The position numbers were made by a program, and so were the translations under genes. A DNA stretch of 64,000 nucleotides, from contig NZ_JAUSQU010000001.1 of NCBI RefSeq assembly GCF_030811455.1, positions 4,960,001-5,024,000 of the forward strand, read 5' to 3'. Positions 1 to 64,000 of the stretch are shown one piece after another (position 1 is the first letter of the stretch; the number at the start of each line of letters is the position of its first letter). The notes under the pieces were generated by a model that saw only the letters and a list, made by a program, of their open reading frames with translations, did no database searches and was not told the DNA's origin. Origin of the DNA: Streptosporangium lutulentum. Its GTDB lineage: Bacteria > Actinomycetota > Actinomycetes > Streptosporangiales > Streptosporangiaceae.

Positions 1-895
1 CACCCAGCTCGAAGGGGGCGCCGACGGTGAGCGCCAGAGTGTCTCCGGAGGCCAGCGGACCGGCCGGAAGGGGGAAGGGATTCTTCTGCCTGTCCACCAG
101 ACACCAGCCCGCGAGCTCGACCGGCTCGGGAGAGGCGTTCAGCAGGGTGACCACTTCGGGCCCGGCCCCGGCCGGATCGGGGAGGGCGGCGATGATCCGG
201 ATCGGCTCCTCGCCCTTGCCCGGCCGTACGGGAGCCTCCGGCACGGTGTGCCCGGTGATGTCATCGGTGTGCCAGGACTGCGACTGGAAGGCCAGGAAGA
301 TCGCGACCCAGCGCGACTCGGCGGGGAAGTGCAGGAGCACACCGCCGTCCTGCCACACCCCGTCGTCACCGCGGAACCGCTGGGAGTTGCCCTGGTTCAT
401 GTGGATGTCGTGCACGCCGTTGCCCGGCAGGAATCCGAAGACCTTGTCGGGGGTGCGGGACTCGGGGCCCCAGCGCTCACCGAAGGCGTGGACGACCGCC
501 GTGGGATCGGCGATCGCCCTCCGGACGTAGTGGTCGAGCTTGTCGGCCAGGTCGTTGTCCACGCCGGGAAGGTCCGGCGGGAGCGTGCGCATCCCCGCCG
601 GGTCGAACAGGTTGCCCCGGATGTAGTCGAGGGCGGCACCACCGGGACGGGACGGCAGGGCCGTCCAGCCTCCGGCGGCCTGGGGAAGCGCCTGCGTCGC
701 CGGGTGCCGGAAATCCTCGTCGGCGAGGTACAGCAGCTCGGAAGGAGCCTGCTGGGACTCGACGTTGACCGCGACCCGGTAGGAGGTCCCCGCCTCGTCG
801 ACGAGGTGGATCTGGTAGTGCGGGGAGTCCGTGGACCCCTCGCGACGGCTGTCGACGGCCCGGCCCGCAAGGACCCCGTAGCTCTTGAGCGGCAT
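1..895 (-). CDS. DUF2278 (YukJ-like) protein, C-terminus cut by window edge
   Basis: The reading frame opens with ATG at 895 and runs off the window start without a stop, so about 298 residues are visible. The first ~220 residues match my memory of the DUF2278/YukJ family: an MPLKSYGVL opening, a hydrolase-like core with GFLPGNGVHDIHMNQG, and a WQDGGVLLHFP segment. Residues from about 225 look like a lamin-tail (LTD)-type beta domain (LLNASPEPVELAGW...LVD). The family is found in many bacteria and its biochemical role is not settled. No operon partner is visible, because the next gene upstream is separated by repeats. The family assignment is fairly secure; the function is unknown. Confidence 0.8.
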   Translation of the reverse strand, partial: MPLKSYGVLAGRAVDSRREGSTDSPHYQIHLVDEAGTSYRVAVNVESQQAPSELLYLADEDFRHPATQALPQAAGGWTALPSRPGGAALDYIRGNLFDPAGMRTLPPDLPGVDNDLADKLDHYVRRAIADPTAVVHAFGERWGPESRTPDKVFGFLPGNGVHDIHMNQGNSQRFRGDDGVWQDGGVLLHFPAESRWVAIFLAFQSQSWHTDDITGHTVPEAPVRPGKGEEPIRIIAALPDPAGAGPEVVTLLNASPEPVELAGWCLVDRQKNPFPLPAGPLASGDTLALTVGAPFELG

Positions 896-974
896 TGACC
901 CCACCCTTCGGAAGGCGAACCCTGCGGACCATGTCTACGCCCTATCGTCCGGACGGGGAACCACCGAAGGCGAT

Positions 975-1059
975 CACGGCCACAATCATGAACCGCCGAA
1001 GGCCGTGACCGTCGAAATCAGGAACCGTCGAAAGCGGCCACGGCCACAATCATGAACCG
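975..1059. repeat. Pair of 21-bp direct repeats in an intergenic spacer
   Basis: The 21 bases at 975-995 recur exactly at 1039-1059 (core CCACAATCATGAACCG), with a diverged related segment between them around 1011-1030. They lie just downstream of the stop of the trans-sulfuration gene. They are not inverted and do not form an obvious terminator. They look like a short degenerate tandem array of the kind seen after several genes in this window. Confidence 0.7.
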
Positions 1060-1076
1060 TCGGGGCACCGGAATGT

Positions 1077-2249
1077 TCAGGAGAGCGCCTGCTCGAAGTC
1101 CGCCCACAGGTCCTCGACGTGCTCGATGCCCACCGCCACCCGGATCGTGCCCTCCCCGATGCCGTTCCGGACGAGTTCCTCGCCCGTCAGCATGCGGTGG
1201 GAGGTGCTCGCCGGGTGCAGGATGAGCGTCTCGACGCCTCCGAGGGACGGGGCCAGCAGCGCCAGCCGTACCGAACTCATGAACCTCTCCCCCGCCGCGC
1301 GCCCGCCGGCCAGGTCGAAGGAGAAGACCCCGCCGAAATCGGGCAGCAGCTTCGCCGCCAGCTCGTAGGAGGGGTGCGAGGGCAGGCCGGGCCAGTGCAC
1401 GGCGGAGACCGAGGGATGGTCGTTGAGACGGACGGCCAGCTCGCGGGTGTTGAAGCAGTGACGCTCCATCCGCAGCGGCAGGGTCTGGATGCCGCGCAGG
1501 GTGAGCCACGCGGCGAACGGGTCGGCGGTGGCGCCCAGCCCCACCGCGAAGGACCACACCTTGCGGTAGAGCTCGTCCGAGGCGAAGACCGCGATCCCGC
1601 CGAGCACGTCGGTGTGCCCGCTCAGATATTTGGTCGTGGAGTGGACCACGACGTCGGCTCCGTGCTCCAGCGGCCTGCACAGGATCGGCGAGGCGAAGGT
1701 GTTGTCCACCACCGAGATCAGACCGGCCTCGCGGGCCGCCGCGCACATGCCGGGCAGGTCGGCGACCTGGGTCACCGGGTTGGCGATGGTCTCCAGGTAG
1801 ACCAGCTTGGTCTCGGGCCGCACGGCCGCGCGCAGGGCCTGCGGGTCGGCCTCGGAAACATAGGAGACGGTGATCTGGAACCGCTCGATCAGATCGTTGA
1901 TCGTTCCGGCGGTGCCGCCGTAAAGAGGCTTCTGCGCGATCAGGTGATCACCGGGCTTGAGCAGGCCCAGCAGCACGGAGTTGATGGCCCCCATGCCCGA
2001 ACCGGTGGCCACGGCGCCGACGCCGCCCTCCAATCCGGCGACGGCCTCCTCAAGTGAGCGAACGGTCGGATTCGACAGCCGCCCGTACACGAAGGCGCCG
2101 TCGGGCCGCCCCATCCCGTCGGCGAACACGGCCGGGTCGTCGAAGACAAAGCCTGAGGTCTGGTAGATCGGCACCGAGATGGGACGGCTGCCGTTCAGCG
2201 GCGGGTGAGGAAGATGGACGGTGCGAGTCTCAGGGCGAAATTCAGTCAT
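1077..2249 (-). CDS. Trans-sulfuration PLP enzyme (cystathionine gamma-synthase/lyase family)
   Basis: This 390-residue protein is a full-length Cys/Met-metabolism PLP enzyme of fold type I. The signs are the substrate/PLP loop YGRLSNPT near residue 55, TGSGMGAI around 83, VVDNTF with the cofactor-nitrogen Asp, and the Schiff-base lysine K207 in STTKYLSGHTD. Members cleave or form C-gamma-sulfur bonds (cystathionine gamma-synthase, cystathionine gamma-lyase, methionine gamma-lyase, O-acetylhomoserine sulfhydrylase). Motifs alone do not separate these, and there are no methionine or cysteine biosynthesis neighbours to decide it. It is transcribed away from the ABC exporter genes. The family call is very secure and the exact reaction open. 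Confidence 0.9.
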   Translation of the reverse strand: MTEFRPETRTVHLPHPPLNGSRPISVPIYQTSGFVFDDPAVFADGMGRPDGAFVYGRLSNPTVRSLEEAVAGLEGGVGAVATGSGMGAINSVLLGLLKPGDHLIAQKPLYGGTAGTINDLIERFQITVSYVSEADPQALRAAVRPETKLVYLETIANPVTQVADLPGMCAAAREAGLISVVDNTFASPILCRPLEHGADVVVHSTTKYLSGHTDVLGGIAVFASDELYRKVWSFAVGLGATADPFAAWLTLRGIQTLPLRMERHCFNTRELAVRLNDHPSVSAVHWPGLPSHPSYELAAKLLPDFGGVFSFDLAGGRAAGERFMSSVRLALLAPSLGGVETLILHPASTSHRMLTGEELVRNGIGEGTIRVAVGIEHVEDLWADFEQALS

Positions 2250-2537
2250 GCGTCAAGAATGTCCGCTTAACCAGGCGTTTGTCAGATCCAAATGGTCGAG
2301 CGTGGCCTACGTCCTGCTCCAGCGGGAGAAAAATCACACGCGGACAGGACGGCGGCGCCGGGTTCGCCCGCCGTCCGCACCCCGCCGCCGGTATGAGCAC
2401 CCCCGCGGACGATCCGGGTACGGCTGCCGCACACCGGCGACCTCGGACGATCCCCCGTCACAGATCGCGGCACCGACCAGGCGAAGTCGTGAATTTCTCA
2501 CTGTCATCGGACTTCTCCTGCCTTCAAGCTCTGAACC

Positions 2538-3449
2538 ATGACAGCGATTCAGGTGGACGGGCTCAAAAAGAGCTACGGGGACTTCGCGGCCGTCAAGGGC
2601 GTCTCCTTCACCGTCGCGCCGGGCGAGATCTTCGCCCTCCTCGGGCGCAACGGAGCGGGGAAGACCACGACGATGGAGATCCTGGCGGGATTCCAGGCTC
2701 CGGACGAGGGCAGCACCCGAGTGCTCGGGCTCGATCCGGTCAGGGACCGGAGCAAGGTGCGCGCACGCATCGGCATCATGCTCCAGGAGGCGGGTTTCTT
2801 CCCCGACCTGACGGTGGCGCAGACCGTGGACGCCTGGCGCGACTTCGTCGCCGTCCCCCGGCCGCGCGACGAGGCCCTGGAACTCACCGGGCTGAGCGCC
2901 AAGACCACGACCAAGGTGCGCCAGCTCTCCGGAGGGGAGAAGCGCCGCCTGGATCTGACCCTGGCCGTCCTGAGCCGCCCCGACGCCCTGTTCCTCGACG
3001 AACCCACGGCGGGAATGGACCCCGAGGCGCGCAAGAACACTTGGGAGGTCATCCAGGGGCTGGCCCGGCAGGGCACCACGATCCTGCTCACCACTCACTA
3101 CCTGGAGGAGGCCCAGCGCCTGGCCTCCTCCATGGCGATCATGGACCAGGGGTTGATCGTCGCCGGCGGCGGCATGGCCGAGACCCTGTCCGCCGAGACC
3201 GGCAGGGTCGCCTTCGAACTGCCCCCCTCGGTCACCCCTGAGGAGTTGCCGGTGCCCGTCGTCACGATGGAGGGCCGCACCGCGGTCTGCCGCGTCGCCG
3301 ACCCCGACCTCGCCGCGCAGACCCTGCTGAGCTGGGCCGGTGAACGCGGCCTGCGCCTGCGCGGGCTGGAGGTCCGTACGGCGACGCTCGAAGACCTGTT
3401 CCTCGACCTCGCCTCTGGCGAGAAGAACGAGAAGAAAGAGGTGGCGTGA
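2538..3449 (+). CDS. ABC-2 type exporter, ATP-binding protein (DrrA/CcmA-like)
   Basis: This 303-residue ATPase supplies energy to the membrane partner encoded next. Walker A is GRNGAGKT near residue 37, the signature is LSGGEKRR near 130, and Walker B is ALFLDEPTAGMDP near 152, followed by a switch histidine in LTTHYLEEA. The last ~80 residues form the extra C-terminal domain typical of DrrA-type exporters. The stop overlaps the GTG start of the permease by four bases, implying translational coupling. The substrate is unknown; lipids, drugs and peptides are all possible for this family. The downstream DesK/DesR-like pair suggests regulated expression. Confidence 0.92.
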   Translation: MTAIQVDGLKKSYGDFAAVKGVSFTVAPGEIFALLGRNGAGKTTTMEILAGFQAPDEGSTRVLGLDPVRDRSKVRARIGIMLQEAGFFPDLTVAQTVDAWRDFVAVPRPRDEALELTGLSAKTTTKVRQLSGGEKRRLDLTLAVLSRPDALFLDEPTAGMDPEARKNTWEVIQGLARQGTTILLTTHYLEEAQRLASSMAIMDQGLIVAGGGMAETLSAETGRVAFELPPSVTPEELPVPVVTMEGRTAVCRVADPDLAAQTLLSWAGERGLRLRGLEVRTATLEDLFLDLASGEKNEKKEVA

Positions 3450-4222
3450 CCGTGTCCGTGCGCGATCTGGCGGTGGTGACCCGCTTTGGAGGCCGTCTCT
3501 ACTGGCGCGACAAGGTGGCGCTGAGCACCTCGGTGACGCTCTCTCTGGGGCTCGGCATCGGGCTCCCGTTCCTGATGGACAGGGTCAGGCCGGGAAACCC
3601 CGAATTCCTGCTGAACCAGCACCTGGGGGTGCTCGCGATGATCCTCGTCATCGCGACGCTCAACCAGATCGCGGTGACGCTCACCGCCCGGCGCGACCAG
3701 CTCGTCCTCAAGCGGATGCGGACCACGGGACTCAGCGACCGCGACATCCTCGGCGGGGAGATCGGCAACCTGGTCGTCCAGACGACGCTGCTGACAGGCG
3801 TCGTCTCGGTGGCGCTGTACTCGCTGACCGATCTGCCGGTGCCGCGGAATCCGCTGCTGTATCTGGTGTTCGTGGTCGCGGGCGCCACCGTTCTGTGCCT
3901 GCTCGGGGCCGCGATCACAGCGATCATCCCGCGCACCGAGGTCTCCGCCGTCATGACCATGCCGTTCTTCCTCCTGGCCGGTTTCGGCGCGGGTGGCTTC
4001 GGCCCGCTCCTGGAGATGCTCCCCGGCTGGGCCGGCACGGTGTTCGGCCTGCTGCCCACCGCCGCGGTCGTGGAGGTGGCGCGGGTGGCCTACGCGGCGG
4101 ACGGCACGATCGTCGGTGACCTGCGGGCCGCCGCCCCGCCGGCGCTGAACCTGGCGATCTGGGCCGTCATCGGGATCGTCGTGATCATTCGCTGGTTCCG
4201 CTGGGAGACGAGAAAGTCATAG
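3446..4222 (+). CDS. ABC-2 type exporter, permease
   Basis: This 258-residue integral membrane protein has about six hydrophobic segments and an ABC-2 permease layout, with an N-terminal cytoplasmic stretch before the first membrane helix and a short charged tail. The GTG start at 3446 sits inside the preceding ATPase stop (GTGA overlap). With that ATPase it should form a homodimeric or 2+2 exporter. A histidine kinase begins 10 bases after its stop, so all four genes 2538-5938 are probably one transcript. This arrangement of exporter plus NarL-type two-component genes is common in actinobacteria and Bacillus (for example DesK/DesR next to an ABC exporter). Confidence 0.88.
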   Translation: MTVSVRDLAVVTRFGGRLYWRDKVALSTSVTLSLGLGIGLPFLMDRVRPGNPEFLLNQHLGVLAMILVIATLNQIAVTLTARRDQLVLKRMRTTGLSDRDILGGEIGNLVVQTTLLTGVVSVALYSLTDLPVPRNPLLYLVFVVAGATVLCLLGAAITAIIPRTEVSAVMTMPFFLLAGFGAGGFGPLLEMLPGWAGTVFGLLPTAAVVEVARVAYAADGTIVGDLRAAAPPALNLAIWAVIGIVVIIRWFRWETRKS

Positions 4223-4232
4223 GTTCACCGAC

Positions 4233-5336
4233 ATGCGGATAACCCCCCGGCGCCTGGCCATCGGCGTGATCACACTGCTCTCCGTGGGCTTCACGATCTC
4301 CGCGGTCATCCTGGTCGTCCAGTACGGCGGGCCCGCCGGGATCGCCGTACTCTCGGTCGCGCTCCCCGGCTTCTTCGTCCCCCACTTCCTGCACATCCGA
4401 GCCGCCCTGCGCGGTGCCGAGCCCGGCGGCCCGACTCTCGGGCTGCTGATCCAGGCGGTCGCCGCCTACGCCCCGATCATGCTCCTCCCCGGCCCGCTCG
4501 GAGGGTACTGGTGGGGCATACCGTCCATTCTGCTCGGCTCGGTGCTCCTGCGCCTGCGCCCGCCGCTCGCCCTCGGCTGTCTGGTCCCGATGGCGGGGGT
4601 CCATTTCACCGCCGCATGGAACGCCGTGGCACCGGAGTTCGCGCCGATACAAGCCATCTACGCCGTCAGCACCCTGTTCGTCACCGGATTTGTGATCTAC
4701 GTGGTGGTGCGACTGGTGATCGTCAGCGACGATCTGGCGCAGGCCAGGACGGAGCTGGCGGAGGCCGCGGTGCTGCGGGAGCGACTGCGGATCTCCCGGG
4801 ACCTGCACGACGGGCTGGGCAGCAACCTGGCCGCCATCGCGCTCAAGGGCGACCTCGCGCGCAAACTGGTGGGGCACGACCCCACCGCGGCCGCGGGGGA
4901 GCTCGCCGAACTGATCCATGTGGCCAGGGACGCCGCCCAGGACGTGCGGCAGGTGGCGCGGGGCTACCGGGAGATGTCGCTGGCCGACGAGGTGCACCGG
5001 GCGACGGCCCTGCTGGAGGCCTCCGGGGTGAGCTGCCGGACCGATCTCGCCCGGCTGGAGGTGCCTCGGCACATCGACGAGGCGCTGGCCTGGGCGGTGC
5101 GCGAGGGAACCACCAACGTCGTACGGCACAGCCGCGCGACGAGTTGCTCGATCAGCACCTCCACGCAGGCCGGCTCCGTACGGCTGGAGCTGGTCAACGA
5201 CGGCGCTCAGGAACGTTCCGCCGACGGCGGCGGGCTGACCGGCCTGAAGGAGCGGGCCGCCGGCCTGGGCGGCTCGGTGAGCGCGGAGCGGACCGGCGAC
5301 GACGGATTCCGGTTCACGATGGAGGTGCCCACATGA
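4233..5336 (+). CDS. Sensor histidine kinase, HisKA_3 (NarL/DesK type)
   Basis: The protein has 367 residues. The first ~165 hold four to five membrane segments with little extracytoplasmic sequence, as in DesK-like membrane sensors. A dimerisation helix follows with the phosphoacceptor H192 in ISRDLHDGLGSN. The HATPase_c domain has the N-box GTTNVVRHS near residue 290 and a glycine-rich lid (GGGLTGLKERA) near 335. It should phosphorylate the response regulator whose ATG overlaps its stop. The signal may be membrane state or exporter substrate load; that is inferred from layout only. Confidence 0.9.
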   Translation: MRITPRRLAIGVITLLSVGFTISAVILVVQYGGPAGIAVLSVALPGFFVPHFLHIRAALRGAEPGGPTLGLLIQAVAAYAPIMLLPGPLGGYWWGIPSILLGSVLLRLRPPLALGCLVPMAGVHFTAAWNAVAPEFAPIQAIYAVSTLFVTGFVIYVVVRLVIVSDDLAQARTELAEAAVLRERLRISRDLHDGLGSNLAAIALKGDLARKLVGHDPTAAAGELAELIHVARDAAQDVRQVARGYREMSLADEVHRATALLEASGVSCRTDLARLEVPRHIDEALAWAVREGTTNVVRHSRATSCSISTSTQAGSVRLELVNDGAQERSADGGGLTGLKERAAGLGGSVSAERTGDDGFRFTMEVPT

Positions 5337-5938
5337 TCAGCGTGCTGCTCGCCGAGGACATGCACATGATCAGGGCTGCGCTCAGCGCGCTGCTGAGGCT
5401 GGAGCCCGACATCGAGGTGGTCGCCGAGGTCACCCGCGGCGACGAGATCGTCCCCGCGGCGCTGCGCAGCCGGCCGGACGTGGCGGTGCTGGACATCGAC
5501 CTGCCCGGGGTCGACGGCATCACCGCCTCGGTGGAACTGCGCGAGAAGCTGCCCGGCTGCCGGGTGCTGGTGCTCACCGCCATGGGCCAGCCCGGCCAGG
5601 TGCGCCGGGCCCTGAACTCCGGCATCGAGGCGTTCCTGGTCAAGGACGCCCCCGGCGACCGCCTGGCCGACGCGATCCGGCGCACCGCCCGGGGCCTGCG
5701 GGTGCTGGATCCCGAACTGGTCGCCGCCGCCGTCGAGTACGGTGCGAGCCCGCTGACGCTCCGCGAGGCCACCGTGCTCAAGGAGGCCGCGCGCGGCGCC
5801 CCGGCGGAGGAGATCTCCAGACGGCTGCATCTCTCCACCGGAACCGTGCGCAACTACCTGACCGGCGCCATCACCAAAACCGGCGCCCGCAACAAGATCG
5901 ATGCCATCCGCATCGCCCAGGACGCCGGCTGGATCTAG
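5333..5938 (+). CDS. NarL/LuxR-type response regulator
   Basis: This is a 201-residue regulator with an N-terminal receiver domain, acidic pocket LAEDMHMI and phosphoacceptor D54 in LDIDLPG. The C-terminal LuxR-type HTH starts at SPLTLREATVLKEAARG (about 140) and has recognition-helix sequence STGTVRNYLTGAITK. The ATG lies in the ATGA overlap with the kinase gene, so the pair is translationally coupled. In DesR-like systems the phosphorylated dimer activates its own operon and membrane-related genes. The neighbouring ABC exporter is the obvious first target, by inference. Confidence 0.92.
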   Translation: MISVLLAEDMHMIRAALSALLRLEPDIEVVAEVTRGDEIVPAALRSRPDVAVLDIDLPGVDGITASVELREKLPGCRVLVLTAMGQPGQVRRALNSGIEAFLVKDAPGDRLADAIRRTARGLRVLDPELVAAAVEYGASPLTLREATVLKEAARGAPAEEISRRLHLSTGTVRNYLTGAITKTGARNKIDAIRIAQDAGWI

Positions 5939-5944
5939 CCGATG

Positions 5945-6610
5945 TCAGATGTCGGTGACGCGCAACCCGGCGTGGGCCTTGTAGCGGCGGTTGATGGAGA
6001 TGAGGTTGGCGGTCAGCCCCTCGATCTGGTGGGCGTTGCGAAGGCGCCCGCCGTACACGCCGCGCACGCCCGGGATCCGGCCCGCCAGCGCCTGGACCGT
6101 GTCGGTGGCTTCGCGGTCGTCGCCCAGGACGAGCACGTCCAGGTCGATCTCCTTGACCTCCGGGTCGAGCAGCAGGACGGCCGAGACATGGTGGAAGGCG
6201 GCGACCACGCGGCTGTCGGGCAGGACCTCGGCCGCCTGCTGGGCGGCGCTGCCCTCCTCGACCTGGAGCGCGAAGGCGCCCTGCTTGTCGAACCCGAGCG
6301 GGTTGACGCAGTCGACGACGATCTTGCCGGACAGCTCGGCCCGCAGGGACTCCAGGGTGGATCTGTGCCCCTCCCACGGGATCGCCACGATCACCACGTC
6401 GGCTTCGGCGGCCACGGTCGAGTTGTCCGCGCCGCTCACCGTCGCGCCGACGCTCTCCGCCGCCTCCTGTGCCCGCTCCGCGCTCCGCGATCCGATCAGC
6501 ACGGAGTGGCCCGCGAGAGCGAACCTCCGGGCCAGCCCCTTACCCTGATCGCCGGTACCGCCCAGGATCCCGATCGAGAGTCCGCTCACGTCCGGAATAT
6601 CAGTGCTCAC
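5945..6610 (-). CDS. npdG: NADPH-dependent F420 reductase (F420H2:NADP oxidoreductase)
   Basis: The 221 residues match the F420-NADP oxidoreductase family (Fno/NpdG). An N-terminal Rossmann motif GILGGTGDQGKGLARRFALAGH near residue 13 is followed by an NADP-phosphate-recognising SRSAERA, then VVIVAIPWEGH and the C-terminal F420-side segment with FHHVSA and RNAHQIEGLTANLISIN. The enzyme moves hydride between NADPH and coenzyme F420, supplying F420H2 to reductases common in actinobacteria. The gene converges with the response regulator gene, with six bases between the stops. There is no other F420 gene nearby. Confidence 0.88.
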   Translation of the reverse strand: MSTDIPDVSGLSIGILGGTGDQGKGLARRFALAGHSVLIGSRSAERAQEAAESVGATVSGADNSTVAAEADVVIVAIPWEGHRSTLESLRAELSGKIVVDCVNPLGFDKQGAFALQVEEGSAAQQAAEVLPDSRVVAAFHHVSAVLLLDPEVKEIDLDVLVLGDDREATDTVQALAGRIPGVRGVYGGRLRNAHQIEGLTANLISINRRYKAHAGLRVTDI

Positions 6611-6719
6611 TCGTTGCTCCTCGTCGTCCTCGGTGCCCAGGGCCTCAACCGACCATATCGCCTGTCCAGATCATGTCAGGGCCGCATTATGGGGACCATC
6701 AGGGGGTGACTGGGGCACG

Positions 6720-7310
6720 ATGGTACGCATGGACGCTGGGGCTGTGACACTTCTGCGCGAGATCCTGGCCTCGACCGGCTGGATCGAGCGCACCCGTGAG
6801 TTCGGTCTCGCCCTCCGTTCGACGCGTTCCCCCGGAGGCCTGCTGGTGGTCGGCACTCCCGAGGAGGAGCCCTGGCATCTGACCGCGCATCTCAGCGACG
6901 AGGCCCGGCTCTCCGACCTGCCGCAGCTCGCCCCGACGCTGGTCCGCTGGGCGCCCGCCCCCGGCGCGCCCGCGCACCTGCGGGTCGGGCTGGAGCGGAT
7001 CGAGCGGGCCGGGCGGGGCGAGACCCTGTTCGTGGTGACCGAGGAGCGGGCCCCGGAGGCGCTGCTCGAACGGGTGAGCGACGCCCGGCGCACCGGAGCG
7101 ACGATCCTGGCCCTGGACGGCGGCGACCGGGAGCTGGAGGGGCTGGCCCACGACGCGCTGACGGTCCCCGGTCACGCGCCGCTCTCCTTCGACGGGGCCC
7201 AGCACCTGGTGAGCGCGGCGGCGGGCGAGGTGACCAACCGGCGTCCCGGGCTGCGCGACCGGCTGGCGAGGCTGCTGGAGCGGGTCAACGGTCCGCACCT
7301 CGACGACTAG
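6720..7310 (+). CDS. Conserved actinobacterial protein of unknown function
   Basis: From ATG 6720 the protein has 196 residues (a second ATG at 6729 gives 193). It is soluble, with strong third-codon GC bias and no signal peptide. Segments such as TLFVVTEERAPEALLERVSDARRTGATILALDGG resemble an alpha/beta nucleotide-binding-like or Rossmannoid fold, but I see no catalytic motif. It diverges from npdG with a ~110-base shared promoter region. I do not recognise a named family and assign no function. Confidence 0.7.
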   Translation: MVRMDAGAVTLLREILASTGWIERTREFGLALRSTRSPGGLLVVGTPEEEPWHLTAHLSDEARLSDLPQLAPTLVRWAPAPGAPAHLRVGLERIERAGRGETLFVVTEERAPEALLERVSDARRTGATILALDGGDRELEGLAHDALTVPGHAPLSFDGAQHLVSAAAGEVTNRRPGLRDRLARLLERVNGPHLDD

Positions 7311-7331
7311 CCCGGCCCGTGACACCCGCGG

Positions 7332-7466
7332 CCCGGCGACCGGACCACGGGAGGCACCCACCGTCCCGCGCCCGGCGACCGGACCACCGGAAGACACCGG
7401 CCCGCACCCGCCGACCGGACCGCCGGGAGACACCGGCCCGCGCCCGGCGACCGGGCCACCGGCGGG
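7332..7466. repeat. Degenerate GC-rich 36-bp minisatellite between convergent genes
   Basis: Four imperfect units start at 7332, 7371, 7407 and 7443 (spacings 39, 36 and 36). Each begins CCCGGCGACCGG or a near variant and contains a CACCGG segment. The array fills the space from just after the 7310 stop to the LysR gene stop at 7467. No dyad is strong enough to call a terminator. It belongs to the set of tandem arrays placed directly after stop codons in this window. Confidence 0.75.
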
Positions 7467-8408
7467 CTAACGCGCCTCGCGACGCTCGTCCAGCCGTGCC
7501 GCCAGGCCGTCCGCCGCCTCCCTGAGCGCCGCGATGACCACGGCCTGCACCGGGTCGGGCTCTCCCGAGCGGGTACGGCTGAGCCGCGTCACGGCGTCCA
7601 GCCGGCGGGAGCCCACGTCGGGGATGCCGGTGACCACCACCTCGCCGACCGGGACCTCCAGCAACGCCATCGACGGCACGATCGCCACCCCGTGCCCCGC
7701 CGCGACCAGAGCGAGCGTGGGGGGAAACTCCTCGATCACGTGAACCCGGCGCGGGGTGAAGCCGCCCGCGGCGGCGAGCCGCTCAAGCGCGTGCCCGCAG
7801 GCCTGGTCGGGCGGGCCCGCCACCCAGGGCACCTCTCCCAGATCCGCGAGCCCGCGTGGAATTCTCTTCCAGTCCGGGGGCGCCACGATGCGGTACTCGT
7901 CCACGTGGAGGGGGTGGGCGACGATCGACGGCTGGGGCGCGAAGGGTTTGTCGGCGTCCCACTCGGTGACCGCCAGGTCCACCCCGCCGAGCCGAAGCTC
8001 CTGGAGCGCGGGCGGGCCGTACAGCTCGTGAATGCGCGGCGTGATCTGGGGATGGTGCTCGGCCAGGACGCCCAGGGCGGGCACCAGCAGGTGCCGGATG
8101 ACCGTGGGGAAGGCCGCGATCGTCACCGGACCGGCCAGGCGCTCGGTGAAATGGATCAGCTCTCTCCGGGCCTCGGCCAGCTCCTCCTCGATCCGCTCGG
8201 CGTAGCCGGCGAGGACGCCGCCCGCGGGGGTGAGGGAGACCCTGCGCTGCGACCGGTCGACGAGTGCGAGCCCGACCTCCCGCTCCAGCAGCATGAGCTG
8301 CTGGGAAACCGCCGAAGCCGTCAGGTGGAGGGCCTCGGCCGCACGCATGACGCCACCGCGCCGGGCGACCTCGTGAAGGATCCGCAGTCGCCGGGGATCA
8401 ATATCCAT
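7467..8408 (-). CDS. LysR-family transcriptional regulator
   Basis: This 313-residue regulator opens with the LysR winged HTH (MDIDPRRLRILHEVARRGG...AAEALHLTASAVSQQL) over residues 1-65. A linker helix and a two-lobed periplasmic-binding-like effector domain (about 90-300) follow. It is divergent from the membrane protein/cyclase pair at 8504-9438, and the shared intergenic region carries a perfect inverted repeat at 8428-8445 of the size LysR proteins bind. It is therefore the likely regulator of that pair and of itself. The effector is unknown; a small carboxylate or aromatic compound would fit an adjacent cyclase-family hydrolase. Confidence 0.9.
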   Translation of the reverse strand: MDIDPRRLRILHEVARRGGVMRAAEALHLTASAVSQQLMLLEREVGLALVDRSQRRVSLTPAGGVLAGYAERIEEELAEARRELIHFTERLAGPVTIAAFPTVIRHLLVPALGVLAEHHPQITPRIHELYGPPALQELRLGGVDLAVTEWDADKPFAPQPSIVAHPLHVDEYRIVAPPDWKRIPRGLADLGEVPWVAGPPDQACGHALERLAAAGGFTPRRVHVIEEFPPTLALVAAGHGVAIVPSMALLEVPVGEVVVTGIPDVGSRRLDAVTRLSRTRSGEPDPVQAVVIAALREAADGLAARLDERREAR

Positions 8409-8427
8409 ATAGCTCAGCTTACGTCGG

Positions 8428-8445
8428 AATTAAGGAAACTTAATT
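8428..8445. promoter_or_regulatory. Inverted repeat AATTAAG-N4-CTTAATT, probable LysR operator
   Basis: AATTAAG at 8428-8434 and CTTAATT at 8439-8445 form a perfect 7-bp dyad around GAAA. It contains the T-N11-A core typical of LysR boxes and lies 20 bases upstream of the divergent LysR start. It is strikingly AT-rich in this GC-rich sequence. Binding by the adjacent LysR protein is inferred. Confidence 0.6.
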
Positions 8446-8503
8446 TGCCCTTCAGTGAAGGGAGGAGAAACCATGAGGACATGAGCCCCATCTCCACCGG
8501 CGC

Positions 8504-8782
8504 GTGACGCCGGTGTCCCTCTTCGTCGATCTCCTCGGCTGGATCGGAGCCGGGATCATGCTGTACGGCTACGTCATGGTGACCACGTCCCGCATGGCCG
8601 GGGACGGCGTGCCGTACCAGGCGATCAATCTCGCCGGGTCGATCGCCCTGATGGTCAACTCGGCCTACCACTCCGCCTGGCCCTCGACGATCCTCAATGT
8701 CGTCTGGGGCGTCGTCGGCGTCGTGGCCGTCACCAGGATGGTGGCGGCCCGATCCAGAAAGAAGACGGTGAGCGTCCCATGA
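8504..8782 (+). CDS. CBU_0592-like small integral membrane protein
   Basis: This 92-residue protein has three hydrophobic segments (about 5-27, 38-57 and 59-80) and a basic tail, matching my memory of the CBU_0592-type membrane family, which has no established function. The GTG start at 8504 overlaps the stop of a preceding 8-codon mini-ORF (8481-8507) in a GTGA junction. The good Shine-Dalgarno sequence (GGGAGGAG at 8459-8466) serves an upstream ATG at 8473. Translation of this gene therefore appears to depend on reinitiation. Its own stop overlaps the ATG of the cyclase gene. Confidence 0.7.
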   Translation: MTPVSLFVDLLGWIGAGIMLYGYVMVTTSRMAGDGVPYQAINLAGSIALMVNSAYHSAWPSTILNVVWGVVGVVAVTRMVAARSRKKTVSVP

Positions 8783-9438
8783 CCCGGCTGATCGAACTGA
8801 GCCACCGCATCACCGAAGGCATGCGCACCTATCCGGGGGTGCCCGGCCCCCGGCTCGGCGTGCACCTGAGCCGGGAGGCCTCGCGCGAGGTCTACGCCCC
8901 GGGCACCGAGTTCCACATCGGCAGCATCGAACTGGTCGCCAACACCGGCACCTACCTGGACACCCCGTATCACCGCTACCCGGAGGGACCCGACCTGTCG
9001 GGGGTGCCGCTGGAGGCGATCGCCGATCTCCCCGGTCTGGTCGTGCGGGCCGAGGGACTGCGCTCGGTGGGCCGGGAACTGTTCGAGGGAGGCGACGTAC
9101 GGGGGAGGGCGGTGCTCGTCCACACCGGCTGGGACCGGCACTTCGGCACCGAGGACTACTTCCACGGCCATCCCTACCTCGAACCCGAGGCTGCCCTGTG
9201 GCTCGTGGAACAGGGGGCCGCGCTCGTCGGGATCGACACCCTGAACATCGACGACACCCCGCCTCGCGGCGAGCGGCCCGCGCACACGCTCCTGCTCGGC
9301 GCGGGCATCCCGATCGTGGAGCACATGACCGGCCTGGCCGCGTTGCCCGACACCGGTTTCCGCTTCCACGCGACCCCGCCGATGGTGGCGGGCCTGGGGA
9401 CCTTCCCGGTCCGCGCCTACGCCGTCGTCGACGGTTAG
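8779..9438 (+). CDS. Cyclase-family (kynurenine-formamidase-like) hydrolase with altered metal motif
   Basis: The 219 residues have the cyclase/KynB fold markers: LIELSHRITEGMRTYPGVPGP at the start, GTYLDTPYH near residue 56, and VGIDTLNIDD with a late IVEHMTGL. The family hydrolyses amides or lactones using a metal held by an HxGTHxDxxxH motif. Here the first two histidines read N and Y (NTGTYLDTPYH), so the canonical site is incomplete. That may reflect a known divergent subfamily or loss of activity. The gene overlaps the CBU_0592-like gene by four bases and probably shares the LysR control upstream. Confidence 0.82.
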   Translation: MTRLIELSHRITEGMRTYPGVPGPRLGVHLSREASREVYAPGTEFHIGSIELVANTGTYLDTPYHRYPEGPDLSGVPLEAIADLPGLVVRAEGLRSVGRELFEGGDVRGRAVLVHTGWDRHFGTEDYFHGHPYLEPEAALWLVEQGAALVGIDTLNIDDTPPRGERPAHTLLLGAGIPIVEHMTGLAALPDTGFRFHATPPMVAGLGTFPVRAYAVVDG

Positions 9439-9452
9439 GCGCGGCCCTCACC

Positions 9453-9490
9453 CGTCACCGTCCACTCGTCACCGTCTAGTCGTCACCGTC
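9453..9490. repeat. 14-bp tandem array extending the 3' end of the gene at 9476
   Basis: CGTCACCGTC occurs at 9453, 9467 and 9481, with a regular 14-base period. The copy at 9481-9490 lies in the last codons of the minus-strand gene whose stop is at 9476-9478; the other two copies lie beyond the stop. The gene tail, stop region included, therefore appears tandemly repeated downstream. Confidence 0.7.
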
Positions 9491-9658
9491 CCAGTCTTGG
9501 TCTTCCCTCTTCCAGTCCTGGTTACGATCGGCCGCGGTCTTCAGCGCGTTGGCCGCGGCCTCCCGAGTCTCGTAGGGGCCCATCCGGTCCTTGTTCGGGC
9601 AGCCCTCGTCGGGCTCGACCGCCATGTGCTTCAGGCAGAACCACCATCGATCACTCAT
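9476..9658 (-). CDS. Small acidic protein of unknown function upstream of map
   Basis: ATG at 9658 gives 60 residues (MSDRWWFCLKHMAVEPDEG...). Longer in-frame starts exist up to 9712 but would run into the divergent map gene. Recognisable features are WWFCLKH, a CPNKDRMGPYETREAAANALK segment resembling a SPOR-like or short alpha/beta motif, and an acidic tail ending DQDWDGDD. Small proteins of this type sit next to map in other actinobacteria as far as I recall. The function is unknown. Confidence 0.65.
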   Translation of the reverse strand: MSDRWWFCLKHMAVEPDEGCPNKDRMGPYETREAAANALKTAADRNQDWKREDQDWDGDD

Positions 9659-9702
9659 GCGGCAATCCTGCCCAGTGAGAAGCGCAACTAGACTGGGGAA
9701 CC

Positions 9703-10551
9703 ATGACGACACTGCTCCAGCCCGGGCGAATCTCGCCCCTGCGCAAGGTTCCCGCCCACATCGAGCGGCCGGAGTATGTCGGGAAGAAATCTCCGAAGAC
9801 CGGAGAGCCCGACGTCAAGACCCCAGAGATCATCGAGCGCATGCGGATCGCGGGCAGGCTGGCGGCTCAGGCGCTCGAAGAGGTCGGCAAGCGCGTGGAG
9901 CCCGGCGTCACCACCGACGAGCTCGACCGGATCGGCCACGAGTTCCTCTGCGACCACGACGCCTATCCCAGCACGCTGGGCTACCGGGGGTATCCCAAGT
10001 CGCTGTGCACCTCGATCAACGAGGTGATCTGCCACGGCATCCCCGACGACACCGTGCTGCGCGAGGGCGACATCGTCAACATCGACATCACCGCCTTCAT
10101 CGGCGGCGTGCACGGCGACACCGACGCCACCTTCCTGGTCGGCGAGGTGGACGAGGAGTCCCGCCTGCTGGTCGAGCGCACCCGCGAGGCCACCAACCGG
10201 GCCATCAAGGCCATCGCCCCCGGCCGCCAGCTCAACGTGGCCGGACGCGTCATCGAGGCCTACGCCAAGCGATTCGGCTACGGCGTGGTCCGCGACTTCA
10301 CCGGCCACGGCATCGGCACCACGTTCCACTCCGGTCTGATCGTCCCGCACTATGACGATCCGTCGCTGGCGGTCACGCTCGAGCCGGGCATGACGTTCAC
10401 CATCGAGCCCATGCTGACGCTCGGCACCATCGACTACGACATCTGGCCGGACGGCTGGACCGCCGTGACCAAGGACCGCAGGCGGACCGCGCAGTTCGAG
10501 CACACCATCCTGGTCACCGAGACCGGCCACGAGGTCCTGACCCTGCCCTGA
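9703..10551 (+). CDS. map: Methionine aminopeptidase, type I
   Basis: This 282-residue enzyme removes the initiator methionine from nascent proteins. After a ~40-residue N-terminal extension rich in proline and lysine (typical of the longer actinobacterial isoform), the pita-bread fold shows metal ligands in [19 protein letters not shown], the catalytic histidine in [12 protein letters not shown], and the glutamates in FTIEPML and FEHTI. The start ATG at 9703 lies 45 bases from the divergent small gene. The gene is complete, and essential or duplicated in most actinobacteria; a second copy elsewhere in the genome is likely. Confidence 0.95.
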
Positions 10552-10660
10552 ACCCGGCCCCCGACCGGGTCGCCTCGACGGACGGCCTCGCCCCCGTCGT
10601 GGAAGACCCGGCCGGCGTCGTGTACGGGAGCAGGGCCGGAAAGAAAGCCCCTACCCCCGC

Positions 10661-11074
10661 CTAGCTCCGATGGGGCACCGCCCCGCTGACGGTGGTGCCC
10701 TCACCGAGGACGCCGTTGATGCTGAGCGTGCCCCCGACCTGGTCGAAGTGGGTCCGCATCGCGGTGACGCCCCGGCCCGTGAGCGGACCGATGAAGCCGA
10801 CGCCGTTGTCGCTCACCGTCATGCGCAGACCGCTGGGCCCCAGGGTGACGGCGACCGAGACGACGCGGGCCCCGCTGTGCGACTCGACGTTGGCGAGCGC
10901 CTCACCCAGCGTGGCGAGGACGGCCCTGGCCGTGCTGGGAGGCACGTCGTGCGCGGGCAGCGCCCATATCTCGACGGCGATCTCGGTGCGCTCGGCCCAT
11001 TCGGCGAGATGTTCCTCCAGAGCCTGGGCGAGACTCCGGCTTCGTCCCTCGTGTAAGCGCAGTTCTTCGGACAC
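10661..11074 (-). CDS. Small histidine-kinase-like ATPase (HATPase_c only)
   Basis: From GTG 11074, preceded by a strong GAGGAAAGG ribosome site, the protein has 137 residues. An N-terminal helix (HEGRSRSLAQALEEHLAEWAERT) leads into a HATPase_c domain: N-box LGEALANVESHS near residue 58, G1 VSDNGVGF near 95, and GRGVTAM near 108. It lacks transmembrane and sensor regions, though the helix and ATPase resemble the C-terminal half of NarL-type kinases. It could be a degraded kinase, or a cytoplasmic ATPase partnering a regulator encoded elsewhere. No response regulator is adjacent. Confidence 0.75.
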   Translation of the reverse strand: MSEELRLHEGRSRSLAQALEEHLAEWAERTEIAVEIWALPAHDVPPSTARAVLATLGEALANVESHSGARVVSVAVTLGPSGLRMTVSDNGVGFIGPLTGRGVTAMRTHFDQVGGTLSINGVLGEGTTVSGAVPHRS

Positions 11075-11272
11075 TGCCCACCTTTCCTCATACACATGAA
11101 ATTCACCGGTCCCCCGACCGGACATGTGATTGGGCGTGGCACGCGACATACGAGGCGCCGTCCACCGCGGTGAGCCCATGTCCCCTTTTGTCAGGCTACT
11201 GGAGGTGCCTGTGTTGGGCCACCTGGACGCACCCGCCGCGGGGCTCGAAGACAGGTGGCCGTAACCGTCCGG

Positions 11273-13306
11273 CTATTGCTCGCTGTCTCGTTTGCTGAGT
11301 TTGGCCAGGTAGTCGTTGTAGGCGTCGAGCTTCGCGTCACCGGTGCCGCCCGTGCGGGCCGCGATGGCGTCGGCCCGGCGGTCGGCGCGGCGGGCCTGGC
11401 GCTCGTCGTCCCGCCACCACTGGAAGGTCAGCGCGATGAGCACGATCAGCGTCGGAACCTCCCCGAAGCCCCAGGCGATGGCGCCGCCGGTCTGCTGGTC
11501 GTGAACCCCGGAGACACCCCAGGTCCGGCCGAGCTGGTCGTACCACTCGCTGGCCAGCACGGTGCCCATGCTCATCAGCGCGAGGCCGAAGAAGGCGTGG
11601 AACGGCATCGTGACGAACAGCAGGATCAACCGGCCCACGTGCGGCAACTTGTAGGGAGCCGGGTCCACTCCGATGATCACCCAGAAGAACAGGCAGCCGC
11701 TGAGCAGGAAGTGCATCGTCATGACGATGTGGCCGAGGTGCTCTTCCATCGCGGCGGGGAACAGCGGGGTGAAGTACAGCGCGTAGGTGGAGACGATGAA
11801 GATCGTGGTGGCGATCGCGGGGTGACCGATGACGCGGAGGAACCTGCTGTGCAGGATCGTGGTCAGCCACTCGCGCGGGCCGCGGTCGCCTCTGCGGACG
11901 GCGGGCTTGAGCGCGCGCAGCGCCAGGGTGACCGGGGCGCCGAGCACCAGGAAGATCGGCACCAGCATGGACAGCGTCATGTGCTCGGCCATGTGCGCGC
12001 TGAACAGCACCTTGGCGTAGCGGGCGACGCCGCTCTGGGTGGCGATGATCAGGATCAGGATGCCGACGAACCACGCGGCGGTGCGGCCCTTGGGCCAGGA
12101 GTCGCCGCGCCGGGTGAGCCGTACGACCCCGGCGAGGTAGAGGCCGCCGAGTAGCGCGATCAGGGTCGCGGAGAACAGGTCGAACCACCACAGCGAGGCC
12201 AGGTTGGCCAGCGAGATCTCCGGCGGCATGAGGTAGCCGAGCAGGTCGAAGGCCTGGTCGACCGGCAGGATCGGCGGGGGCGGAGCGGTGCGGGAGAGCG
12301 CGACGGCCAGCCCGACGGCCACGAACATGACGATGAGCTCGCCGGAGGCGAACCGGACGAACGTGCCCTGGTTGCCGGCGGCGAGCAGGGGCAGGGTCCG
12401 CTTCCGATGCCACCAGCCGATGAGGCCGAGGATCACGAACGCGGCGGTCTTGGCCAGCAGCAGCAGGCCGTACGCGGAGGTGTAGAGCTCGGAGATCGAG
12501 GTGAGCCTGGCGAGGATGCTGAACCCACCCGACAGACCCACACCGATGAAGCACCACAGCGCCAGCGCGGAGAACCGGGTGGCGGCGATCTCCAGTTGCG
12601 GCTGCCTGCGCAGCGCGTGCGCGCAGAGCACGGCGAGCCCGCCCACCCAGAGCGCGAGCACCAGCAGGTGCACGGCGACACCGGTGGTGGCCAGGTCGTG
12701 GTTGGGCGAGGAGGCGGAGTGCCCGGTCAGCGCGGGAGGAAGCAGGGTGGCCAGCGCGAGCACCAGCAGCCCGCCCGCCGTGCCCACCGTGATCGCCCCG
12801 CGGGCGAACAGCGCGATCGCCACCGTGAACAGCACGACCAGGGTGAGCGCGATGCCCTGGGAGACCTGGCTGGCGAAGCTGGTGAGCTCGTTGCCGCCGA
12901 GCACGTCGGTGATGGGCAGGCCCAGTGCCTCGGACAGGCTGAACACCATCGTGGCGGCCGCCGCGCAGGCCCAGACGAGCGCGATCCAGGAGGCCGCCCT
13001 GACGTAGGAGAGCGCGGTCTTGCCCAGCAGACCCTTGTCGCTGGGCAGGAAGATCGTGGCGGCCAGCAACGTGCCGACGGTGAGCACGCCCGCGGCGTCC
13101 ATCGTCAGCTTGGCCAGCGGCAGCCCCCAGCGGGTGAACGCGCCCTGGTCGGGCAGGCCGGGGATGATGCGCGGGGTCGCGGCGCCACTGGCGATCATGG
13201 CGATCACCAGGGCGACGACGGCGGCCCCCGCGCCCGCCAGCGCGAGCTTCACGGTCCGGCCGCTTTTCACCTGCTCGGCCTGTACGGCCTGCCCTGGTTT
13301 GTTCAC
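11273..13306 (-). CDS. CopD / CtaG fusion: copper import and cytochrome c oxidase assembly membrane protein
   Basis: From GTG 13306 the protein has 677 residues and well over ten membrane segments. The N-terminal half is CopD-like, with a long hydrophobic region and paired histidines; the C-terminal half matches the caa3-type oxidase assembly factor CtaG (SAHMAEHMTLSMLVPIFLVLG, HLGHIVMTMHFLLSGCLFFWVIIG, with histidines that could hold copper). This bifunctional fusion is well known in actinobacteria and is thought to bring copper across the membrane for oxidase maturation. The start overlaps the stop of the CopC gene by four bases. Confidence 0.92.
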   Translation of the reverse strand: MNKPGQAVQAEQVKSGRTVKLALAGAGAAVVALVIAMIASGAATPRIIPGLPDQGAFTRWGLPLAKLTMDAAGVLTVGTLLAATIFLPSDKGLLGKTALSYVRAASWIALVWACAAAATMVFSLSEALGLPITDVLGGNELTSFASQVSQGIALTLVVLFTVAIALFARGAITVGTAGGLLVLALATLLPPALTGHSASSPNHDLATTGVAVHLLVLALWVGGLAVLCAHALRRQPQLEIAATRFSALALWCFIGVGLSGGFSILARLTSISELYTSAYGLLLLAKTAAFVILGLIGWWHRKRTLPLLAAGNQGTFVRFASGELIVMFVAVGLAVALSRTAPPPPILPVDQAFDLLGYLMPPEISLANLASLWWFDLFSATLIALLGGLYLAGVVRLTRRGDSWPKGRTAAWFVGILILIIATQSGVARYAKVLFSAHMAEHMTLSMLVPIFLVLGAPVTLALRALKPAVRRGDRGPREWLTTILHSRFLRVIGHPAIATTIFIVSTYALYFTPLFPAAMEEHLGHIVMTMHFLLSGCLFFWVIIGVDPAPYKLPHVGRLILLFVTMPFHAFFGLALMSMGTVLASEWYDQLGRTWGVSGVHDQQTGGAIAWGFGEVPTLIVLIALTFQWWRDDERQARRADRRADAIAARTGGTGDAKLDAYNDYLAKLSKRDSEQ

Positions 13307-13926
13307 GGCTGCTTCTTTTTCCGCATGCTGAGGAACATACCGATGCCGACGCCTGCCAGGCCGCCGACGACGAGCCACATCCAGCCGGGCACGCCGCCCG
13401 ATGAGGCGGGCTCGGCCACGTCGTCGGCCGCGAGAGCCGGTTCGGCCGTGACGGTGGCCGTGCCGTCCGCGGGCGCCGGGGAGGTGGGGGCGCTTTCCGC
13501 GGCGGACGGCGACGCCTCCCCCGAGGCGGAGGCTGAGGCTGAGGGCTCCGATGAACCGACCAGGGTGAAGGGGATCTCCCCTTCGATCGGGTGGCCGTCG
13601 GAGGAGACCACCCGATAGGCGATGACGTATTCGCCCGGCGGGAGGTCGTCCTTGACCTTCTGGGTGACCACCGGGCCGTCGACGACGGGTTTGCCGTCCT
13701 GGTGGACGCCGCCGTCCGAGGCGCGCACGACGACGTTCGGGAAGCGCGTGCCGGCGCTGAACGTCAGCCGCACCTCCTTCAGGCTCTCGACCTTGGCGCC
13801 CTTCGCGGGATCGCTGCTCTTGAGCGCGTCGTGGGCGAGGGCGGGCGCGGCGAAGGCCGTACCGAGGACGAAGGTGGCGAGGAGCGCGAGGGCGACCGCG
13901 ACAGGGGAAGTCTTCATGACATCCAC
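13303..13926 (-). CDS. CopC-domain copper-binding exported protein
   Basis: The protein has 207 residues. The signal peptide (about 1-31) ends at PALAH, so the mature chain would start with the histidine CopC uses as a Cu(II) ligand. The beta-sandwich CopC domain follows (SSDPAKGAKVESLKEVRLTF...DGHPIEGEIPFTL), with the conserved Asp-x-His near residue 112. A long Ser/Ala/Pro linker and a C-terminal membrane helix with a basic tail (about 178-207) anchor it outside the cell. It is coupled to the CopD-CtaG gene, to which it likely hands copper. MKTS at 13917 is an alternative start. Confidence 0.92.
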   Translation of the reverse strand: MDVMKTSPVAVALALLATFVLGTAFAAPALAHDALKSSDPAKGAKVESLKEVRLTFSAGTRFPNVVVRASDGGVHQDGKPVVDGPVVTQKVKDDLPPGEYVIAYRVVSSDGHPIEGEIPFTLVGSSEPSASASASGEASPSAAESAPTSPAPADGTATVTAEPALAADDVAEPASSGGVPGWMWLVVGGLAGVGIGMFLSMRKKKQP

Positions 13927-13972
13927 AAGGCTACCGACGCCCTCACCCGGTCTCTACTCCCCCGTCCCCGAT

Positions 13973-15265
13973 CTACAGTCCGACACAGGCCAGCGCGCGT
14001 TTGTAGGCGTCGACGCTGCGGTCCGGCTCGTCGATCCTGTCCAGGACCTGCGCGGCGGTCAGCCATGTGTGGGCGGTGTAGCGGGTGATCGGGGACTGCG
14101 CCAGGCACTCCGCTCCCGCGAGCAGCTCGTCCGAGGCCTCCTGCTGCCTGCCCAGCTCCGCGAGAGTCTGTCCGTACAGGATCCGGGCCTCCGCCTGCAT
14201 GGCCTGCGGCATTCCGTCGAGCATGTCGCAGACCCCCTTCATGTGCTCTCCGGCCTGTTCGGACTTGTCGAGCAGCAACTCCACCCGGGCGAGATTCATC
14301 GCGCAGCGCATCTTGTCCATCGGGTTGGCCGAGCTCTCGGCCAGCTCGGCGTCCACCTTGAGCAGCACGTCGCGCCAGGCGCCGGCCTCCATGGGCCGCA
14401 CCCTCAGCAGGACCTGCGCGTAGTCGCCGCGAAGCCGCGCCAGCCGGCGGGGATCCCCGTACTCGGACTGGATGGCGAAGGCCCGCTCGACCTGGGTGAC
14501 CGCCTCCTCGCCACGCCCGCTCTCGACGGCGACGATCGCCGTGCCCCAATGCGCCAGGGTGAGCGAGAGCGGCGTGCCGAGGATCTCGGCGCCCGCGAGC
14601 ACCTCCGCGGAGAACTGACGGGCCCGGAGCAGGTCTCCCCGGTCGATGTAGGCCATGGTGAGCTGGCTGCCCAGTCTGATCAGGCTCTCGGTCCAGGCCG
14701 GTCGCACCGCCTGACCCAGGATCCGCTCGGCGACCTTCACCGCCTCGGTGAGGTTCCCCTTCTCGCGGTAACACCGCGAGAGCGCCACGGCGACGGCGAC
14801 ACCGCGCTCGGAGGCCACCGGCGCCGACTCGTCCCGGCGCAGCCTGTCGAGCAGGGCGATCGCCTCGTCCAGATCTCCACAGGCCTCGGTCGCCAGGGCC
14901 AGGCCGTACTCGGCGTCCTGCTTGAGCTGGGGCAACCCCGCGAGACCGCTGTCGGCGAGAAGCTCCGCGTAGCGCGTGCGCGCCTCGGCCACATCGCCGT
15001 TGTCCATGACCAGCTGCGCGTAGCTCAGGGCACGCTCGATCTCCTGCATCTGCTCGGCCGTCACGCCGTTGATGAGATAGGTGAGCGAACAGTCGAGCTT
15101 GACCGCCAGAAGCTCCAAAACCGCGGGCGTCGGAGTACGCTTGCCACTTTCAATCAAGGAAACGTAGCTGTCTGACAGTTCTGGGTGGGCGAGTTGCGCC
15201 TGGGAAAGCCCGCGTTGCCGACGAACGGTCTTGATGCGCTGCCCGACCAAGTCTTGACCAGTCAC
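13973..15265 (-). CDS. XRE-family HTH regulator with TPR domain (possible peptide receptor)
   Basis: GTG 15265 has a good AAGGGG ribosome site and gives 430 residues; in-frame sequence further upstream would overlap the divergent gene. Residues about 5-62 form an XRE HTH (VGQRIKTVRRQRGLSQAQLAHPEL...IESGKRTPTPAVLELLAVKL). The remaining ~350 residues are helical TPR-like repeats. HTH-plus-TPR is the layout of RRNPP peptide-pheromone receptors (Rap, PlcR, NprR), although many actinobacterial XRE-TPR proteins have no known ligand. It is divergent from the GWNGPD-repeat exported peptide 55 bases away, which is the basis for proposing a signal/receptor pair. Confidence 0.85.
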   Translation of the reverse strand: MTGQDLVGQRIKTVRRQRGLSQAQLAHPELSDSYVSLIESGKRTPTPAVLELLAVKLDCSLTYLINGVTAEQMQEIERALSYAQLVMDNGDVAEARTRYAELLADSGLAGLPQLKQDAEYGLALATEACGDLDEAIALLDRLRRDESAPVASERGVAVAVALSRCYREKGNLTEAVKVAERILGQAVRPAWTESLIRLGSQLTMAYIDRGDLLRARQFSAEVLAGAEILGTPLSLTLAHWGTAIVAVESGRGEEAVTQVERAFAIQSEYGDPRRLARLRGDYAQVLLRVRPMEAGAWRDVLLKVDAELAESSANPMDKMRCAMNLARVELLLDKSEQAGEHMKGVCDMLDGMPQAMQAEARILYGQTLAELGRQQEASDELLAGAECLAQSPITRYTAHTWLTAAQVLDRIDEPDRSVDAYKRALACVGL

Positions 15266-15320
15266 GTTGCCCCTTGAAAGATATCGTTGAGCAGCAGAAC
15301 CTACGACAGGAGTCTTCCCC

Positions 15321-15596
15321 GTGCGCCGACGCCTTACCTTGTCTGCCCTCGCCACTCTGTTTGCGGCTGCTTTGGCCGTCACCGGCAATGCTACGACTGC
15401 CAGCGCTGATTCGTCTGCCCCTCCGCTGTCCGCCACCAAGTATTCTTTGCACGAAGCGGGTCTCAGCGCGGGCGGCTGGAACGGCCCCGACTCCGCGTCC
15501 ACCCTCGGCTGGAACGGCCCCGACTTCGCGGGCGGCTGGAACGGCCCCGACGTCGTGTCCAGTCTGGGTGGCTGGAACGGCCCCGACTCCGCATGA
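15321..15596 (+). CDS. Small exported protein with four GWNGPD repeats
   Basis: GTG 15321, preceded by ACAGGAG, gives 91 residues. Residues 1-30 are a clear signal peptide (basic MRRR, hydrophobic core, ending TASAD). After a ~20-residue spacer the C-terminal half carries GWNGPD at residues 52-57, 63-68, 72-77 and 84-89, and little else. Repeated short motifs in a tiny exported precursor resemble multi-copy peptide pheromone precursors or repeated RiPP cores. No maturation enzyme is adjacent; only the divergent XRE-TPR regulator is. I know no family with this motif. The coding call is supported by the signal peptide and in-frame repeats. Confidence 0.75.
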   Translation: MRRRLTLSALATLFAAALAVTGNATTASADSSAPPLSATKYSLHEAGLSAGGWNGPDSASTLGWNGPDFAGGWNGPDVVSSLGGWNGPDSA

Positions 15597-15833
15597 CCTG
15601 GGCTGGGGCAGCCCCGGTCACCTGAGGATCCGACTCACCCGCTCCTTCGGCGCGTAAAGGCGTATCGACTGGTTCGGCACGATGGAGGACCACCGTCCGG
15701 TGAGCCTCTCCACCGGCGGACGCCGACGTCGCCGCTACGGCACGTGAAGTAGATCATGGTCAGGGATCGCCCCATCTCGTCCCCGACCACACGTGATCAC
15801 CAGAACGAACCGATCTTGAATCTGAGGTTGTTC

Positions 15834-15871
15834 GGCGCGTTTCTCAGCCACTTGTGGTCGAGAAACGCGCC
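15834..15871. other. Perfect 12-bp stem-loop with nested dyad
   Basis: GGCGCGTTTCTC at 15834-15845 pairs exactly with GAGAAACGCGCC at 15860-15871. The 14-base loop contains a further CCAC-TT-GTGG dyad (15848-15857). There is no T-run, so it is not a classical intrinsic terminator. It lies 240 bases after the GWNGPD gene and could end that transcript, be a regulator site, or fold in an RNA. Confidence 0.65.
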
Positions 15872-15899
15872 GGCGCTTCTCCGGCAAGCGCGTTCGCCT

Positions 15900-15958
15900 C
15901 ATTCGGGGTAATGCAGACCACCCCTGAAGCACATTACCGGCCGGTTCAGCACCGAATG
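15900..15958. other. Nested inverted repeats
   Basis: CATTCGG (15900-15906) followed directly by GGTAATG (15907-15913) is mirrored by CATTACC (15932-15938) and CCGAATG (15952-15958). The two arms nest, giving a possible branched hairpin 30 bases after the 12-bp stem-loop. The function is unknown. Confidence 0.55.
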
Positions 15959-16557
15959 CGTTTTGAGAAAACCATACTTTAATGCCAATCGCAAGGGCAA
16001 GATGGTTCTCGGTTAACGCGCTTACTCGATATACGCGGTGATCCGATGACGAAGTCGCGATCCATGCCTTTCTTCAAGACCCGATCCGGGGATTTCGAAC
16101 CGGGCGCCGGACGAGGTGCGCCGACCACGCCACGGACGATTCGGCCACGGAGCGAACGGCACACCCGGGTTCGCCGGCGAGTGGTGCCCCCGCGCTTCAC
16201 CTCGACACGTCCTCCCCCGTCTGAACAGGGGCCGAAGGAGCGTCCGGGAAGCCGGCGGGGCCGGAGACGGCGGGCCTCGTCGTTCCCCCGGCGGCCGGGC
16301 ACGGGGCCCGGCCCGGGACCCCTCGGCGACGCCGCCGGACCGCCCGGACCGGTTCGGCGCCGCCTCGATTTCCCGCCGCGGCAGCCGGAAGAGGCGCCCC
16401 CGAACCGAATGAAGAGCGACCAATACACTCTTGATACATTACAAGTGAATAAATCCCTGAAAAAAGACTTGAGACGACGATCAGGTATGACCACCCCCAC
16501 AAAGCTCGTTCCACAGCATGCGAGACGGACCGAGGCCGCGAGCATTGGGATTCGCCC

Positions 16558-19431
16558 GTGATATTTCTACTGCTCGGTAGCCTGACGGTTCGCGACGCCG
16601 GGAACAACACCATTCCCATCCCTCGTCTCAAACACCGTCAGCTACTGGCGACGCTCCTTCTGCGGGCCGGTACCCCGACCTCCGTCGAGCATCTGGTGGG
16701 GTCGCTGTGGTGCGACGACCCCCCGCCCTCCGCCGAGCGGAACGTCAAAACCTACGTGCACGCCCTCCGCAAGCTCCTCTCCCCCGATGATCTGCGGTCG
16801 GCTCCGATCGAGACCCGGGCGAACGGCTACCTCATCGCCCCGGGGCCGGAGGATCTCGACCTGCTCACCTTCCGTGACCACGTCCGGCGAGGAAGGCAGG
16901 CCTCCCGCGAACGCGACCCGGAGACCGCCTACCGCCACTTCGAGCGGGCCCTCGGCCTGTGGCGCGGTGAGGCCCTCCTCGACTCCCGAGGAAGCCGGCC
17001 TCTGGACGACGCGGCGGCTCACCTCTCCGAAGAACGTCTCGCCTGCCTGGAGGAGCTCTCGGAGGTACGGATCGGTCTGGGCAGATACGCCGAGGCGGCG
17101 TCCGGCCTGCGCCCCGCGGCCCTCGCCAATCCGACGCATGAGCGGCTGTGGGCACAGCTCATGCTCAGCCTGTACGGGGCGGGAGACCGGACCGCCGCCC
17201 TGCGCGCCTACCAACGGTTCAGAAGGGTCGTCGCGGAGAGGACCGGCCTGGAGCCCTGCCGGCCGATCCAGGATCTCCACCAGCGGATGCTCGCCTCCGG
17301 CAGCGTCTTCGATCTGAGGCTTCCGGCGAAGTCGATCCATCTCGTCGAAGCCGCCCCGCATGATCCGATACCCCGCCAGCTGCCGCGTGACCCCGCCGGC
17401 TTCGTGGGGCGCGCGGAGGAGCTGGTGACGCTGAGGTCGTTGCTCTCCCCGTCGGACGACGGCCTGCCCCAGCATGTCGTCGCCATCACCGGACCGCCGG
17501 GATCGGGCAAGTCGACCCTGGCCACCCGAACCGCGCACCTGGTCCGCGACCGCTTTCGGGGCGGGCAGCTCTACGCCAATCTGCACGGGGCGACCCCGGG
17601 CATCCGGCGGCTGGAGCCCCTGGAGGTGCTCGGCAGGTTCCTGCGGGCCCTGGGGGTCGCCCCGCACGCCGTTCCCACCGACGTCGACGAGGCCGCGGCC
17701 CTCTGGCGCAGCCTGCTCGACGGCAGGGACGTCCTCATCGTGCTCGACGACGTCGTCGACCTGGCCCAGGTCCGTCCGCTGCTCTCCGTGCCGAAGGGGA
17801 GCACGATCCTGGTGACCAGCCGGCAGACCTTCGCCCTCGTCGACGACTGCGCCCACGTGCAGATCAACAGGATGAGCCAGGCGGAGGCGGCCACCATGCT
17901 CGCGCGGCTGGCGGGCGCCGAGCGGGTCGCCAGGAACGCCCGGGCGACGGCACGTCTGGTCGACCTCTGCGGAAACCTGCCGCTGGCCGTGGGGATCGCG
18001 GGATCCAGGCTGGCGAACCGGCCGCGGTGGGAGGTGGCCGATCTGGTGGAACGGCTGGAGGACGAACGGAGACGGCTGCACGAGCTGGAGGCGGGCGATC
18101 TCGCGGTCGGCTCCAGCCTGGCGGTCAGTTACGACCTGTTCCTCGGCGGCGCCCACCCCCTCGACCGGATCGCCGCCCGCGCGCTGTGCGCGCTCGGTGT
18201 GCTTCAGGTGCCCGACGTGACCTCACCTGTCGTCGGCGCCCTCCTGGACGTGCCCGCCGACCTGGCCGAACGCGCCATGGAACGGCTGGTCGACGGCCAC
18301 CTCGCCGAAGGAGACGAGACCGGGAGGTACCGGCTGCACGACCTGATCCGGCTGTTCGCCGGCGAGCAGGCCGTACGGCAGCAGACGCGGGAGGCCCGCG
18401 GCGCCATGCTGGACCGGGCGCTGAGTTCGTACGTCGCGACCACGCGCCTGGCGGTGAAACTCTCCGGCTACCAGCGCACGGCGCCGACGAAGGCCGACCT
18501 CAGCGCGGGCCCCTTCCCGCTCGCCTCCGGGGAGGAGGCTCGCGAGTGGCTGGAGCAGGAGCTGGCCAACCTCCTGTCCGCCGCCTTCCAGGCGATGGCC
18601 GCCCCCGAGGAGCGGACCGCCCGTCTCGGAGTCTCCCTCGCCCTCTCGCTCTTCTGGCACCTCCAGCGCTCCGGTCTGCCCTCGCGCCTTCTCACGATCA
18701 ACCGGCGGGTCCTCGAAGTCGGACAGCGGCTGGGCGATCGCAACGTCCAAGCGTACGCGCACGGCTACATGAGCGTGGCCCTCAGCGTGACCGATCACCG
18801 CGACGAGGCCCTGGCCCATGTCCATGAGCAGCTGGCCCTTTTCCGCGAGCTGTCCGACCCGCACGGCGAGCAGATCGCCCTGGGCAGCCTCGGTGAGATC
18901 CATCTCGTCCTGGGGCGCTACGAGGAGGCGATCGGCTACGCCGAGGCTCAGCGGAGAGTCGCTAAGACGATTGGCCACAAACCGGGCGAACACTACGCCG
19001 CTACCGTAATCGGTGCTGCTCGCCACAAACTACGGCAGTTCGATCAGGCGCTGAAGGTGCTGGGCGACACGCTGATCCAGACCCGCAAGGACGGCAACCT
19101 CTATCAGGAGACGGCCGTGCACGAGAAGCTCGGCGACATCCATCTCGACCTCGGGGATCCCGCGTCGGCCAGGACCTGCTACGAGACCGCCCTGGCCTGC
19201 GCGCACACCGCGAAGCTGAGCATCGCCGAACCCTACATGCTCCTCGGCCTCGCCCGATCCTGCCGCCTCCTGGGCGAACTCGACAAGGCCGCGACCTACC
19301 TGACGCGTTCCGTCGCGACCGCCCGGGCGATGGGCACCGAAGAACTGAAGGGCAGGCTCGCGGAGGAGGAAGCCGTTCTGGCCGCCTACGGCCGGCCGAT
19401 CACGGTTCTGAACGGGGCCGGGGCCCCCTGA
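16558..19431 (+). CDS. SARP/AfsR-type regulator: BTAD + NB-ARC + TPR
   Basis: GTG 16558 gives 957 residues. Residues 1-90 form the OmpR-like winged HTH of SARPs (LLGSLTVRDAGN...PRLKHRQLLATLLLRAG). About 95-245 is the BTAD helical domain (LSEVRIGLGRYAEAA...RAYQRFRRVVAERTGLEP). About 285-560 is an NB-ARC/STAND ATPase with P-loop GPPGSGKST at 312-320 and Walker B VLIVLDDVVD near 397. The C-terminal ~350 residues are TPR repeats. This AfsR-like layout activates secondary-metabolism or stress genes after ligand- and ATP-driven oligomerisation. No biosynthetic cluster is next to it, so its target is uncertain. Confidence 0.92.
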   Translation: MIFLLLGSLTVRDAGNNTIPIPRLKHRQLLATLLLRAGTPTSVEHLVGSLWCDDPPPSAERNVKTYVHALRKLLSPDDLRSAPIETRANGYLIAPGPEDLDLLTFRDHVRRGRQASRERDPETAYRHFERALGLWRGEALLDSRGSRPLDDAAAHLSEERLACLEELSEVRIGLGRYAEAASGLRPAALANPTHERLWAQLMLSLYGAGDRTAALRAYQRFRRVVAERTGLEPCRPIQDLHQRMLASGSVFDLRLPAKSIHLVEAAPHDPIPRQLPRDPAGFVGRAEELVTLRSLLSPSDDGLPQHVVAITGPPGSGKSTLATRTAHLVRDRFRGGQLYANLHGATPGIRRLEPLEVLGRFLRALGVAPHAVPTDVDEAAALWRSLLDGRDVLIVLDDVVDLAQVRPLLSVPKGSTILVTSRQTFALVDDCAHVQINRMSQAEAATMLARLAGAERVARNARATARLVDLCGNLPLAVGIAGSRLANRPRWEVADLVERLEDERRRLHELEAGDLAVGSSLAVSYDLFLGGAHPLDRIAARALCALGVLQVPDVTSPVVGALLDVPADLAERAMERLVDGHLAEGDETGRYRLHDLIRLFAGEQAVRQQTREARGAMLDRALSSYVATTRLAVKLSGYQRTAPTKADLSAGPFPLASGEEAREWLEQELANLLSAAFQAMAAPEERTARLGVSLALSLFWHLQRSGLPSRLLTINRRVLEVGQRLGDRNVQAYAHGYMSVALSVTDHRDEALAHVHEQLALFRELSDPHGEQIALGSLGEIHLVLGRYEEAIGYAEAQRRVAKTIGHKPGEHYAATVIGAARHKLRQFDQALKVLGDTLIQTRKDGNLYQETAVHEKLGDIHLDLGDPASARTCYETALACAHTAKLSIAEPYMLLGLARSCRLLGELDKAATYLTRSVATARAMGTEELKGRLAEEEAVLAAYGRPITVLNGAGAP

Positions 19432-19566
19432 GAGCCGGAAGCGGGTCGGCCGGCCGTCATCCGGGTTCCTCGATGATCGGGTGAAGCCACAAGAATCGCC
19501 AACGGCCCCGGACCTCGTTTCGTCGTGTCTGCCCTGTCCGGTGTCCGGCCCTGCTGATGTACTGCT

Positions 19567-21807
19567 GTGGTGAGCGACATCGAGACCCGGCAGAGCCGGG
19601 ACGACCTGACCCGGCAGCGCCAGGGCGTCGGCGAGAGCGTTCCGCGCCCCGACGGAACCCTGAAGGTGACGGGCGAGTTCGCCTACTCCTCCGACCTGTA
19701 TCTCGCGGACATGATCTGGGGCGTGACCCTGCGCAGCCCGCACCCCTCCGCGTGGATCCGTTCCATCGACATCGGCCCCGCGCTCGCCATGCCCGGCGTG
19801 TTCGCGGTGCTCACCCACGAGGACGTGCCCGGCGAGAAGTTCTACGGGCTGGAGCACAGGGATCAGCCGGTGCTGGCCGTCGACCAGGTCCGCTACCAGG
19901 GCGAACCGGTCGCACTGGTGGCCGCCGACCACCCCGAGCGCGCCAGGCGCGCGGCCGAGGCGATCGTCGTGGAGTACGAGCTCCGCGAGGCCGTCACGGA
20001 TCCCCGCAGGGCCGCCTTCGACCCCTCCTACCCGAAGGTCCACGACCACGGCAACGTGCTGCGCCACCAGCCGGTCCGGGTCGGCTCCGACTTCGAGGCC
20101 CCCGTGGTCGTCACCGGGGAGTACGAGGTCGGCATGCAGGACCAGGCCTTCCTCGGCCCCGAGTCCGGCCTGGCCGTACCGGCGGAGGACGGCGGGGTCG
20201 ACCTGTTCGTCGCCACCCAGTGGCTGCACGTCGACCGCGACCAGATCGCGCCGTGCCTCGGGCTCCCCCAGGAGAAGGTACGGCTGTCGCTGGCCGGGGT
20301 GGGCGGCGCGTTCGGGGCTCGTGAGGACCTGTCCATGCAGGTGCACGCGTGCATGCTGGCGCTGCGCACGGGCCGCCCCGTGAAGATCGTCTACAACCGC
20401 GAGGAGTCGTTCTTCGGTCACGTTCACCGGCACCCGGCCTGGATGCGCTACGAGCACGGCGCGACCCGCGAGGGCAGGCTGCTCTACGTCAGGGCGGAGA
20501 TCCTGCTCGACGGCGGCGCCTACTGCTCCTCCTCCCCCGCCGTCGTCGGCAACGCCGCCTCGCTGGGGGTGGGACCGTACGAGGTGGGCAACGTCTGGAT
20601 CGACGCCTACGGCGTCTACAGCAACAACCCGCCCTGTGGCGCCATGCGCGGCTTCGGCGCGGTGCAGGCCTGTTACGCCTACGAGTCGCAGATGGACAGG
20701 CTGGCCGAGGCCTGCGGGATCTCCCCGGTCGAGGTCCGCGTCCGCAACGCCGTCTCCCAGGGCTCGACGCTGGCCACCGGGCAGGTGATCGACTCCCCCG
20801 CCCCGCTGGCCGACATGCTCCGCGAGCTCGCCGCGATGCCGCTGCCCGCCGTCGCCGACGACCCCGGCCTGCTGGACATGCCGGGCGGCGTCTCACAGAC
20901 CACCCACGGCGAGGGCGTACGGCGGGGCGTCGGGTACGGCGTCGGTATCAAGAACATCTGCTTCTCCGAGGGCTTCGACGACTACTCCACCGCCAGGGTC
21001 AGGGTGGAGCTGCTCGGCGGCGAGCCGCACGTCCTGGTGCACACGGCGGCGGCCGAGGTGGGCCAGGGCCTGCTGATGGTCCAGGCGCAGATCGCCAGGA
21101 CGGAGCTCGGCATCGACAGGGTGACGGTCGCGAAGGCCGACACGACGGTGGGCTCGGCCGGGTCCTCGTCGGCCTCCCGCCAGTCGTACGTCACCGGCGG
21201 TGCGGTCAAGACCGCCTGCGAGGCCGTGCGGAAGCGCCTGGACGAGCTGAGGGCCGACGGGTCGTCACTGGTCCAGGCCCTGGAGCGGGCCGGCGCGGTC
21301 GAGGAGACCCGGGAGTACCGTCACCGGCGCACCTTCCCGATGGATCCGGTCACCGGTCAGGGCGACTCCCACACCCAGCTCGCCCTGTGCGTGCACCGCG
21401 CGGTCGTGGACGTGGACGTGGAGCTCGGCCTGATCAAGGTGGTGGAGCTGACGGCCGTCCAGGACGTGGGCAGGATCATGAACCCGCTCGCCCTGGAGGG
21501 CCAGATCCACGGCGGCTCCGCCCAGGGACTGGGACTGGCGCTGATGGAGGAGATCCAGGTGCGCGACGGAAAGGTGCTCAACCCGTCCTTCACCGACTAT
21601 CTGATCCCCACCATCCTCGACATGCCTCCCATGAAGGTGTCGATCCTGGAGAACCCCGACCCGCACTCCCCCTACGGCCTGCGCGGCGCGGGCGAGCCCC
21701 CCACTCTCTCCTCCACCCCGGCCGTGGCCGCCGCCGTACGGGCCGCCACCGGCCTGCCGCTGTCCCGCGTGCCCATCCGTCCCCACGACATCGCACCGAA
21801 CGGGTAG
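19567..21807 (+). CDS. Molybdenum hydroxylase (xanthine-dehydrogenase-family) large subunit, orphan
   Basis: The 746 residues cover both molybdopterin-binding domains: the Ald_Xan_dh_C a/b hammerhead (VPRPDGTLKVTGEFAYSSDL...) and then the Mo-binding core with LAGVGGAFGAREDLS, PPCGAMRGFGAVQ and the catalytic glutamate in GLRGAGEPPT near the C-terminus. Family members hydroxylate purines, aldehydes or N-heterocycles. The usual FAD subunit and 2Fe-2S subunit genes are absent on either side, so electrons must pass to partners encoded elsewhere, or the enzyme is a distinct stand-alone type. GTG 19567 or 19570 is the start. The substrate is unknown. Confidence 0.88.
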   Translation: MVSDIETRQSRDDLTRQRQGVGESVPRPDGTLKVTGEFAYSSDLYLADMIWGVTLRSPHPSAWIRSIDIGPALAMPGVFAVLTHEDVPGEKFYGLEHRDQPVLAVDQVRYQGEPVALVAADHPERARRAAEAIVVEYELREAVTDPRRAAFDPSYPKVHDHGNVLRHQPVRVGSDFEAPVVVTGEYEVGMQDQAFLGPESGLAVPAEDGGVDLFVATQWLHVDRDQIAPCLGLPQEKVRLSLAGVGGAFGAREDLSMQVHACMLALRTGRPVKIVYNREESFFGHVHRHPAWMRYEHGATREGRLLYVRAEILLDGGAYCSSSPAVVGNAASLGVGPYEVGNVWIDAYGVYSNNPPCGAMRGFGAVQACYAYESQMDRLAEACGISPVEVRVRNAVSQGSTLATGQVIDSPAPLADMLRELAAMPLPAVADDPGLLDMPGGVSQTTHGEGVRRGVGYGVGIKNICFSEGFDDYSTARVRVELLGGEPHVLVHTAAAEVGQGLLMVQAQIARTELGIDRVTVAKADTTVGSAGSSSASRQSYVTGGAVKTACEAVRKRLDELRADGSSLVQALERAGAVEETREYRHRRTFPMDPVTGQGDSHTQLALCVHRAVVDVDVELGLIKVVELTAVQDVGRIMNPLALEGQIHGGSAQGLGLALMEEIQVRDGKVLNPSFTDYLIPTILDMPPMKVSILENPDPHSPYGLRGAGEPPTLSSTPAVAAAVRAATGLPLSRVPIRPHDIAPNG

Positions 21808-21884
21808 GAGCCGATCGCCCGGCTCGCCGCGTCGACCGTCCTCGCGGCCTCCTTCACCACAGGCGGCATCGAGCGGCCGAGGTT

Positions 21885-23375
21885 CTAGGTCGTGTCGCCG
21901 GAGTCACAGGCGACGCCGTCCCCGTCCTTGTCGACGTACCACTCGTACTCCTCGTGGGTCTCCTTGTAGTAGGGCCCGTAGCCGTCGAGGAGCGCGGCCT
22001 TGCAGTTCGGATACCTGGGGTCGAGTTCGGAGCCGGCGGCCCCCGTCGAGGACGGGGCATCCGGCCGGCGCGTCGTACCGGGCCCCGCGGCCGGTGCGAC
22101 CGTCGCGGACCGACCCGCCGGCTGCGAGGTGTTCGCGGCCGGCGGAGTCGAGGGCGGGGTCACGGGCTGGTTCGAGGACGGGGCCGAGGGCGGGGTCACG
22201 GGCTGGTTCGAGGACCCGGACGTGACGGACGGCGCCGTCGGCTGGGGCTGGCCCGTCGGCTGGGGCTGGCCCGTCGGCGCCCCGGTCGTGCCGGCCCCTC
22301 CACCGAGCAGTCGCACGACCATGGCGTCCGCCTGCTCCTTGGTGAAGGAGCCCGCGATGCTGAGGCTGTCATCGGTGATCACTTGGGCGACCCGGGGAGC
22401 CGCCACCACCTTCTCCCCCACGACGATCGCGATCGGCTGGTCGACCGTCTCCTGCGTCAGGTCGTTGATCTGATCGCTGAACGCGGGCGCGAACGCGATC
22501 CTGACCGAGTAGGCGCCGCTCTTCTCCCTGATGGCCTCGATCTTCCGTACGGCGTCCACGTTCACCCCGGCGGCGATCATGTAGCAGGCCTGTCCCTGCT
22601 CGTCGGGAACGCCGTCGGGGGTTGTGCAGGCCCCGGCCTGCGTCCCGGTCACCGGGGCGAAGTGGATGGGGATCGACAGGCGCCTGGGCGGCGTGCCCCC
22701 GAGCGGCATGTCGGGGTTCCTGGTCATGAGGACCGCGATGGTGCCGAGCACCCCGGTGATCAGTACGACGACGACCAGGGCGGCGACCAGGATCGCGGTG
22801 GTGGCCCGGCTCGCCCTGGGGGCGCCCGGCACGCCACCGGGCGGACTCGCCTCGGGCGCGCTCGCCCTGTGCTTGCCGCGTGAGGTTCCCGACGGTCCCT
22901 GCGGGCTCCCGGGCTCCTGCGGACCGGGCGGGCTCCCGGCGCCCTGCGAGCTCTCGGCACCCTGCGAGCTCCCGGCGCCCTGCGAGCTCTCGGCACCCTG
23001 CGAGCCGGGCGGACCGCCGGGCAGCCCCGGGGGGCCGGGCGGAGGCTCGGGCGACCCCTGCGAACCGGGAGAGGACTCGGGCGGCATGGATCCGTAGGAC
23101 CCGGTCGGCTCCGAAAAAGGATCACGGGGCCCGGCAGGAGGCCCCTGGGGGCTCAGGGGATGGTCGTGGGGCCCGGCCGGCGGCACCTGCGGATCCGGGG
23201 AGGGGGCCGGCGCCGACTCGAACCAGGATCCCTTCGAATCCGAGGATTCCTGCGCCCCGGGAGGGAGGCCGTGTGGCTCGGGGAAGGTCTCCCGCGTCCA
23301 CGGAGAAGGCTCGCGAGACCCGGCCGGAGGTCCCTGCGGCACGGGCGGCCCACCCGGACCCTCGTGCATCTCCAT
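21885..23375 (-). CDS. Membrane-anchored protein: Pro-rich cytoplasmic region, SecD-P1-like domain and excalibur domain
   Basis: The 496 residues have four parts. Residues 1-190 are Pro/Gly/Ser-rich and disordered, with QGA(E/G)SS-type repeats. About 190-215 is one membrane helix (AILVAALVVVVLITGVLGTIAVL). About 225-360 resembles the SecD/SecF P1 head (AFSDQINDLTQETVDQPIAIVVGEKVVAAPRV...FTKEQADAMVVRLLGGG). A linker with repeated SSNQPVTPPS and TGQPQP units leads to a C-terminal excalibur calcium-binding domain (DPRYPNCKAALLDGYGPY...DKDGDGVAC). P1-like plus excalibur is unusual. The topology places the last two domains outside. Function unknown; a cell-surface role is inferred. Confidence 0.8.
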   Translation of the reverse strand: MEMHEGPGGPPVPQGPPAGSREPSPWTRETFPEPHGLPPGAQESSDSKGSWFESAPAPSPDPQVPPAGPHDHPLSPQGPPAGPRDPFSEPTGSYGSMPPESSPGSQGSPEPPPGPPGLPGGPPGSQGAESSQGAGSSQGAESSQGAGSPPGPQEPGSPQGPSGTSRGKHRASAPEASPPGGVPGAPRASRATTAILVAALVVVVLITGVLGTIAVLMTRNPDMPLGGTPPRRLSIPIHFAPVTGTQAGACTTPDGVPDEQGQACYMIAAGVNVDAVRKIEAIREKSGAYSVRIAFAPAFSDQINDLTQETVDQPIAIVVGEKVVAAPRVAQVITDDSLSIAGSFTKEQADAMVVRLLGGGAGTTGAPTGQPQPTGQPQPTAPSVTSGSSNQPVTPPSAPSSNQPVTPPSTPPAANTSQPAGRSATVAPAAGPGTTRRPDAPSSTGAAGSELDPRYPNCKAALLDGYGPYYKETHEEYEWYVDKDGDGVACDSGDTT

Positions 23376-23596
23376 GTCACATCCTCATATTCCTCGCATT
23401 TGCTCGCGGCGAGCCTACCGATCAGCACAGGAAGGCGGGTAACCAGAAGGTCAAGATCGCCATTGAAAACCCGAGGACAGGTCGAGGTTGACGATATGTC
23501 ATCAACCCCGGTTGATTCCTTCCAGCTTGCACATAGTGGCTGCTCTCCGGGGAACGCAGAGTGAAAAGTGACGCAGTCGCGCAACCTGGAGGAGCC

Positions 23597-24724
23597 GTGA
23601 AGATCTCAGTTCCCCGCGAGGTCAAGAATCGTGAATACCGTGTGGCCCTGACCCCCGCCGGAGCCCACGAGTTCGTCAGGCACGGTCACCAGGTCTTCAT
23701 CGAGAAGAACGCCGGCGCGGGATCCTCGATCCCCGACGCCGACTTCCTCAGCGTGGGCGCGATCATCCTCGACTCCGCGGACGACGTGTGGGCCGAGGGC
23801 GACCTGGTCCTGAAGGTGAAGGAACCGGTCGCCGAGGAGTACCACCGGATGCGCAAGGGGCAGGTGTTGTTCACCTACCTGCACCTGGCCGCGTCGGAGG
23901 CGTGCACCCGTGCCATGCTCGAATCCGGCGTCACCGGCATCGCCTACGAGACCGTGCAGAACCCGAACGGATTCCTGCCGCTGCTGGCCCCGATGTCGGA
24001 GGTGGCGGGACGACTCGCCCCGCAGGTGGGGGCGTACCACCTGATGCGCCAGGGCGGCGGGCGAGGCGTGCTGATGGGCGGGGTGTCGGGCGTGCACGCG
24101 GCCAACGTGGTCGTGATCGGCGCCGGGGTCTCCGGCATGAACGCCGCGGCCATCGCGCTGGGCATGCAGGCGGAGGTGCTGCTGCTGGACCGGAACATCG
24201 ACAGGCTCCGCCAGGCGGACCTGATCTACCAGGGTCACTGCATGACGGTCGCCTCGAACGCCTACGAGGTCGAGCGCGCGGTCCTGGCCGCGGACCTGGT
24301 CATCGGCGCCGTCCTGGTACCGGGCGCGAAGGCTCCCCGGCTGGTCGGCAACGAGCTGGTCGCGCGGATGAAGCCCGGTTCGGTCCTGGTGGACATCTCC
24401 ATCGACCAGGGCGGCTGCTTCGAGGACTCCCGTCCCACCACCCATGACAACCCGATCTACCAGGTGCACGACTCGGTGTTCTACTGCGTGGCCAACATGC
24501 CGGGCGCGGTCCCGCACACCTCGACGTACGCGCTGACCAACGTGACCGTGCCCTATGCCCTCGCGATCGCCGACCTGGGCTGGCGGGACGCCCTGCGGAG
24601 CGATCCCACGCTGGCCCTCGGGCTGAACACCCACGAAGGACATCTGACCAACCTGCCCGTGGCCGAGGCCCACAGGCAGGAGTGGGTGTCCCCGGGGCGG
24701 GTTCTCGGCACGACCGAAACCTGA
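23597..24724 (+). CDS. ald: Alanine dehydrogenase
   Basis: GTG 23597, directly after GGAGGAG, gives 375 residues, close to the usual ~371 of the family; a longer frame from 23561 has no such ribosome site. Markers are [21 protein letters not shown] at the start, substrate residues in [15 protein letters not shown] [11 protein letters not shown], the NAD motif [22 protein letters not shown] near residue 175, and the C-terminal [16 protein letters not shown]. The enzyme interconverts L-alanine and pyruvate with NAD, and is used for alanine catabolism and redox balance in actinobacteria. It is monocistronic here. Its regulator (often an Lrp-type gene nearby) is not adjacent. Confidence 0.95.
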
Positions 24725-25060
24725 GGCCGTACCCGGCACATAGTGATCCAATCCGTGAAATAGCTCACACCGCTCAAGATCTTGACTCTCCGCTTTTCAT
24801 GTGTAAAAAATATAGTCATCTTGAATTTCACCCCTGCACAAATTTGCGCTTCGTGGCTTGGTCCGAGTCGCCGCGGCAGTGAAATCCGACCCATTCATCA
24901 CCCACAAACGCACGATCGGGGAAGGCCGTCCAAGGCACCGTCGGGCGCACGGCGCGCACGTAATCGACGGAGCGGAGAACACGGCACATCGGCGACCGGT
25001 CCATCCTGGGCCACGGCATTGTCGCCGCGTGAGGCCGGCCGCGTTCTCGGACGGCGAGGC

Positions 25061-25086
25061 GGCCTGTGTCCCGCGGGACACAGGCC
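25061..25086. other. Perfect 26-bp palindrome
   Basis: GGCCTGTGTCCCG at 25061-25073 is followed immediately by its exact complement CGGGACACAGGCC at 25074-25086, with no loop. It could be a high-affinity operator for a dimeric regulator, or a cruciform/terminator element for transcripts entering from ald. It lies 400 bases upstream of the Cys-rich peptide gene. Confidence 0.7.
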
Positions 25087-25268
25087 GGCCGCGGAGGCCC
25101 GCCACCGACCACCGGCATAGGCGAAGGCCCGACGGAGTGGATGACCCCAGGTCATACCACCCGTGAAGTAGCGCGGCCCGTAGTCCGCATCGACCCACGC
25201 CATCATCACGGCGGCCCGCCGGCCCGGCGACCACCCCGTACGCCCGGCCGCCGAAAGCCATTCCCGAA

Positions 25269-25304
25269 TTACGGGGAAAAAACCCATGAAAGAATTCCCC
25301 GTAA
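25269..25304. promoter_or_regulatory. 10-bp inverted repeat upstream of the Cys-rich peptide cluster
   Basis: TTACGGGGAA (25269-25278) pairs exactly with TTCCCCGTAA (25295-25304) across a 16-base spacer. It sits at the head of the AT-rich control region and could be an operator or a transcript hairpin. The cluster encodes no regulator of its own. Confidence 0.5.
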
Positions 25305-25356
25305 AACAGATTGGTAAACGAACAAAATCGAATCGCAATTCGAATCACATAAGGCA

Positions 25357-25385
25357 TTGCTTCAATTAGCTTTCTCTCATATCGT
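25357..25385 (+). promoter_or_regulatory. Candidate -35/-10 for the Cys-rich peptide cluster
   Basis: TTGCTT (25357-25362) and TATCGT (25380-25385) are separated by exactly 17 bases and lie about 90 bases upstream of the peptide ATG at 25475. Both hexamers are imperfect, so this is a tentative call. Confidence 0.35.
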
Positions 25386-25474
25386 GTGAAACGCGTCGCC
25401 CCGGACGTTCATTCCGGCCGTACGTGAATCCCTCGCATGCGGAAACGGCGATCCGAATGAGGAAAGGGAACGAA

Positions 25475-25675
25475 ATGCTCAGCAAACTGGAAACGCTCGG
25501 CGACCGGTTACTGAACCGGTTCGTGCCCAACACGACGGCGGCGGCGAGCTGCCCGTGTGGCGCCTATCCCTACACCGGCCCGTGCTGGTACTACCCCGCC
25601 TGCGCCGGAGGCCTGCACAAAGACTGTTACTGCACGGACAGCGCGCGTTACATCTCCTGCAGTACCTGCCACTAA
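25475..25675 (+). CDS. Cys-rich peptide precursor (66 aa, eight cysteines)
   Basis: ATG 25475 follows GAGGAAAGGGA, a near-ideal ribosome site; in-frame sequence upstream to 25424 lacks one. Residues 1-24 form an amphipathic leader (SKLETLGDRLLNRF) ending NTTAAA, which is a signal-peptidase AxA site but without a hydrophobic core. Residues 25-66 are the putative core with cysteines at 26, 28, 37, 43, 51, 53, 62 and 65, many Tyr and Pro, and the C-terminus CSTCH. Four disulfides are possible. The pattern recalls, loosely, the eight-cysteine bacteriocin fulvocin C. It heads an operon with redox, export and protease genes. Bacteriocin or signal activity is inferred. Confidence 0.82.
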   Translation: MLSKLETLGDRLLNRFVPNTTAAASCPCGAYPYTGPCWYYPACAGGLHKDCYCTDSARYISCSTCH

Positions 25676-25696
25676 CACCCACTGAGGCCCACCGAC

Positions 25697-26236
25697 ATGG
25701 CATACGTCGTACTGGCTTGCCAGGTGCTTGTGGCAGTCGTCTTCGCGGCAGCGGTAATCAGCAAATGGTCTGGTAAGGCGTTTGCCGAGTTCACGGCCTC
25801 GACCGGCCGGCTGCTGCCGCCCCGCCTCGCGGGGTGGCGGCAGCCGGCCGCCCGGGGGGTGTTCGCCGCCGAGCTGGCCGCCGTGGTCCTGCTGGCCGTT
25901 CCCACCACCGCCGTCATCGGGTTCGCCCTCTCAGCCGTGCTGCTGACCGGGTTCGCGGCCGGGATCGCCGGAGCACTGCGCCGGGGTGAACGCACCCCGT
26001 GCCGCTGCTTCGGGGCCGCGGGCACACGACTCGGACCGGCGCACCTGGTGCGCAACCTGGTGCTGGCCGTCATCGCGGCCGTCGGGCTGGCGGTGTCGCT
26101 GTCGGCGCCGGCCGCGCCGGTGCAGCCGGCGCCCGCCGCGGTCCTGGTCGTCGCCTCCCTCGCGGGCGCCGCTCTCGTGATCCGAATGGACGATCTCATC
26201 ACCCTGTTCGCTCCCCCCTCCGTATCGTCGAAATAG
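25697..26236 (+). CDS. MauE/DoxX-like redox-associated membrane protein
   Basis: This 179-residue protein has four to five membrane helices and matches the MauE family (methylamine utilisation). The key sign is the PCRCFGA motif with C102 and C104 at a membrane boundary. An additional Cys lies near residue 9 in the first helix. In methylamine dehydrogenase biogenesis MauE, with MauD, is needed to form the many disulfides of the light chain; it belongs to a VKOR/DsbB-like functional class. Located 21 bases after the eight-cysteine peptide gene and just before a thioredoxin-like gene, it is the likely membrane oxidase of that pair. Confidence 0.85.
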   Translation: MAYVVLACQVLVAVVFAAAVISKWSGKAFAEFTASTGRLLPPRLAGWRQPAARGVFAAELAAVVLLAVPTTAVIGFALSAVLLTGFAAGIAGALRRGERTPCRCFGAAGTRLGPAHLVRNLVLAVIAAVGLAVSLSAPAAPVQPAPAAVLVVASLAGAALVIRMDDLITLFAPPSVSSK

Positions 26237-26252
26237 AACGGAAGTAGCCAAC

Positions 26253-26795
26253 ATGCTCGTTGTCACGGCCACTCTCCTGTGTGTCGCCATGACCGCCCTG
26301 AACCTGGTCCTCAGCCTCGGCGTGGTCCGCCGGCTGCGGGACCACAACGACCGCCTCACCGCTCTGGAAAAGGCCGAGTCAAGACCCGACCCCATGATCG
26401 GTCCGGGAACCCGCCCCGCCGCTTTCGCCGCCACCACGGTGGACGCCGAGCCGATCACCGAAGCGGGCCTCGCCGGTGGCGGGCTGGTGGGATTCTTCTC
26501 CCCCACCTGCGGTTCGTGCGAGGAGTGGCTGCCGCAGTTCGCCGCGGCGGCCGGCGCGCTGCCGGGCGGCCCGCGTCAGGCGCTGGCCGTGGTCGTGGCG
26601 GAGACGGAGACGGAGGCGGCCGACATGGTGTCGAGGCTCCGCGACGTCGCCATGGTCGTGGTCGAGAAGGACGGCGGGCCGCTGTCCACCGCGTTCAAGA
26701 TCTCCGGTTACCCCGCCATGTGCCGCCTGAACGACGACGGATCCGTGGCCACCTTCAAACCCGCGGACGTGGTCACCGTGCCGGTGGTGGCGTGA
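26253..26795 (+). CDS. MauD/TlpA-like thiol-disulfide oxidoreductase
   Basis: The 180 residues start with one membrane anchor (about 1-25), then a short coiled linker (RRLRDHNDRLTALEKAE) and a thioredoxin fold. The active site C86-G-S-C89 lies in FFSPTCGSCEEWLPQF, and a cis-proline-type segment occurs in SGYPAMCRL. The anchor puts the catalytic domain outside the cell. It should introduce or isomerise disulfides in the exported eight-cysteine peptide, recycled by the MauE-like protein, much as BdbA/BdbB act in the sublancin cluster. The stop overlaps the exporter start (GTGA). Confidence 0.88.
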   Translation: MLVVTATLLCVAMTALNLVLSLGVVRRLRDHNDRLTALEKAESRPDPMIGPGTRPAAFAATTVDAEPITEAGLAGGGLVGFFSPTCGSCEEWLPQFAAAAGALPGGPRQALAVVVAETETEAADMVSRLRDVAMVVVEKDGGPLSTAFKISGYPAMCRLNDDGSVATFKPADVVTVPVVA

Positions 26796-28636
26796 GTGAA
26801 ACCCCGGCGACGATCCGGCTCACCCCTCGGACGGCTCTGAGCCACGCCCGCACGGCCGCCCGGCTGACGCTGAAGGCGGCACCGTGGAGCCTGGCGCTGC
26901 TCGCGGTGCTGGCGGTCGCCGCCGGACTGGCGCCGGTGGCGACCGCGTGGCTCAGCAGATTGGTGCTGGACGGCCTGGTCGACGGTATGGGCGGTCCGGC
27001 ACTGGTCTGGCTGGCCGTCACGCTGGCCCTCGTCGGGATCGCCACGGTGATCCTGCCCAGGCTGTCCCAGTACGCCGAGGCGGAGCTCGGGCGGCGGGTG
27101 AGAGTGATCGCGGTGGACCGGCTCTACACCGCGATGAATCAGCGGTTGCGGGGGCTCACCACGCTGGAGGACCCGCGCTTCCACGACCGGATCCGGCTGG
27201 CGCAGCAGGGCGGCAGTGTCGCGCCGGGTGACCTGGTGAACAGCGCGACCGGGATCGGCAGGGGTGCGCTGACCCTGACCGGTTTCCTGGTCACCCTGTT
27301 GCTGGTCAATCCCTGGCTGGTGCTGGCCGTGGCGGTCGCCTCGATCCCGACCGTGCGCGCGGAGATCCTCATGGGCCGGCGCCGGATGCAGGCGATGTGG
27401 CGGATCGGCCACGCCGAGCGGCGCCAGTATTTCTACGCGAACCTGCTCAGCTCCCCGCGGGAGGCCAAGGAGATCCGTCTCTTCGGCCTGGGGACCTTCT
27501 TCCGGGACCGGATGCTGGGCGAGCTGAGGTCCGCCAACGCCGCCAACCACTCCCTGGACCGGCGGGAACTGGGAACGCAGATCCTGCTCGGTGTCCTGGG
27601 GGCCGTGGTCGCCGGAGGCGGACTGGTCTGGGCGATCCAGGCCGCCCGGTCCGGGCGGTTGACCGTGGGGGACGTGACGGTGTTCGTGGCCGCGATCGCC
27701 GGGGTCCAGGGCGCCATCTCCGGAATCGTGGGACAGCTGGGAAGCGCCCACCAGGCGCTGCTCATGCTGGACCACTACCACGTGGCGACCACGGTGGAAC
27801 CCGACCTGCCGGTTCCGGCGGCACCCGCCCCGGTGCCGGCGCTGACGGACAAGATCGAGCTCCGGGACGTCTGGTTCCGGTACGGTCCGGATCTGCCATG
27901 GGTGCTCCGCGGGGTGAATCTCACCATCCCCGCCGGCCGGGCCACCGCGCTGGTCGGGCTCAACGGGACCGGGAAGAGCACGCTCGTGAAGCTGCTCTGC
28001 CGGCTCTACGACCCCACCCGCGGTCAGATCCGCTGGGACGGGGTCGATCTGAAGGAGACCGATCCCGCCGAGCTGCGGGAGCGGATCGGCACGGTGTTCC
28101 AGGACTACGTGGAGTACGAGCTGTCCGCGGCGGAGAACATCGGCCTGGGTGACCTGGCCCGCATCCAGGACCGGGACCGGATCGAGGCCGCCGCCCGCCA
28201 GGCCGGGGTTCACCAGGCGCTGGCCTCACTGCCGAAGGGTTACGACACCATGCTGACGCGGATGTTCCTGGAGGGCGTCGACGACCCGGAGTCCGGGGTG
28301 CTCCTCTCCGGCGGGCAGGGGCAGCGGCTGGCTCTGGCCCGGGCGCTGCTACGGGACGAGCGGGATCTCCTCATCCTCGACGAACCCAGCTCCGGCCTGG
28401 ACGCCGAGGCCGAGGCCGAGATCCACACCCGGCTGCGGGAGCACCGCGCCAGCCGCACCAGTCTGCTGATCTCCCACCGCCTGAACACGATTCGCGACGC
28501 GGACCGGATCGCGGTTCTTTCCGACGGGGAGATCGCCGAGTACGGAGACCACGACCAGTTGATCACCGAGAACGGCGTCTACGCCCGGCTCTTCGCCCTG
28601 CAGGCCCGCGGCTACGCCGAAACGACGCCCCGATGA
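26792..28636 (+). CDS. ABC exporter, fused membrane and ATPase domains (peptide export candidate)
   Basis: GTG 26792 gives 614 residues, a half-transporter. Residues about 25-310 hold six membrane helices of type-1 exporter fold, and about 340-600 the nucleotide-binding domain. Walker A is GLNGTGKST near residue 388, the Q-loop is VFQDYVEYELS, the signature LSGGQGQRLAL is near 508, and Walker B is DLLILDEPSSGLD. There is no N-terminal C39 peptidase domain, so leader removal must be done by another protein; the next gene encodes an S26 protease. It most likely exports the Cys-rich peptide. Start and stop both overlap neighbours by four bases. Confidence 0.9.
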   Translation: MSETPATIRLTPRTALSHARTAARLTLKAAPWSLALLAVLAVAAGLAPVATAWLSRLVLDGLVDGMGGPALVWLAVTLALVGIATVILPRLSQYAEAELGRRVRVIAVDRLYTAMNQRLRGLTTLEDPRFHDRIRLAQQGGSVAPGDLVNSATGIGRGALTLTGFLVTLLLVNPWLVLAVAVASIPTVRAEILMGRRRMQAMWRIGHAERRQYFYANLLSSPREAKEIRLFGLGTFFRDRMLGELRSANAANHSLDRRELGTQILLGVLGAVVAGGGLVWAIQAARSGRLTVGDVTVFVAAIAGVQGAISGIVGQLGSAHQALLMLDHYHVATTVEPDLPVPAAPAPVPALTDKIELRDVWFRYGPDLPWVLRGVNLTIPAGRATALVGLNGTGKSTLVKLLCRLYDPTRGQIRWDGVDLKETDPAELRERIGTVFQDYVEYELSAAENIGLGDLARIQDRDRIEAAARQAGVHQALASLPKGYDTMLTRMFLEGVDDPESGVLLSGGQGQRLALARALLRDERDLLILDEPSSGLDAEAEAEIHTRLREHRASRTSLLISHRLNTIRDADRIAVLSDGEIAEYGDHDQLITENGVYARLFALQARGYAETTPR

Positions 28637-29082
28637 TCTGGCTGCCACTGGCCGCGACGGCGGTGGCCGCGGCGTGGCTGGAGTGGCTGCGACGGCGGCA
28701 CCTGGTGGTCGCCGTACGAGGTCCCAGCATGGCCCCCACCTACCACCACGGCGACCGGGTGCTGGTGCGACGTCGTTCGGGACGCCGGCTGCGGACCGGC
28801 CAGGTGGCCGTGGTCGACCTGCCCGAGCGGTTACGGCCCATGCCGGACGGCGTCAGCCTGGAGGAGTCCCTGCGCAACCGGCGGGTCATCAAACGCGTCG
28901 CGGCGGTCCCCGGTGACCGGGTGCCCTTCCCCATCGAGGGACCTGGGCCGGTGGTGCCCTCCGGCTGTCTGGTGCTTCTCGGAGACAACCCCGACGGCAG
29001 CGGAGACTCCCGGCAGTACGGTTACGTCCCCGTCGACGCCGTGGTGGGCGTGGTGGTCCGCCCCTTGCGGACGCGGTCGTGA
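28633..29082 (+). CDS. S26-family signal peptidase-like protease
   Basis: This 149-residue protein has a single N-terminal membrane helix (1-22) and then a compact S26 domain with the catalytic serine S32 in GPSMAPTYHHGD, the catalytic lysine K87 in RRVIKRVAAVPGD, and the GDNPDGSGDSRQYG box. It is short for a housekeeping signal peptidase (usually over 200 residues in actinobacteria), as expected for a dedicated enzyme. Its ATG overlaps the exporter stop. The peptide leader ends with AAA before S25, a fitting cleavage site. It is the last gene of the peptide operon. Confidence 0.88.
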   Translation: MIWLPLAATAVAAAWLEWLRRRHLVVAVRGPSMAPTYHHGDRVLVRRRSGRRLRTGQVAVVDLPERLRPMPDGVSLEESLRNRRVIKRVAAVPGDRVPFPIEGPGPVVPSGCLVLLGDNPDGSGDSRQYGYVPVDAVVGVVVRPLRTRS

Positions 29083-29146
29083 GGTCCTTCGAAACAGGGC
29101 GGCGCCGACATCGCCCGCACCGGCGCCGCTCCTGTCGTCTTCCAGA

Positions 29147-29770
29147 TCAGCTCAGGGGGTCGCCTGTTCCGCCGGTGCACGCCGCGCCGACCTCAGGGGC
29201 GTCGGGACCGTTCTTGAACTTGGAGATGAACCTCGCCAGTCGAGGATCTCCCGCATCCGTGATGCCCGTGAGTTGCTTACTCCACGAACTGATGACAATC
29301 GGCGACGGAATCCCCTGATAGGGACTGAGGAGAACGTAGTCCTGCTGCTTGCGGACGAGTTCGCGAAGCTGCTCGACCTGAGCCTGGGGCAGATCCGGGC
29401 GGTAGGTGATCCACACGGTTCCGTGCTCCAGCGAGTGGACCGCCTTCTCGTTGGCGACCGGCTGGTCGTAGATTCCGCAGTTCTGCCAATCCGGCGGCGG
29501 GGCGTGCGGTCCCCCGACCGGCGGGACCTCCTTGTAGGTGACCGGATCGGTGGTGTGTTCGCTTCCGAGGTATTGGAAGGACTTCACCGCATCCAATGAG
29601 CTGGCCGACCGCTCGTTGACGATGTAGAACCCGACCAGTCCGACGAGCAGCACGATGACGGCACCTCCGGAGCCCCACATCAGGAACGCGGTCCGGCGTT
29701 CCTTACGTTTCTGCTCCGCACGCATGCGGTCAAGATGATCTCGCCGCGCCTGTGTCTTTTCCTTCGTCAT
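29147..29770 (-). CDS. DUF3105 membrane-anchored protein
   Basis: This 207-residue protein has a charged N-terminus (Lys/Arg-rich to residue 27), one membrane helix (about 28-50) and an extracytoplasmic DUF3105 domain with PPVGGPHAPPPDWQNCGIYDQPV, HSLEHGTVWITYRP and a late Cys. The conserved His and Cys residues suggest metal or redox chemistry, but no function is established. It diverges from the DUF305 gene across a ~120-base promoter region. The DUF3105/DUF305 pairing recurs in actinobacteria, as I recall. Confidence 0.85.
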   Translation of the reverse strand: MTKEKTQARRDHLDRMRAEQKRKERRTAFLMWGSGGAVIVLLVGLVGFYIVNERSASSLDAVKSFQYLGSEHTTDPVTYKEVPPVGGPHAPPPDWQNCGIYDQPVANEKAVHSLEHGTVWITYRPDLPQAQVEQLRELVRKQQDYVLLSPYQGIPSPIVISSWSKQLTGITDAGDPRLARFISKFKNGPDAPEVGAACTGGTGDPLS

Positions 29771-29892
29771 CGCCCCTCCAGTCGACGCCCAATTTTCGGA
29801 TCACACTATGCCCTGGCGGTGTATATAGAGAATAAACGGATCGCAATGCAGCATGCAGCAGTGATTCACGACAGGGGTACCCTGGGTGGGCA

Positions 29893-30543
29893 ATGGAAGA
29901 TTCTACCGAAGGTCAACTGAAGCCCAAGCGCCGCGTGCTGCTCGGCCTGCTGCTCGGCTGTCTGGTCGTGGCGGCCGTCCTACTGCTGATCGTCGGCAGG
30001 AGCACGGACCCGACCGACGCTTCGGCCGAAGCGGGTTTCGCTCGCGACATGGCCGTCCACCATGCCCAAGCCGTCGAGATGTCCTTCATCGCCAGGGATG
30101 GAAGTAAGGACGAGACACTCCGGGGGCTGACCTACGACATCATCATCACGCAGACCGCCCAGCGCGGAATCTTCATGGGATGGCTTCAACAGTGGGGGCT
30201 GAACCAGGCCAGTGAGCGGCCGACGATGGCGTGGATGGCCGGTCACGGCCATGGCGGCACGGCGGTGGCCTCCACGACGATGCCCGGCATGGCCAGCATG
30301 GACGAGCTCAAAAAGCTCCGCGAGGCCACCGGCGAGGATCAGGAGATCCTCTTTCTGCAGCTCATGATCCGCCATCACGAGGGCGGCGTGCAGATGGCCC
30401 AGGCCCTGCTGAAATTGTCGAACCGTAACGATGTGACCACGGCGGCGAGACACATCGTCCAAAGTCAGACCGGTGAGATCAAACTGATGACCGACATGCT
30501 GAGGCAGCGTGGCGCCCAACCGCTGCCTTCCATCCTTAAGTAG
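29893..30543 (+). CDS. DUF305 (CopM-like) exported or anchored protein
   Basis: The 216 residues begin with a basic stretch and one membrane helix (about 16-37). Two DUF305 motifs follow: FARDMAVHHAQAVEMSFIA near residue 50 and LQLMIRHHEGGVQMAQALL near 154, each with the paired histidines and methionines typical of this metal-binding four-helix bundle. A His/Met-rich loop (AWMAGHGHGGTAVASTTMPGMASM) lies between. Copper or silver binding outside the cell is the usual proposal for the family. It is divergent from DUF3105, with DUF3467 starting 70 bases downstream. Confidence 0.88.
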   Translation: MEDSTEGQLKPKRRVLLGLLLGCLVVAAVLLLIVGRSTDPTDASAEAGFARDMAVHHAQAVEMSFIARDGSKDETLRGLTYDIIITQTAQRGIFMGWLQQWGLNQASERPTMAWMAGHGHGGTAVASTTMPGMASMDELKKLREATGEDQEILFLQLMIRHHEGGVQMAQALLKLSNRNDVTTAARHIVQSQTGEIKLMTDMLRQRGAQPLPSILK

Positions 30544-30612
30544 CGTCGGCGCGTCCCTGTGCGGCCGGTTTCCGGCCAGGGCAGCATGGAGCCAACCTGG
30601 CCGGAGGAAAAA

Positions 30613-30912
30613 ATGGTGAACGACGAGCCGGAGAACCGCCTGGAGGTGAGCATCTCCGCCGAGGTCGAATCAGGGCAATACGCCAACTTCGCCTCCGTAT
30701 GGCACACCCAGGATGGCTTCGTCCTGGACTTCGCGGTGATCACCAGACCACCCCAGCTGGCCAACGACCCCTCTTCCGGCCAGCACTTCGTCAGCGTGCC
30801 CACCCGGATCGTCAGCCGGATCCGCATCCCTCCGAGCCAGGTGTTCGAGCTGATGAAGGCCCTCGAACAGCAGCTCACCGCCTACGAGCACGAAACCGGC
30901 CACAAGGCCTGA
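30613..30912 (+). CDS. DUF3467 protein
   Basis: ATG 30613 directly follows CCGGAGGAAAA, giving 99 residues; an upstream in-frame ATG lacks such a site. The sequence fits DUF3467: VSISAEVESGQYANFASVWHTQDGFVLDFAV, then TRIVSRIRIPPSQVFELMKALEQQL. The family is small, soluble and of unknown function, found in bacteria and archaea. A very strong hairpin 22 bases after the stop ends the transcript. Confidence 0.88.
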   Translation: MVNDEPENRLEVSISAEVESGQYANFASVWHTQDGFVLDFAVITRPPQLANDPSSGQHFVSVPTRIVSRIRIPPSQVFELMKALEQQLTAYEHETGHKA

Positions 30913-30933
30913 CCTGCCCCGGCCTCGGAGCAT

Positions 30934-30966
30934 GGTGACGTCCCGCCCGACGGGCGGGACGTCACC
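30934..30966. terminator. Bidirectional stem-loop terminator
   Basis: GGTGACGTCCCGCCC (30934-30948) pairs perfectly with GGGCGGGACGTCACC (30952-30966) around a GAC loop, a 15-bp GC-rich stem. It sits between the convergent DUF3467 and threonine aldolase genes. There is no long T-run, which is common for actinobacterial terminators. Confidence 0.85.
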
Positions 30967-30981
30967 GGCCCGGACCGTGTC

Positions 30982-32046
30982 TCACGCCGACGCGTTCATC
31001 TCCTCCGCCAGCGCGGCGGCGAAGGCGTCCACGTCGGCCTCGGTGGTGTCGAACGCGGTCATCCAGCGGACCTCGCCGGTGGCCTCGTTCCAGACGTAGA
31101 AGCGGAAGCGCTTCTGCAGGCGCTCGGTCACATCGCGGGGCAGGATCGCGAAGACCGCGTTGGCCTGCACCGGGCGCGGAACCTCCACGCCGGGGATGTC
31201 CCTGACGGCGGCGGCGAGCCGCTGGGCCATGGCGTTGGCGTTACGGGCGTTGCGCAACCACAGGTCTCCCGCCAGCAGCGCCTCGAACTGAACCGAGACG
31301 AACCGCATCTTGGAGGCGAGTTGCATGGCGCTCTTGCGCAGGTAGCGCAGGCCGTGGACGGCGCCGGGGTTCAGCACCACGACGGCCTCGCCGAACATCA
31401 GCCCGGCCTTGGTGCCGCCGAAGGACAGCACGTCCACCCCCACGTCGGTCGTGAACGCGCGCAGTGGCACGTCCAGGGCGGCGGCGGCGTTGGTGGCGCG
31501 GGAACCGTCGAGGTGGACGACCATGCCGAGCTCGTGGGCGTGGTCGCAGACCGCCTTGATCTCGGCGGGCGTGTAGAGCGTGCCCAGCTCGGTGGTCTGG
31601 GTGATCGAGACGACCTTGGGCTGGGCCCGGTGCTCGTCGCCGAACCCCCACGCCTGCCTGTCGATCAGCTCGGGGGTGAGCTTGCCGTCCGGGGTGGCCA
31701 CCGGCAGCAGCTTGAGGCCCGCGGACCGCTCGGGCGCACCGCCCTCGTCGGTGTGGATGTGCGCCGAGTCCGCGCAGACCACCGCCTCCCAATGGGAGGT
31801 CATCGCGCGGAGCGCGACCACGTTGGCGCCGGTTCCGTTGAACATCGGCCAGGCCACGGCCTCCGGCCCGAAGTGCGCGCGGAAGGTCTCCTGCAGCGCC
31901 TCGGTGTAGACGTCGTCGCCGTAGGCGATCTGATGCCCCTCGTTGGCGAGTGCCAGGGCCTGGAGGATCTCCGGGTGGACCCCTGCGTAGTTGTCACTGG
32001 CGAAGCCCTTCACCAGCGGGTCGTGCCTGCGAATCGCGTCCGTCAC
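30982..32046 (-). CDS. ltaE: Low-specificity threonine aldolase
   Basis: The 354 residues form a PLP fold-type I aldolase. Marks are FASDNYAGVHPEI at the start, FNGTGANVVALRAM near residue 68, the PLP-face histidine in DSAHIHTDEGG, VVHLDGSRATNAAAAL, and the Schiff-base K213 in LSFGGTKAGLMFGE. It cleaves L-threonine or L-allo-threonine to glycine and acetaldehyde. The C-terminal phrase VRWMTAFDTTEADVDAF is typical of the actinobacterial branch. The gene is convergent with DUF3467 and upstream of no obvious partner. Confidence 0.92.
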   Translation of the reverse strand: MTDAIRRHDPLVKGFASDNYAGVHPEILQALALANEGHQIAYGDDVYTEALQETFRAHFGPEAVAWPMFNGTGANVVALRAMTSHWEAVVCADSAHIHTDEGGAPERSAGLKLLPVATPDGKLTPELIDRQAWGFGDEHRAQPKVVSITQTTELGTLYTPAEIKAVCDHAHELGMVVHLDGSRATNAAAALDVPLRAFTTDVGVDVLSFGGTKAGLMFGEAVVVLNPGAVHGLRYLRKSAMQLASKMRFVSVQFEALLAGDLWLRNARNANAMAQRLAAAVRDIPGVEVPRPVQANAVFAILPRDVTERLQKRFRFYVWNEATGEVRWMTAFDTTEADVDAFAAALAEEMNASA

Positions 32047-32110
32047 TTCTTCCCCTCAGCGAGGCGGTCCGGCGGTGCGTGGACGGCCGGCCGCCGTTGT
32101 GCCTGTCTCC

Positions 32111-32216
32111 CCACTCGCGAACGAGGTCCGATCGGGCGCTCACTCGCGTGCGAGGTCCGACCCGGTACTCACATCCGGGTGAGATCCAACCTGTTCACTC
32201 CCGGGTGAGATCCACC
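32111..32216. repeat. Four tandem copies of an SDR gene's 3' end
   Basis: Related 26-29-base units start at 32111, 32140, 32169 and 32195. The last one is the final codons and stop of the minus-strand SDR gene (stop 32195-32197). In coding direction each unit reads roughly as GGA(T/C)CTC-N-C-ACGCGAGTGA. The decaying copies fill much of the space before the threonine aldolase gene. Confidence 0.75.
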
Positions 32217-32866
32217 CGGGTGCCGTTGGCGTCGGTGTCCCAGAGGCCGGCGATCGCCTCGGCGAGACGGTCGACGTCGGTGAAGCCGGGGAACTTCTTC
32301 TCCGGACTCGCCGCGCGCATGCCCTCGTCCACCAGCGCCTTGACGACCAGGATATTCGCGGTGGAGGCCGTGCCCTCCAGCGCGTCGGCGAAGGCCAGGG
32401 TCCAGGCCTCGGAGGCCGCCTTGGCCGCGCCGTACGCCGCGCCGCCCTGGGTGGGGCGCTCGGCCGCCTTCGCCGAGACGATGGCGAACCGGCCGCGCTC
32501 GCTGGCTTTGAGCAGCGGCTCGAAGGCCAGCGTGACGTGCTGGAGGGTACGGATCAGCAGGTCGTGAAGGGTGTCCCAGTCTTCCAGACCGGTCTCGGCG
32601 AAGGTCTTGGACCCGCGCCAGCCGCCGACCAGGTGCACGATCCCGTCCACCCGGCCGTGCTCGGCCTCGACGGCCGCCGCGAGGACCTTCACCGCGTCGA
32701 AGTCGAGCAGGTCGACCTGCCTGTGATCATGCTTTCCCGGCTGCTCCGCGGGCGTCCCGGGGCCGGCGGACCTGCTCACCCCGACGACCGTGTGCCCCTC
32801 GCCCGTGAATCGGCGGACGACGGCCTGGCCCGCGGGTCCGGACGCGCCGGTAACAAGGATGATCAT
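32195..32866 (-). CDS. Short-chain dehydrogenase/reductase
   Basis: The 223 residues are an SDR with the NAD(P) motif VTGASGPAGQAVVRRF at residue 5, DGIVHLVGG in place of the usual NNAG, and the active-site region YGAAKAASEA (Tyr-x3-Lys) near 146. The catalytic Ser position is within AIVSAKAAERPTQGG. The substrate is unknown. Its ATG overlaps the stop of the upstream DUF6421 gene by four bases, so the two are co-translated. The last codons have been tandemly repeated beyond the stop. Confidence 0.88.
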   Translation of the reverse strand: MIILVTGASGPAGQAVVRRFTGEGHTVVGVSRSAGPGTPAEQPGKHDHRQVDLLDFDAVKVLAAAVEAEHGRVDGIVHLVGGWRGSKTFAETGLEDWDTLHDLLIRTLQHVTLAFEPLLKASERGRFAIVSAKAAERPTQGGAAYGAAKAASEAWTLAFADALEGTASTANILVVKALVDEGMRAASPEKKFPGFTDVDRLAEAIAGLWDTDANGTRVDLTRE

Positions 32867-34971
32867 GCTCGGATGCCCTTCGTGGAGTCGATGACATCGC
32901 CGAGCTTACGGCGCAGGGCCTCGTAGAACATGCTCAGGGGGAACTCGTCGGGCAGCACCGCGTCCACCACCGCCTTGGTGCTGGTGCTCGCCTCGGTCGC
33001 CCGGGGGTCCGGGGCCGGCAGCGCGTCCACGCCGCGGGCCCAGACGGAGGCGGGGTGCGGCTCCACGTAGGCCGCGACGAGCTGGTGCGCGGCCAGCCAG
33101 TGGGCGAGCTTGGCGCGGTCGATGCCGTCGCGGTAGAGCTTCTCGATCTCGCCGCGCAGGTCGGCGACGCCGTCGGCGAGCCGGTCCCAGTCGACGCTCA
33201 GCCGGTTGTCGGTCCACCTGACGACCCCGTTGCGGTGCAGGTAGGAGAAGAGCAGCTGGCCGCCGAGCCCGTCGTAGTTGCGGACCCGGGCCCCGGTGAT
33301 CGGGAAACGGAACAGCCTGTCGAACAGGATCGCGAGCTGGACGTAGCGGGCGTGCGGCACGCCCTCCCCCTCCAGCTTCACGGCCTCGCCGAACGCGGTC
33401 AGGTCGCAGCGGAGCTCCTCCAGGGAGTACAGCCAGTACGGCATGCGCTGCTTGATCATGAACGGGTCGAACGGCAGGTCGCCGTGGCTGTGCGTACGGT
33501 CGTGGACCAGGTCCCAGAGCACGAAGGTGTCCTGGGCCAGGTCCTGCGACTCGATCAGCCGGGCCGCGTCCGGCGGCAGCGCCAGCTTGAGCGTGGCCGC
33601 GGCGGCCCTGCTCACCGCGCGGAACCGGGCGGCCTCGCGGTCCGCGAAGATGCCGCCCCAGGTGAAGCGGGGCGGGGTCTCGCGGACGGCGACGGTCTCG
33701 GGGAAGAGCACCGCGGAGTTGGTGTCGTACCCGGAGGTGAAGTCCTCGAAGGCGATCGGCACGAACAGCGGGTTGTCGTAACGGGTGCGCTCCAGCTCGG
33801 CCAGCCACTCGGGCCAGATCGTACGGATCCAGACGGCCTCGATGTAGCGGAAGGTGGTGCCGTTCTGCGTGTACATCGGGAAGACGACCAGGTGCTCCAG
33901 GCCGTCCACCCGCTGGGCGTCGGGGTGGAAGGCGTTGAGCGAGTCCAGGAAGTCGGGCACGCCGAGGCCCTGCCCGACCCACTTGCGGAAGTCGGCGACG
34001 ACGGCGGTCAGGTAGACCTCGTCGTGGGGGAAGCGGGGCGCGAGCCGCGCGACGTGGTCGACGATCTCGGAGATCAGCTCCACCGCCCGGTCGCGATCGC
34101 CCTCGATGGAGCCGTCCTTGGCCTGTAGCGGCTTGATCGCCTCCACGGCCTCCTTGAGCCCCTTGAAGGCGGCCTCGGCCTCCGACTCCCTGGTCGCCGC
34201 CGGGGCGGGGACTCGCGCGACCCAGGTGACGAGGTTGCCCCAGAGCGCGGCGTGGTCGTAGTCGCCGATCGAGTCGTCGCCGAACAGGTCGGAGTCGGCG
34301 ACCACCACGACGCGGCCCCTGCCGTGCCGTACGGCCACGGCGAGGGGTTCGCCGGCGGGGTCGGCGGTGGACGACGTCCGGAACAGCACCGTCGCGTGTT
34401 CGGGGGCGGTGAGCACGCCGGCCCGGTAGAAGCAGGCGCGGCGGGCCCCCGCGAGGAGGTCCTGGCCGGCCGCGTCGCCGTCGCCGGCCGTGTCGGCGGG
34501 GATGCCGAGAACCCAGGAGGCCACGCCGTTGTGGGCGCTCCTGGGATCCCGGACGAGGGTGTGCTCGACCCCGACGCCGAACCGGGCGAGCAGCTCGGTG
34601 AGGTTGCTGCCGTACTTCTCCTGCTCGTACTCGGCCAGCACGACCAGGCCGCCGCCGCCCGCGACGTACTCCTCGATCGCGTCGAGCTCCTCGACGGGCA
34701 GGACGGGGCTGCCCAGGCCGGTGGTGCGCTCCCAGCGCTCGGCGGACGGATGAGCGATCACGAAGACGTCCTGCGCGCTCAGCAGGGCCGGGGTGATCGA
34801 GCCCTCCGTGTGCGCGGCGACGGTGTGCCCGAGATCGTGCAAAAGTTCCGCGGCGCGGGCGTAGCTGCTGTCGTCGGGGTGTCCCGGATTCATCGTCTCG
34901 GCCATGTCCCGCCGGATGGTCCATGACTCGCTGTGTGCCTCGTCGAACAGCACCCGCGGGAAAGCTCGCAC
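32863..34971 (-). CDS. DUF6421 protein with N-terminal GATase/DUF4350-like domain
   Basis: GTG 34971, behind GGGAGGA, gives 702 residues. The first ~230 look like a DUF4350 or glutamine-amidotransferase-like flavodoxin fold (RVLFDEAHSESWTIRRDMAE...YARAAELLHDLGHTV...GRGRVVVVADSDLFGDD). The rest matches DUF6421, with the memorable WDLVHDRTHSHGDLPFDPFMIKQRMPYW box, rich in His and acidic residues. I recall DUF6421 from actinobacteria, with no known function. The 3' end is coupled to the SDR gene, which suggests a shared pathway. The start is short of an AT-rich promoter-like stretch at about 34975-35040. Confidence 0.8.
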   Translation of the reverse strand: MRAFPRVLFDEAHSESWTIRRDMAETMNPGHPDDSSYARAAELLHDLGHTVAAHTEGSITPALLSAQDVFVIAHPSAERWERTTGLGSPVLPVEELDAIEEYVAGGGGLVVLAEYEQEKYGSNLTELLARFGVGVEHTLVRDPRSAHNGVASWVLGIPADTAGDGDAAGQDLLAGARRACFYRAGVLTAPEHATVLFRTSSTADPAGEPLAVAVRHGRGRVVVVADSDLFGDDSIGDYDHAALWGNLVTWVARVPAPAATRESEAEAAFKGLKEAVEAIKPLQAKDGSIEGDRDRAVELISEIVDHVARLAPRFPHDEVYLTAVVADFRKWVGQGLGVPDFLDSLNAFHPDAQRVDGLEHLVVFPMYTQNGTTFRYIEAVWIRTIWPEWLAELERTRYDNPLFVPIAFEDFTSGYDTNSAVLFPETVAVRETPPRFTWGGIFADREAARFRAVSRAAAATLKLALPPDAARLIESQDLAQDTFVLWDLVHDRTHSHGDLPFDPFMIKQRMPYWLYSLEELRCDLTAFGEAVKLEGEGVPHARYVQLAILFDRLFRFPITGARVRNYDGLGGQLLFSYLHRNGVVRWTDNRLSVDWDRLADGVADLRGEIEKLYRDGIDRAKLAHWLAAHQLVAAYVEPHPASVWARGVDALPAPDPRATEASTSTKAVVDAVLPDEFPLSMFYEALRRKLGDVIDSTKGIRA

Positions 34972-35283
34972 GATAAATCCTCCCTCATATGAGACGTAAT
35001 GACGGAAAATATACACAATACGAACGAATATTGACACATCCCTTATGGTCCGGCCGGTGGGGCCGGGCAGGGGAAGGCGCTCGGACGCGCGGCGCTCACG
35101 GCCTCGCGGCGCCCGGACCGATCACCGAGGTAGGCGTCCCCGGACTCCGGGGAAATCGGCCAGCGCCCCGCGCGGGACCCGCCGGTACGGGATCCGCCCG
35201 CGCGGGTCCTGCCCGCGCGGGATCCGCCCGCGCGAGAGACGCTCGCGCGGGATCCGTCCGCGTGAGAGGCGTCCGTGTGAGGT
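34972..35283. other. Intergenic region with promoter-like and minisatellite parts
   Basis: Bases 34975-35040 are AT-rich and, read on the minus strand, include TATATT about 40 bases ahead of the DUF6421 start, a likely -10 element. Bases 35174-35278 are the 15-bp tandem array listed separately. No gene is seen. Confidence 0.6.
35174..35278. repeat. Seven-unit 15-bp GC-rich minisatellite after a hydrolase gene
   Basis: Units of 15 bases start at 35174, 35189, 35204, 35219, 35234, 35249 and 35264. The commonest is GGGATCCGCCCGCGC; alternating units read GAGAGACGCTCGCGC, giving a 30-base higher-order period near the end. The array stops five bases before the stop codon of the minus-strand carbon-nitrogen hydrolase gene. 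Confidence 0.8.
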
Positions 35284-36153
35284 TCACACCTCGGCGGGGT
35301 CCGCGCTCCGTGCGGGTTCCAGAATCGACCGGTACAGCTCCGGACGGCGGTCGGCGTGCACGTCGTTGTGCGCGCCGACGCGCTTGCTCCGGGCGTCGCC
35401 GAGCCGGCACTCGGCGATCACCAGTCCCTCGTCGTAGGCGGGCCGGGGTCCGGCGAGGAGGAACCCGTCGGGGTCGGCGACGACCGAGCCGCCGACCCAG
35501 GCCACGCCGCGCTCGGGTCCGGCCCGATCGCAGGCGGCGACGAACATGCGGTTCACCGAGGCGCTCGCCTGCACCCGCGTCACCTCGGCGGGTCGCTCCC
35601 CCGCGGGACGCGGGGACAGCGGCCAGTTCGTGGGAACGCAGAGCAGGTCGGCGCCGCGGAGCCCCACCGTGCGGACCCACTCCGGGAACTTCAGGTCGTA
35701 GCAGACCAGAAGGCCGATCCGGCCGACCGCCGTGTCGACGACCGGTGGAAGCTCGTCGCCGGGGGTGAAGACGGTCTTCTCCAGGTCCCACAGATGCGTC
35801 TTGCGGTACACGGCGCGCACGCCGCCCGCGTCGACGAGGACGGCGGAGTTTCGTATGAGCCCGTCCTCGTCACGCTCGCACAGCCCGCCCACCAGGATGA
35901 GGCCGTGCCGTCGCGCGGAGGCGATCCAGCCTTCCACGGTGGGGCCGTCCAGCGGCTCGGCGAGCCCGGCCGCCTCGGCCCGATCGCGGAACACGTATCC
36001 ACTGTTGGTCAGTTCGGGGAGGATCACGACCCGGGCTCCGGCCGCCGCCGCGCGTTCGACGGCCCGCCGGGCGACGGCACGGTTGCCGTCCGGATCTCCC
36101 ACCGCGAGGGCGAGCTGGCAGCAGGCGACAGAGGTCAAGGACATCTGGCTCAT
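35284..36153 (-). CDS. Carbon-nitrogen hydrolase (nitrilase/amidase superfamily)
   Basis: The 289 residues show the full Glu-Lys-Cys triad of the superfamily: E in ILPELTNSGY near residue 46, K in VYRKTHLWD near 118, and C in LLVCYDLKFPEWVR near 150. They hydrolyse amides, nitriles or N-carbamyl compounds. The VCYDLKFPE motif suits an aliphatic amidase or omega-amidase-like branch. The ATG overlaps the stop of a small upstream reading frame. The 15-bp repeat array starts right after its stop. The exact substrate is unknown. Confidence 0.9.
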   Translation of the reverse strand: MSQMSLTSVACCQLALAVGDPDGNRAVARRAVERAAAAGARVVILPELTNSGYVFRDRAEAAGLAEPLDGPTVEGWIASARRHGLILVGGLCERDEDGLIRNSAVLVDAGGVRAVYRKTHLWDLEKTVFTPGDELPPVVDTAVGRIGLLVCYDLKFPEWVRTVGLRGADLLCVPTNWPLSPRPAGERPAEVTRVQASASVNRMFVAACDRAGPERGVAWVGGSVVADPDGFLLAGPRPAYDEGLVIAECRLGDARSKRVGAHNDVHADRRPELYRSILEPARSADPAEV

Positions 36154-36374
36154 GCCGCCGACGCCGCGAACGACTCATGGCCGGTCGGAGACTCACGACG
36201 CTCCGGCTCACGGTCGCTCGCGGTGATCGCCACCCTCCCGGCCTCCGGGCCGGCCCCCCGGGTGAGCGCGAAGCGCGGCGGGCCGGACACCGGCGGGCCC
36301 ACCGTGAAGGAGACGCCGGCGCCGTCCGGCGCATCGGCCACCGGGCATGGACGGAAAGGGGTCATAGCGGACAT
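36150..36374 (-). CDS. Small uncharacterised protein coupled to the hydrolase gene
   Basis: ATG 36374 gives 74 residues with strong GC third-codon bias. Its stop overlaps the hydrolase ATG by four bases (ATGA). It has no signal peptide, a Pro/Gly-rich middle (GVSFTVGPPVSGPPRFALTR) and an ESPTGHESFAASAA tail. I recognise no family. The overlap and codon bias support it; the weak ribosome site and small size count against. Confidence 0.5.
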   Translation of the reverse strand: MSAMTPFRPCPVADAPDGAGVSFTVGPPVSGPPRFALTRGAGPEAGRVAITASDREPERRESPTGHESFAASAA

Positions 36375-36507
36375 GCCCACAAGGTAGGCGGTCGGCCCGC
36401 GCCGTGACCAGAGCCCGTGGACGCCGCGCGGGTTGAAGATCACGATGATGGCGTGGCGCTCGCGGAGGTGGGCGTCCCGCCGTACGCGTTGACGGTCACG
36501 ACACCGA

Positions 36508-36888
36508 TCAAGAAGACACGCCCACGCCACCCGAGCGTTTCCGCGCGTCCGCGGTCCCGGTGGACCGGGTCACCTCGTCCGCCTCCGCGGCGGGTCTCAG
36601 GGCCTGTTCGAACCGGTCGCGGTCGGCGCTCTGCCGCTCCATCGCCGCCCAGAACCCCGCCCGCGAGACGATGCCGTCGCGGCCGGTGTCAGCCTGCCGG
36701 ATCAGCGACTCCCACAAGGTGTTGTAGACGTCGACCAGGTGACGGATCGCGGTCGACTCCGACGCGCACTCGGGCTGCTCGAAGGCCTGCCGGCCCGGCG
36801 CGCGCGGGTCCGGGCGCGCGATCCCGCCGTCACGGCCGGCGTCCCACGCGTCGAACCAGAGGTCATGCTTGCGGTTGAGTGCGTTCAT
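36508..36888 (-). CDS. Degenerate EF-hand protein
   Basis: ATG 36888, preceded by GGAGACG, gives 126 residues. KHDLWFDAWDAGRDGGIARPD and LVDVYNTLWESLIRQADTGRDGIVSRAGFWAAMERQ align with the calerythrin-type EF-hand proteins of actinomycetes. Both loops have lost key calcium ligands (position 3 Gly, position 12 not Glu), and the chain ends soon after RFEQALRPAAEA, before the third and fourth EF-hands usually present. It is either a relic or a protein no longer binding calcium. Confidence 0.65.
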   Translation of the reverse strand: MNALNRKHDLWFDAWDAGRDGGIARPDPRAPGRQAFEQPECASESTAIRHLVDVYNTLWESLIRQADTGRDGIVSRAGFWAAMERQSADRDRFEQALRPAAEADEVTRSTGTADARKRSGGVGVSS

Positions 36889-37053
36889 GGCCGCGTCTCC
36901 ATTCATTACTCCAGGTAGCTGCATCGTAACTATATGTTCACGAGCGTGTACAGCCGGTGCCGCCCCCACCCCGCGAGCCACCTCGATCCACGGGTCGCGA
37001 CGGGGTCGGGCGGGCGGCCGAGGACCCTCCGGAACCAATCTCATCGAAGTGTA

Positions 37054-37081
37054 TTGTCACGCAAAGTAATCGTCATATAAC
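37054..37081 (+). promoter_or_regulatory. Promoter for the exported protein at 37125
   Basis: TTGTCA (37054-37059) and TATAAC (37076-37081) are 16 bases apart and lie 44 bases upstream of the ATG. Both are close to the vegetative consensus, and the segment is AT-rich in a GC-rich context. Confidence 0.5.
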
Positions 37082-37124
37082 TTGCCGTGAAGACACTCGA
37101 CCGGCCCCACCCAAGGAGATCCCC

Positions 37125-37427
37125 ATGTCCCCCACCATCCGGCACGCCGCCCTGGCCGCGGCGGCGGTCGCCGCGACCTTCGCTCTCACGCCCACCGCTC
37201 ACGCCACCGCGTCCCCTTCCCGATACACCTGCGCGAACGGCCCGTTCGAAAGCGAGAACGAAGGCGACGCCATCGGAACCGATTGCGGCGTCGACGACAC
37301 AGGCGCCCCGAACCAGATCCATTTCTCCACGTATGGAAGCACCTACGTCTGCGAAGCGGTCGAGCCCCAGCCCCCCGCCGAAGACGGGTCGATCGCGGTG
37401 ATCGGCTCGGGCTGCGAGGAGGAGTGA
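37125..37427 (+). CDS. Small exported protein of unknown function
   Basis: ATG 37125 after AAGGAGAT gives 100 residues. A signal peptide with a long alanine core ends at TAHA (about 27). The mature ~73 residues contain four cysteines (near YTCANG, TDCGVDD, YVCEAVE and GSGCEEE), likely two disulfides, and are acidic. I do not recognise a family. It is monocistronic, with its own promoter-like site. Confidence 0.75.
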   Translation: MSPTIRHAALAAAAVAATFALTPTAHATASPSRYTCANGPFESENEGDAIGTDCGVDDTGAPNQIHFSTYGSTYVCEAVEPQPPAEDGSIAVIGSGCEEE

Positions 37428-37611
37428 CACCCCCGGGCGCGGAATCCGCGGACCCGAAGGCACGAGGCCGACGGGCGAAGCCGTTCCACGCCACTCCCTC
37501 CAGGCCCCCCGGAGGACCGCTGACTTCACTTAATGTGTCCAATCAACTACGAAGGGTACGGCAGTGAGGAAAGGCGCGAATCGCAACGCCTGACGTTCTC
37601 CGGGGGGAAGA

Positions 37612-38241
37612 ATGCCTGTACGGGGTGTCCGGTCCGCTGCCGTCCCGGCAGCGGCCTTGCTGGCGGTGACACTGCTCGGCGGTTGCGGCGACACGCCGTC
37701 CACCGTGAATCCCGAAGCCGTGGTGACCGCGAACTCGGCGCCCGCCGCCGCCCTGCCGGATCCCGGCGTCCCACCCGCCGCGAACGCCCCACCGGCGATG
37801 GAAACCGACCAGGAGTACGACGCGGAGTGTCCGGCCACGAGTAACGCCAGGCCGTTCGCCAAGACCCGCTTCGCGTTGCACGCGGGCCTCGCCCTGGGCG
37901 CCTTCTACCGCTACATCTACCGGCCGCTGCGAAGCGGCGGTTTCGAACGCGGAGCGGAGAGACGCAAGCGGACCTTTCTGAAGGCGGCCGTGGCCGGCGC
38001 CTTCACCCTTCACGAACTGAAAGTCGCCAGGCGCTTCGCCATGGCCAACCCGACATTGTGCAAGGGGACCAAGGCGGTCAGCGACGGTTTCACCGGCCTG
38101 CTCACCAAACTGAAGAACGGCACCGCCACACAGGCCGACCTCGACGCCGGCATGAACTCCTTCAACGCCCTGCGGGAGAGCGCCTCGAAGAACGGCTACG
38201 ACTTCAAGGAGCGGAACGTCACCGTCCCCGGCGCCGCCTGA
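37612..38241 (+). CDS. Lipoprotein of unknown function
   Basis: ATG 37612 gives 209 residues. Residues 1-25 are a lipoprotein signal with lipobox LLGGC, so the mature protein is attached through Cys25 after processing. A Pro/Ala-rich linker follows, and then a helical, basic domain from about 70 (FAKTRFALHAGLALGAFYRYIYRPLRSGGF...AGAFTLHELKVARRFAMAN). This resembles actinobacterial surface lipoproteins with a four-helix region, but I cannot name one. It is followed by a hairpin terminator. Confidence 0.75.
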   Translation: MPVRGVRSAAVPAAALLAVTLLGGCGDTPSTVNPEAVVTANSAPAAALPDPGVPPAANAPPAMETDQEYDAECPATSNARPFAKTRFALHAGLALGAFYRYIYRPLRSGGFERGAERRKRTFLKAAVAGAFTLHELKVARRFAMANPTLCKGTKAVSDGFTGLLTKLKNGTATQADLDAGMNSFNALRESASKNGYDFKERNVTVPGAA

Positions 38242-38309
38242 GCGGGGCCCCCGGCACCGGTCCGGCGGGCCGTCCGGATCATTCGGCGCCCCCGCGACAG
38301 GCCCGCGGC

Positions 38310-38335
38310 CTGCGGCGATCATGGGATCGCCGCAG
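38310..38335. terminator. Stem-loop terminator after the lipoprotein gene
   Basis: CTGCGGCGATC (38310-38320) and GATCGCCGCAG (38325-38335) form a perfect 11-bp stem with an ATGG loop, about 70 bases past the lipoprotein stop. No T-run follows. Confidence 0.6.
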
Positions 38336-38462
38336 TCGGCCCCGGGTCATTCCGTCTGGTGAAAGTGTCGGGCTCCTCATTTTTCCACCGCCTCGGGCGA
38401 CGGAAGCCAAGGCCTCATATTTTTCCGGACAAAACACCATATATATGTTTATTTAAATATTT

Positions 38463-38491
38463 TTGCGACATAACTAATTAAATGGGATAAA
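38463..38491 (+). promoter_or_regulatory. Promoter of the polyol/sugar ABC operon
   Basis: TTGCGA (38463-38468) and GATAAA (38486-38491) are 17 bases apart inside a strongly AT-rich stretch, about 40 bases before the first gene of the operon. Repressor sites of LacI or GntR type would be expected here; I see no clear dyad. Confidence 0.45.
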
Positions 38492-38531
38492 GCTACTGTC
38501 GTTGCCCTGACCTGCAGTGTCAGGAGGTGCA

Positions 38532-39995
38532 GTGAACGACTATCCACCTCAGCCGAGCAGGCGTGACGTTCTTCGTGGCGCCCTGGCCACCGGCGCCTCC
38601 CTGTCCCTGGCGGGGGGCCTGAGTTCCTGCGGCTCCCGCGGTGACGTGGCACGAGTCGCCGGCGGTGACGAGTGGCGGCAGTTCAAGGGCGCCACCCTGA
38701 ACTTCATCTCGGAGAACACCGCTCCCACCGCGGCCATCGCCGCGAACCTCCGCCCGTTCACCGATCTGACGGGTATCAACGTCAACATCGTGACGCTGGA
38801 GCTGACCGCGCTGGTCCAGCGGGTCGCCCTGGACCTGGCCTCGGGCCGGGCCCAGTACCAGGTGATCTACGCCGATCCCTACCAGGTGCTCGCGCCGTAC
38901 CAGCGAGGACTGGTGGACCTGCGTTCGCTGCAGGCCGATCCGAACCTGCCGGACCTGCCCGTCGGCCTCGGAGACTTCATCCCCACCCAGCTTGACGCCG
39001 CCGGCCGGTTCGTCGAGTCCGCGCCCGTCTACGCCCTGCCGTACGACGCGCCGACGATGATCTGGCAGTACCGGCAGGACCTGTTCGACAAGTATCGCGA
39101 CCGCATGGCGGACGACCTCGGCTTCGACCCGCGCCCCGGCGGCGACCGGACGTGGGAGGAGTACTTCGGGATCGCCCGGTGGTTCAACAAGAACGCGACG
39201 TCGGAGGTCGCGTACGGCACCGGGCATCAGGGCCGCCAGCACGACTCCCTGATGAACGACTTCAGCAACGTGCTCTGGTCCTACGGGGGCGACTACTTCG
39301 ACAACGGCCGGGAAGTCGGGCGCATGGGGTCGCGGAACCCCGGCCCGTGCCGGATCGACTCCGGCGCCGCGATCGCGGGCGCGGAGTTCTACAACCGGCT
39401 GCTCGGCATCGCCGACCCCGCCTCGAAGACGTGGGACTGGGACGGCCTGGGCGCCGCGTTCCGCGCGGGCCGGCTGGCGATGTGCCCGAACTGGCACGAG
39501 TACGCGGCCAGCAACGAGGAGGTGCTACCCGGCAAGGTCGGCTACTCGCCGCTGCCCAGGGGCCCGGGCGGGACCGCCAACATGTACGGGGGCACGGGGG
39601 TCGCGATCAGCGGGAACACGCTCCCCAACGAGCGCGGCGCGGCCTGGCTGTTCATCGTGTGGGCCACCTCTCCCGAGACCCAGCTCGCCAACCTCAGGAG
39701 CAAGGCCGGCGGGGGCACTCCCACCCGCACCTCCGTGTACGAACTGCCGGAGGTGCGCGCGGCCGAGAAGCGGCCCACGTCGATGCCCAACATGCTCACG
39801 GCCGCGGCGGTACGGCAGGCCTGGCAGCCCGGCAAGATCGGACTCCGGCCCAAGATCCCGATGTGGAACGAGTGCAACACCGCGATCTTCACGCAGCTGT
39901 CCCGGATGCTCACCGGGTCGACGTCGCCCGAGGAGGCGATGCGTTCCATCACCTCGCGGGTGGACCAGATCGTGGAACGGGGGTGGGTGGCCTGA
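38532..39995 (+). CDS. Extracellular sugar/polyol-binding lipoprotein of ABC importer
   Basis: GTG 38532 follows AGGAGGT, giving 487 residues. The N-terminus has a twin-arginine-like SRRDVLRG motif followed by a lipobox (GGLSSC), so it is exported and lipid-anchored. The rest is a type-1 solute-binding fold (ATLNFISENTAPTAAIAANLRPF...YADPYQVLAPYQRGLVDL). Its neighbours (two MalFG-type permeases, a polyol-type dehydrogenase and an MsmK/UgpC-type ATPase) match sorbitol/mannitol uptake operons such as smoEFGK. The stop shares one base with the next ATG. Confidence 0.9.
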   Translation: MNDYPPQPSRRDVLRGALATGASLSLAGGLSSCGSRGDVARVAGGDEWRQFKGATLNFISENTAPTAAIAANLRPFTDLTGINVNIVTLELTALVQRVALDLASGRAQYQVIYADPYQVLAPYQRGLVDLRSLQADPNLPDLPVGLGDFIPTQLDAAGRFVESAPVYALPYDAPTMIWQYRQDLFDKYRDRMADDLGFDPRPGGDRTWEEYFGIARWFNKNATSEVAYGTGHQGRQHDSLMNDFSNVLWSYGGDYFDNGREVGRMGSRNPGPCRIDSGAAIAGAEFYNRLLGIADPASKTWDWDGLGAAFRAGRLAMCPNWHEYAASNEEVLPGKVGYSPLPRGPGGTANMYGGTGVAISGNTLPNERGAAWLFIVWATSPETQLANLRSKAGGGTPTRTSVYELPEVRAAEKRPTSMPNMLTAAAVRQAWQPGKIGLRPKIPMWNECNTAIFTQLSRMLTGSTSPEEAMRSITSRVDQIVERGWVA

Positions 39996-40930
39996 TGGCA
40001 CACGTCGCGGACTCCTCACCGGCGCTCAGCCGATCCGCCCCGACGCGGAGCACCGCTCCCAAGGAGCCGCGCGTCGGCTTCGAGGGCAGGATGATGACCC
40101 CCGGCCTGATCCTGCTGGCCGCGCTGTCGATCCTGCCCTTCCTCGCCCTGATCGCGATGAGCTTCTCCCGCGTCCGGCTGCTGGGCGGGGTCCGTCTCGA
40201 ACTGGTGGCCCTCACCAACTGGATTCGCTTCCTCACCGACGCCGACATGTGGATGTCGTGGCTTCGCACGATCATCTACTTCGTGCTCACCGTCGGGCTG
40301 GAGATGGCGCTGGGGGTGGGCATCGCGCTGTGCCTGTACCGGGTGCTGCGCGGCCGTAACGTCCTGCTCAGCCTGCTGCTGCTGCCGATGTTCGCCGCGC
40401 CCGTGATCGTCGGCCTGCTGGGCCGCTACCTCACCGACTCCACCTTCGGGCTCTACGCGTGGGTGCTGCGCTCCCTCGGCTACACCGGCGACATCCTCGG
40501 CAGCCCCGCCACCGCCTTCGCCGCCGTCGTGCTGATGGACGTGTGGGAGTGGACCCCGCTGATCGCCCTGATCACCCTGGCCGGGCTGTCCAGCGTGCCC
40601 CAGTCGGTGAGGGAGGCCGCCGCCGTCGACGGGGCCCCGGCCTGGATGACGCTGCGGTACATCATCTTCCCCGCGATCGCCAACGTGCTGCTGGTCGCGC
40701 TGCTCATCCGCTCGATGGACGCCATCCGCTACTTCGACATCATCTGGGTCACCACCAACGGCGGCCCGGCGGACGCGACCAAGATCGTCCCCATCCGGCT
40801 GTACGAGACCGCGTTCCGCTTCTTCGACCTCGGCTACGCCGCCGCCATCGGCCTGGCGATGCTGGCCTTCTCGATCTTCATCGCCCGCACCTTCGTCCGG
40901 CTGCTGGACACCAGGGGGTTGACCCGATGA
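39995..40930 (+). CDS. Sugar/polyol ABC importer permease 1 (MalF-type)
   Basis: The 311 residues have six membrane helices and the EAA loop EAAAVDGAPAWMTLRYIIFPAI that contacts the ATPase. The N-terminal ~35 residues are cytoplasmic. It forms the channel with the second permease. The stop overlaps the ATG of a 23-codon duplicate of the next gene's 5' end. Confidence 0.9.
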   Translation: MAHVADSSPALSRSAPTRSTAPKEPRVGFEGRMMTPGLILLAALSILPFLALIAMSFSRVRLLGGVRLELVALTNWIRFLTDADMWMSWLRTIIYFVLTVGLEMALGVGIALCLYRVLRGRNVLLSLLLLPMFAAPVIVGLLGRYLTDSTFGLYAWVLRSLGYTGDILGSPATAFAAVVLMDVWEWTPLIALITLAGLSSVPQSVREAAAVDGAPAWMTLRYIIFPAIANVLLVALLIRSMDAIRYFDIIWVTTNGGPADATKIVPIRLYETAFRFFDLGYAAAIGLAMLAFSIFIARTFVRLLDTRGLTR

Positions 40931-41040
40931 GCACCTTCACGACGTCGCGGTCATCCGTACCCCGGCGGGCCGCAGGGGAAGGGGGGCCGACCCGATGAGC
41001 ACCTCGATGACGCCGCGGTCGTCCGTACCCCAGCAGACCC
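40927..41040 (+). repeat. Tandem duplication of the permease-2 5' end (68-bp period)
   Basis: The segment starting ATGAGCACCTTCACG at 40927 is repeated, with changes, from 40995 (ATGAGCACCTCGATG). The first copy makes a 23-codon mini-ORF (40927-40998) whose stop TGA overlaps the real permease ATG at 40995. Both ATGA junctions are intact, so coupling passes from permease 1 through the mini-ORF to permease 2. Confidence 0.8.
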
Positions 41041-41945
41041 GCCCCGATCAGGCCGTACGGGGAAACGGGCACGGGGTCGTCGCCGCCCCGCCGGGAGTGC
41101 CGCAGTCCCCGCTTGAGGCGAGCAGCCGGCGCTCACGGTGGGTGGTGGCGCTCCTCCTCGCCGCGGCCCTGCTCTGGACGCTGGTTCCCCTGATCTGGAT
41201 GCTGCTGTCGTCGTTCAAGAACCGCGCCGACGTGACCTCGGCCACGCCGCAGGTCCTGTTCGCCCCGACCCTGGACAACTACCGCAACCTGTTCACCGGC
41301 TCGAACAACCTCGGGCCCTACATCTGGCACAGCGTGCTCGCCGCCGGGATCTCCGCGCTGCTCGCGGTCTGCCTGGGCGCGCTCGCCGGCTACGGCCTGG
41401 CGCGGACCCAGATGCGCGGGAAGAAGCACCTGGCCTTCTGGATCATCTCGACCCGCATGGCGCCCATCGCGGCCGTCGTGGTCCCGCTGTTCCTCATCTT
41501 CCGCGGGATCGGCCTGATCGACTCGATCCCCGGCCTGGTGCTGGCCTACCTGACCTTCAACCTGCCCTTCGCCATCTGGTTGATGAGCGCGTTCTTCGCC
41601 GAGGTGCCGGCCTCCCTGGAGGAGTCCGCGCTCGTCGCCGGCTGCACCCGCTGGCAGGCCTTCCGTACGGTCATCCTCCCGCTGACCAAGTCGGGGCTGG
41701 TCACCACCTTCGTGCTGTGCCTCGTCTTCGCCTGGAACGACTACGCGTTCGCCGTGGTCTTCTCCGGGCCGAACTCCCAGACACTGCCCATCGCCGCCTC
41801 CCAGCTGGTCACCCAGACGGGCATCGACTGGGGTCAGCTCACCGCCATCGGCACGATCGTGGTCGTGCCGATGATGCTCGCGGGGCTCGCCGTGCGCCGC
41901 TGGCTGGTCACCGGGCTCACCCTCGGCGCCGTCACCGGAGAGTAG
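40995..41945 (+). CDS. Sugar/polyol ABC importer permease 2 (MalG-type)
   Basis: The 316 residues have a long variable N-terminus (about 45 residues), six membrane helices and the EAA loop EESALVAGCTRWQAFRTVILPL. It pairs with permease 1. The first ~15 codons exist twice in the DNA (see the 68-bp duplication); the second copy is the true start because it runs on into the full protein. The next gene starts 12 bases after the stop. Confidence 0.9.
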   Translation: MSTSMTPRSSVPQQTRPDQAVRGNGHGVVAAPPGVPQSPLEASSRRSRWVVALLLAAALLWTLVPLIWMLLSSFKNRADVTSATPQVLFAPTLDNYRNLFTGSNNLGPYIWHSVLAAGISALLAVCLGALAGYGLARTQMRGKKHLAFWIISTRMAPIAAVVVPLFLIFRGIGLIDSIPGLVLAYLTFNLPFAIWLMSAFFAEVPASLEESALVAGCTRWQAFRTVILPLTKSGLVTTFVLCLVFAWNDYAFAVVFSGPNSQTLPIAASQLVTQTGIDWGQLTAIGTIVVVPMMLAGLAVRRWLVTGLTLGAVTGE

Positions 41946-41957
41946 GAGCGAAAGGCC

Positions 41958-43046
41958 ATGACCTCCCACAGCGTTCATCCCCGGTCCCGCCACCGGAAAG
42001 GAGGGGAGCCGAAGACCACGCGCGAGCCCACCATGCGCGCGGCCGTACTGCAGGGAGCGGGAAAGATCACGCTGGAGGAACGGCCCCGGCCCACGCCCGG
42101 CCCCCGGGACGTGCTCGTGCGGGTCTCCTCTGTCGGGACGTGCGGCTCCGACGTGCACTACTACGAGCACGGGCGGATCGGTGACTTCGTGGTGGAGTCT
42201 CCGCTGGTGCTCGGCCACGAGCCCTCCGGGACCGTGGTCGCCGCCGGGCCCGGGGCCGGCCGTCACCGCCCGGGGCAACGTGTCTCGCTGGAGCCGGGAG
42301 TGCCCGACTTCACCTGCCCGCAGTGCCGGGCCGGCCGCTACAACCTCTGCCCGCGGATGCGTTTTTTCGGCACCCCTCCGATCGACGGGGCCTTCTGCGA
42401 GTACGTCGTCGTGCGCGAGGAGTTCGCCCATCCTGTACCGGACACGCTGTCCGATGACGCCGCCGCCCTGATCGAGCCGCTGTCGGTGGGCGTGTGGGCC
42501 TGCCGGAAGGCCCGGGTCGGGCCCGGCGCCCGCGTGCTCGTCACCGGCGCGGGCCCGGTCGGGCTGCTCTGCCTGCAGGCCGCGCGGGCCTTCGGCGCCG
42601 CCGAGGTCATGATCACGGATGTCAATCCCGTCCGGCTGGGGCTGGCCCGCGACCTGGGTGCGAGCGTGGCCCTCGACGTGCGCGAGAACCGTCTGGCCGA
42701 CGCCGCGTTCGAGCCCGACGTGCTGCTCGAATGCTCGGGTCGTCCCGCCGCCGTCGGGGAGGCCGTCCGCTCGGTGGGGCGGGCCGGACGGGTCGTCCTC
42801 GTCGGCATGGGCGGGGACGAGATCCCGCTGCCGCTGACGCACGTGCAGACGCGTGAGCTTGAGGTGACGGGCACGTTCCGCTACGCGAACACCTGGCCGA
42901 CGGCCATCGAGCTGGCCACCTCGGGACGCGTCCGGCTGGACGCCCTGGTCACCGGCCACTACGGCCTGGCCGGGGTCGAGCAGGCGCTGACGGCGGGCGC
43001 CCGCGATCCCGGCCTGGTCAAGGCAGTCGTACAACCGCAGGAGTGA
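41958..43046 (+). CDS. Zinc-dependent medium-chain dehydrogenase (sorbitol/xylitol type)
   Basis: ATG 41958 gives 362 residues; an internal ATG at 42033 ([10 protein letters not shown]) would give the more usual ~337-residue length. Signs are catalytic-zinc ligands in [13 protein letters not shown] and GHEPSG, structural-zinc cysteines in [12 protein letters not shown], and the NAD motif [23 protein letters not shown] near residue 195. It should oxidise the imported polyol to a ketose. Sitting between permease and ATPase genes, it ties the operon to sugar-alcohol use. Confidence 0.9.
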
Positions 43047-43050
43047 TGAC

Positions 43051-44169
<1,119 letters not shown>

Positions 44170-44207
44170 CGGCCGGAGGCGAAGGCCGGCCCGGCCTGGG
44201 GCGGTAC

Positions 44208-45008
44208 TCACACCGTGAGGCCGCCGTCGACGGGCACGACCGCGCCGGTGACGTACGAGGCGCGGTCGCTCAGCAGCCAGGCGGCGGCTTCGGCGACCTC
44301 CTCCGGTTCGGCGACGCGGCGCAGCGGGGTGCTCGCGCTGAACTGCTCGACGATGTCGGGGTCCTCCTCGACGAACTGCTGGAACATCGCGGTCATGGTG
44401 GTGCCCGGGGCGATGGCGTTGACCCGGATGCCTTCGGGCCCGTACTCGACGGCGGCGGTCTCGGTGAGGCTGTTGACCGCCCGCTTGGAGGCGGAGTACG
44501 GTCCCAGCCTCGCGCTGGACCTGAGGCCGGCGGTACTGCTGTTGTTGACGATCGCGCCGCCCCCGGCTGTCGCGCGCATCGCCTTGATCTCCGCCACCAT
44601 GGCCAGCCAGACGCCTTTGTAGTCGATCGAGGTGACCCGGTCGAAGTCGCTGCCGGGCACCTCGGCCAGGGGTACGGGGGCAGCGGACACTCCGGCGTTG
44701 TTGAAGGCGACGTCGAGGCGCCCGTGACGCTCCACCACCTTGTCGACCGCGTTCTGGATGCCCTTCTCGTCGGCCATGTCGGCCACCACGTAGTCCGCGG
44801 TGCCGCCGGCCGTCCGGATCTCGTCGACCACGGCGCTCAGCTCGGACTCGGTACGCGAGGCCAGCACGACCGCGGCGCCCTCCCGGGCGAACAGCCGCGC
44901 GGCGGCGGCGCCGATGCCTCGCCCCGCACCGGTGACCAGCGCCACCTTGTCTTCGAGGAGTCCGTGAGCGGCGTTCGTACCGCTGCTTTCTGTCATCGAT
45001 TTGTTCAT
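44208..45008 (-). CDS. Short-chain dehydrogenase (FabG-like glucose/3-oxoacyl reductase type)
   Basis: The 266 residues are a classical SDR: TGxxxGIG motif VTGAGRGIGAAAARLF near residue 24, NNAG in FNNAGVSAAP, Ser in IVNNSSTAGL, the catalytic YSASKRAV, and the C-terminal GAVVPVDGGLTV. The substrate is not predictable from the sequence. ATG at 45008 or 44996 may be the start. It is divergent from the methyltransferase gene, whose promoter and operators lie between them. Confidence 0.9.
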   Translation of the reverse strand: MNKSMTESSGTNAAHGLLEDKVALVTGAGRGIGAAAARLFAREGAAVVLASRTESELSAVVDEIRTAGGTADYVVADMADEKGIQNAVDKVVERHGRLDVAFNNAGVSAAPVPLAEVPGSDFDRVTSIDYKGVWLAMVAEIKAMRATAGGGAIVNNSSTAGLRSSARLGPYSASKRAVNSLTETAAVEYGPEGIRVNAIAPGTTMTAMFQQFVEEDPDIVEQFSASTPLRRVAEPEEVAEAAAWLLSDRASYVTGAVVPVDGGLTV

Positions 45009-45191
45009 ATGTCCAGTTTGTGACAGATCGGCTACTCCGGCCCATCCTTGGCAGCACCTCTATGACCTGCGACAACGGTAGTTCAACGGAGGTAAACGCA
45101 GCCGAACCGGCGTACGGCCTCACCTGTCGCCGCGCGCGCCGCCCTGGCCGGACGAACCGTCCGCCCAGGGCCTCCTGATTTTTAGGTCCCG

Positions 45192-45220
45192 TTGACACTT
45201 CCCACGCCGCACATCATTAT
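45192..45220 (+). promoter_or_regulatory. Vegetative-type promoter of the methyltransferase gene
   Basis: A perfect -35 TTGACA (45192-45197) and -10 CATTAT (45215-45220) are separated by 17 bases. The -10 is overlapped by the first TetR-type operator. Confidence 0.75.
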
Positions 45221-45248
45221 GAACACGCGTTCATGAACGCTTGTTCAT
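45219..45248. promoter_or_regulatory. Two overlapping TetR-type operators
   Basis: ATGAAC-ACGC-GTTCAT (45219-45234) and ATGAAC-GCTT-GTTCAT (45233-45248) are 16-bp dyads sharing two bases. They cover the -10 end and transcription start, the usual place for TetR repression. The TetR gene at 46352 is the best candidate binder. Confidence 0.7.
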
Positions 45249-45319
45249 AACAAGGACGATCCGACCGGATCGAGACCGGGGCCGACGAAGCCATTCGACG
45301 TCCCCGCAGAAGGAGAGCG

Positions 45320-46174
45320 ATGCATTCCGTCGTCAACACCGAGCAGGCCGAGGCGTGGAACGGCTACGAGGGCAATCACTGGGCCGATCACCAGGACCGC
45401 TACGACGCCGTGAACAGCGGGTTCAACGATCACCTGCTCGCGGCGGCCGATCTCGGCGAGCAGGACAGGGTGCTCGACATCGGGTGCGGAAACGGGCAGG
45501 TGACACGGCTGGCCGCCCGGCGGGCGCGACTCGGGCACTCCACCGGGATCGACCTGTCGGGGCCCATGCTCCAGCGAGCCCGCGCCACCGCCGCCGACGA
45601 GGGGGTCTCCAACGTGACCTTCGCGCGGGGAGACGCCCAGATCCACCCCTTCCCCGCCGCGGGCTTCGACGTGGCCGTCAGCCGGTTCGGAATCATGTTC
45701 TTCGCCGACCCGGTCGCCGCGTTCGCCAACATCGGCCGCGCGCTGCGGCCGGGGGGCCGTCTCGCCCTGCTGTCCCTGCGCTCCATGGCCGAGAACGACC
45801 TGGGAACCGTCTTCGCGGCGATGGCCGAGCACCTGCCCTCGAATTCCCTGTGGCCCGACGCCGACGGGCCGGCCCCCTCGGGGCCGGAGTCGCTGGCCGA
45901 CCCGGACCGCATCCACGAGGTGCTCACCGACGCCGGCTACGAGAAGGTGGCCTCGGCCCCCGTCGAGGCGGCCCAGGTGTGGGGCAGGGACGCCGCGGAC
46001 GCGGCCCGGTTCCTCTACGCCTGGGGCCCCGTCCGCCACATGCTCGGCAAGGTCGACCAGACCTCCGCCGCCCGTGCCCGTGACGCGCTCACGGCGGCGC
46101 TGCGGCCCTACGAGGGGCACGACGCCGTACGGCTGCGCGGCGCGGCACGGCTCATCACCGCCACCCGCCCCTGA
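45320..46174 (+). CDS. SAM-dependent class I methyltransferase
   Basis: The 284 residues carry the Rossmann methyltransferase motifs: I in VLDIGCGNGQVTRLAA near residue 49, the acidic STGIDLSGPML, GDAQIHPFPAAGFDVAVSRFG and LRPGGRLALLSLR. The UbiE/COQ5-like type with a C-terminal cap; the substrate is probably a small molecule. Placed under tandem TetR operators next to a TetR gene, it may act on a xenobiotic or metabolite sensed by that regulator. The last ~50 bases are partly duplicated 150 bases downstream. Confidence 0.88.
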   Translation: MHSVVNTEQAEAWNGYEGNHWADHQDRYDAVNSGFNDHLLAAADLGEQDRVLDIGCGNGQVTRLAARRARLGHSTGIDLSGPMLQRARATAADEGVSNVTFARGDAQIHPFPAAGFDVAVSRFGIMFFADPVAAFANIGRALRPGGRLALLSLRSMAENDLGTVFAAMAEHLPSNSLWPDADGPAPSGPESLADPDRIHEVLTDAGYEKVASAPVEAAQVWGRDAADAARFLYAWGPVRHMLGKVDQTSAARARDALTAALRPYEGHDAVRLRGAARLITATRP

Positions 46175-46313
46175 CCACCCGCCCCTGACCACCCGCCAGG
46201 CGACCGACGCGGCCGCGACGCTCAGGGGCACGACGGGGGACACGGCTGGGGGGCACGACTGGGGGGCACGACGCCGTACGGCCGCGCGGCGTCGCGCGAC
46301 TCGTCACCGCCGG
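46114..46313 (+). repeat. Diverged duplicate of the methyltransferase 3' end
   Basis: About 50 bases from 46114 (GGGGCACGACGCCGTACGG...) recur from 46263 with an identical first 19 bases and scattered later changes. Short GGGGCACGAC partial copies and a CCCCTGACCACCCGC direct repeat lie between. In translation GHDAVRLRGAARLITA is matched by GHDAVRPRGVARLVTA. Confidence 0.75.
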
Positions 46314-46351
46314 ACGACACGCCGGCCGCGACACTCATACGATGCGATGTG

Positions 46352-46999
46352 ATGTCACCGAGAAAAGCAGCCGTCCTGCGTGACGGCGGTGGCGGTCAGA
46401 GCCTGCGCGAGCACCTGATCTCCGCCGCCGAGCGCCTCATCGCCCAGCGTGGAACCGCCGGGCTCACCGTGCGCGACATCGCCCGGGAGGCCCAGGTCGC
46501 CGACGGCGTGCTCTACAACCATTTCACGGGCAAGGAGGAACTCCTCGCGCTCGCCCTCCACGCTCACGTCCAGACCGTCGAACGCGAGTTGGGCGAGCTG
46601 CCCGGCAAGGCCGGCGTCGGCACCGTCGAGGCCAACCTGCACGCCTATCTCACCCACGGCGTGGCGCTGCACACCGCCATCCTGCCCGCCTTCGCGGGCC
46701 TGCTCTCCCGGCCCGAGGTCCTCGCCCTGTTCGCCGGCATGCCCAGTCCCGTCGGGGACGGGCTGGGACTGCGGGCGCACCTGGCCCGCTATCTGCGTGC
46801 CGAACAGGATCTCGGCCGCGTCGCCCGGGACATCGGCGCCGAAGCCGCCGCCACGATGATCGTCGGCGCCTGTCACGAGCTGATCCTGCCCCGCATGTTC
46901 TTCGGCTCCGCCGCGACCCCGGCCCAGGTCCCGCCCGGCTTCGTCGACGACCTGGTCGCCATCGTCACCAACGGCATCGCCCCGGCCAGGACCTCCTGA
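46352..46999 (+). CDS. TetR-family regulator
   Basis: ATG 46352 (or GTG 46349) gives 215 residues. The HTH lies at about 18-65 (LREHLISAAERLIAQRGTAGLTVRDIAREAQVADGVLYNHFTGKEELLALAL), followed by an all-helical ligand-binding domain. It probably binds the tandem ATGAAC/GTTCAT operators in front of the methyltransferase gene, 1.1 kb upstream. The ligand is unknown. Confidence 0.9.
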   Translation: MSPRKAAVLRDGGGGQSLREHLISAAERLIAQRGTAGLTVRDIAREAQVADGVLYNHFTGKEELLALALHAHVQTVERELGELPGKAGVGTVEANLHAYLTHGVALHTAILPAFAGLLSRPEVLALFAGMPSPVGDGLGLRAHLARYLRAEQDLGRVARDIGAEAAATMIVGACHELILPRMFFGSAATPAQVPPGFVDDLVAIVTNGIAPARTS

Positions 47000-47120
47000 A
47001 AGGACCCTCCCCCGGACCCCCGTGAGGGGGACGGCGGATCCCCCCGGAGACGGACGACCCGCAGGGGTGCGGCGACCTACCGTTCTGTGCGACATGTTCC
47101 GCGCAGGCAAGGAAAATCCC

Positions 47121-47825
47121 ATGTTCAAGGACTCCGCCGACTTCAGGCGCGTCGCCTCCGGCACGCTGCTGATCGTCGCCCCCCTGCTTCAGGCGATCGC
47201 CGCCGTCGTCGACCCGGGCACGTGGGGCGACGAACGCGAGGCGGTCAGCTACGGCGACAACCCCGTCCTGGCTCAGGTCCAGTCGGTGATGTACCACTGG
47301 TCCTACCTGCTGATGGCCCTGGCGGTTCTCGGCCTGCTGCACGTGATGCGGCGCCGTGCCGTGGTCTTCGGCCATGTCACCGGCACGCTGACCGTCCTTG
47401 GCTACGTCAACCTGTCGGGCCTGCTGATGATCGATCCGGTGGAGTGGTGGCTCGGGCAGCGCAACCCGCCGGAGAGGGCCCAGCAGATCCTCGACGAAAT
47501 GCTGAACCTGCCCGGCGTGGTCTTCGGCTTCCAGCTCCCGTGGCTGTTCCTCGCCCTCTTCGGCCTGCCCATCCTGCTGGTCGGCGTGTGGCGGACCGGA
47601 TTCGCGCACTGGTGGGTGCCCCTCGTCGCCGGCCTCGGCTACGGCACCTCACTCCTGATTCCGTACGGCCCGGTGATCGTCGTGACGTGGGGCGCGGGGG
47701 CCGTCGCGCTGAGCTCGCTCGGGGTCAGGATGCTCCAGATGAGCCGCCAGGAGTGGATCTCCTACTACCCGACGGCCGTCCCGGGGCGGACCACCCCCGA
47801 CTCGTACGCGAACACCACCGCCTGA
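47121..47825 (+). CDS. Six-helix membrane protein of unknown function
   Basis: ATG 47121 after AAGGAAAA gives 234 residues with about six hydrophobic segments (for example near 12-30, 60-78, 85-103, 138-158, 165-185 and 190-205). The layout recalls DUF4386-like or other small actinobacterial membrane proteins, but I do not assign a family. The last 61 bases overlap the 3' end of the convergent response-regulator gene. Confidence 0.7.
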   Translation: MFKDSADFRRVASGTLLIVAPLLQAIAAVVDPGTWGDEREAVSYGDNPVLAQVQSVMYHWSYLLMALAVLGLLHVMRRRAVVFGHVTGTLTVLGYVNLSGLLMIDPVEWWLGQRNPPERAQQILDEMLNLPGVVFGFQLPWLFLALFGLPILLVGVWRTGFAHWWVPLVAGLGYGTSLLIPYGPVIVVTWGAGAVALSSLGVRMLQMSRQEWISYYPTAVPGRTTPDSYANTTA

Positions 47826-48427
47826 GCCCGATCCCGCAGGTGGAGCTTCATCAGCACCCTGGCCACGTGGGTCTTCACCGTGGCCTCGCCGACGAAGAGC
47901 CGGACCGCGATCTCGGCGTTGGTCAGCCCCCGGGCCAGGGAGTGCAGCACCTCCAGCTCGCGCGGGGTGAGGGCGGCCAGCTGCGGCGGGGGCACGGGGT
48001 CGTGGCGGCCGGCGAAGGAGGCGATGACCCGGGTGGTGACGGCGGGATCGAGCAGGGCGTCCCCACCCACGACGACGCGGATGGCGTCCACGAGCTGTTC
48101 GGGCGGCGAGACCTTGAGCAGGAAGCCGCTGGTCCCGGTGCGGAGCGCGGTGTAGAGGTTCTCGTCGGTGTCGAAGGTCGTCAGCATGACGACCTTCGGC
48201 GGGTCCGGCCGGTCGAGCAGCCGCTTCGCGGCGGTGAGGCCGTCCATGCGCGGCATCGAGATGTCCATCAGCACGAGGTCCGGCCGGGTGTCGCGGGCCA
48301 CCTCGACGGCCTCGATCCCGTCGGACGCCTCCCCCACCACCTCCATGCCGGGCTCGCTCTCCACGATGAGCCTCAGCCCGGCACGGACCATCGCCTGGTC
48401 GTCGGCGATGACGATACGAATGCTCAT
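47765..48427 (-). CDS. NarL/LuxR-type response regulator
   Basis: The 220 residues contain a receiver domain with acidic pocket IADDQAMVRAGL, phosphoacceptor D55 in LVLMDISMP and the conserved Lys in GFLLKVSPPE. A C-terminal LuxR HTH follows (LTPRELEVLHSLARGLTNAEIAVRLFVGEATVKTHVARVLMKL). It pairs with the kinase encoded 69 bases upstream. Its 3' end runs 61 bases into the oppositely oriented membrane-protein gene. Confidence 0.93.
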   Translation of the reverse strand: MSIRIVIADDQAMVRAGLRLIVESEPGMEVVGEASDGIEAVEVARDTRPDLVLMDISMPRMDGLTAAKRLLDRPDPPKVVMLTTFDTDENLYTALRTGTSGFLLKVSPPEQLVDAIRVVVGGDALLDPAVTTRVIASFAGRHDPVPPPQLAALTPRELEVLHSLARGLTNAEIAVRLFVGEATVKTHVARVLMKLHLRDRAQAVVFAYESGVVRPGTAVG

Positions 48428-48496
48428 TCCTTCTCCTTGGCCGGCGGCTCTGCGGCTCGTTCGCGGGTGCGCCCCGTCGTCGGCGGGGTCGTCGGG

Positions 48497-49672
48497 TCAC
48501 CTGATCCGCTCATTCGCGAACACCTCCCGGGAGGTCGGCAGGGACGCGTGGACCCGGAACCCGCCCCCGGGACGCGGACCCGCCTCGAAGGTGCCGCCGA
48601 ACAGCACGGCACGCTCACGCATGCCGACGAGACCGTTGCCCGTCGACAGGCCGGGCGGGCCGTCGCCGCCCCCGTCCAGGACCTCCACCTCCACGGAGCC
48701 GGGACGGTAGGAGACGGTGATCCGGATCTCGGACTCGCCCGCGTGCTTGACCGCGTTGGTGAGCGCCTCCTGCGTGATGCGGTAGACCGACAGATCGACC
48801 CCGGGGGCGAGCCGTACCGCCTCGCCCCTGATCTCAAGGACGATCCGCAGCCCCGAGGAGACGAGAGTGTTCACCAGGTCGGGCAGCAGATCCACGCCGG
48901 GCTGCGGGAGGGCCTCGTCAAGGGGCATGCGCAGCGCGCCGAGCATGACCCGCAGCTCCTCCACGGCCTCGCGCCCCATGCGCTCGATGCCGAGGAGCGC
49001 CTCGGCGTCCCCGCTTCGCGTACGGCGAAGCACCCCGGCCTGCATGACCATCATGCTGACGCTGTGGGCGACGACGTCGTGCAGCTCGCGGGCGATGCGG
49101 GCGCGCTCCTCGGCGACGGCCTCGGCGGCCCGCCGTTCTCTGTCACGTTCCAATCGTTCGGCGTGGGCGGACAGGCGGAGCAGGCGGGTGGCGTAAGCGC
49201 GCAGGGCGAGGCCGGTGAGATAGGCGGCGCCGAAGACGACGGTCAGGAAGATGACCTCGTCGAACGGGAGCAGGCGATGGTCGACGGCGCCCGAGTCGAA
49301 GACCAGGACTCCGGTGACGGCCCAGGCCAGGCCGGGTTTGAGGGGAAGTTCGGCTCCGACCGTGTGGAAGACGATCAGCAGGGAGGCCAACTGCCAGGTC
49401 TGGCAGAACTCGTACCCCTGCCGGTGCCAGACGTACTGGGCGAGGATCATCAGGATGAAGACGGCGACCGGTGCCCTCCGGCGAAACCACACGAGCGCTC
49501 CGGTGACGAGCGCCTGACCGATCCACCACAGTTCGGGCGTCTCTGCGGCGCCGTACTCGGTCGCGACGGTGAACGCCTCAAGCGTGCCGAGAGCGATGAT
49601 CGCGCACCCGATCAGCACGTCGGATGTCGGTATTGCGCGAAGGCGTTGAAAGGGGGGAAACGGAACCGCCAT
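48497..49672 (-). CDS. Sensor histidine kinase, HisKA_3
   Basis: The 391 residues include five to six membrane helices (about 18-150) with short loops, a coiled linker, the phosphoacceptor H198 in ARELHDVVAHSVSMMVMQAG, and HATPase_c with N-box QEALTNAVKHAG near 300 and GNGLVGMRERA near 350. This is the standard actinobacterial NarL-type kinase, partner of the regulator at 47765. No target operon is adjacent, so the stimulus and regulon are unknown. Confidence 0.92.
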   Translation of the reverse strand: MAVPFPPFQRLRAIPTSDVLIGCAIIALGTLEAFTVATEYGAAETPELWWIGQALVTGALVWFRRRAPVAVFILMILAQYVWHRQGYEFCQTWQLASLLIVFHTVGAELPLKPGLAWAVTGVLVFDSGAVDHRLLPFDEVIFLTVVFGAAYLTGLALRAYATRLLRLSAHAERLERDRERRAAEAVAEERARIARELHDVVAHSVSMMVMQAGVLRRTRSGDAEALLGIERMGREAVEELRVMLGALRMPLDEALPQPGVDLLPDLVNTLVSSGLRIVLEIRGEAVRLAPGVDLSVYRITQEALTNAVKHAGESEIRITVSYRPGSVEVEVLDGGGDGPPGLSTGNGLVGMRERAVLFGGTFEAGPRPGGGFRVHASLPTSREVFANERIR

Positions 49673-49817
49673 GCTCGGAGACTAGAGCTTCATCTCCTTC
49701 ATGCATACAGAACAAATCATTCAGGCGCACCGTTCACAGGCGGGGCCCGGGTCATTTTCCCCAATAGGGGACTTTCCACCCGATAATCACTCCCGAAAGG
49801 ACCGGTTCGGAAGCTCA

Positions 49818-51356
49818 CTATTCCTGGAAGGACACGCTTCCCACGAACCGGTTGGCCAGTGCGTTGTCACATCGGCCGGGCGCGCAGAAGTAGATCATCA
49901 GAGCGGGTTCGTCCGGTCGTTCCACGGCCCACCCCGTGAAATCGAGCTGCCCGCCGCGCTGCGGATCGGCGATCGACCCCTGCAGCCGTACGGCGGGATA
50001 CCCGCCCACACGCACCTGGACCACTTCGGAGAAGACGCTGACCTTGCCCGGCAACGAGGACTGCAGGGTCTCCTGCAACTGCTGTGCCCCGCTGCGGGGG
50101 TCAAGGGTGTCCAGGGTCTGCGCGTAGAGGCCGGTGGCCTCTTCCGGCGTGTTCTTGATGGTCTCGTTCGCGGTCGCCCAGTCGGCGGTGACCGGCGTGG
50201 CGAAGAGCGTCCGGAACTCGTCCGCCTGCGGCGAGGACACCACGAACACGTCCGCCTGCGGCTGCAACGTCCAGTCGCCGGGATGCTCGAACGCGATCGG
50301 CACGGCGGCCGAGCCCGCGTAGGCCGTCCAGTCGTCGCCGCCGCCCCGCAGGACCGTCACGAGCACCGCGACCAGCGCGACGATCGTCACGATCGCCACT
50401 CCGGCGCCGATGAGGATGCCCTTGCCGCCGCCCGGCCTGGACTGTTTCCTTCTCTTCGTCTCGGCCGGGGCCGTCTGGGCGAACTGGTAGGGATGGGGAT
50501 GGCTGGTCCCGCTGATCGCGTCGCGCAGTTCGGCGATGAACTGCGCGCAGGTGTCGAAGCGCTGCTCGGGCGATTTGGCCAGTGCCCGCATCATGACGCC
50601 GTCGACCTCCAGCGGGAGGTCGGGCCGGAGCGCGGTGAGCGGCGTGGGCGTCTCCGCCAGATGCGCCCAGAGCAGTGCGATCTCGTTGTCGCGCTGGAAC
50701 GGCAGTTGCCCCGACAGTGCCTCATAGACCACGCACGCCAGTGCGTACTGGTCGCAGCGCCCGTCGATGTGCTCCTTGTTGATCTGCTCGGGCGCCATGT
50801 AGCGGGGCGTGCCGATGAACTGGTCGGTCTGGGTCAGCCCGGAGAGCGAGGTGCGGTGCTTGGTGATGCCGAAGTCGGTGAGGTAGGCGTGGTCGCCCTC
50901 GGTGTGAGCCGCGATCAGGATGTTGGCGGGCTTGACGTCACGGTGGATCAGATCGTGCGCGTGAGCGGTGTCCAGCGCCGCGGCCACCTGGGCGAAGATC
51001 CGGTTGACCTGACTCACCGTCATCGGCCCGCGGTCGTAGAAGATCTGGCGCAGGTCGGGGCCGTCCACGTAGCGCATCGCGATGTACAGCGTGCCGTCGT
51101 CGGCGCTGTCGGCCTCGTAGATCGGGATGATGTTCGGGTGGTCCATGCTCGCGACCGTCCGCGACTCCAGGACGAAACGCTGGCGGAATCGGTCGTCCTC
51201 CCCGAGAAGCGGATTGAGGATCTTCAATGCCACGCGGCGGTTGAGGCGGGGGTCCACCGCGAGGTAGACCACGGCCATACCGCCCTTGCCGATCAGATCC
51301 TCGATGTAGTAACCGGCGACCTCTTGCCCGATCAACGCTCTGTCGTTCACGGACAT
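49818..51356 (-). CDS. Membrane Ser/Thr protein kinase (PknB-like, Hanks type)
   Basis: ATG 51356 gives 512 residues. The kinase domain (about 15-275) has the glycine loop IGKGGMAVVY, catalytic K45 in VALKIL, the catalytic loop LIHRDVKPANIL with D140, DFG in LTDFGITK and APE in YMAPEQ. A basic linker, one membrane helix (about 315-337) and an extracytoplasmic domain of ~170 residues follow, the latter resembling a lipoprotein-like or DUF-type sensor fold rather than PASTA repeats. The ATG overlaps by one base the stop of the trypsin-like membrane protein upstream; the two are surely co-translated. Confidence 0.92.
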   Translation of the reverse strand: MSVNDRALIGQEVAGYYIEDLIGKGGMAVVYLAVDPRLNRRVALKILNPLLGEDDRFRQRFVLESRTVASMDHPNIIPIYEADSADDGTLYIAMRYVDGPDLRQIFYDRGPMTVSQVNRIFAQVAAALDTAHAHDLIHRDVKPANILIAAHTEGDHAYLTDFGITKHRTSLSGLTQTDQFIGTPRYMAPEQINKEHIDGRCDQYALACVVYEALSGQLPFQRDNEIALLWAHLAETPTPLTALRPDLPLEVDGVMMRALAKSPEQRFDTCAQFIAELRDAISGTSHPHPYQFAQTAPAETKRRKQSRPGGGKGILIGAGVAIVTIVALVAVLVTVLRGGGDDWTAYAGSAAVPIAFEHPGDWTLQPQADVFVVSSPQADEFRTLFATPVTADWATANETIKNTPEEATGLYAQTLDTLDPRSGAQQLQETLQSSLPGKVSVFSEVVQVRVGGYPAVRLQGSIADPQRGGQLDFTGWAVERPDEPALMIYFCAPGRCDNALANRFVGSVSFQE

Positions 51357-52921
51357 CACGTCTTGACGGACTTGCCGCAGTACCCGCAGAAGCTGTGAGC
51401 GGGGCTCAGCCCCATCCCGCAACCGGTGCAGTACTTCTGCTGCATGGACGTGTCGGTCGGTTTGGCACCCGGATCCTTCCTGGTGCCGGGATCCCTCGCG
51501 ACCAGCACGGGCCGGCCCGGCTCGGTGGAGGCCCTGGGCAGAGCGGGGAAGGAACGGTTGACCACGATCGTGGGGTCCGCCTTCTCGTCGAACGCCGGCC
51601 GTGGCGGGACGGACGGCGGATTCGGCAGGGGGGGTCTGGTCTGCGCGGCCGGGCTCGGCGGGGAATCCGGCTCGGACGGCCTGCGGCGCCAGAGCAGCAG
51701 CGCGCCGACCACCACGGCCACCACCAGCAGGGCTCCGCCGGCGAGGATCGGCCAGAGCGGCGTCTCTCCCGTGTCGGCGGCGGCGTCGGCTTTCCTGGCT
51801 CCCGCGTCCTCGGCGGTGCCGCGCTTCTGCTGGGACGTCTTCAGGTGCACGGCGGCCACGGTGTGGCCCGGATAGAGATCCAGGACCCGCTGGAAGGCGG
51901 GGACGGCGTCGCCGAAGTAATGGGTGTGGAACCGGGTCAGCGCCTGCTCGAAGGCGGCGTCGATCGGGCCGCGTCTGGGGGCCACGTCGGCCTCGGCCAG
52001 CGCCTTGGTGACCTCCCTGATGCCGATCATCCTGGCGTCCTTGCCCCCGCCGACCAGCAGCCCGACGACCTCGCCCTTCTTGTCCTCGATGACCGGCCCG
52101 CCGAGCAACCCCTTGTCGACGAGGCCGCCCAGCTTCTCCGGCTCGTTGACCTTGCTCTCCGGGTCGTTGAACCGCCGCCCGCTCTCGCCGGCGCCTCCCG
52201 CCCGCAGGTGCGCGATGTCCACGGTCTCCGGAAGGTTCACGGCGGGCCGTCCGGTGAACCCGGCGACCGCCACCGGCGAGGCCTCCTTGACGGGCACCGC
52301 GGCGGCGAGCGGCGCCGTGGGCATGCCCGTACTGCCGTCGGCGCGCCCGACGGGCCTCAGCACGGCGGGGCTGTCGGGCTCGTCGCCCGTGCGGACGACC
52401 TCGGCCTTGAACCCCTCCTTGTCGGGAGGTGAGATGTTGGGGAAGATCCTGAGCTCGGTGGTGACGTCGAAGATGCAGGTGGCGGTGGGCTGCTTGGGCG
52501 GGTAGCACTCCTGCAGGTGGTGGTTGAGCTGGTCGTCCTTGAGGGTGTGCCGCTCGAAGTCGGCGGGAATCTTGACCTTGTGATGCGCGGCGAAGATCTT
52601 GTTGGCCGCGTACACCTCGAGGTCCCGGTCGTTCTTGACCACCCGGGTGAGAGTGACGACGGCGCCCTCGGGATTGACGACCGTGCCCGTGCCGGTGCCG
52701 ATCGGCACCTCGTAAGAACGCTCCACGTGGAGCAGCTCGCCGATGTGGTCCAGCAGGGTGACCTTGATCTTCGCCGTGGCCTCGACCCTGACCACCGCGG
52801 GGGTCACCAGGTCGGTGATTCCGCTGGGATGCTCGTGGGCGAGCGCGGGGGTCACCGCGGCGACCGCCAGTGACAGACCTCCGGCCAACGCCAGGAACGA
52901 ACCGAACCGCCGCATCGCCAC
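51356..52921 (-). CDS. Membrane-anchored degenerate trypsin-like protein with C-terminal zinc ribbon
   Basis: The 521 residues start with a signal peptide ending TPALAHEH (about 28). An extracytoplasmic trypsin-like beta domain follows, with VPIGTGTGTVVNPEGAVVTLTRVV where the GTG-xG box lies and GGLVDKGLLGGPVIEDKKGEVVGLL where the catalytic GNSGGP would be; the serine is missing. A membrane helix (about 395-417) leads to a Pro-rich cytoplasmic tail with a DPTIVVNRSF motif and a zinc ribbon (CTGCGMGLSPAHSFCGYCG). It is coupled to the kinase gene downstream and may be its partner or substrate. Confidence 0.78.
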   Translation of the reverse strand: MAMRRFGSFLALAGGLSLAVAAVTPALAHEHPSGITDLVTPAVVRVEATAKIKVTLLDHIGELLHVERSYEVPIGTGTGTVVNPEGAVVTLTRVVKNDRDLEVYAANKIFAAHHKVKIPADFERHTLKDDQLNHHLQECYPPKQPTATCIFDVTTELRIFPNISPPDKEGFKAEVVRTGDEPDSPAVLRPVGRADGSTGMPTAPLAAAVPVKEASPVAVAGFTGRPAVNLPETVDIAHLRAGGAGESGRRFNDPESKVNEPEKLGGLVDKGLLGGPVIEDKKGEVVGLLVGGGKDARMIGIREVTKALAEADVAPRRGPIDAAFEQALTRFHTHYFGDAVPAFQRVLDLYPGHTVAAVHLKTSQQKRGTAEDAGARKADAAADTGETPLWPILAGGALLVVAVVVGALLLWRRRPSEPDSPPSPAAQTRPPLPNPPSVPPRPAFDEKADPTIVVNRSFPALPRASTEPGRPVLVARDPGTRKDPGAKPTDTSMQQKYCTGCGMGLSPAHSFCGYCGKSVKT

Positions 52922-53475
52922 TCCCTACAGGGGATAGGACAAGGGTCGCAAAGAGCAGTGAATAAGTGAACCGTCCGAGCACGGAGAATTGGGTTTCTTC
53001 CCGCCCCGTACTTGCGAAAGGTCATAGCTTGGGCAACTTCCCCCGGCTTTTACCATCGATGTTCACAGTCTTTCGCTTCATCCGCACCCCGCCGTGAGCA
53101 GATGCGTAAAGCCTATGCCCGGACGTCCGATACGGCGAGAACACGCCTCTCCCCGGCGACCTCTCCGGCGCACTCCCATCTCACGCGCCTCCCCAGCCTC
53201 TCCGGGAACCCTGAAGAGAATAGCCATATATCATGACAAAACAACGAATTTTTGTATAAAAGCGGAAAAGGCTTTGCCTCGCCTTGAACGGCTCGTGCTG
53301 CACGGGGAAAGGCCCGCGGGGCGTACGCCGTGGCCCCGAGTATCGCCCCACCGGGCGTTCCAGGCATCCGGGGCGGCCCGGACCACACCTTCCCGAGGCA
53401 CCGGGCAGCTCTGATCGGCTACCGCCTCACGGTCCGGAAGGAGGTGTGGTCGTGCGAGAAGAAGACCGGTGCCGG
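52922..53475. other. Intergenic region (554 bp)
   Basis: No gene with normal codon bias is visible on either strand. An AT-rich segment at about 53218-53275 probably holds a promoter; a second AT-richer stretch at 52935-52990 precedes the trypsin-like gene. No strong dyad is seen. Confidence 0.5.
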
Positions 53476-54102
53476 TCAGCTCCGGGGCCGGAGAAGCACG
53501 GCGGGATCGAATTCGACCTCGAAAGGCGCGAACAGGGTCGCGACCTCTCCCGCCTCGTGCCTCTCGGCGGGCTTGTACTCCTCACCGGCGAGTTCGTGAA
53601 CGTGGAGGGACGGCCCCTCGGAGAGCTCGATCCGCCAGTACGCGGGAATGCCCGCGGCGGCGTAGGCGGCCCGCTTGAGATGGCGGTCTCGCGCCTGGGT
53701 GCTCGGGCTGACCATCTCGACGGCGAGCAGGATGTCGTCCGGCGTGAACATCAGCTCCGTCCTCTCCGTGGTCTCCGCCGGCACCACCACGAGATCGGGG
53801 ATGAAGAAGTCGCAGGGGCCCACCCGGAGATTGACCGTCGGCAGTGGCTCCAACTCCGGCGGAGCGGCGTCCTCAAGGATGCGAACAAGGCGCAGGATCG
53901 CGTACTGATGCATGGGGGTGGGCGGGGGACTCACCAGCAGGCTTCCATCGAATAGCTCGTAACGGTTTCCGTCGTCGGGAAACGTGAGCAGGTCGTCGAC
54001 GGTGAACGGCGGCGCTCCTTGGAGAACCGTCCGCCTGGTCGCCGGCTCCTTCGTCGCCGTTACGGTCACCTGCTCAGTATCGGGAGTCTCGCTCTCGCTC
54101 AC
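53476..54102 (-). CDS. Uma2-family (DUF820) PD-(D/E)XK nuclease-like protein
   Basis: The 208 residues match the Uma2/DUF820 restriction-endonuclease-like family: FTVDDLLTFPDDGNRYELFDGSLLVSPPPTPMHQ near residue 32, then VGPCDFFIPDLVVVP and DDILLAVEMVSPSTQARDR with the acidic/Glu active-site residues, and AAAGIPAYWRIE. The family is abundant in cyanobacteria and actinobacteria and its role is unknown. There is no neighbouring methylase or toxin/antitoxin gene. Confidence 0.88.
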   Translation of the reverse strand: MSESETPDTEQVTVTATKEPATRRTVLQGAPPFTVDDLLTFPDDGNRYELFDGSLLVSPPPTPMHQYAILRLVRILEDAAPPELEPLPTVNLRVGPCDFFIPDLVVVPAETTERTELMFTPDDILLAVEMVSPSTQARDRHLKRAAYAAAGIPAYWRIELSEGPSLHVHELAGEEYKPAERHEAGEVATLFAPFEVEFDPAVLLRPRS

Positions 54103-54128
54103 ATGCTACTTCCCATGATTCCTTTACT

Positions 54129-54776
54129 CTATGTAGCCGGGAAATCACGATTCTCCCAGTCGTGGGCGCCCTGGAGAACGGCGGTGTGGACCGCGCGGGC
54201 GACGCGGGCGCCCCAGGTGGAGCGGGGGCCGCCGAAGAGCTCCTCGGGGCCGTGATCGCGTACGGCGACGCAGACGGCGTCGGAGGCCGTGCCCGTGCAG
54301 GCGAAACCGGCCTCCGCCAGCGCCTGGGACTTGGCCTCGGTCACCGTCATAACCGCGTTGACCAGGGCCGCGTCACTCATGGCGACCGGCACGACGACGA
54401 TGATGTTGATCGTGCCCGGGAGATACAGGGGCGCGAGCTCGGGGTCGGGGACGCCCTCGGGAGCGGCGGCCCAGGTGGGAACCCGCAGGCCGACGGTCGC
54501 CGCCGCCTCCACTCCCCCGTCGGACGCCCGGGTGAACCGCTCGACCGAGGCCGCGGTGAGCATGCCGACGCCGGGCCCGGCGGGAGCCATCGCGAGCAGG
54601 TGGTCCACCGGGTCCATCCGGGAGTAGCCGGCGACCACCTGGGCGTTCAGCGCCCACTCCGCCGGGCCGATGCCGCCGCCGACCATCGCCGAGGAGATGG
54701 CCCGCCGGCCGGGGCCGAACTCCCACAGCAGCGACCCCAGCCGGGCCCCGTCCTCCTCGCGGTAGGTGATCTTCAA
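54129..54776 (-). CDS. cbiZ: Adenosylcobinamide amidohydrolase
   Basis: The 215 residues have CbiZ motifs: the SSAMVGGGIGPAEWALNAQV region near 28, VMTVTEAKSQAL, CTGTASDAVCVAV near 160, and FGGPRSTWGARVARAVHTAV. CbiZ removes the aminopropanol or lower-ligand tail from corrinoids (cobinamide or pseudocobalamin), giving cobyric acid for remodelling into the cell's own B12. It is the last gene of the riboswitch-led uptake operon; its ATG overlaps the ATPase gene stop. The context makes scavenging of foreign corrinoids likely. Confidence 0.9.
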   Translation of the reverse strand: MKITYREEDGARLGSLLWEFGPGRRAISSAMVGGGIGPAEWALNAQVVAGYSRMDPVDHLLAMAPAGPGVGMLTAASVERFTRASDGGVEAAATVGLRVPTWAAAPEGVPDPELAPLYLPGTINIIVVVPVAMSDAALVNAVMTVTEAKSQALAEAGFACTGTASDAVCVAVRDHGPEELFGGPRSTWGARVARAVHTAVLQGAHDWENRDFPAT

Positions 54777-55723
54777 GGGCGCTCCAGATGAACCTCGGGC
54801 CTGCCGCCGGGGCCGGTCGCGACACGGACGCGCGCGTCGAAGTGCTGACCGATCAGTTCCCCGGTCAGCACCTCGGCCGGGGTTCCGGAGGCCGCGACCC
54901 GGCCGTTCGAGAGCAGCGTCATCGAGTCGGCGTACTGACCGGCCAGGCTCAGGTCGTGCAGGGTCGTGACGACGGTCAGGCCGTCGGCCAGCCGGAGCCG
55001 GTCCACGAGTTCCAGCACCTGCTGCTGATGACCCAGGTCCAGGGCGGTCGTGGGCTCGTCGAGCAGGAGAACGGGGGCCTGCTGGACCAGCGCCCTGGCG
55101 AGCACGACGCGCTGCCGCTCGCCGCCCGACAGGTGGCCGAGCGTGCGCGAGGTGAAGGGTGACAGGCCGAGCCGGTCCAGCACCGAGGCCGTCACCTCAC
55201 GGTCGTGGCGGCTCTCGCGGCCCAGATAGGGGATGTACGGCGTGCGGCCCAGCAGGGCGTAGTCGAACACGGTCATGTCGACCGGCAACGAGGGAGACTG
55301 CGGGGCGTAGGCGAGCAGCCGGGCCCGGTCCCTGGGCTTGAGCCGCCGGACCGGCGTGTCGTCGATGAGCACCTCGCCCGAGCAGGGCACTACCCCGGCA
55401 ATGGCTTTGAGCAGCGTGGACTTGCCCGCGCCGTTGGCCCCGATGACGGCCAGCCAGTCACCGTCGCGGACGTCGAGCTCGATGCCGGACAGCACGCTCC
55501 GCTTCTCCAGCACGACCTCCAGGTTCCGTACCCTGACCCGGCTCGCGACCTCCGCGCCTCCCGGCTCGGAGCCGGTGGTCGCGAGCTCGCCGTGCCCGCC
55601 GGCGCGCCCGGTCACGCCTCCACCCGTCCGATCGCTCACGGCCCCGCTCACGCTCTCGTCCGCTCGGTCGCTCACGGCCCCGCTCACGCTCTCGTCCGTT
55701 CGATCACGCGCGGCCCCGCTCAC
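54773..55723 (-). CDS. Corrinoid ABC importer ATPase (BtuD/FecE-like)
   Basis: The 316 residues include a nucleotide-binding domain from about residue 60: Walker A GANGAGKST, signature LSGGERQRVVLARAL, Walker B VLLLDEPTTALD and switch His TLHDLSLAG. An unusual ~55-residue N-terminal extension contains a near-perfect 12-residue repeat (SGAVSDRxDESV, 2.7 copies) coded by a 36-bp tandem repeat. A later start may be the real one. ATG 55723 overlaps the permease stop. Corrinoid specificity comes from the riboswitch and CbiZ neighbours. Confidence 0.88.
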   Translation of the reverse strand: MSGAARDRTDESVSGAVSDRADESVSGAVSDRTGGGVTGRAGGHGELATTGSEPGGAEVASRVRVRNLEVVLEKRSVLSGIELDVRDGDWLAVIGANGAGKSTLLKAIAGVVPCSGEVLIDDTPVRRLKPRDRARLLAYAPQSPSLPVDMTVFDYALLGRTPYIPYLGRESRHDREVTASVLDRLGLSPFTSRTLGHLSGGERQRVVLARALVQQAPVLLLDEPTTALDLGHQQQVLELVDRLRLADGLTVVTTLHDLSLAGQYADSMTLLSNGRVAASGTPAEVLTGELIGQHFDARVRVATGPGGRPEVHLERP

Positions 55724-55727
55724 GTCT
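55632..55727 (-). repeat. 36-bp tandem repeat at the corrinoid ATPase N-terminus
   Basis: Units start at 55632, 55668 and 55704 (the last one partial, to 55727), differing by a few bases. They encode the SGAVSDRxDESV repeat of the ATPase N-terminus and reach into the permease stop junction. Confidence 0.8.
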
Positions 55728-56790
55728 CCACCCGCTTCGTCACGCGCAGCACGGCCACGAAGAACGGCGCGCCGACGAAGGCGGTGACCACGCCGATGGG
55801 CAGTTCGGCCGGGGCGAGCACGGTCCTGGCGATCAGGTCGGCGAGGACCAGGAAGGCCGCACCGCCGATCAGCGAGAGCGGGAGCACGACCCGGTAGGAC
55901 CCTCCCGCCAGACGGCGGACCACGTGCGGCACCACGATGCCGACGAAGCCGATCAGCCCGCTGACCGCGACGGCCGCCGCGGTGGCGAGGGAGGCGGCGA
56001 ACAGCACGACGAGCCGGACGCGGGTGGCGTCGAGACCGAGGCTGACCGCCTCGTCGTCGCCGACCGAGAGCACATCGAGCAGCCTGCCGTGGAGCATCAT
56101 GATCGCCACCGAGACGACCGCGTACGGCGCGACCAGCGCGATCTGGGTCCAGCCTCCGCCGACGTCACCGAGGATCCAGGCATAGACGCGCTGGAGCTCC
56201 TCCACCTTGAGCTGCTGCAGGAACGTCTGGATGGCGGTGAGGAAGGACGAGACCGCCACGCCCGCGAGGACCAGGGTCGCGGTGCCGCCGCCCCGGCCCG
56301 CCACGTTGCCCAGCGCGTAGGCGAGCAGGACGCCGCCGACGGCCCCGGCGAAGGCCGCGGCCGGGACGAGGAGTGCCTGGTTGTCGCCCTTCATGAACAC
56401 GATCGCCACCGTCGTCGTGAGACCGGCGCCCGCGGCGGCTCCCAGCAGGTAGGGGTCGGCCAGCGGGTTGCGGAAGACCCCCTGGTACCCGGCGCCCGCG
56501 ATGGCCAGCAGCCCGCCGACGATCGCGGCGAGCAGGACCCGGGGCAACCTCAGCTCGAACAGCAGCCCCTGCTCGACAGGGGTCAGTCCCGAGTCGACCG
56601 AGACGAACGGCAGCCAGTCGAGCAGTTGCAGCACCACCCGCCCCGGCCCGATGTCCGCCGCGCCGGCCAGCAGACCCGCGAGCATGACCGCCAGCAGGAC
56701 GCCCACGGCCACCGGCCACACCGCCGGGCCCAGCCGGGGCGCCCTCCGCCCCTGGGCAGCGGTGGAGGCGGGGCGAGAAAGATCCCTCAA
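55720..56790 (-). CDS. Corrinoid ABC importer permease (BtuC/FecCD-like)
   Basis: The 356 residues have about ten membrane helices and FecCD/BtuC signatures (LLFELRLPRVLLAAIVGGLLAIAGAGYQGVFRNPLADPYLLG near the start of the domain, and GLIGFVGIVVPHVVRRLAG near 280). It forms the type-II importer channel with the ATPase. Its stop overlaps the ATPase ATG. The binding-protein gene stop at 56791 directly adjoins its start. Confidence 0.92.
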   Translation of the reverse strand: MRDLSRPASTAAQGRRAPRLGPAVWPVAVGVLLAVMLAGLLAGAADIGPGRVVLQLLDWLPFVSVDSGLTPVEQGLLFELRLPRVLLAAIVGGLLAIAGAGYQGVFRNPLADPYLLGAAAGAGLTTTVAIVFMKGDNQALLVPAAAFAGAVGGVLLAYALGNVAGRGGGTATLVLAGVAVSSFLTAIQTFLQQLKVEELQRVYAWILGDVGGGWTQIALVAPYAVVSVAIMMLHGRLLDVLSVGDDEAVSLGLDATRVRLVVLFAASLATAAAVAVSGLIGFVGIVVPHVVRRLAGGSYRVVLPLSLIGGAAFLVLADLIARTVLAPAELPIGVVTAFVGAPFFVAVLRVTKRVET

Positions 56791-57741
56791 TTAGCCGGCC
56801 ACGGCCTTCCGTACGGCGTCGCCGACCTGCTTGGCGAGGTCCACGACGCGCGGGCCCCAGCGGGAGGCGACGGCGTCGTCGAGGGCGATGACCTGGTCGT
56901 TCTTGACGGCGGAGAGCTTGGACCAGCCGGGGCGCTTGGCGATGGTGTCCCTGGACTGGGCACAACACTTGGTGTCGGCCAGGAAGACCAGATCCGGGTC
57001 GGCCTGGGCGACGAACTCGGCGGAGAGCTTGGGGTAGCCGCCGGCCGCGTCAGGCGCCTTGTCGGCGATGTTGGTCAGGCCGAACAGCCCGTAGATCTGG
57101 CCGATGAAGGTGCCGGACGTGGCCGCGTAGGGCGTGACGTCCAGCTCGTGGTAGTAGGTGAGCTTGTTGTCCTTCGGCGCGGCGGCCGCGAGCTCCTCCA
57201 TCTGCTTCCTCATGCCGGCCACGACCTCGTCCGCCTTGGCCTTGTTGCCGGTGGCCGCGCCGAGGTCGGCGATCTGGTCGTAGGCCTCGTCGAGCTTGGT
57301 GGCCGCGGGCTCCAGCAGCACCGGAACGCCGACCTTCTTCAGCTCGGAGACCACGTCGTCGAGGTCGTTGGCGAGCACGATGAGATCGGGTTTCCTGGCG
57401 AGGATCGCCTCCACGTTCGGCTTGAAGCCGGACAGGTCGCTCTTCGGCGCCTCGGCGGGGTAGTCCGACTGGTCGTCCACCGCGACGACCTGGGGTCCGG
57501 CGCCGATGGCGAACAGGCTCTCGGTGGCGGTGGGCGACAGTGACACGATCCGCCCGGGCTTCTGGGTGAGGACGACGGAGCCGTTGCCCGCCTCGACCGT
57601 GACGGGGAATCCCGCCGCCGTGGCGGGTGCCGCGGTCGCGGGGGCCGCGCTCGGGGAGGCGGTGGTGGAGCTCTGACCGCATCCTGCCAGGGCTAGCACG
57701 CCGAGCAGCGCGCCTGCGAAGGCGGTACGTACGGGCCTCAC
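56791..57741 (-). CDS. Corrinoid-binding lipoprotein (BtuF-like)
   Basis: The 316 residues begin with a lipoprotein signal (lipobox LALAGC near residue 21) and a Ser/Ala/Thr linker. A BtuF/FepB-type two-lobed domain follows (PGRIVSLSPTATESLFAIGAGPQVVAVDDQSDYP...KPDLIVLAND). Located first in the operon, directly downstream of a cobalamin riboswitch, it most likely binds B12 or related corrinoids outside the cell. Confidence 0.92.
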   Translation of the reverse strand: MRPVRTAFAGALLGVLALAGCGQSSTTASPSAAPATAAPATAAGFPVTVEAGNGSVVLTQKPGRIVSLSPTATESLFAIGAGPQVVAVDDQSDYPAEAPKSDLSGFKPNVEAILARKPDLIVLANDLDDVVSELKKVGVPVLLEPAATKLDEAYDQIADLGAATGNKAKADEVVAGMRKQMEELAAAAPKDNKLTYYHELDVTPYAATSGTFIGQIYGLFGLTNIADKAPDAAGGYPKLSAEFVAQADPDLVFLADTKCCAQSRDTIAKRPGWSKLSAVKNDQVIALDDAVASRWGPRVVDLAKQVGDAVRKAVAG

Positions 57742-58111
57742 GTGAGGTCCTTTCGGTTACCGGAAGAAAGAGACCCGCAAAAAGGACGGATCACCCTTTT
57801 CCGCGAGGGTTGACGGCGTCGGCGCAGCGGAGGCGACCTGGCTCGATCCGGGGGGATCATGACAGTTGCGGGACAGCGCCGGACTCACACCGGACTTCGC
57901 TACGCGCTGCGCGTCGGATAGACGCTATCAATTCACCCGAACACTCCAGCATCAAGGGCTTCCGGCCGGCCCCTCCGCCCAAGGGGCCGGCCGGAATCGC
58001 GCAAGACTCCGCGCGATGGCGATCGGTTTGCCTCCGTCTCGCGCATGCGGATCAACCCGCGCCTCCACCTCACGCGCGCAGATCAATCCTCCCCCGTCTC
58101 ACACATACGGC
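57742..58111. other. Intergenic region (370 bp) with cobalamin riboswitch and repeat array
   Basis: The left part holds the leader of the corrinoid operon with the riboswitch (57800-57960) and an expression-platform hairpin around 57774-57815. The right part from 58023 is the tandem array continuing from the TetR gene end. No protein gene is seen. Confidence 0.75.
57800..57960 (-). ncRNA. Cobalamin riboswitch in the leader of the corrinoid uptake operon
   Basis: Read on the minus strand, 57900-57862 contains CCGGTGTGAGTCCGGCGC followed by TGTCCCGCAACTGT, the conserved core of cobalamin riboswitches, and about 25 bases later GAGCCAGGTCGCC, the usual B12-element end. A GGAAAAGG / CCTTTTT hairpin between 57815 and 57774 could be the terminator or ribosome-site sequester. 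Boundaries are approximate. It should switch off btuF-like, permease, ATPase and cbiZ genes when B12 is ample. Confidence 0.82.
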
Positions 58112-58138
58112 TCAATCCGCCTCCGCCTCGCGCGTGCA
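58023..58138. repeat. Four tandem copies of a TetR gene's 3' end
   Basis: Units of 29-31 bases start at 58023, 58052, 58083 and 58112. The last one is the end of the minus-strand TetR gene, stop included (TCA at 58112-58114 on the plus strand). The others, each beginning TCAA or TCGG, are decayed copies that read outward past the stop. Confidence 0.8.
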
Positions 58139-58765
58139 ATACGCGCCGAGGCCGCCTTCGAGCACGTCGAAGGCGTGCTCCGCGTTCGCGACGGCGTCCG
58201 GATAAACGGCATCGGCGGACTCTCCGTCCAGGAGACGCCGCACGTTTTCCGCCACGAGCACGTTTCGGACACTCAGGATCTGTGCGGCCGCGACGCGGGC
58301 GGTGATGTCCGCCGCCTGCGTCTGCCCGGCGAACTCCCGCGCCAGGAAATCCTCGCTGCGGGCGAAGAAGGCGTAGACGCGCTGCGTCAAGGAGGGAGTG
58401 ACGCGGACGAGCCGCTGGACGTTGAGCACCGCCGGGTTGTCGTTGAGGCCGGTCGCCGCGTCACGAGCGGCCAGCGCGGCGAGGAAATGACGGCGGAGGG
58501 CCGTGATCGCCGACTCTCCGACCGCCCGATCTCTGACGATCCGGGCCGACTCGTCCACGTGCTCCTCCATCGGAGCTGTGACCAGGTCTTCCTTGGTCGG
58601 GAAGTAATTGAAGACGGTCTTCTTGGAGACATCGATGGCCGCCGCGATCTCCGCCACGGAGACGTTGTCGAAGCCTCGCTCCACGAACAGGTCGATCGCG
58701 GTTTGCCACAGAGAGTGGCGGGTCTGAAGCTTCTTGCGCTCGCGCAGACGGAGTTCCTCGGTCAT
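58112..58765 (-). CDS. TetR-family regulator
   Basis: ATG 58765 gives 217 residues; more upstream in-frame sequence would run across the divergent promoter. The HTH is at about 10-58 (KKLQTRHSLWQTAIDLFVERGFDNVSVAEIAAAIDVSKKTVFNYFPTKEDL), with an MftR/AcrR-like C-terminal helical domain. It diverges from the rhomboid-like gene and probably represses it. The last codons are repeated downstream three times. Confidence 0.9.
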   Translation of the reverse strand: MTEELRLRERKKLQTRHSLWQTAIDLFVERGFDNVSVAEIAAAIDVSKKTVFNYFPTKEDLVTAPMEEHVDESARIVRDRAVGESAITALRRHFLAALAARDAATGLNDNPAVLNVQRLVRVTPSLTQRVYAFFARSEDFLAREFAGQTQAADITARVAAAQILSVRNVLVAENVRRLLDGESADAVYPDAVANAEHAFDVLEGGLGAYCTREAEAD

Positions 58766-58808
58766 ACACACAAATATACCAGGTGAAAAAATCGTCTCAG
58801 GGGAAATG

Positions 58809-58837
58809 TTGTCTTGGTGTAAGATTCTTCCTATAGT
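58809..58837 (+). promoter_or_regulatory. Promoter of the rhomboid-like gene
   Basis: TTGTCT (58809-58814) and TATAGT (58832-58837) are 17 bases apart, with the start codon 31 bases downstream. The TetR gene reads away from this site, so both may be under TetR control. Confidence 0.6.
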
Positions 58838-58868
58838 CGTGACCGTGACGAACACCCAGGAGACCTCC

Positions 58869-59498
58869 ATGACCGAGAGCACCGAAACGGCGGTCCTCCC
58901 GCCCCGGTCCGAGCTCACCGCCACACGCCTCAGCCGGCCCTGGCTGACCTGGACCGTTTTCGCCGTCACAGCGATGACCACGCTCGCAGGTCTGCTCTCT
59001 CCCGCGGCGAGAGCTGCGGTGAGCAGAACTCCGGGTTTCTTCGACGGCCAGTGGTGGCGGTTGATCAGTCCCATATTGATCAACCCGGAGGGCTGGTATC
59101 AGATCGTCTTCAACGCCGCCGCGCTGCTCGTCCTCGGCACGGTCGCCGAGCGGGTCTACGGCCGGATTCGCTGGACCGCCCTGTATCTGACGGGAGCGCT
59201 CGCGGGGGAGATCTTCAGCTACGCGACGGGCAACTACAGCGCGGGATCATCCGTCGCCATCGCGGGTCTGCTCGGCGGGCTCACCGCCTGGGTGATCCTC
59301 GGTCACTCCCGACTGCCCGCCGGGCCTCGCGTAGGAGCTGCCACGCTGTTGGCCGGGGCGGCGTTCCTCGTGGTGATCGGTGACGAACACGGCGCGCCGA
59401 TCCTCGTCGGATTCGCGCTGGGCTCGCTCATGCTCCGGCACGCACGCCGTACGGGAAGCCCGATCCCCACCGCGAAGCAGGTCGACCCCCACTCCTAG
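58869..59498 (+). CDS. Rhomboid-like intramembrane serine protease
   Basis: ATG 58869 behind CCAGGAG gives 209 residues with five to six membrane helices. LINPEGWYQIVFNAAALLVLGTVAERVYGR matches the rhomboid L1/helix 2 region. YSAGSSVAIAGLLGGL matches the GxSx nucleophile motif with Ser. DEHGAPILVGFALGSL matches the helix 6 His segment. The motif reads GSSV rather than GASG, so activity is likely but not certain. Rhomboids cleave membrane proteins; the substrate is unknown. It is probably controlled by the divergent TetR. Confidence 0.8.
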   Translation: MTESTETAVLPPRSELTATRLSRPWLTWTVFAVTAMTTLAGLLSPAARAAVSRTPGFFDGQWWRLISPILINPEGWYQIVFNAAALLVLGTVAERVYGRIRWTALYLTGALAGEIFSYATGNYSAGSSVAIAGLLGGLTAWVILGHSRLPAGPRVGAATLLAGAAFLVVIGDEHGAPILVGFALGSLMLRHARRTGSPIPTAKQVDPHS

Positions 59499-59512
59499 TC
59501 AGGCGCCATCGC

Positions 59513-60367
59513 CTACTTGAGCTGCTCCTCCGCGGCGGCGATGATCTCCTGGAGGTGCAGGCCGTGCGCGGCGTCGAGGGGATGCCCGCCGCCGCGCCGT
59601 ACGGTCATCGCGAACTCGGCGAGCATGAGGGAGAAGACGTCGTCGCCGAGTTGGGTGTCGTTGATGGACTCCCGGCCCAGGCGGCCGTAGATTCCCACGT
59701 TGGAGGGCGGTAGCTCGCCGGGCACGCTCAGGCACAGCGAGGCCTCGCTGACCGCGCCGGTCTCGTGCTCCAGCAGCAGGCCGACCCAGCCCAGCGGGTT
59801 GCCGTGGGCACGGACCCCGGTGACCCTGCCGAGTGAGGCCTCCAGAAGGTCGATCATGTGCGGACCGACGTCGAGGATCGCCCCGCGCTCCAGCCGCCAC
59901 GGGGTGGCGAAGGCTCCGCCGAGCATGGCTCCGGTGATGTTGGCCGCGTGCCCGCCGAAAGGCTCGATGGCCGAGACCCTCGCCAGGAACGCGCGGGTCG
60001 CCGCGGAGTAACGCCAGGTGAGGACCATCTGGGAGGCCACGCCCGCCTCGGCGACGGCTTCGGCCAGCCGCCGGGCGCCGTCCAGGTCGGCCGCGAGCGG
60101 TTTCTCCAGCAGCAGGGCCTTGCCCGCCTTGGCGGCGAGCACGCCGAGTTCGGCCTGCACGGCGGGCGGCACCGAGAAGGCGACCGCCTCGCAGTTGTCG
60201 AACAGTTCCTCGATCCGCTCGAAGACCGGGGCCCCGAACCTCATCGCCGCCTCGGGCCGCCGTGCCCACACCCCGGCCAGACGCGTGTCCGGTCCGGCCG
60301 CCAGCCTCGGTGCGTGCACCATCTCAGCCCACGGCCCCGCGCCCACCAGACCCACAGATATCGTCAC
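59513..60367 (-). CDS. Gfo/Idh/MocA-family oxidoreductase
   Basis: The 284 residues contain the N-terminal Rossmann motif (VGLVGAGPWAEMVHAPRLAAGPDTRLAGVWARRPE), the LLLEKPLAAD motif with the catalytic Lys near residue 93, and the C-terminal alpha/beta domain with GAILDVGPHMIDLLEA (His). The family oxidises or reduces sugars and inositols with NAD(P). There is no adjacent sugar cluster, so the substrate is unknown. It diverges from the phosphatase gene. Confidence 0.9.
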   Translation of the reverse strand: MTISVGLVGAGPWAEMVHAPRLAAGPDTRLAGVWARRPEAAMRFGAPVFERIEELFDNCEAVAFSVPPAVQAELGVLAAKAGKALLLEKPLAADLDGARRLAEAVAEAGVASQMVLTWRYSAATRAFLARVSAIEPFGGHAANITGAMLGGAFATPWRLERGAILDVGPHMIDLLEASLGRVTGVRAHGNPLGWVGLLLEHETGAVSEASLCLSVPGELPPSNVGIYGRLGRESINDTQLGDDVFSLMLAEFAMTVRRGGGHPLDAAHGLHLQEIIAAAEEQLK

Positions 60368-60503
60368 GGGTTCAGTTTCTCACGCTCCCGTGCTCCGATC
60401 GTGTGCCCGGGGGGCGGTCCCGTGCCGCCGAGCAGCGGGCCGCGTACGATCTCGCGGGCCGTTGACGGATCGGTACCCGCCGTACCGGCATGATGGCCTC
60501 ACC

Positions 60504-61085
60504 ATGAATCAGATGATTTTGCTGCGACACGGCGAGACCGAGTGGAGCAGGAACGGCCGCCACACCGGTCGCACCGACCTGCCGCTCACCGACAGGGGCG
60601 AGGATCAGGCGCGGGCGCTCGCCCCACTGGTCGAGGGCCGGGCCTTCGACCTGGTCCTGGTCAGTCCGGCTCTGCGAGCCCGGAGGACGGCCGAGCTCGC
60701 CGGACTGAAGGCGTACGAGACGGATCCCGACCTGTGGGAGTGGGACTACGGCGGTTACGAGGGCATCACCACCGACACGATCCGCGAGACCCGTCCCGGC
60801 TGGTACCTCTGGCGTGACGGGGTCGTCCCCGGCGACGCCGATCATCCCGGCGAGAGCGCGGAGAAGGTCGGCGCCCGCGCCGACCGGGTGATCGCCCGCG
60901 CCAGGGCCGCCGAGGGCGACGTCGTCCTGGTCGCCCACGGACACTTCCTGCGGGTGCTGTGCGCCCGATGGCTCGAACTGCCCCCCGAGGACGGCCGGCT
61001 CTTCCGCCTGGACACCGGCACCTACTCCCGGCTGGGCTTCGAACACGCCGAACCGGTCGTCCTCACCTGGAACGCCCCCGTCTGA
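60504..61085 (+). CDS. Histidine phosphatase (phosphoglycerate-mutase-like)
   Basis: The 193 residues show LLRHGETEWSRNGRHTGRTDLPLTDRGEDQA (the catalytic RHG) near residue 6, WEWDYGGYEG and VLVAHGHFLRVL with the second His. These acid-phosphatase-type enzymes act on phosphosugars or small phosphates; the RxxH-free form suggests phosphatase rather than mutase. The gene is single and divergent from the oxidoreductase. Confidence 0.9.
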   Translation: MNQMILLRHGETEWSRNGRHTGRTDLPLTDRGEDQARALAPLVEGRAFDLVLVSPALRARRTAELAGLKAYETDPDLWEWDYGGYEGITTDTIRETRPGWYLWRDGVVPGDADHPGESAEKVGARADRVIARARAAEGDVVLVAHGHFLRVLCARWLELPPEDGRLFRLDTGTYSRLGFEHAEPVVLTWNAPV

Positions 61086-61210
61086 ACCTGAGCACGTTGT
61101 TCGTCCACGTCGATCGGCGGTTCACCCGCCGCGCGGAGACCGCCTCCTCGCCGGAGCCGGCGACCGGTCGTCGACCGGCCGGGGAGGCGCGTGCCGTACG
61201 GCGCGGTCCG

Positions 61211-61259
61211 GCTCGGTACAGCGCGGGATCCGGCTCGGTACAGTGCGGGGTCCGGCTCA
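61211..61259. repeat. 22-bp tandem repeat at a gene end
   Basis: GCTCGGTACAG starts units at 61211 and 61233, and a partial third unit (GCTCAG) at 61255 runs into the stop codon (61257-61259) of the minus-strand gene. Confidence 0.65.
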
Positions 61260-61514
61260 GACGGCCGGGGCCGCAGGCTGCGGACCGCGGCCGGTAAGCC
61301 ATTCGATGACTTCGCGATGGCCGTGACGCGCGTCCTCGAAGTGGCCCCAGCGCCAGTAACGAGGCTGGTCACGCACTCCGGTGACCCATGTCCGATAGGA
61401 CACCGGAGTGATCGTGCCGTCCTTGGCGGCCGCCGAGGCCACGCCGTAGGTACGGATGACGACGCGGCCGCCCGGGGCGAGCAGTACGTCATCGGCCACC
61501 GGGTACAAAGTCAT
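61257..61514 (-). CDS. Small protein of unknown function
   Basis: ATG 61514 gives 85 residues (MTLYPVADDVLLAPGGRVVIRTYGVASA...); an in-frame ATG at 61604 would give 115 but starts in unlikely sequence. Hydrophilic, with a WGHFEDARHGHREVIEWL segment. There is no signal peptide. It is located between the phosphatase and the WhiJ-like trio. I recognise no family. Confidence 0.6.
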   Translation of the reverse strand: MTLYPVADDVLLAPGGRVVIRTYGVASAAAKDGTITPVSYRTWVTGVRDQPRYWRWGHFEDARHGHREVIEWLTGRGPQPAAPAV

Positions 61515-61637
61515 TTGATCGAGCACGGTTCGAGCCCCCAATCGCTGTGGCCTCAAACACTTCCCCACCGCCCGACTCCCCCGGTTACGCCACCGGCGCG
61601 CCACGGTTAACCCGATGCGCCGGAGGTAAAAACGGTG

Positions 61638-61874
61638 TTACACCGTCAGCCCGTCGAACTCCCCGTCCTTCACCCCGAGTACGAGGGCACGAATCTCGTC
61701 ACGCGTGTAGATCAAGGCTGGCCCCTCCGGAAAACGGGAGTTACGGACCGCGATACTGCCGTCCGGCAGCTCGGCTAGCTCGACACAGTTGCCCTGAGAG
61801 TTGCTGTACCGGCTCTTGCGCCAGCTGGCCCCCGTAAGGTCAGTGGCAGGCATGCCGTTGTAGGTCTGCTCCAT
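61638..61874 (-). CDS. DUF397 protein
   Basis: The 78 residues match DUF397: LTGASWRKSRYSNSQGNCVELAELPDGSIAVRNSRFPEGPALIYTRDE. This small family, specific to actinobacteria, partners WhiJ-type XRE regulators and is thought to modulate them. The stop of the XRE gene directly adjoins its start, so the two form an operon. Confidence 0.92.
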   Translation of the reverse strand: MEQTYNGMPATDLTGASWRKSRYSNSQGNCVELAELPDGSIAVRNSRFPEGPALIYTRDEIRALVLGVKDGEFDGLTV

Positions 61875-62735
61875 TTACATCTCTCTGAGAAGGTCGCCGA
61901 GGATCTCGGCGGTGCCCCCAGGCGTGGTGCTTTCCACGCACAACTGCTCCATGGCCGTGAGGTATGGATCGATGTCCTCACGTTTGTCCAGGTAGAGGGC
62001 ACCCCAGAGCTGCTCGACATAGACGATGTCCGATAGATCGGACTCGAGAAATCGCAAGATGCTGAACGCACCACCCTCGGCCGCGTGCATGCCGGACCGA
62101 AAGGGCATCACCTGAAGGGTGATGTTGGGCAGCGTGGACACTTCCAGCAGGTGCTGAATCTGCTCACGCATGATCTCCCTACCTCCGATGGGACGCTTCA
62201 GGGCCGCCTCGTCGATGACCGCCCACAGCCGCGGGCCGTCCTTCTTCGTCAGGCGATCCTGCCGTTGCATACGCATATGCACACGACGCTCGATCTCCGC
62301 CTCGGGCACGTCCGGGTGGCCCAGCCGGATCACGGTGCGCGCGTAGGCGGACGTCTGCAACAGGCCGGGAATGAACTGCACCTCATAGGTGCGGATCACG
62401 CTCGTCGCCTCCTCCAGCCCCACGTAGGTGGTGAACCAGTTCGGCAACAGGTCACCGTACTTGTGCCACCAGCCGGGGGTGTTCGCCTCGCGGACCATCT
62501 CCAGCAGGCCGCGCCGTTCCGCGTCGTCGAGCACGCCGTACAGGGTGAGCAGGTCTTCCACGTCTCGCGTCTTGAAACCGACACGGCCGAGCTCCATCCG
62601 GCTGATCTTGGACTCGGAGGCGCGGATGTGGAATCCGGCCACCTCACGAGTGAGATCCTTCTCCTCACGCAGGCGGCGCAGACTCGCGCCGAGCATGATG
62701 CGCCGAACGGTGGAACCGGTACCGGGCGGATCCAT
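61875..62735 (-). CDS. WhiJ-type XRE regulator with DUF5753 domain
   Basis: ATG 62735 (or GTG 62741) gives 286 residues. The HTH is at about 13-70 (MLGASLRRLREEKDLTREVAGFHIRASESKISRMELGRVGFKTRDVEDLLTLYG). Residues from about 100 form the Scr1/DUF5753 domain (WFTTYVGLEEATSVIRTYEVQFIPGLLQTSAYARTV...). These proteins control development in Streptomyces together with DUF397 and RsbW-like ATPase neighbours, all present here. It is divergent from the ATPase gene over a region rich in TGCAC repeats, its likely operators. Confidence 0.92.
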   Translation of the reverse strand: MDPPGTGSTVRRIMLGASLRRLREEKDLTREVAGFHIRASESKISRMELGRVGFKTRDVEDLLTLYGVLDDAERRGLLEMVREANTPGWWHKYGDLLPNWFTTYVGLEEATSVIRTYEVQFIPGLLQTSAYARTVIRLGHPDVPEAEIERRVHMRMQRQDRLTKKDGPRLWAVIDEAALKRPIGGREIMREQIQHLLEVSTLPNITLQVMPFRSGMHAAEGGAFSILRFLESDLSDIVYVEQLWGALYLDKREDIDPYLTAMEQLCVESTTPGGTAEILGDLLREM

Positions 62736-62862
62736 GGACACGTGGTGCTCCTCGCTCGCTTTCCTGATCGACAGTCTGTCACTTTGCGGCACAAGGTTAG
62801 CGAGCCGCGAACAAGATCCCCTTTCATTACGAATTGTCGAACTAGTCGGTAACCGTAGCGGT

Positions 62863-62916
62863 TGCACAGACCTTATGCACGTGCATTCGCCCTTGCACCT
62901 GCACGGGAGTTTGCAC
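62863..62916. promoter_or_regulatory. Cluster of TGCAC repeats with a 12-bp palindrome
   Basis: TGCAC occurs at 62863, 62876, 62894, 62900 and 62912, and ATGCACGTGCAT (62875-62886) is a perfect palindrome. All lie within 55 bases of the ATP-binding gene start and in the divergent region of the XRE gene. They are probable binding sites of the WhiJ-like regulator. Confidence 0.55.
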
Positions 62917-62917
62917 C

Positions 62918-63460
62918 ATGATTGCGGCTGTGCAGTCCGCCCAAACCGCGCCCCCTCGATCGTCAACCTCATGGACAGCGCTCGACTGGTGGCCCCCAGT
63001 CGGGTGGTGGCCTGAGGCGGCGCGTGACCTTGTCTCCGGGTCCTCCGCCACGGCAAGCGCCACGTTCGTGCTCCCGCCACACGCCGAGTCCGTCCACTCC
63101 GCCCGCAGCTTCGCGACGGGCACGCTCACCGGCTGGAAGCTCGACGAGCTGAGCGACAACATGGAGCTGGTCGTCTCCGAGCTGGCCACCAACGCCTTCA
63201 GGCACGGCCTGCGACTGGCCGAGTCGCGTGCCAGAGAGCCGATCAGGCTCTCCCTGATCCGCAGGAACGGTCTGGTCGCCTGCACGCTCAACGACCCCGG
63301 GGCCGGTTTCCCCGCGCTGCGCGACCCGGCGCCCCTCGACATCGGCGGACTCGGACTGCACATCGTCGAGTCGCTGAGCCTCCGCTGGGGCTGGGCACCG
63401 CTGGCGCCGTACGGCAAGATCGTATGGGCGGTCCTGCGACCCGACCTTCCCGAGGAGTAG
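62918..63460 (+). CDS. RsbW-like anti-sigma-factor-type ATPase
   Basis: The 180 residues contain a GHKL/HATPase_c fold of RsbW type: N-box MELVVSELATNAFRHGL near residue 88, G1 LNDPGAGFPAL near 127, G2 GGLGLHIVESLSLRWGW near 145. The N-terminal ~45 residues are variable. With the XRE and DUF397 genes it completes the AbaA/WhiJ-type trio, in which the ATPase may act as an anti-sigma or partner-switching factor. Confidence 0.9.
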   Translation: MIAAVQSAQTAPPRSSTSWTALDWWPPVGWWPEAARDLVSGSSATASATFVLPPHAESVHSARSFATGTLTGWKLDELSDNMELVVSELATNAFRHGLRLAESRAREPIRLSLIRRNGLVACTLNDPGAGFPALRDPAPLDIGGLGLHIVESLSLRWGWAPLAPYGKIVWAVLRPDLPEE

Positions 63461-63721
63461 GGCCCTCGACAACGTCCGGTCTCGACCTCCGCAACCGAAC
63501 CTTTCCCGAACGGCGCCGCCTCTTCCCCTCATCTGGCGCCGATCGGTCCCGGGACCCGCCACCCCTCCCCGGCGGTCCCGGGACCGATCAGAAGCGGGCC
63601 GGCGATGTGGTAACGCATTGCATTCTGCGCGGTGCATGCCGTCGGAGATGCCCTCTGCATTACCGTGGATGCTTACGGCTCACGGAGAGTCCCCGCGCGA
63701 GATTCCTGAAAGAGCTACGAG
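63461..63721. other. Intergenic region (261 bp)
   Basis: No gene is seen. GGTAACGCA near 63610 and TGCATTACC near 63656 form a loose inverted pair upstream of the next gene and may be regulatory. GAAAGAGC near 63708 serves as the ribosome site for ATG 63722. Confidence 0.45.
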
Positions 63722-64000
63722 ATGGACGATCACCTGCTCGGATGGTTGAAAACCCTCGACGAAGAACGGCTCGCCCGAGTTCTGGCCAACCGGCTGGACG
63801 CCCTCGCCCCACCGTGGCCGCGCCGTCTGGACACCCTGGCGCAGCGGCTGGGCAACGGTTTCGCGGTGATGGAGGTCATGCGCGGGCTGCCGCTGCCGTC
63901 CCTGGAGGTGGCGCAGGCGTCACTGGCCCTCGGCGACCGGGTCTCCCCCCGGGAGGTCGCCCGGTTCATGGGCGTGCCGGAGGCCGAGGTGACGCCGTGG
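63722..64000 (+). CDS. Helicase-associated (XPB/Ssl2 N-terminal-like) protein, cut by window edge
   Basis: ATG 63722 opens a frame with no stop to the window end; 93 residues are visible. The start (DDHLLGWLKTLDEERLARVLANRLDALAPPWPRRLDTLAQRLG) resembles the N-terminal domain of the actinobacterial helicase-C-terminal/XPB-associated proteins that follow this pattern of leucine-rich helices. The continuation beyond the window would settle it. Partial, moderate certainty. Confidence 0.55.
   Translation, partial: MDDHLLGWLKTLDEERLARVLANRLDALAPPWPRRLDTLAQRLGNGFAVMEVMRGLPLPSLEVAQASLALGDRVSPREVARFMGVPEAEVTPW

Follow-up and report, generated by a model that had tools for sequence, protein, structure and literature searches.

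A recurrent actinobacterial gene cluster for predicted secreted, disulfide-rich peptides, with ABC exporter, S26 peptidase, MauE-family and thioredoxin-like partners

In a 64,000-nucleotide stretch of the 10.6 Mb genome of Streptosporangium lutulentum (the window, whose first letter is position 1), positions 25475-29082 hold five genes on the same (+) strand, encoding in order a cysteine-rich peptide, a MauE-family membrane protein, a thioredoxin-like protein, a half-ABC exporter and an S26 peptidase. The peptide gene (25475..25675, +; ATG at 25475, stop ending at 25675) has shortly 5' of it a sequence that reads like a ribosome-binding site, AGGAAAGG (25460..25467, +), and encodes a 66-residue precursor with eight cysteines. 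By family consensus, residues 1-24 (25475..25546, +) form a predicted leader terminating in A22-A23-A24, and cleavage at this putative A-x-A site would leave a 42-residue core (25547..25672, +) that holds all eight cysteines. There follow the MauE/DoxX-family protein (25697..26236, +), assigned by PF07291 and with C102-R-C104 read from its residues; the thioredoxin-like protein (26253..26795, +), with C86-G-S-C89 and what we read as a hydrophobic N-terminal stretch; the half-ABC exporter (26792..28636, +), which starts with GTG and has no C39 domain; and the short S26 peptidase (28633..29082, +), with an S32/K87 dyad. A first-pass annotation of this DNA had named these five products and their cysteine and catalytic residues, all of which we confirm. 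It had also described tight genes with four-base overlaps, and this is so at two of the four junctions (thioredoxin-like/ABC and ABC/S26); gaps of 21 and 16 bases separate the peptide from the MauE gene and the MauE from the thioredoxin-like gene.

The MauE protein scores 86.4 bits against PF07291 (cut-off 27, E 2.6e-24) and the S26 peptidase 72.1 bits against PF10502 (cut-off 22.9). A 132-residue MauE entry from S. lutulentum shows full identity across the aligned part, 47% of the query. The nickel superoxide dismutase maturation protease is likewise a short S26-type peptidase, with a single dedicated substrate; the window enzyme resembles it in being short and dedicated, but reaches only 51.0 bits against its model, TIGR02754, under the cut-off of 63.25. 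The exporter passes the cut-off for ABC_tran and falls slightly under that for ABC_membrane (26.3 bits, cut-off 28); a C39 peptidase domain is missing from its 12 Pfam matches. The thioredoxin-like protein scores 20.9 bits against PF00085, under the cut-off of 23.5, and has six NCBIfam matches at E<=1, to PDI, ResA, StoA and TrxC models and one antiporter model, all below cut-off. NCBIfam has a curated MauD model, which is not among these six; the label "MauD-type" given to this protein earlier is an analogy only. The peptide matches zero Pfam or NCBIfam families at E<=1, and neither it nor the thioredoxin-like protein has a match in PHROGs.

A search of 5.8 billion proteins found five near relatives of the peptide, the nearest named one being from S. 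roseum (82% identity), and three further loci lie in Micromonosporaceae (Plantactinospora mayteni, Jidongwangia harbinensis and Virgisporangium aurantiacum). In two of these three loci the MauE gene lies downstream of the S26 gene, and at the third no MauE was found. The start position is the same in the window peptide and its eight near relatives, and in the alignment of all nine the eight cysteines are invariant and the single tryptophan is not conserved (tyrosine at locus L042, asparagine at L044).

These relatives belong to a much larger peptide class. Six close sequences were combined into a profile, which matched 44 of 345 genomes of the window's order. All 61 non-window places were retrieved, and on inspection they shared a common leader, LxDRLLxRxVPxxxAxA, followed by widely differing cysteine-rich cores. 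Two of the matches were rejected as class peptides, one an unrelated 240-residue protein (L088) and the other a broken frame (L096); both stay in the 65-place partner count below and are omitted from peptide counts. With a second profile, made from 50 class peptides, matches at E<=0.001 were found in 165 of the 345 genomes and 29 of the 70 genera of the order, with a maximum of ten places per genome; at E<=0.01 it matched 29 of 394 genomes evenly sampling the taxonomic class, and it also matched 39 of 246 genomes of another genus (that of genome G512, probably Streptomyces). Against proteins the same profile gave 34 matches at E<=1, the names given being "hypothetical protein", "Uncharacterized protein" and "Secreted protein", and its 50 members had no credible model match (best E 0.084 in NCBIfam and 0.01 in Pfam). 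The peptide system is recurrent, real and unmodelled by Pfam and NCBIfam.

Class peptides have the leader and core organization of RiPPs. In the alignment of 50, pairwise identity is 0.50 for leaders vs. 0.13 for cores (Cys-Cys columns excluded). A strict leader pattern that includes A-x-A fits 119 of the 124 peptides, the other five failing its DR part and keeping A-x-A, and only one of the 119 leaders contains a cysteine. The best ten-residue mean hydropathy of the leader is 0.20 for the window peptide (median 0.84 and maximum 1.98 across the class), a low hydrophobicity, and the leader is therefore not Sec-like. In the cores the cysteine number reaches twelve, most class peptides having four or six, and it is even in 115 of 119 cores. 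Counting each distinct core once gives 110 even of 114, and counting each distinct spacing pattern once gives 59 of 63 (binomial P = 1.4e-13, assuming that odd and even are equally likely and that patterns are independent). The four odd-cysteine cores are at L058, L079, L100 and L198.

Partner genes were counted in three sets of loci. The first comprised 65 peptide places, namely the window, the three Micromonosporaceae loci and the profile matches including the two false or broken ones, and within 6 kb it had S26 at 59, ABC at 56, the thioredoxin-like gene at 55 and MauE at 47; these places are not independent because some share one locus. In the second set, which includes five genomes from another family and excludes five weak matches (G504, G527, G531, G558 and G620, E 0.002-0.01) and extra places in genomes already sampled, all four partners were present in the retrieved stretch at 21 of 21 peptide places (18 loci). 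The third took the first-listed place, in list order, for each previously unsampled genome among the matches listed for the 50-peptide profile, giving 40 loci, several with near-identical peptides. Partner models were built on the first set, and presence was taken as a match of E<=1e-8 lying no more than 6 kb away, with over 300 bits for ABC; on this basis the third set had ABC at 38, S26 at 38, the thioredoxin-like gene at 35, MauE at 26 and all four at 23. By the same rules each partner was found in none of 20 control stretches taken at round coordinates in seven genomes. Because related peptides repeatedly have these partners next to them and none was found in the control stretches, the association goes beyond chance, and the earlier concern that peptide homologues might lack the partner genes is answered by their recurrent co-occurrence. 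MauE is the partner most often missed within 6 kb (18 of 65 places in the first set, 14 of 40 loci in the third), and some of these absences may reflect divergence or broken frames. Two distinct frames (L045 and L049) matched both the MauE and the thioredoxin-like models; we rejected them as fusions, the MauE part looking frame-shifted.

The residues expected to do the chemistry are conserved across loci: the MauE CxC in 59 of 61 proteins (the other two gapped), the thioredoxin-like CxxC in 70 of 71, the S26 serine in 73 of 73 and the S26 lysine in 71 of 73 (the other two gapped). Among the neighbour families listed as recurring at four or more of the 78 loci, we recognized regulators (SARP, response regulator, histidine kinase) along with miscellaneous genes; two BTAD regulators were verified, and the other names are ones we assigned from sequence. 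SARP/AfsR-type regulator genes lie near 40 of the 78 loci, and were found at 14 of the 40 third-set loci vs. one of 20 controls; the window cluster showed none up to 6.5 kb away. Among these listed families we recognized no recurrent modification enzyme and no recurrent immunity gene.

We think it likely that the window peptide belongs to a large class of disulfide-rich actinobacterial peptides that are exported by the ABC protein, trimmed by the S26 peptidase and supplied with disulfides with MauE/thioredoxin-like assistance. The proposal that the cluster is dedicated to a disulfide-rich secreted peptide draws support from partner recurrence, even cysteine counts, conserved catalytic residues and the lack of a recognized recurrent modification enzyme among the neighbour families listed. 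The amphipathic leader would be recognized by the dedicated half-ABC transporter, which would move the precursor across the membrane independently of Sec; on the outer face the S26 peptidase would cleave after A22-A23-A24 to free the 42-residue core; and the membrane pair of MauE (CxC) and thioredoxin-like protein (CxxC) would hand disulfides to the core or proofread them, so that the window core would end with up to four. The mature product may be an antagonistic (antimicrobial-type) or a signalling peptide. S26-type signal peptidases favour A-x-A, and we infer ABC export and S26 trimming because the leader has no Sec-like core and ends in A-x-A and the exporter has no protease of its own. 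The order of the steps, the cleavage site, the substrate of the redox pair and the role of the product are likewise what we infer from the genes, and disulfide formation with the help of MauE and the thioredoxin-like protein is the weakest step of the mechanism. We hold more tentatively, at slightly less than an even chance, a broader generalization: that a single leader-reading kit (ABC, S26 and MauE/thioredoxin-like) exports and oxidatively folds near-arbitrary cysteine-rich cores, such that an order of soil actinobacteria would carry a diversifying, conotoxin-like arsenal with four to 12 cysteines and dozens of cysteine frameworks, often near SARP regulators and unmodelled in Pfam and NCBIfam.

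That weakest step is where the most serious alternative lies, namely that the redox pair does not oxidize the peptide, and instead keeps it reduced, isomerizes wrong disulfides or serves export, with disulfides arising spontaneously outside. Class I lasso peptide clusters carry a DoxX/thioredoxin pair, SviE/SviF in the case of sviceucin, and as described in PMC9266682 a sviF mutant kept making sviceucin, confined to the mycelia with none in the supernatant, while MS-271 was still produced, at reduced yield, by mslE or mslF knock-outs, thiol intermediates being undetected. The loci where MauE was not found nearby also speak for such a non-oxidizing role. A further point against our main reading comes from structure comparison: VIA-align with the MauE model picked out NACHO/TMEM35A, and the model resembles NACHO and no known disulfide-generating enzyme; the lack of DsbB- or VKOR-type entries among the 50 rows listed has no bearing either way. 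Foldseek returned no match at E<=0.001 for this model or for the low-confidence peptide model (pLDDT 57), and in a sequence search of solved structures the MauE profile had no match at E<=1 and the peptide profile none at E<=10. On the other side, the CxC and CxxC motifs are almost invariant, the thioredoxin-like gene accompanies most third-set loci, and cores with up to twelve cysteines would be expected to require help in folding. We judge a non-oxidizing pair unlikely, though well worth keeping in view.

Whether the products might be developmental or signalling peptides and not antimicrobials is a separate matter. The frequent SARP/AfsR-type regulators and the failure to recognize an immunity gene would fit such a role, but SARP regulators control antibiotics too, none was seen near the window cluster, and hypervariable cores with up to ten matches per genome suit antagonism better; signalling seems to us a rather poor bet. 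It is improbable that the cysteines instead bind metal, as in a metallothionein- or chalkophore-like peptide whose thiols the redox pair would shield in export. The peptides are short and cysteine-rich, and a DUF305 protein adjoining the window cluster scores 68.8 bits against a metallochaperone model, below its cut-off of 90; yet the cysteine parity is even over 63 distinct spacing patterns, the core sequences are almost unrelated, an exporter and a trimming protease are present, and DUF305 was not recognized among the recurrent neighbours listed. The first-pass annotation had itself raised the possibility of a known family such as a methylamine-dehydrogenase-type light chain, with a tryptophan-derived cofactor, and the MauE (PF07291) and thioredoxin-like proteins are reminiscent of mau genes. 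The methylamine dehydrogenase light chain has two cofactor tryptophan residues, however, whereas the window peptide has a single, non-conserved one and matches no family model, and in the wider class the cores are hypervariable; we give the light-chain reading practically no credence.

Oxidative export of the kind we favour has partial parallels in known systems. MauE and MauD act in methylamine dehydrogenase maturation, which shares with the present kit a PF07291 protein and a thioredoxin-like partner; in contrast, the kit's substrate is short and hypervariable, with neither a MauD-model nor a light-chain match. The glycocin sublancin uses the thiol-disulfide oxidoreductases BdbA/BdbB, and is thus also a secreted peptide served by such enzymes, but the five window genes include no glycosyltransferase, and the exporter, having no C39 protease, is accompanied by an S26 peptidase instead. 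Glycocin oxidoreductases are mentioned in PMC9266682, together with the lasso pairs. The lasso clusters (sviceucin, MS-271 and humidimycin) resemble the kit in combining DoxX and thioredoxin-like proteins (SviE/SviF, HumE/HumF) with a cysteine-containing precursor and transporter genes (PMC9266682, PMC7168211). They differ in their split B protein and C cyclase, matched by none of the five window genes among the Pfam and NCBIfam matches listed, and the passages on class I lasso clusters considered here name no S26 peptidase.

The closest precedent is computational. The decRiPPter study of 2020 (PMC7794033) reported three candidate families from Streptomyces with mauE, one of them with mauD too, whose precursors have at least eight cysteines, and its authors inferred a role for mauE/mauD in precursor modification; its strict filter demanded transporter, peptidase and regulator genes. 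The window cluster shares with these families a mauE gene beside a precursor of at least eight cysteines, whereas most peptides of the present class carry four or six. In the section that presents them, the families are computational candidates described without a leader consensus, an S26 assignment, cysteine parity or spread beyond Streptomyces. Compared by description, the present class is probably the same as the decRiPPter mauE/mauD families. Given these families and the lasso DoxX/thioredoxin pair (PMC9266682), the earlier statement that no described family uses such a pair for a small peptide was too strong. Our search of an open-access literature library found no experimental study of the class and nothing describing it beyond decRiPPter.

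We regard the class as a further variation on leader-core peptide systems already known, one that had been predicted in part. The transporter and peptidase are already implied by the decRiPPter filter; new here are the common leader, the S26 assignment, cysteine parity, hypervariability, order-wide spread, named examples and the control. If our reading is true, the 165 order genomes and the 39 of the second, probably Streptomyces, genus encode unmodelled secreted disulfide-rich peptides. They would offer stable small peptides in large number and a chance to learn how bacteria combine export with the folding of multi-disulfide peptides. MauE-family proteins would gain a second role that can be tested, and engineered peptides might be exported and folded by a kit that the leader directs.

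The window genome itself has a second such cluster at 3.54 Mb (L133), with a 62-residue, six-cysteine peptide, MauE, thioredoxin-like, ABC and S26 genes plus a regulator whose domains are BTAD, NB-ARC and TPR. Two more MauE genes in this genome have no thioredoxin-like or S26 partners, so MauE alone is no marker of the class. In a plasmid collection 31 records had an ABC match, and each of the three examined contains the kit; tblastn with the thioredoxin-like protein gave no match to the plasmids, though an HMM detects it in all three (L234-L236). On pSCL4 of S. clavuligerus, peptides of 68 and 66 residues with six cysteines each precede MauE, thioredoxin-like, ABC and S26 genes. The Nonomuraea gerenzanensis record has a 46-residue peptide with four cysteines and an S26 gene on the opposite strand, and in that of S. 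nigrescens a six-cysteine peptide is flanked by a BTAD regulator and MauE. Two of these peptides, the second one of S. clavuligerus and that of S. nigrescens, escaped the leader pattern and were seen by other inspection.

The genome that carries the window holds a second cluster of the same kind, at about 3.5385–3.5453 Mb of the contig G000:C1 (4527–11337 of the fetched stretch L133), in which a 62-residue peptide with six cysteines is accompanied by MauE, thioredoxin-like, ABC exporter, S26 peptidase and SARP/AfsR-type regulator genes. Regulator genes of this type lay within 6.5 kb of 40 of the 78 surveyed peptide loci, and were found at 14 of the 40 test loci from genomes not sampled before vs. 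1 of the 20 control stretches; the same 6.5-kb neighbor survey detected none near the window cluster. Two more MauE-family genes occur in this genome (G000:C1:4647846–4648247 and 7596906–7597283), with no thioredoxin-like or S26 partners in the stretches fetched around them (L134 and L135).

The kit is also present on Streptomyces clavuligerus pSCL4 (L234:4012–8237), with two peptide genes, both annotated as hypothetical proteins. At eight loci (L192, L201, L203, L204, L206, L209, L213 and L235) the cores are very short, with roughly 20 residues, four cysteines and a CWW start, and make up a compact subfamily.

Directly downstream of the window cluster, the DUF3105 (minus strand) and DUF305/CopM-like (plus strand) genes at 29147–30543 are probably unrelated to it. 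Window positions 21885–23375 (minus strand) were read as encoding a long Pro/Gly-rich protein whose C-terminal part is short and cysteine-containing.
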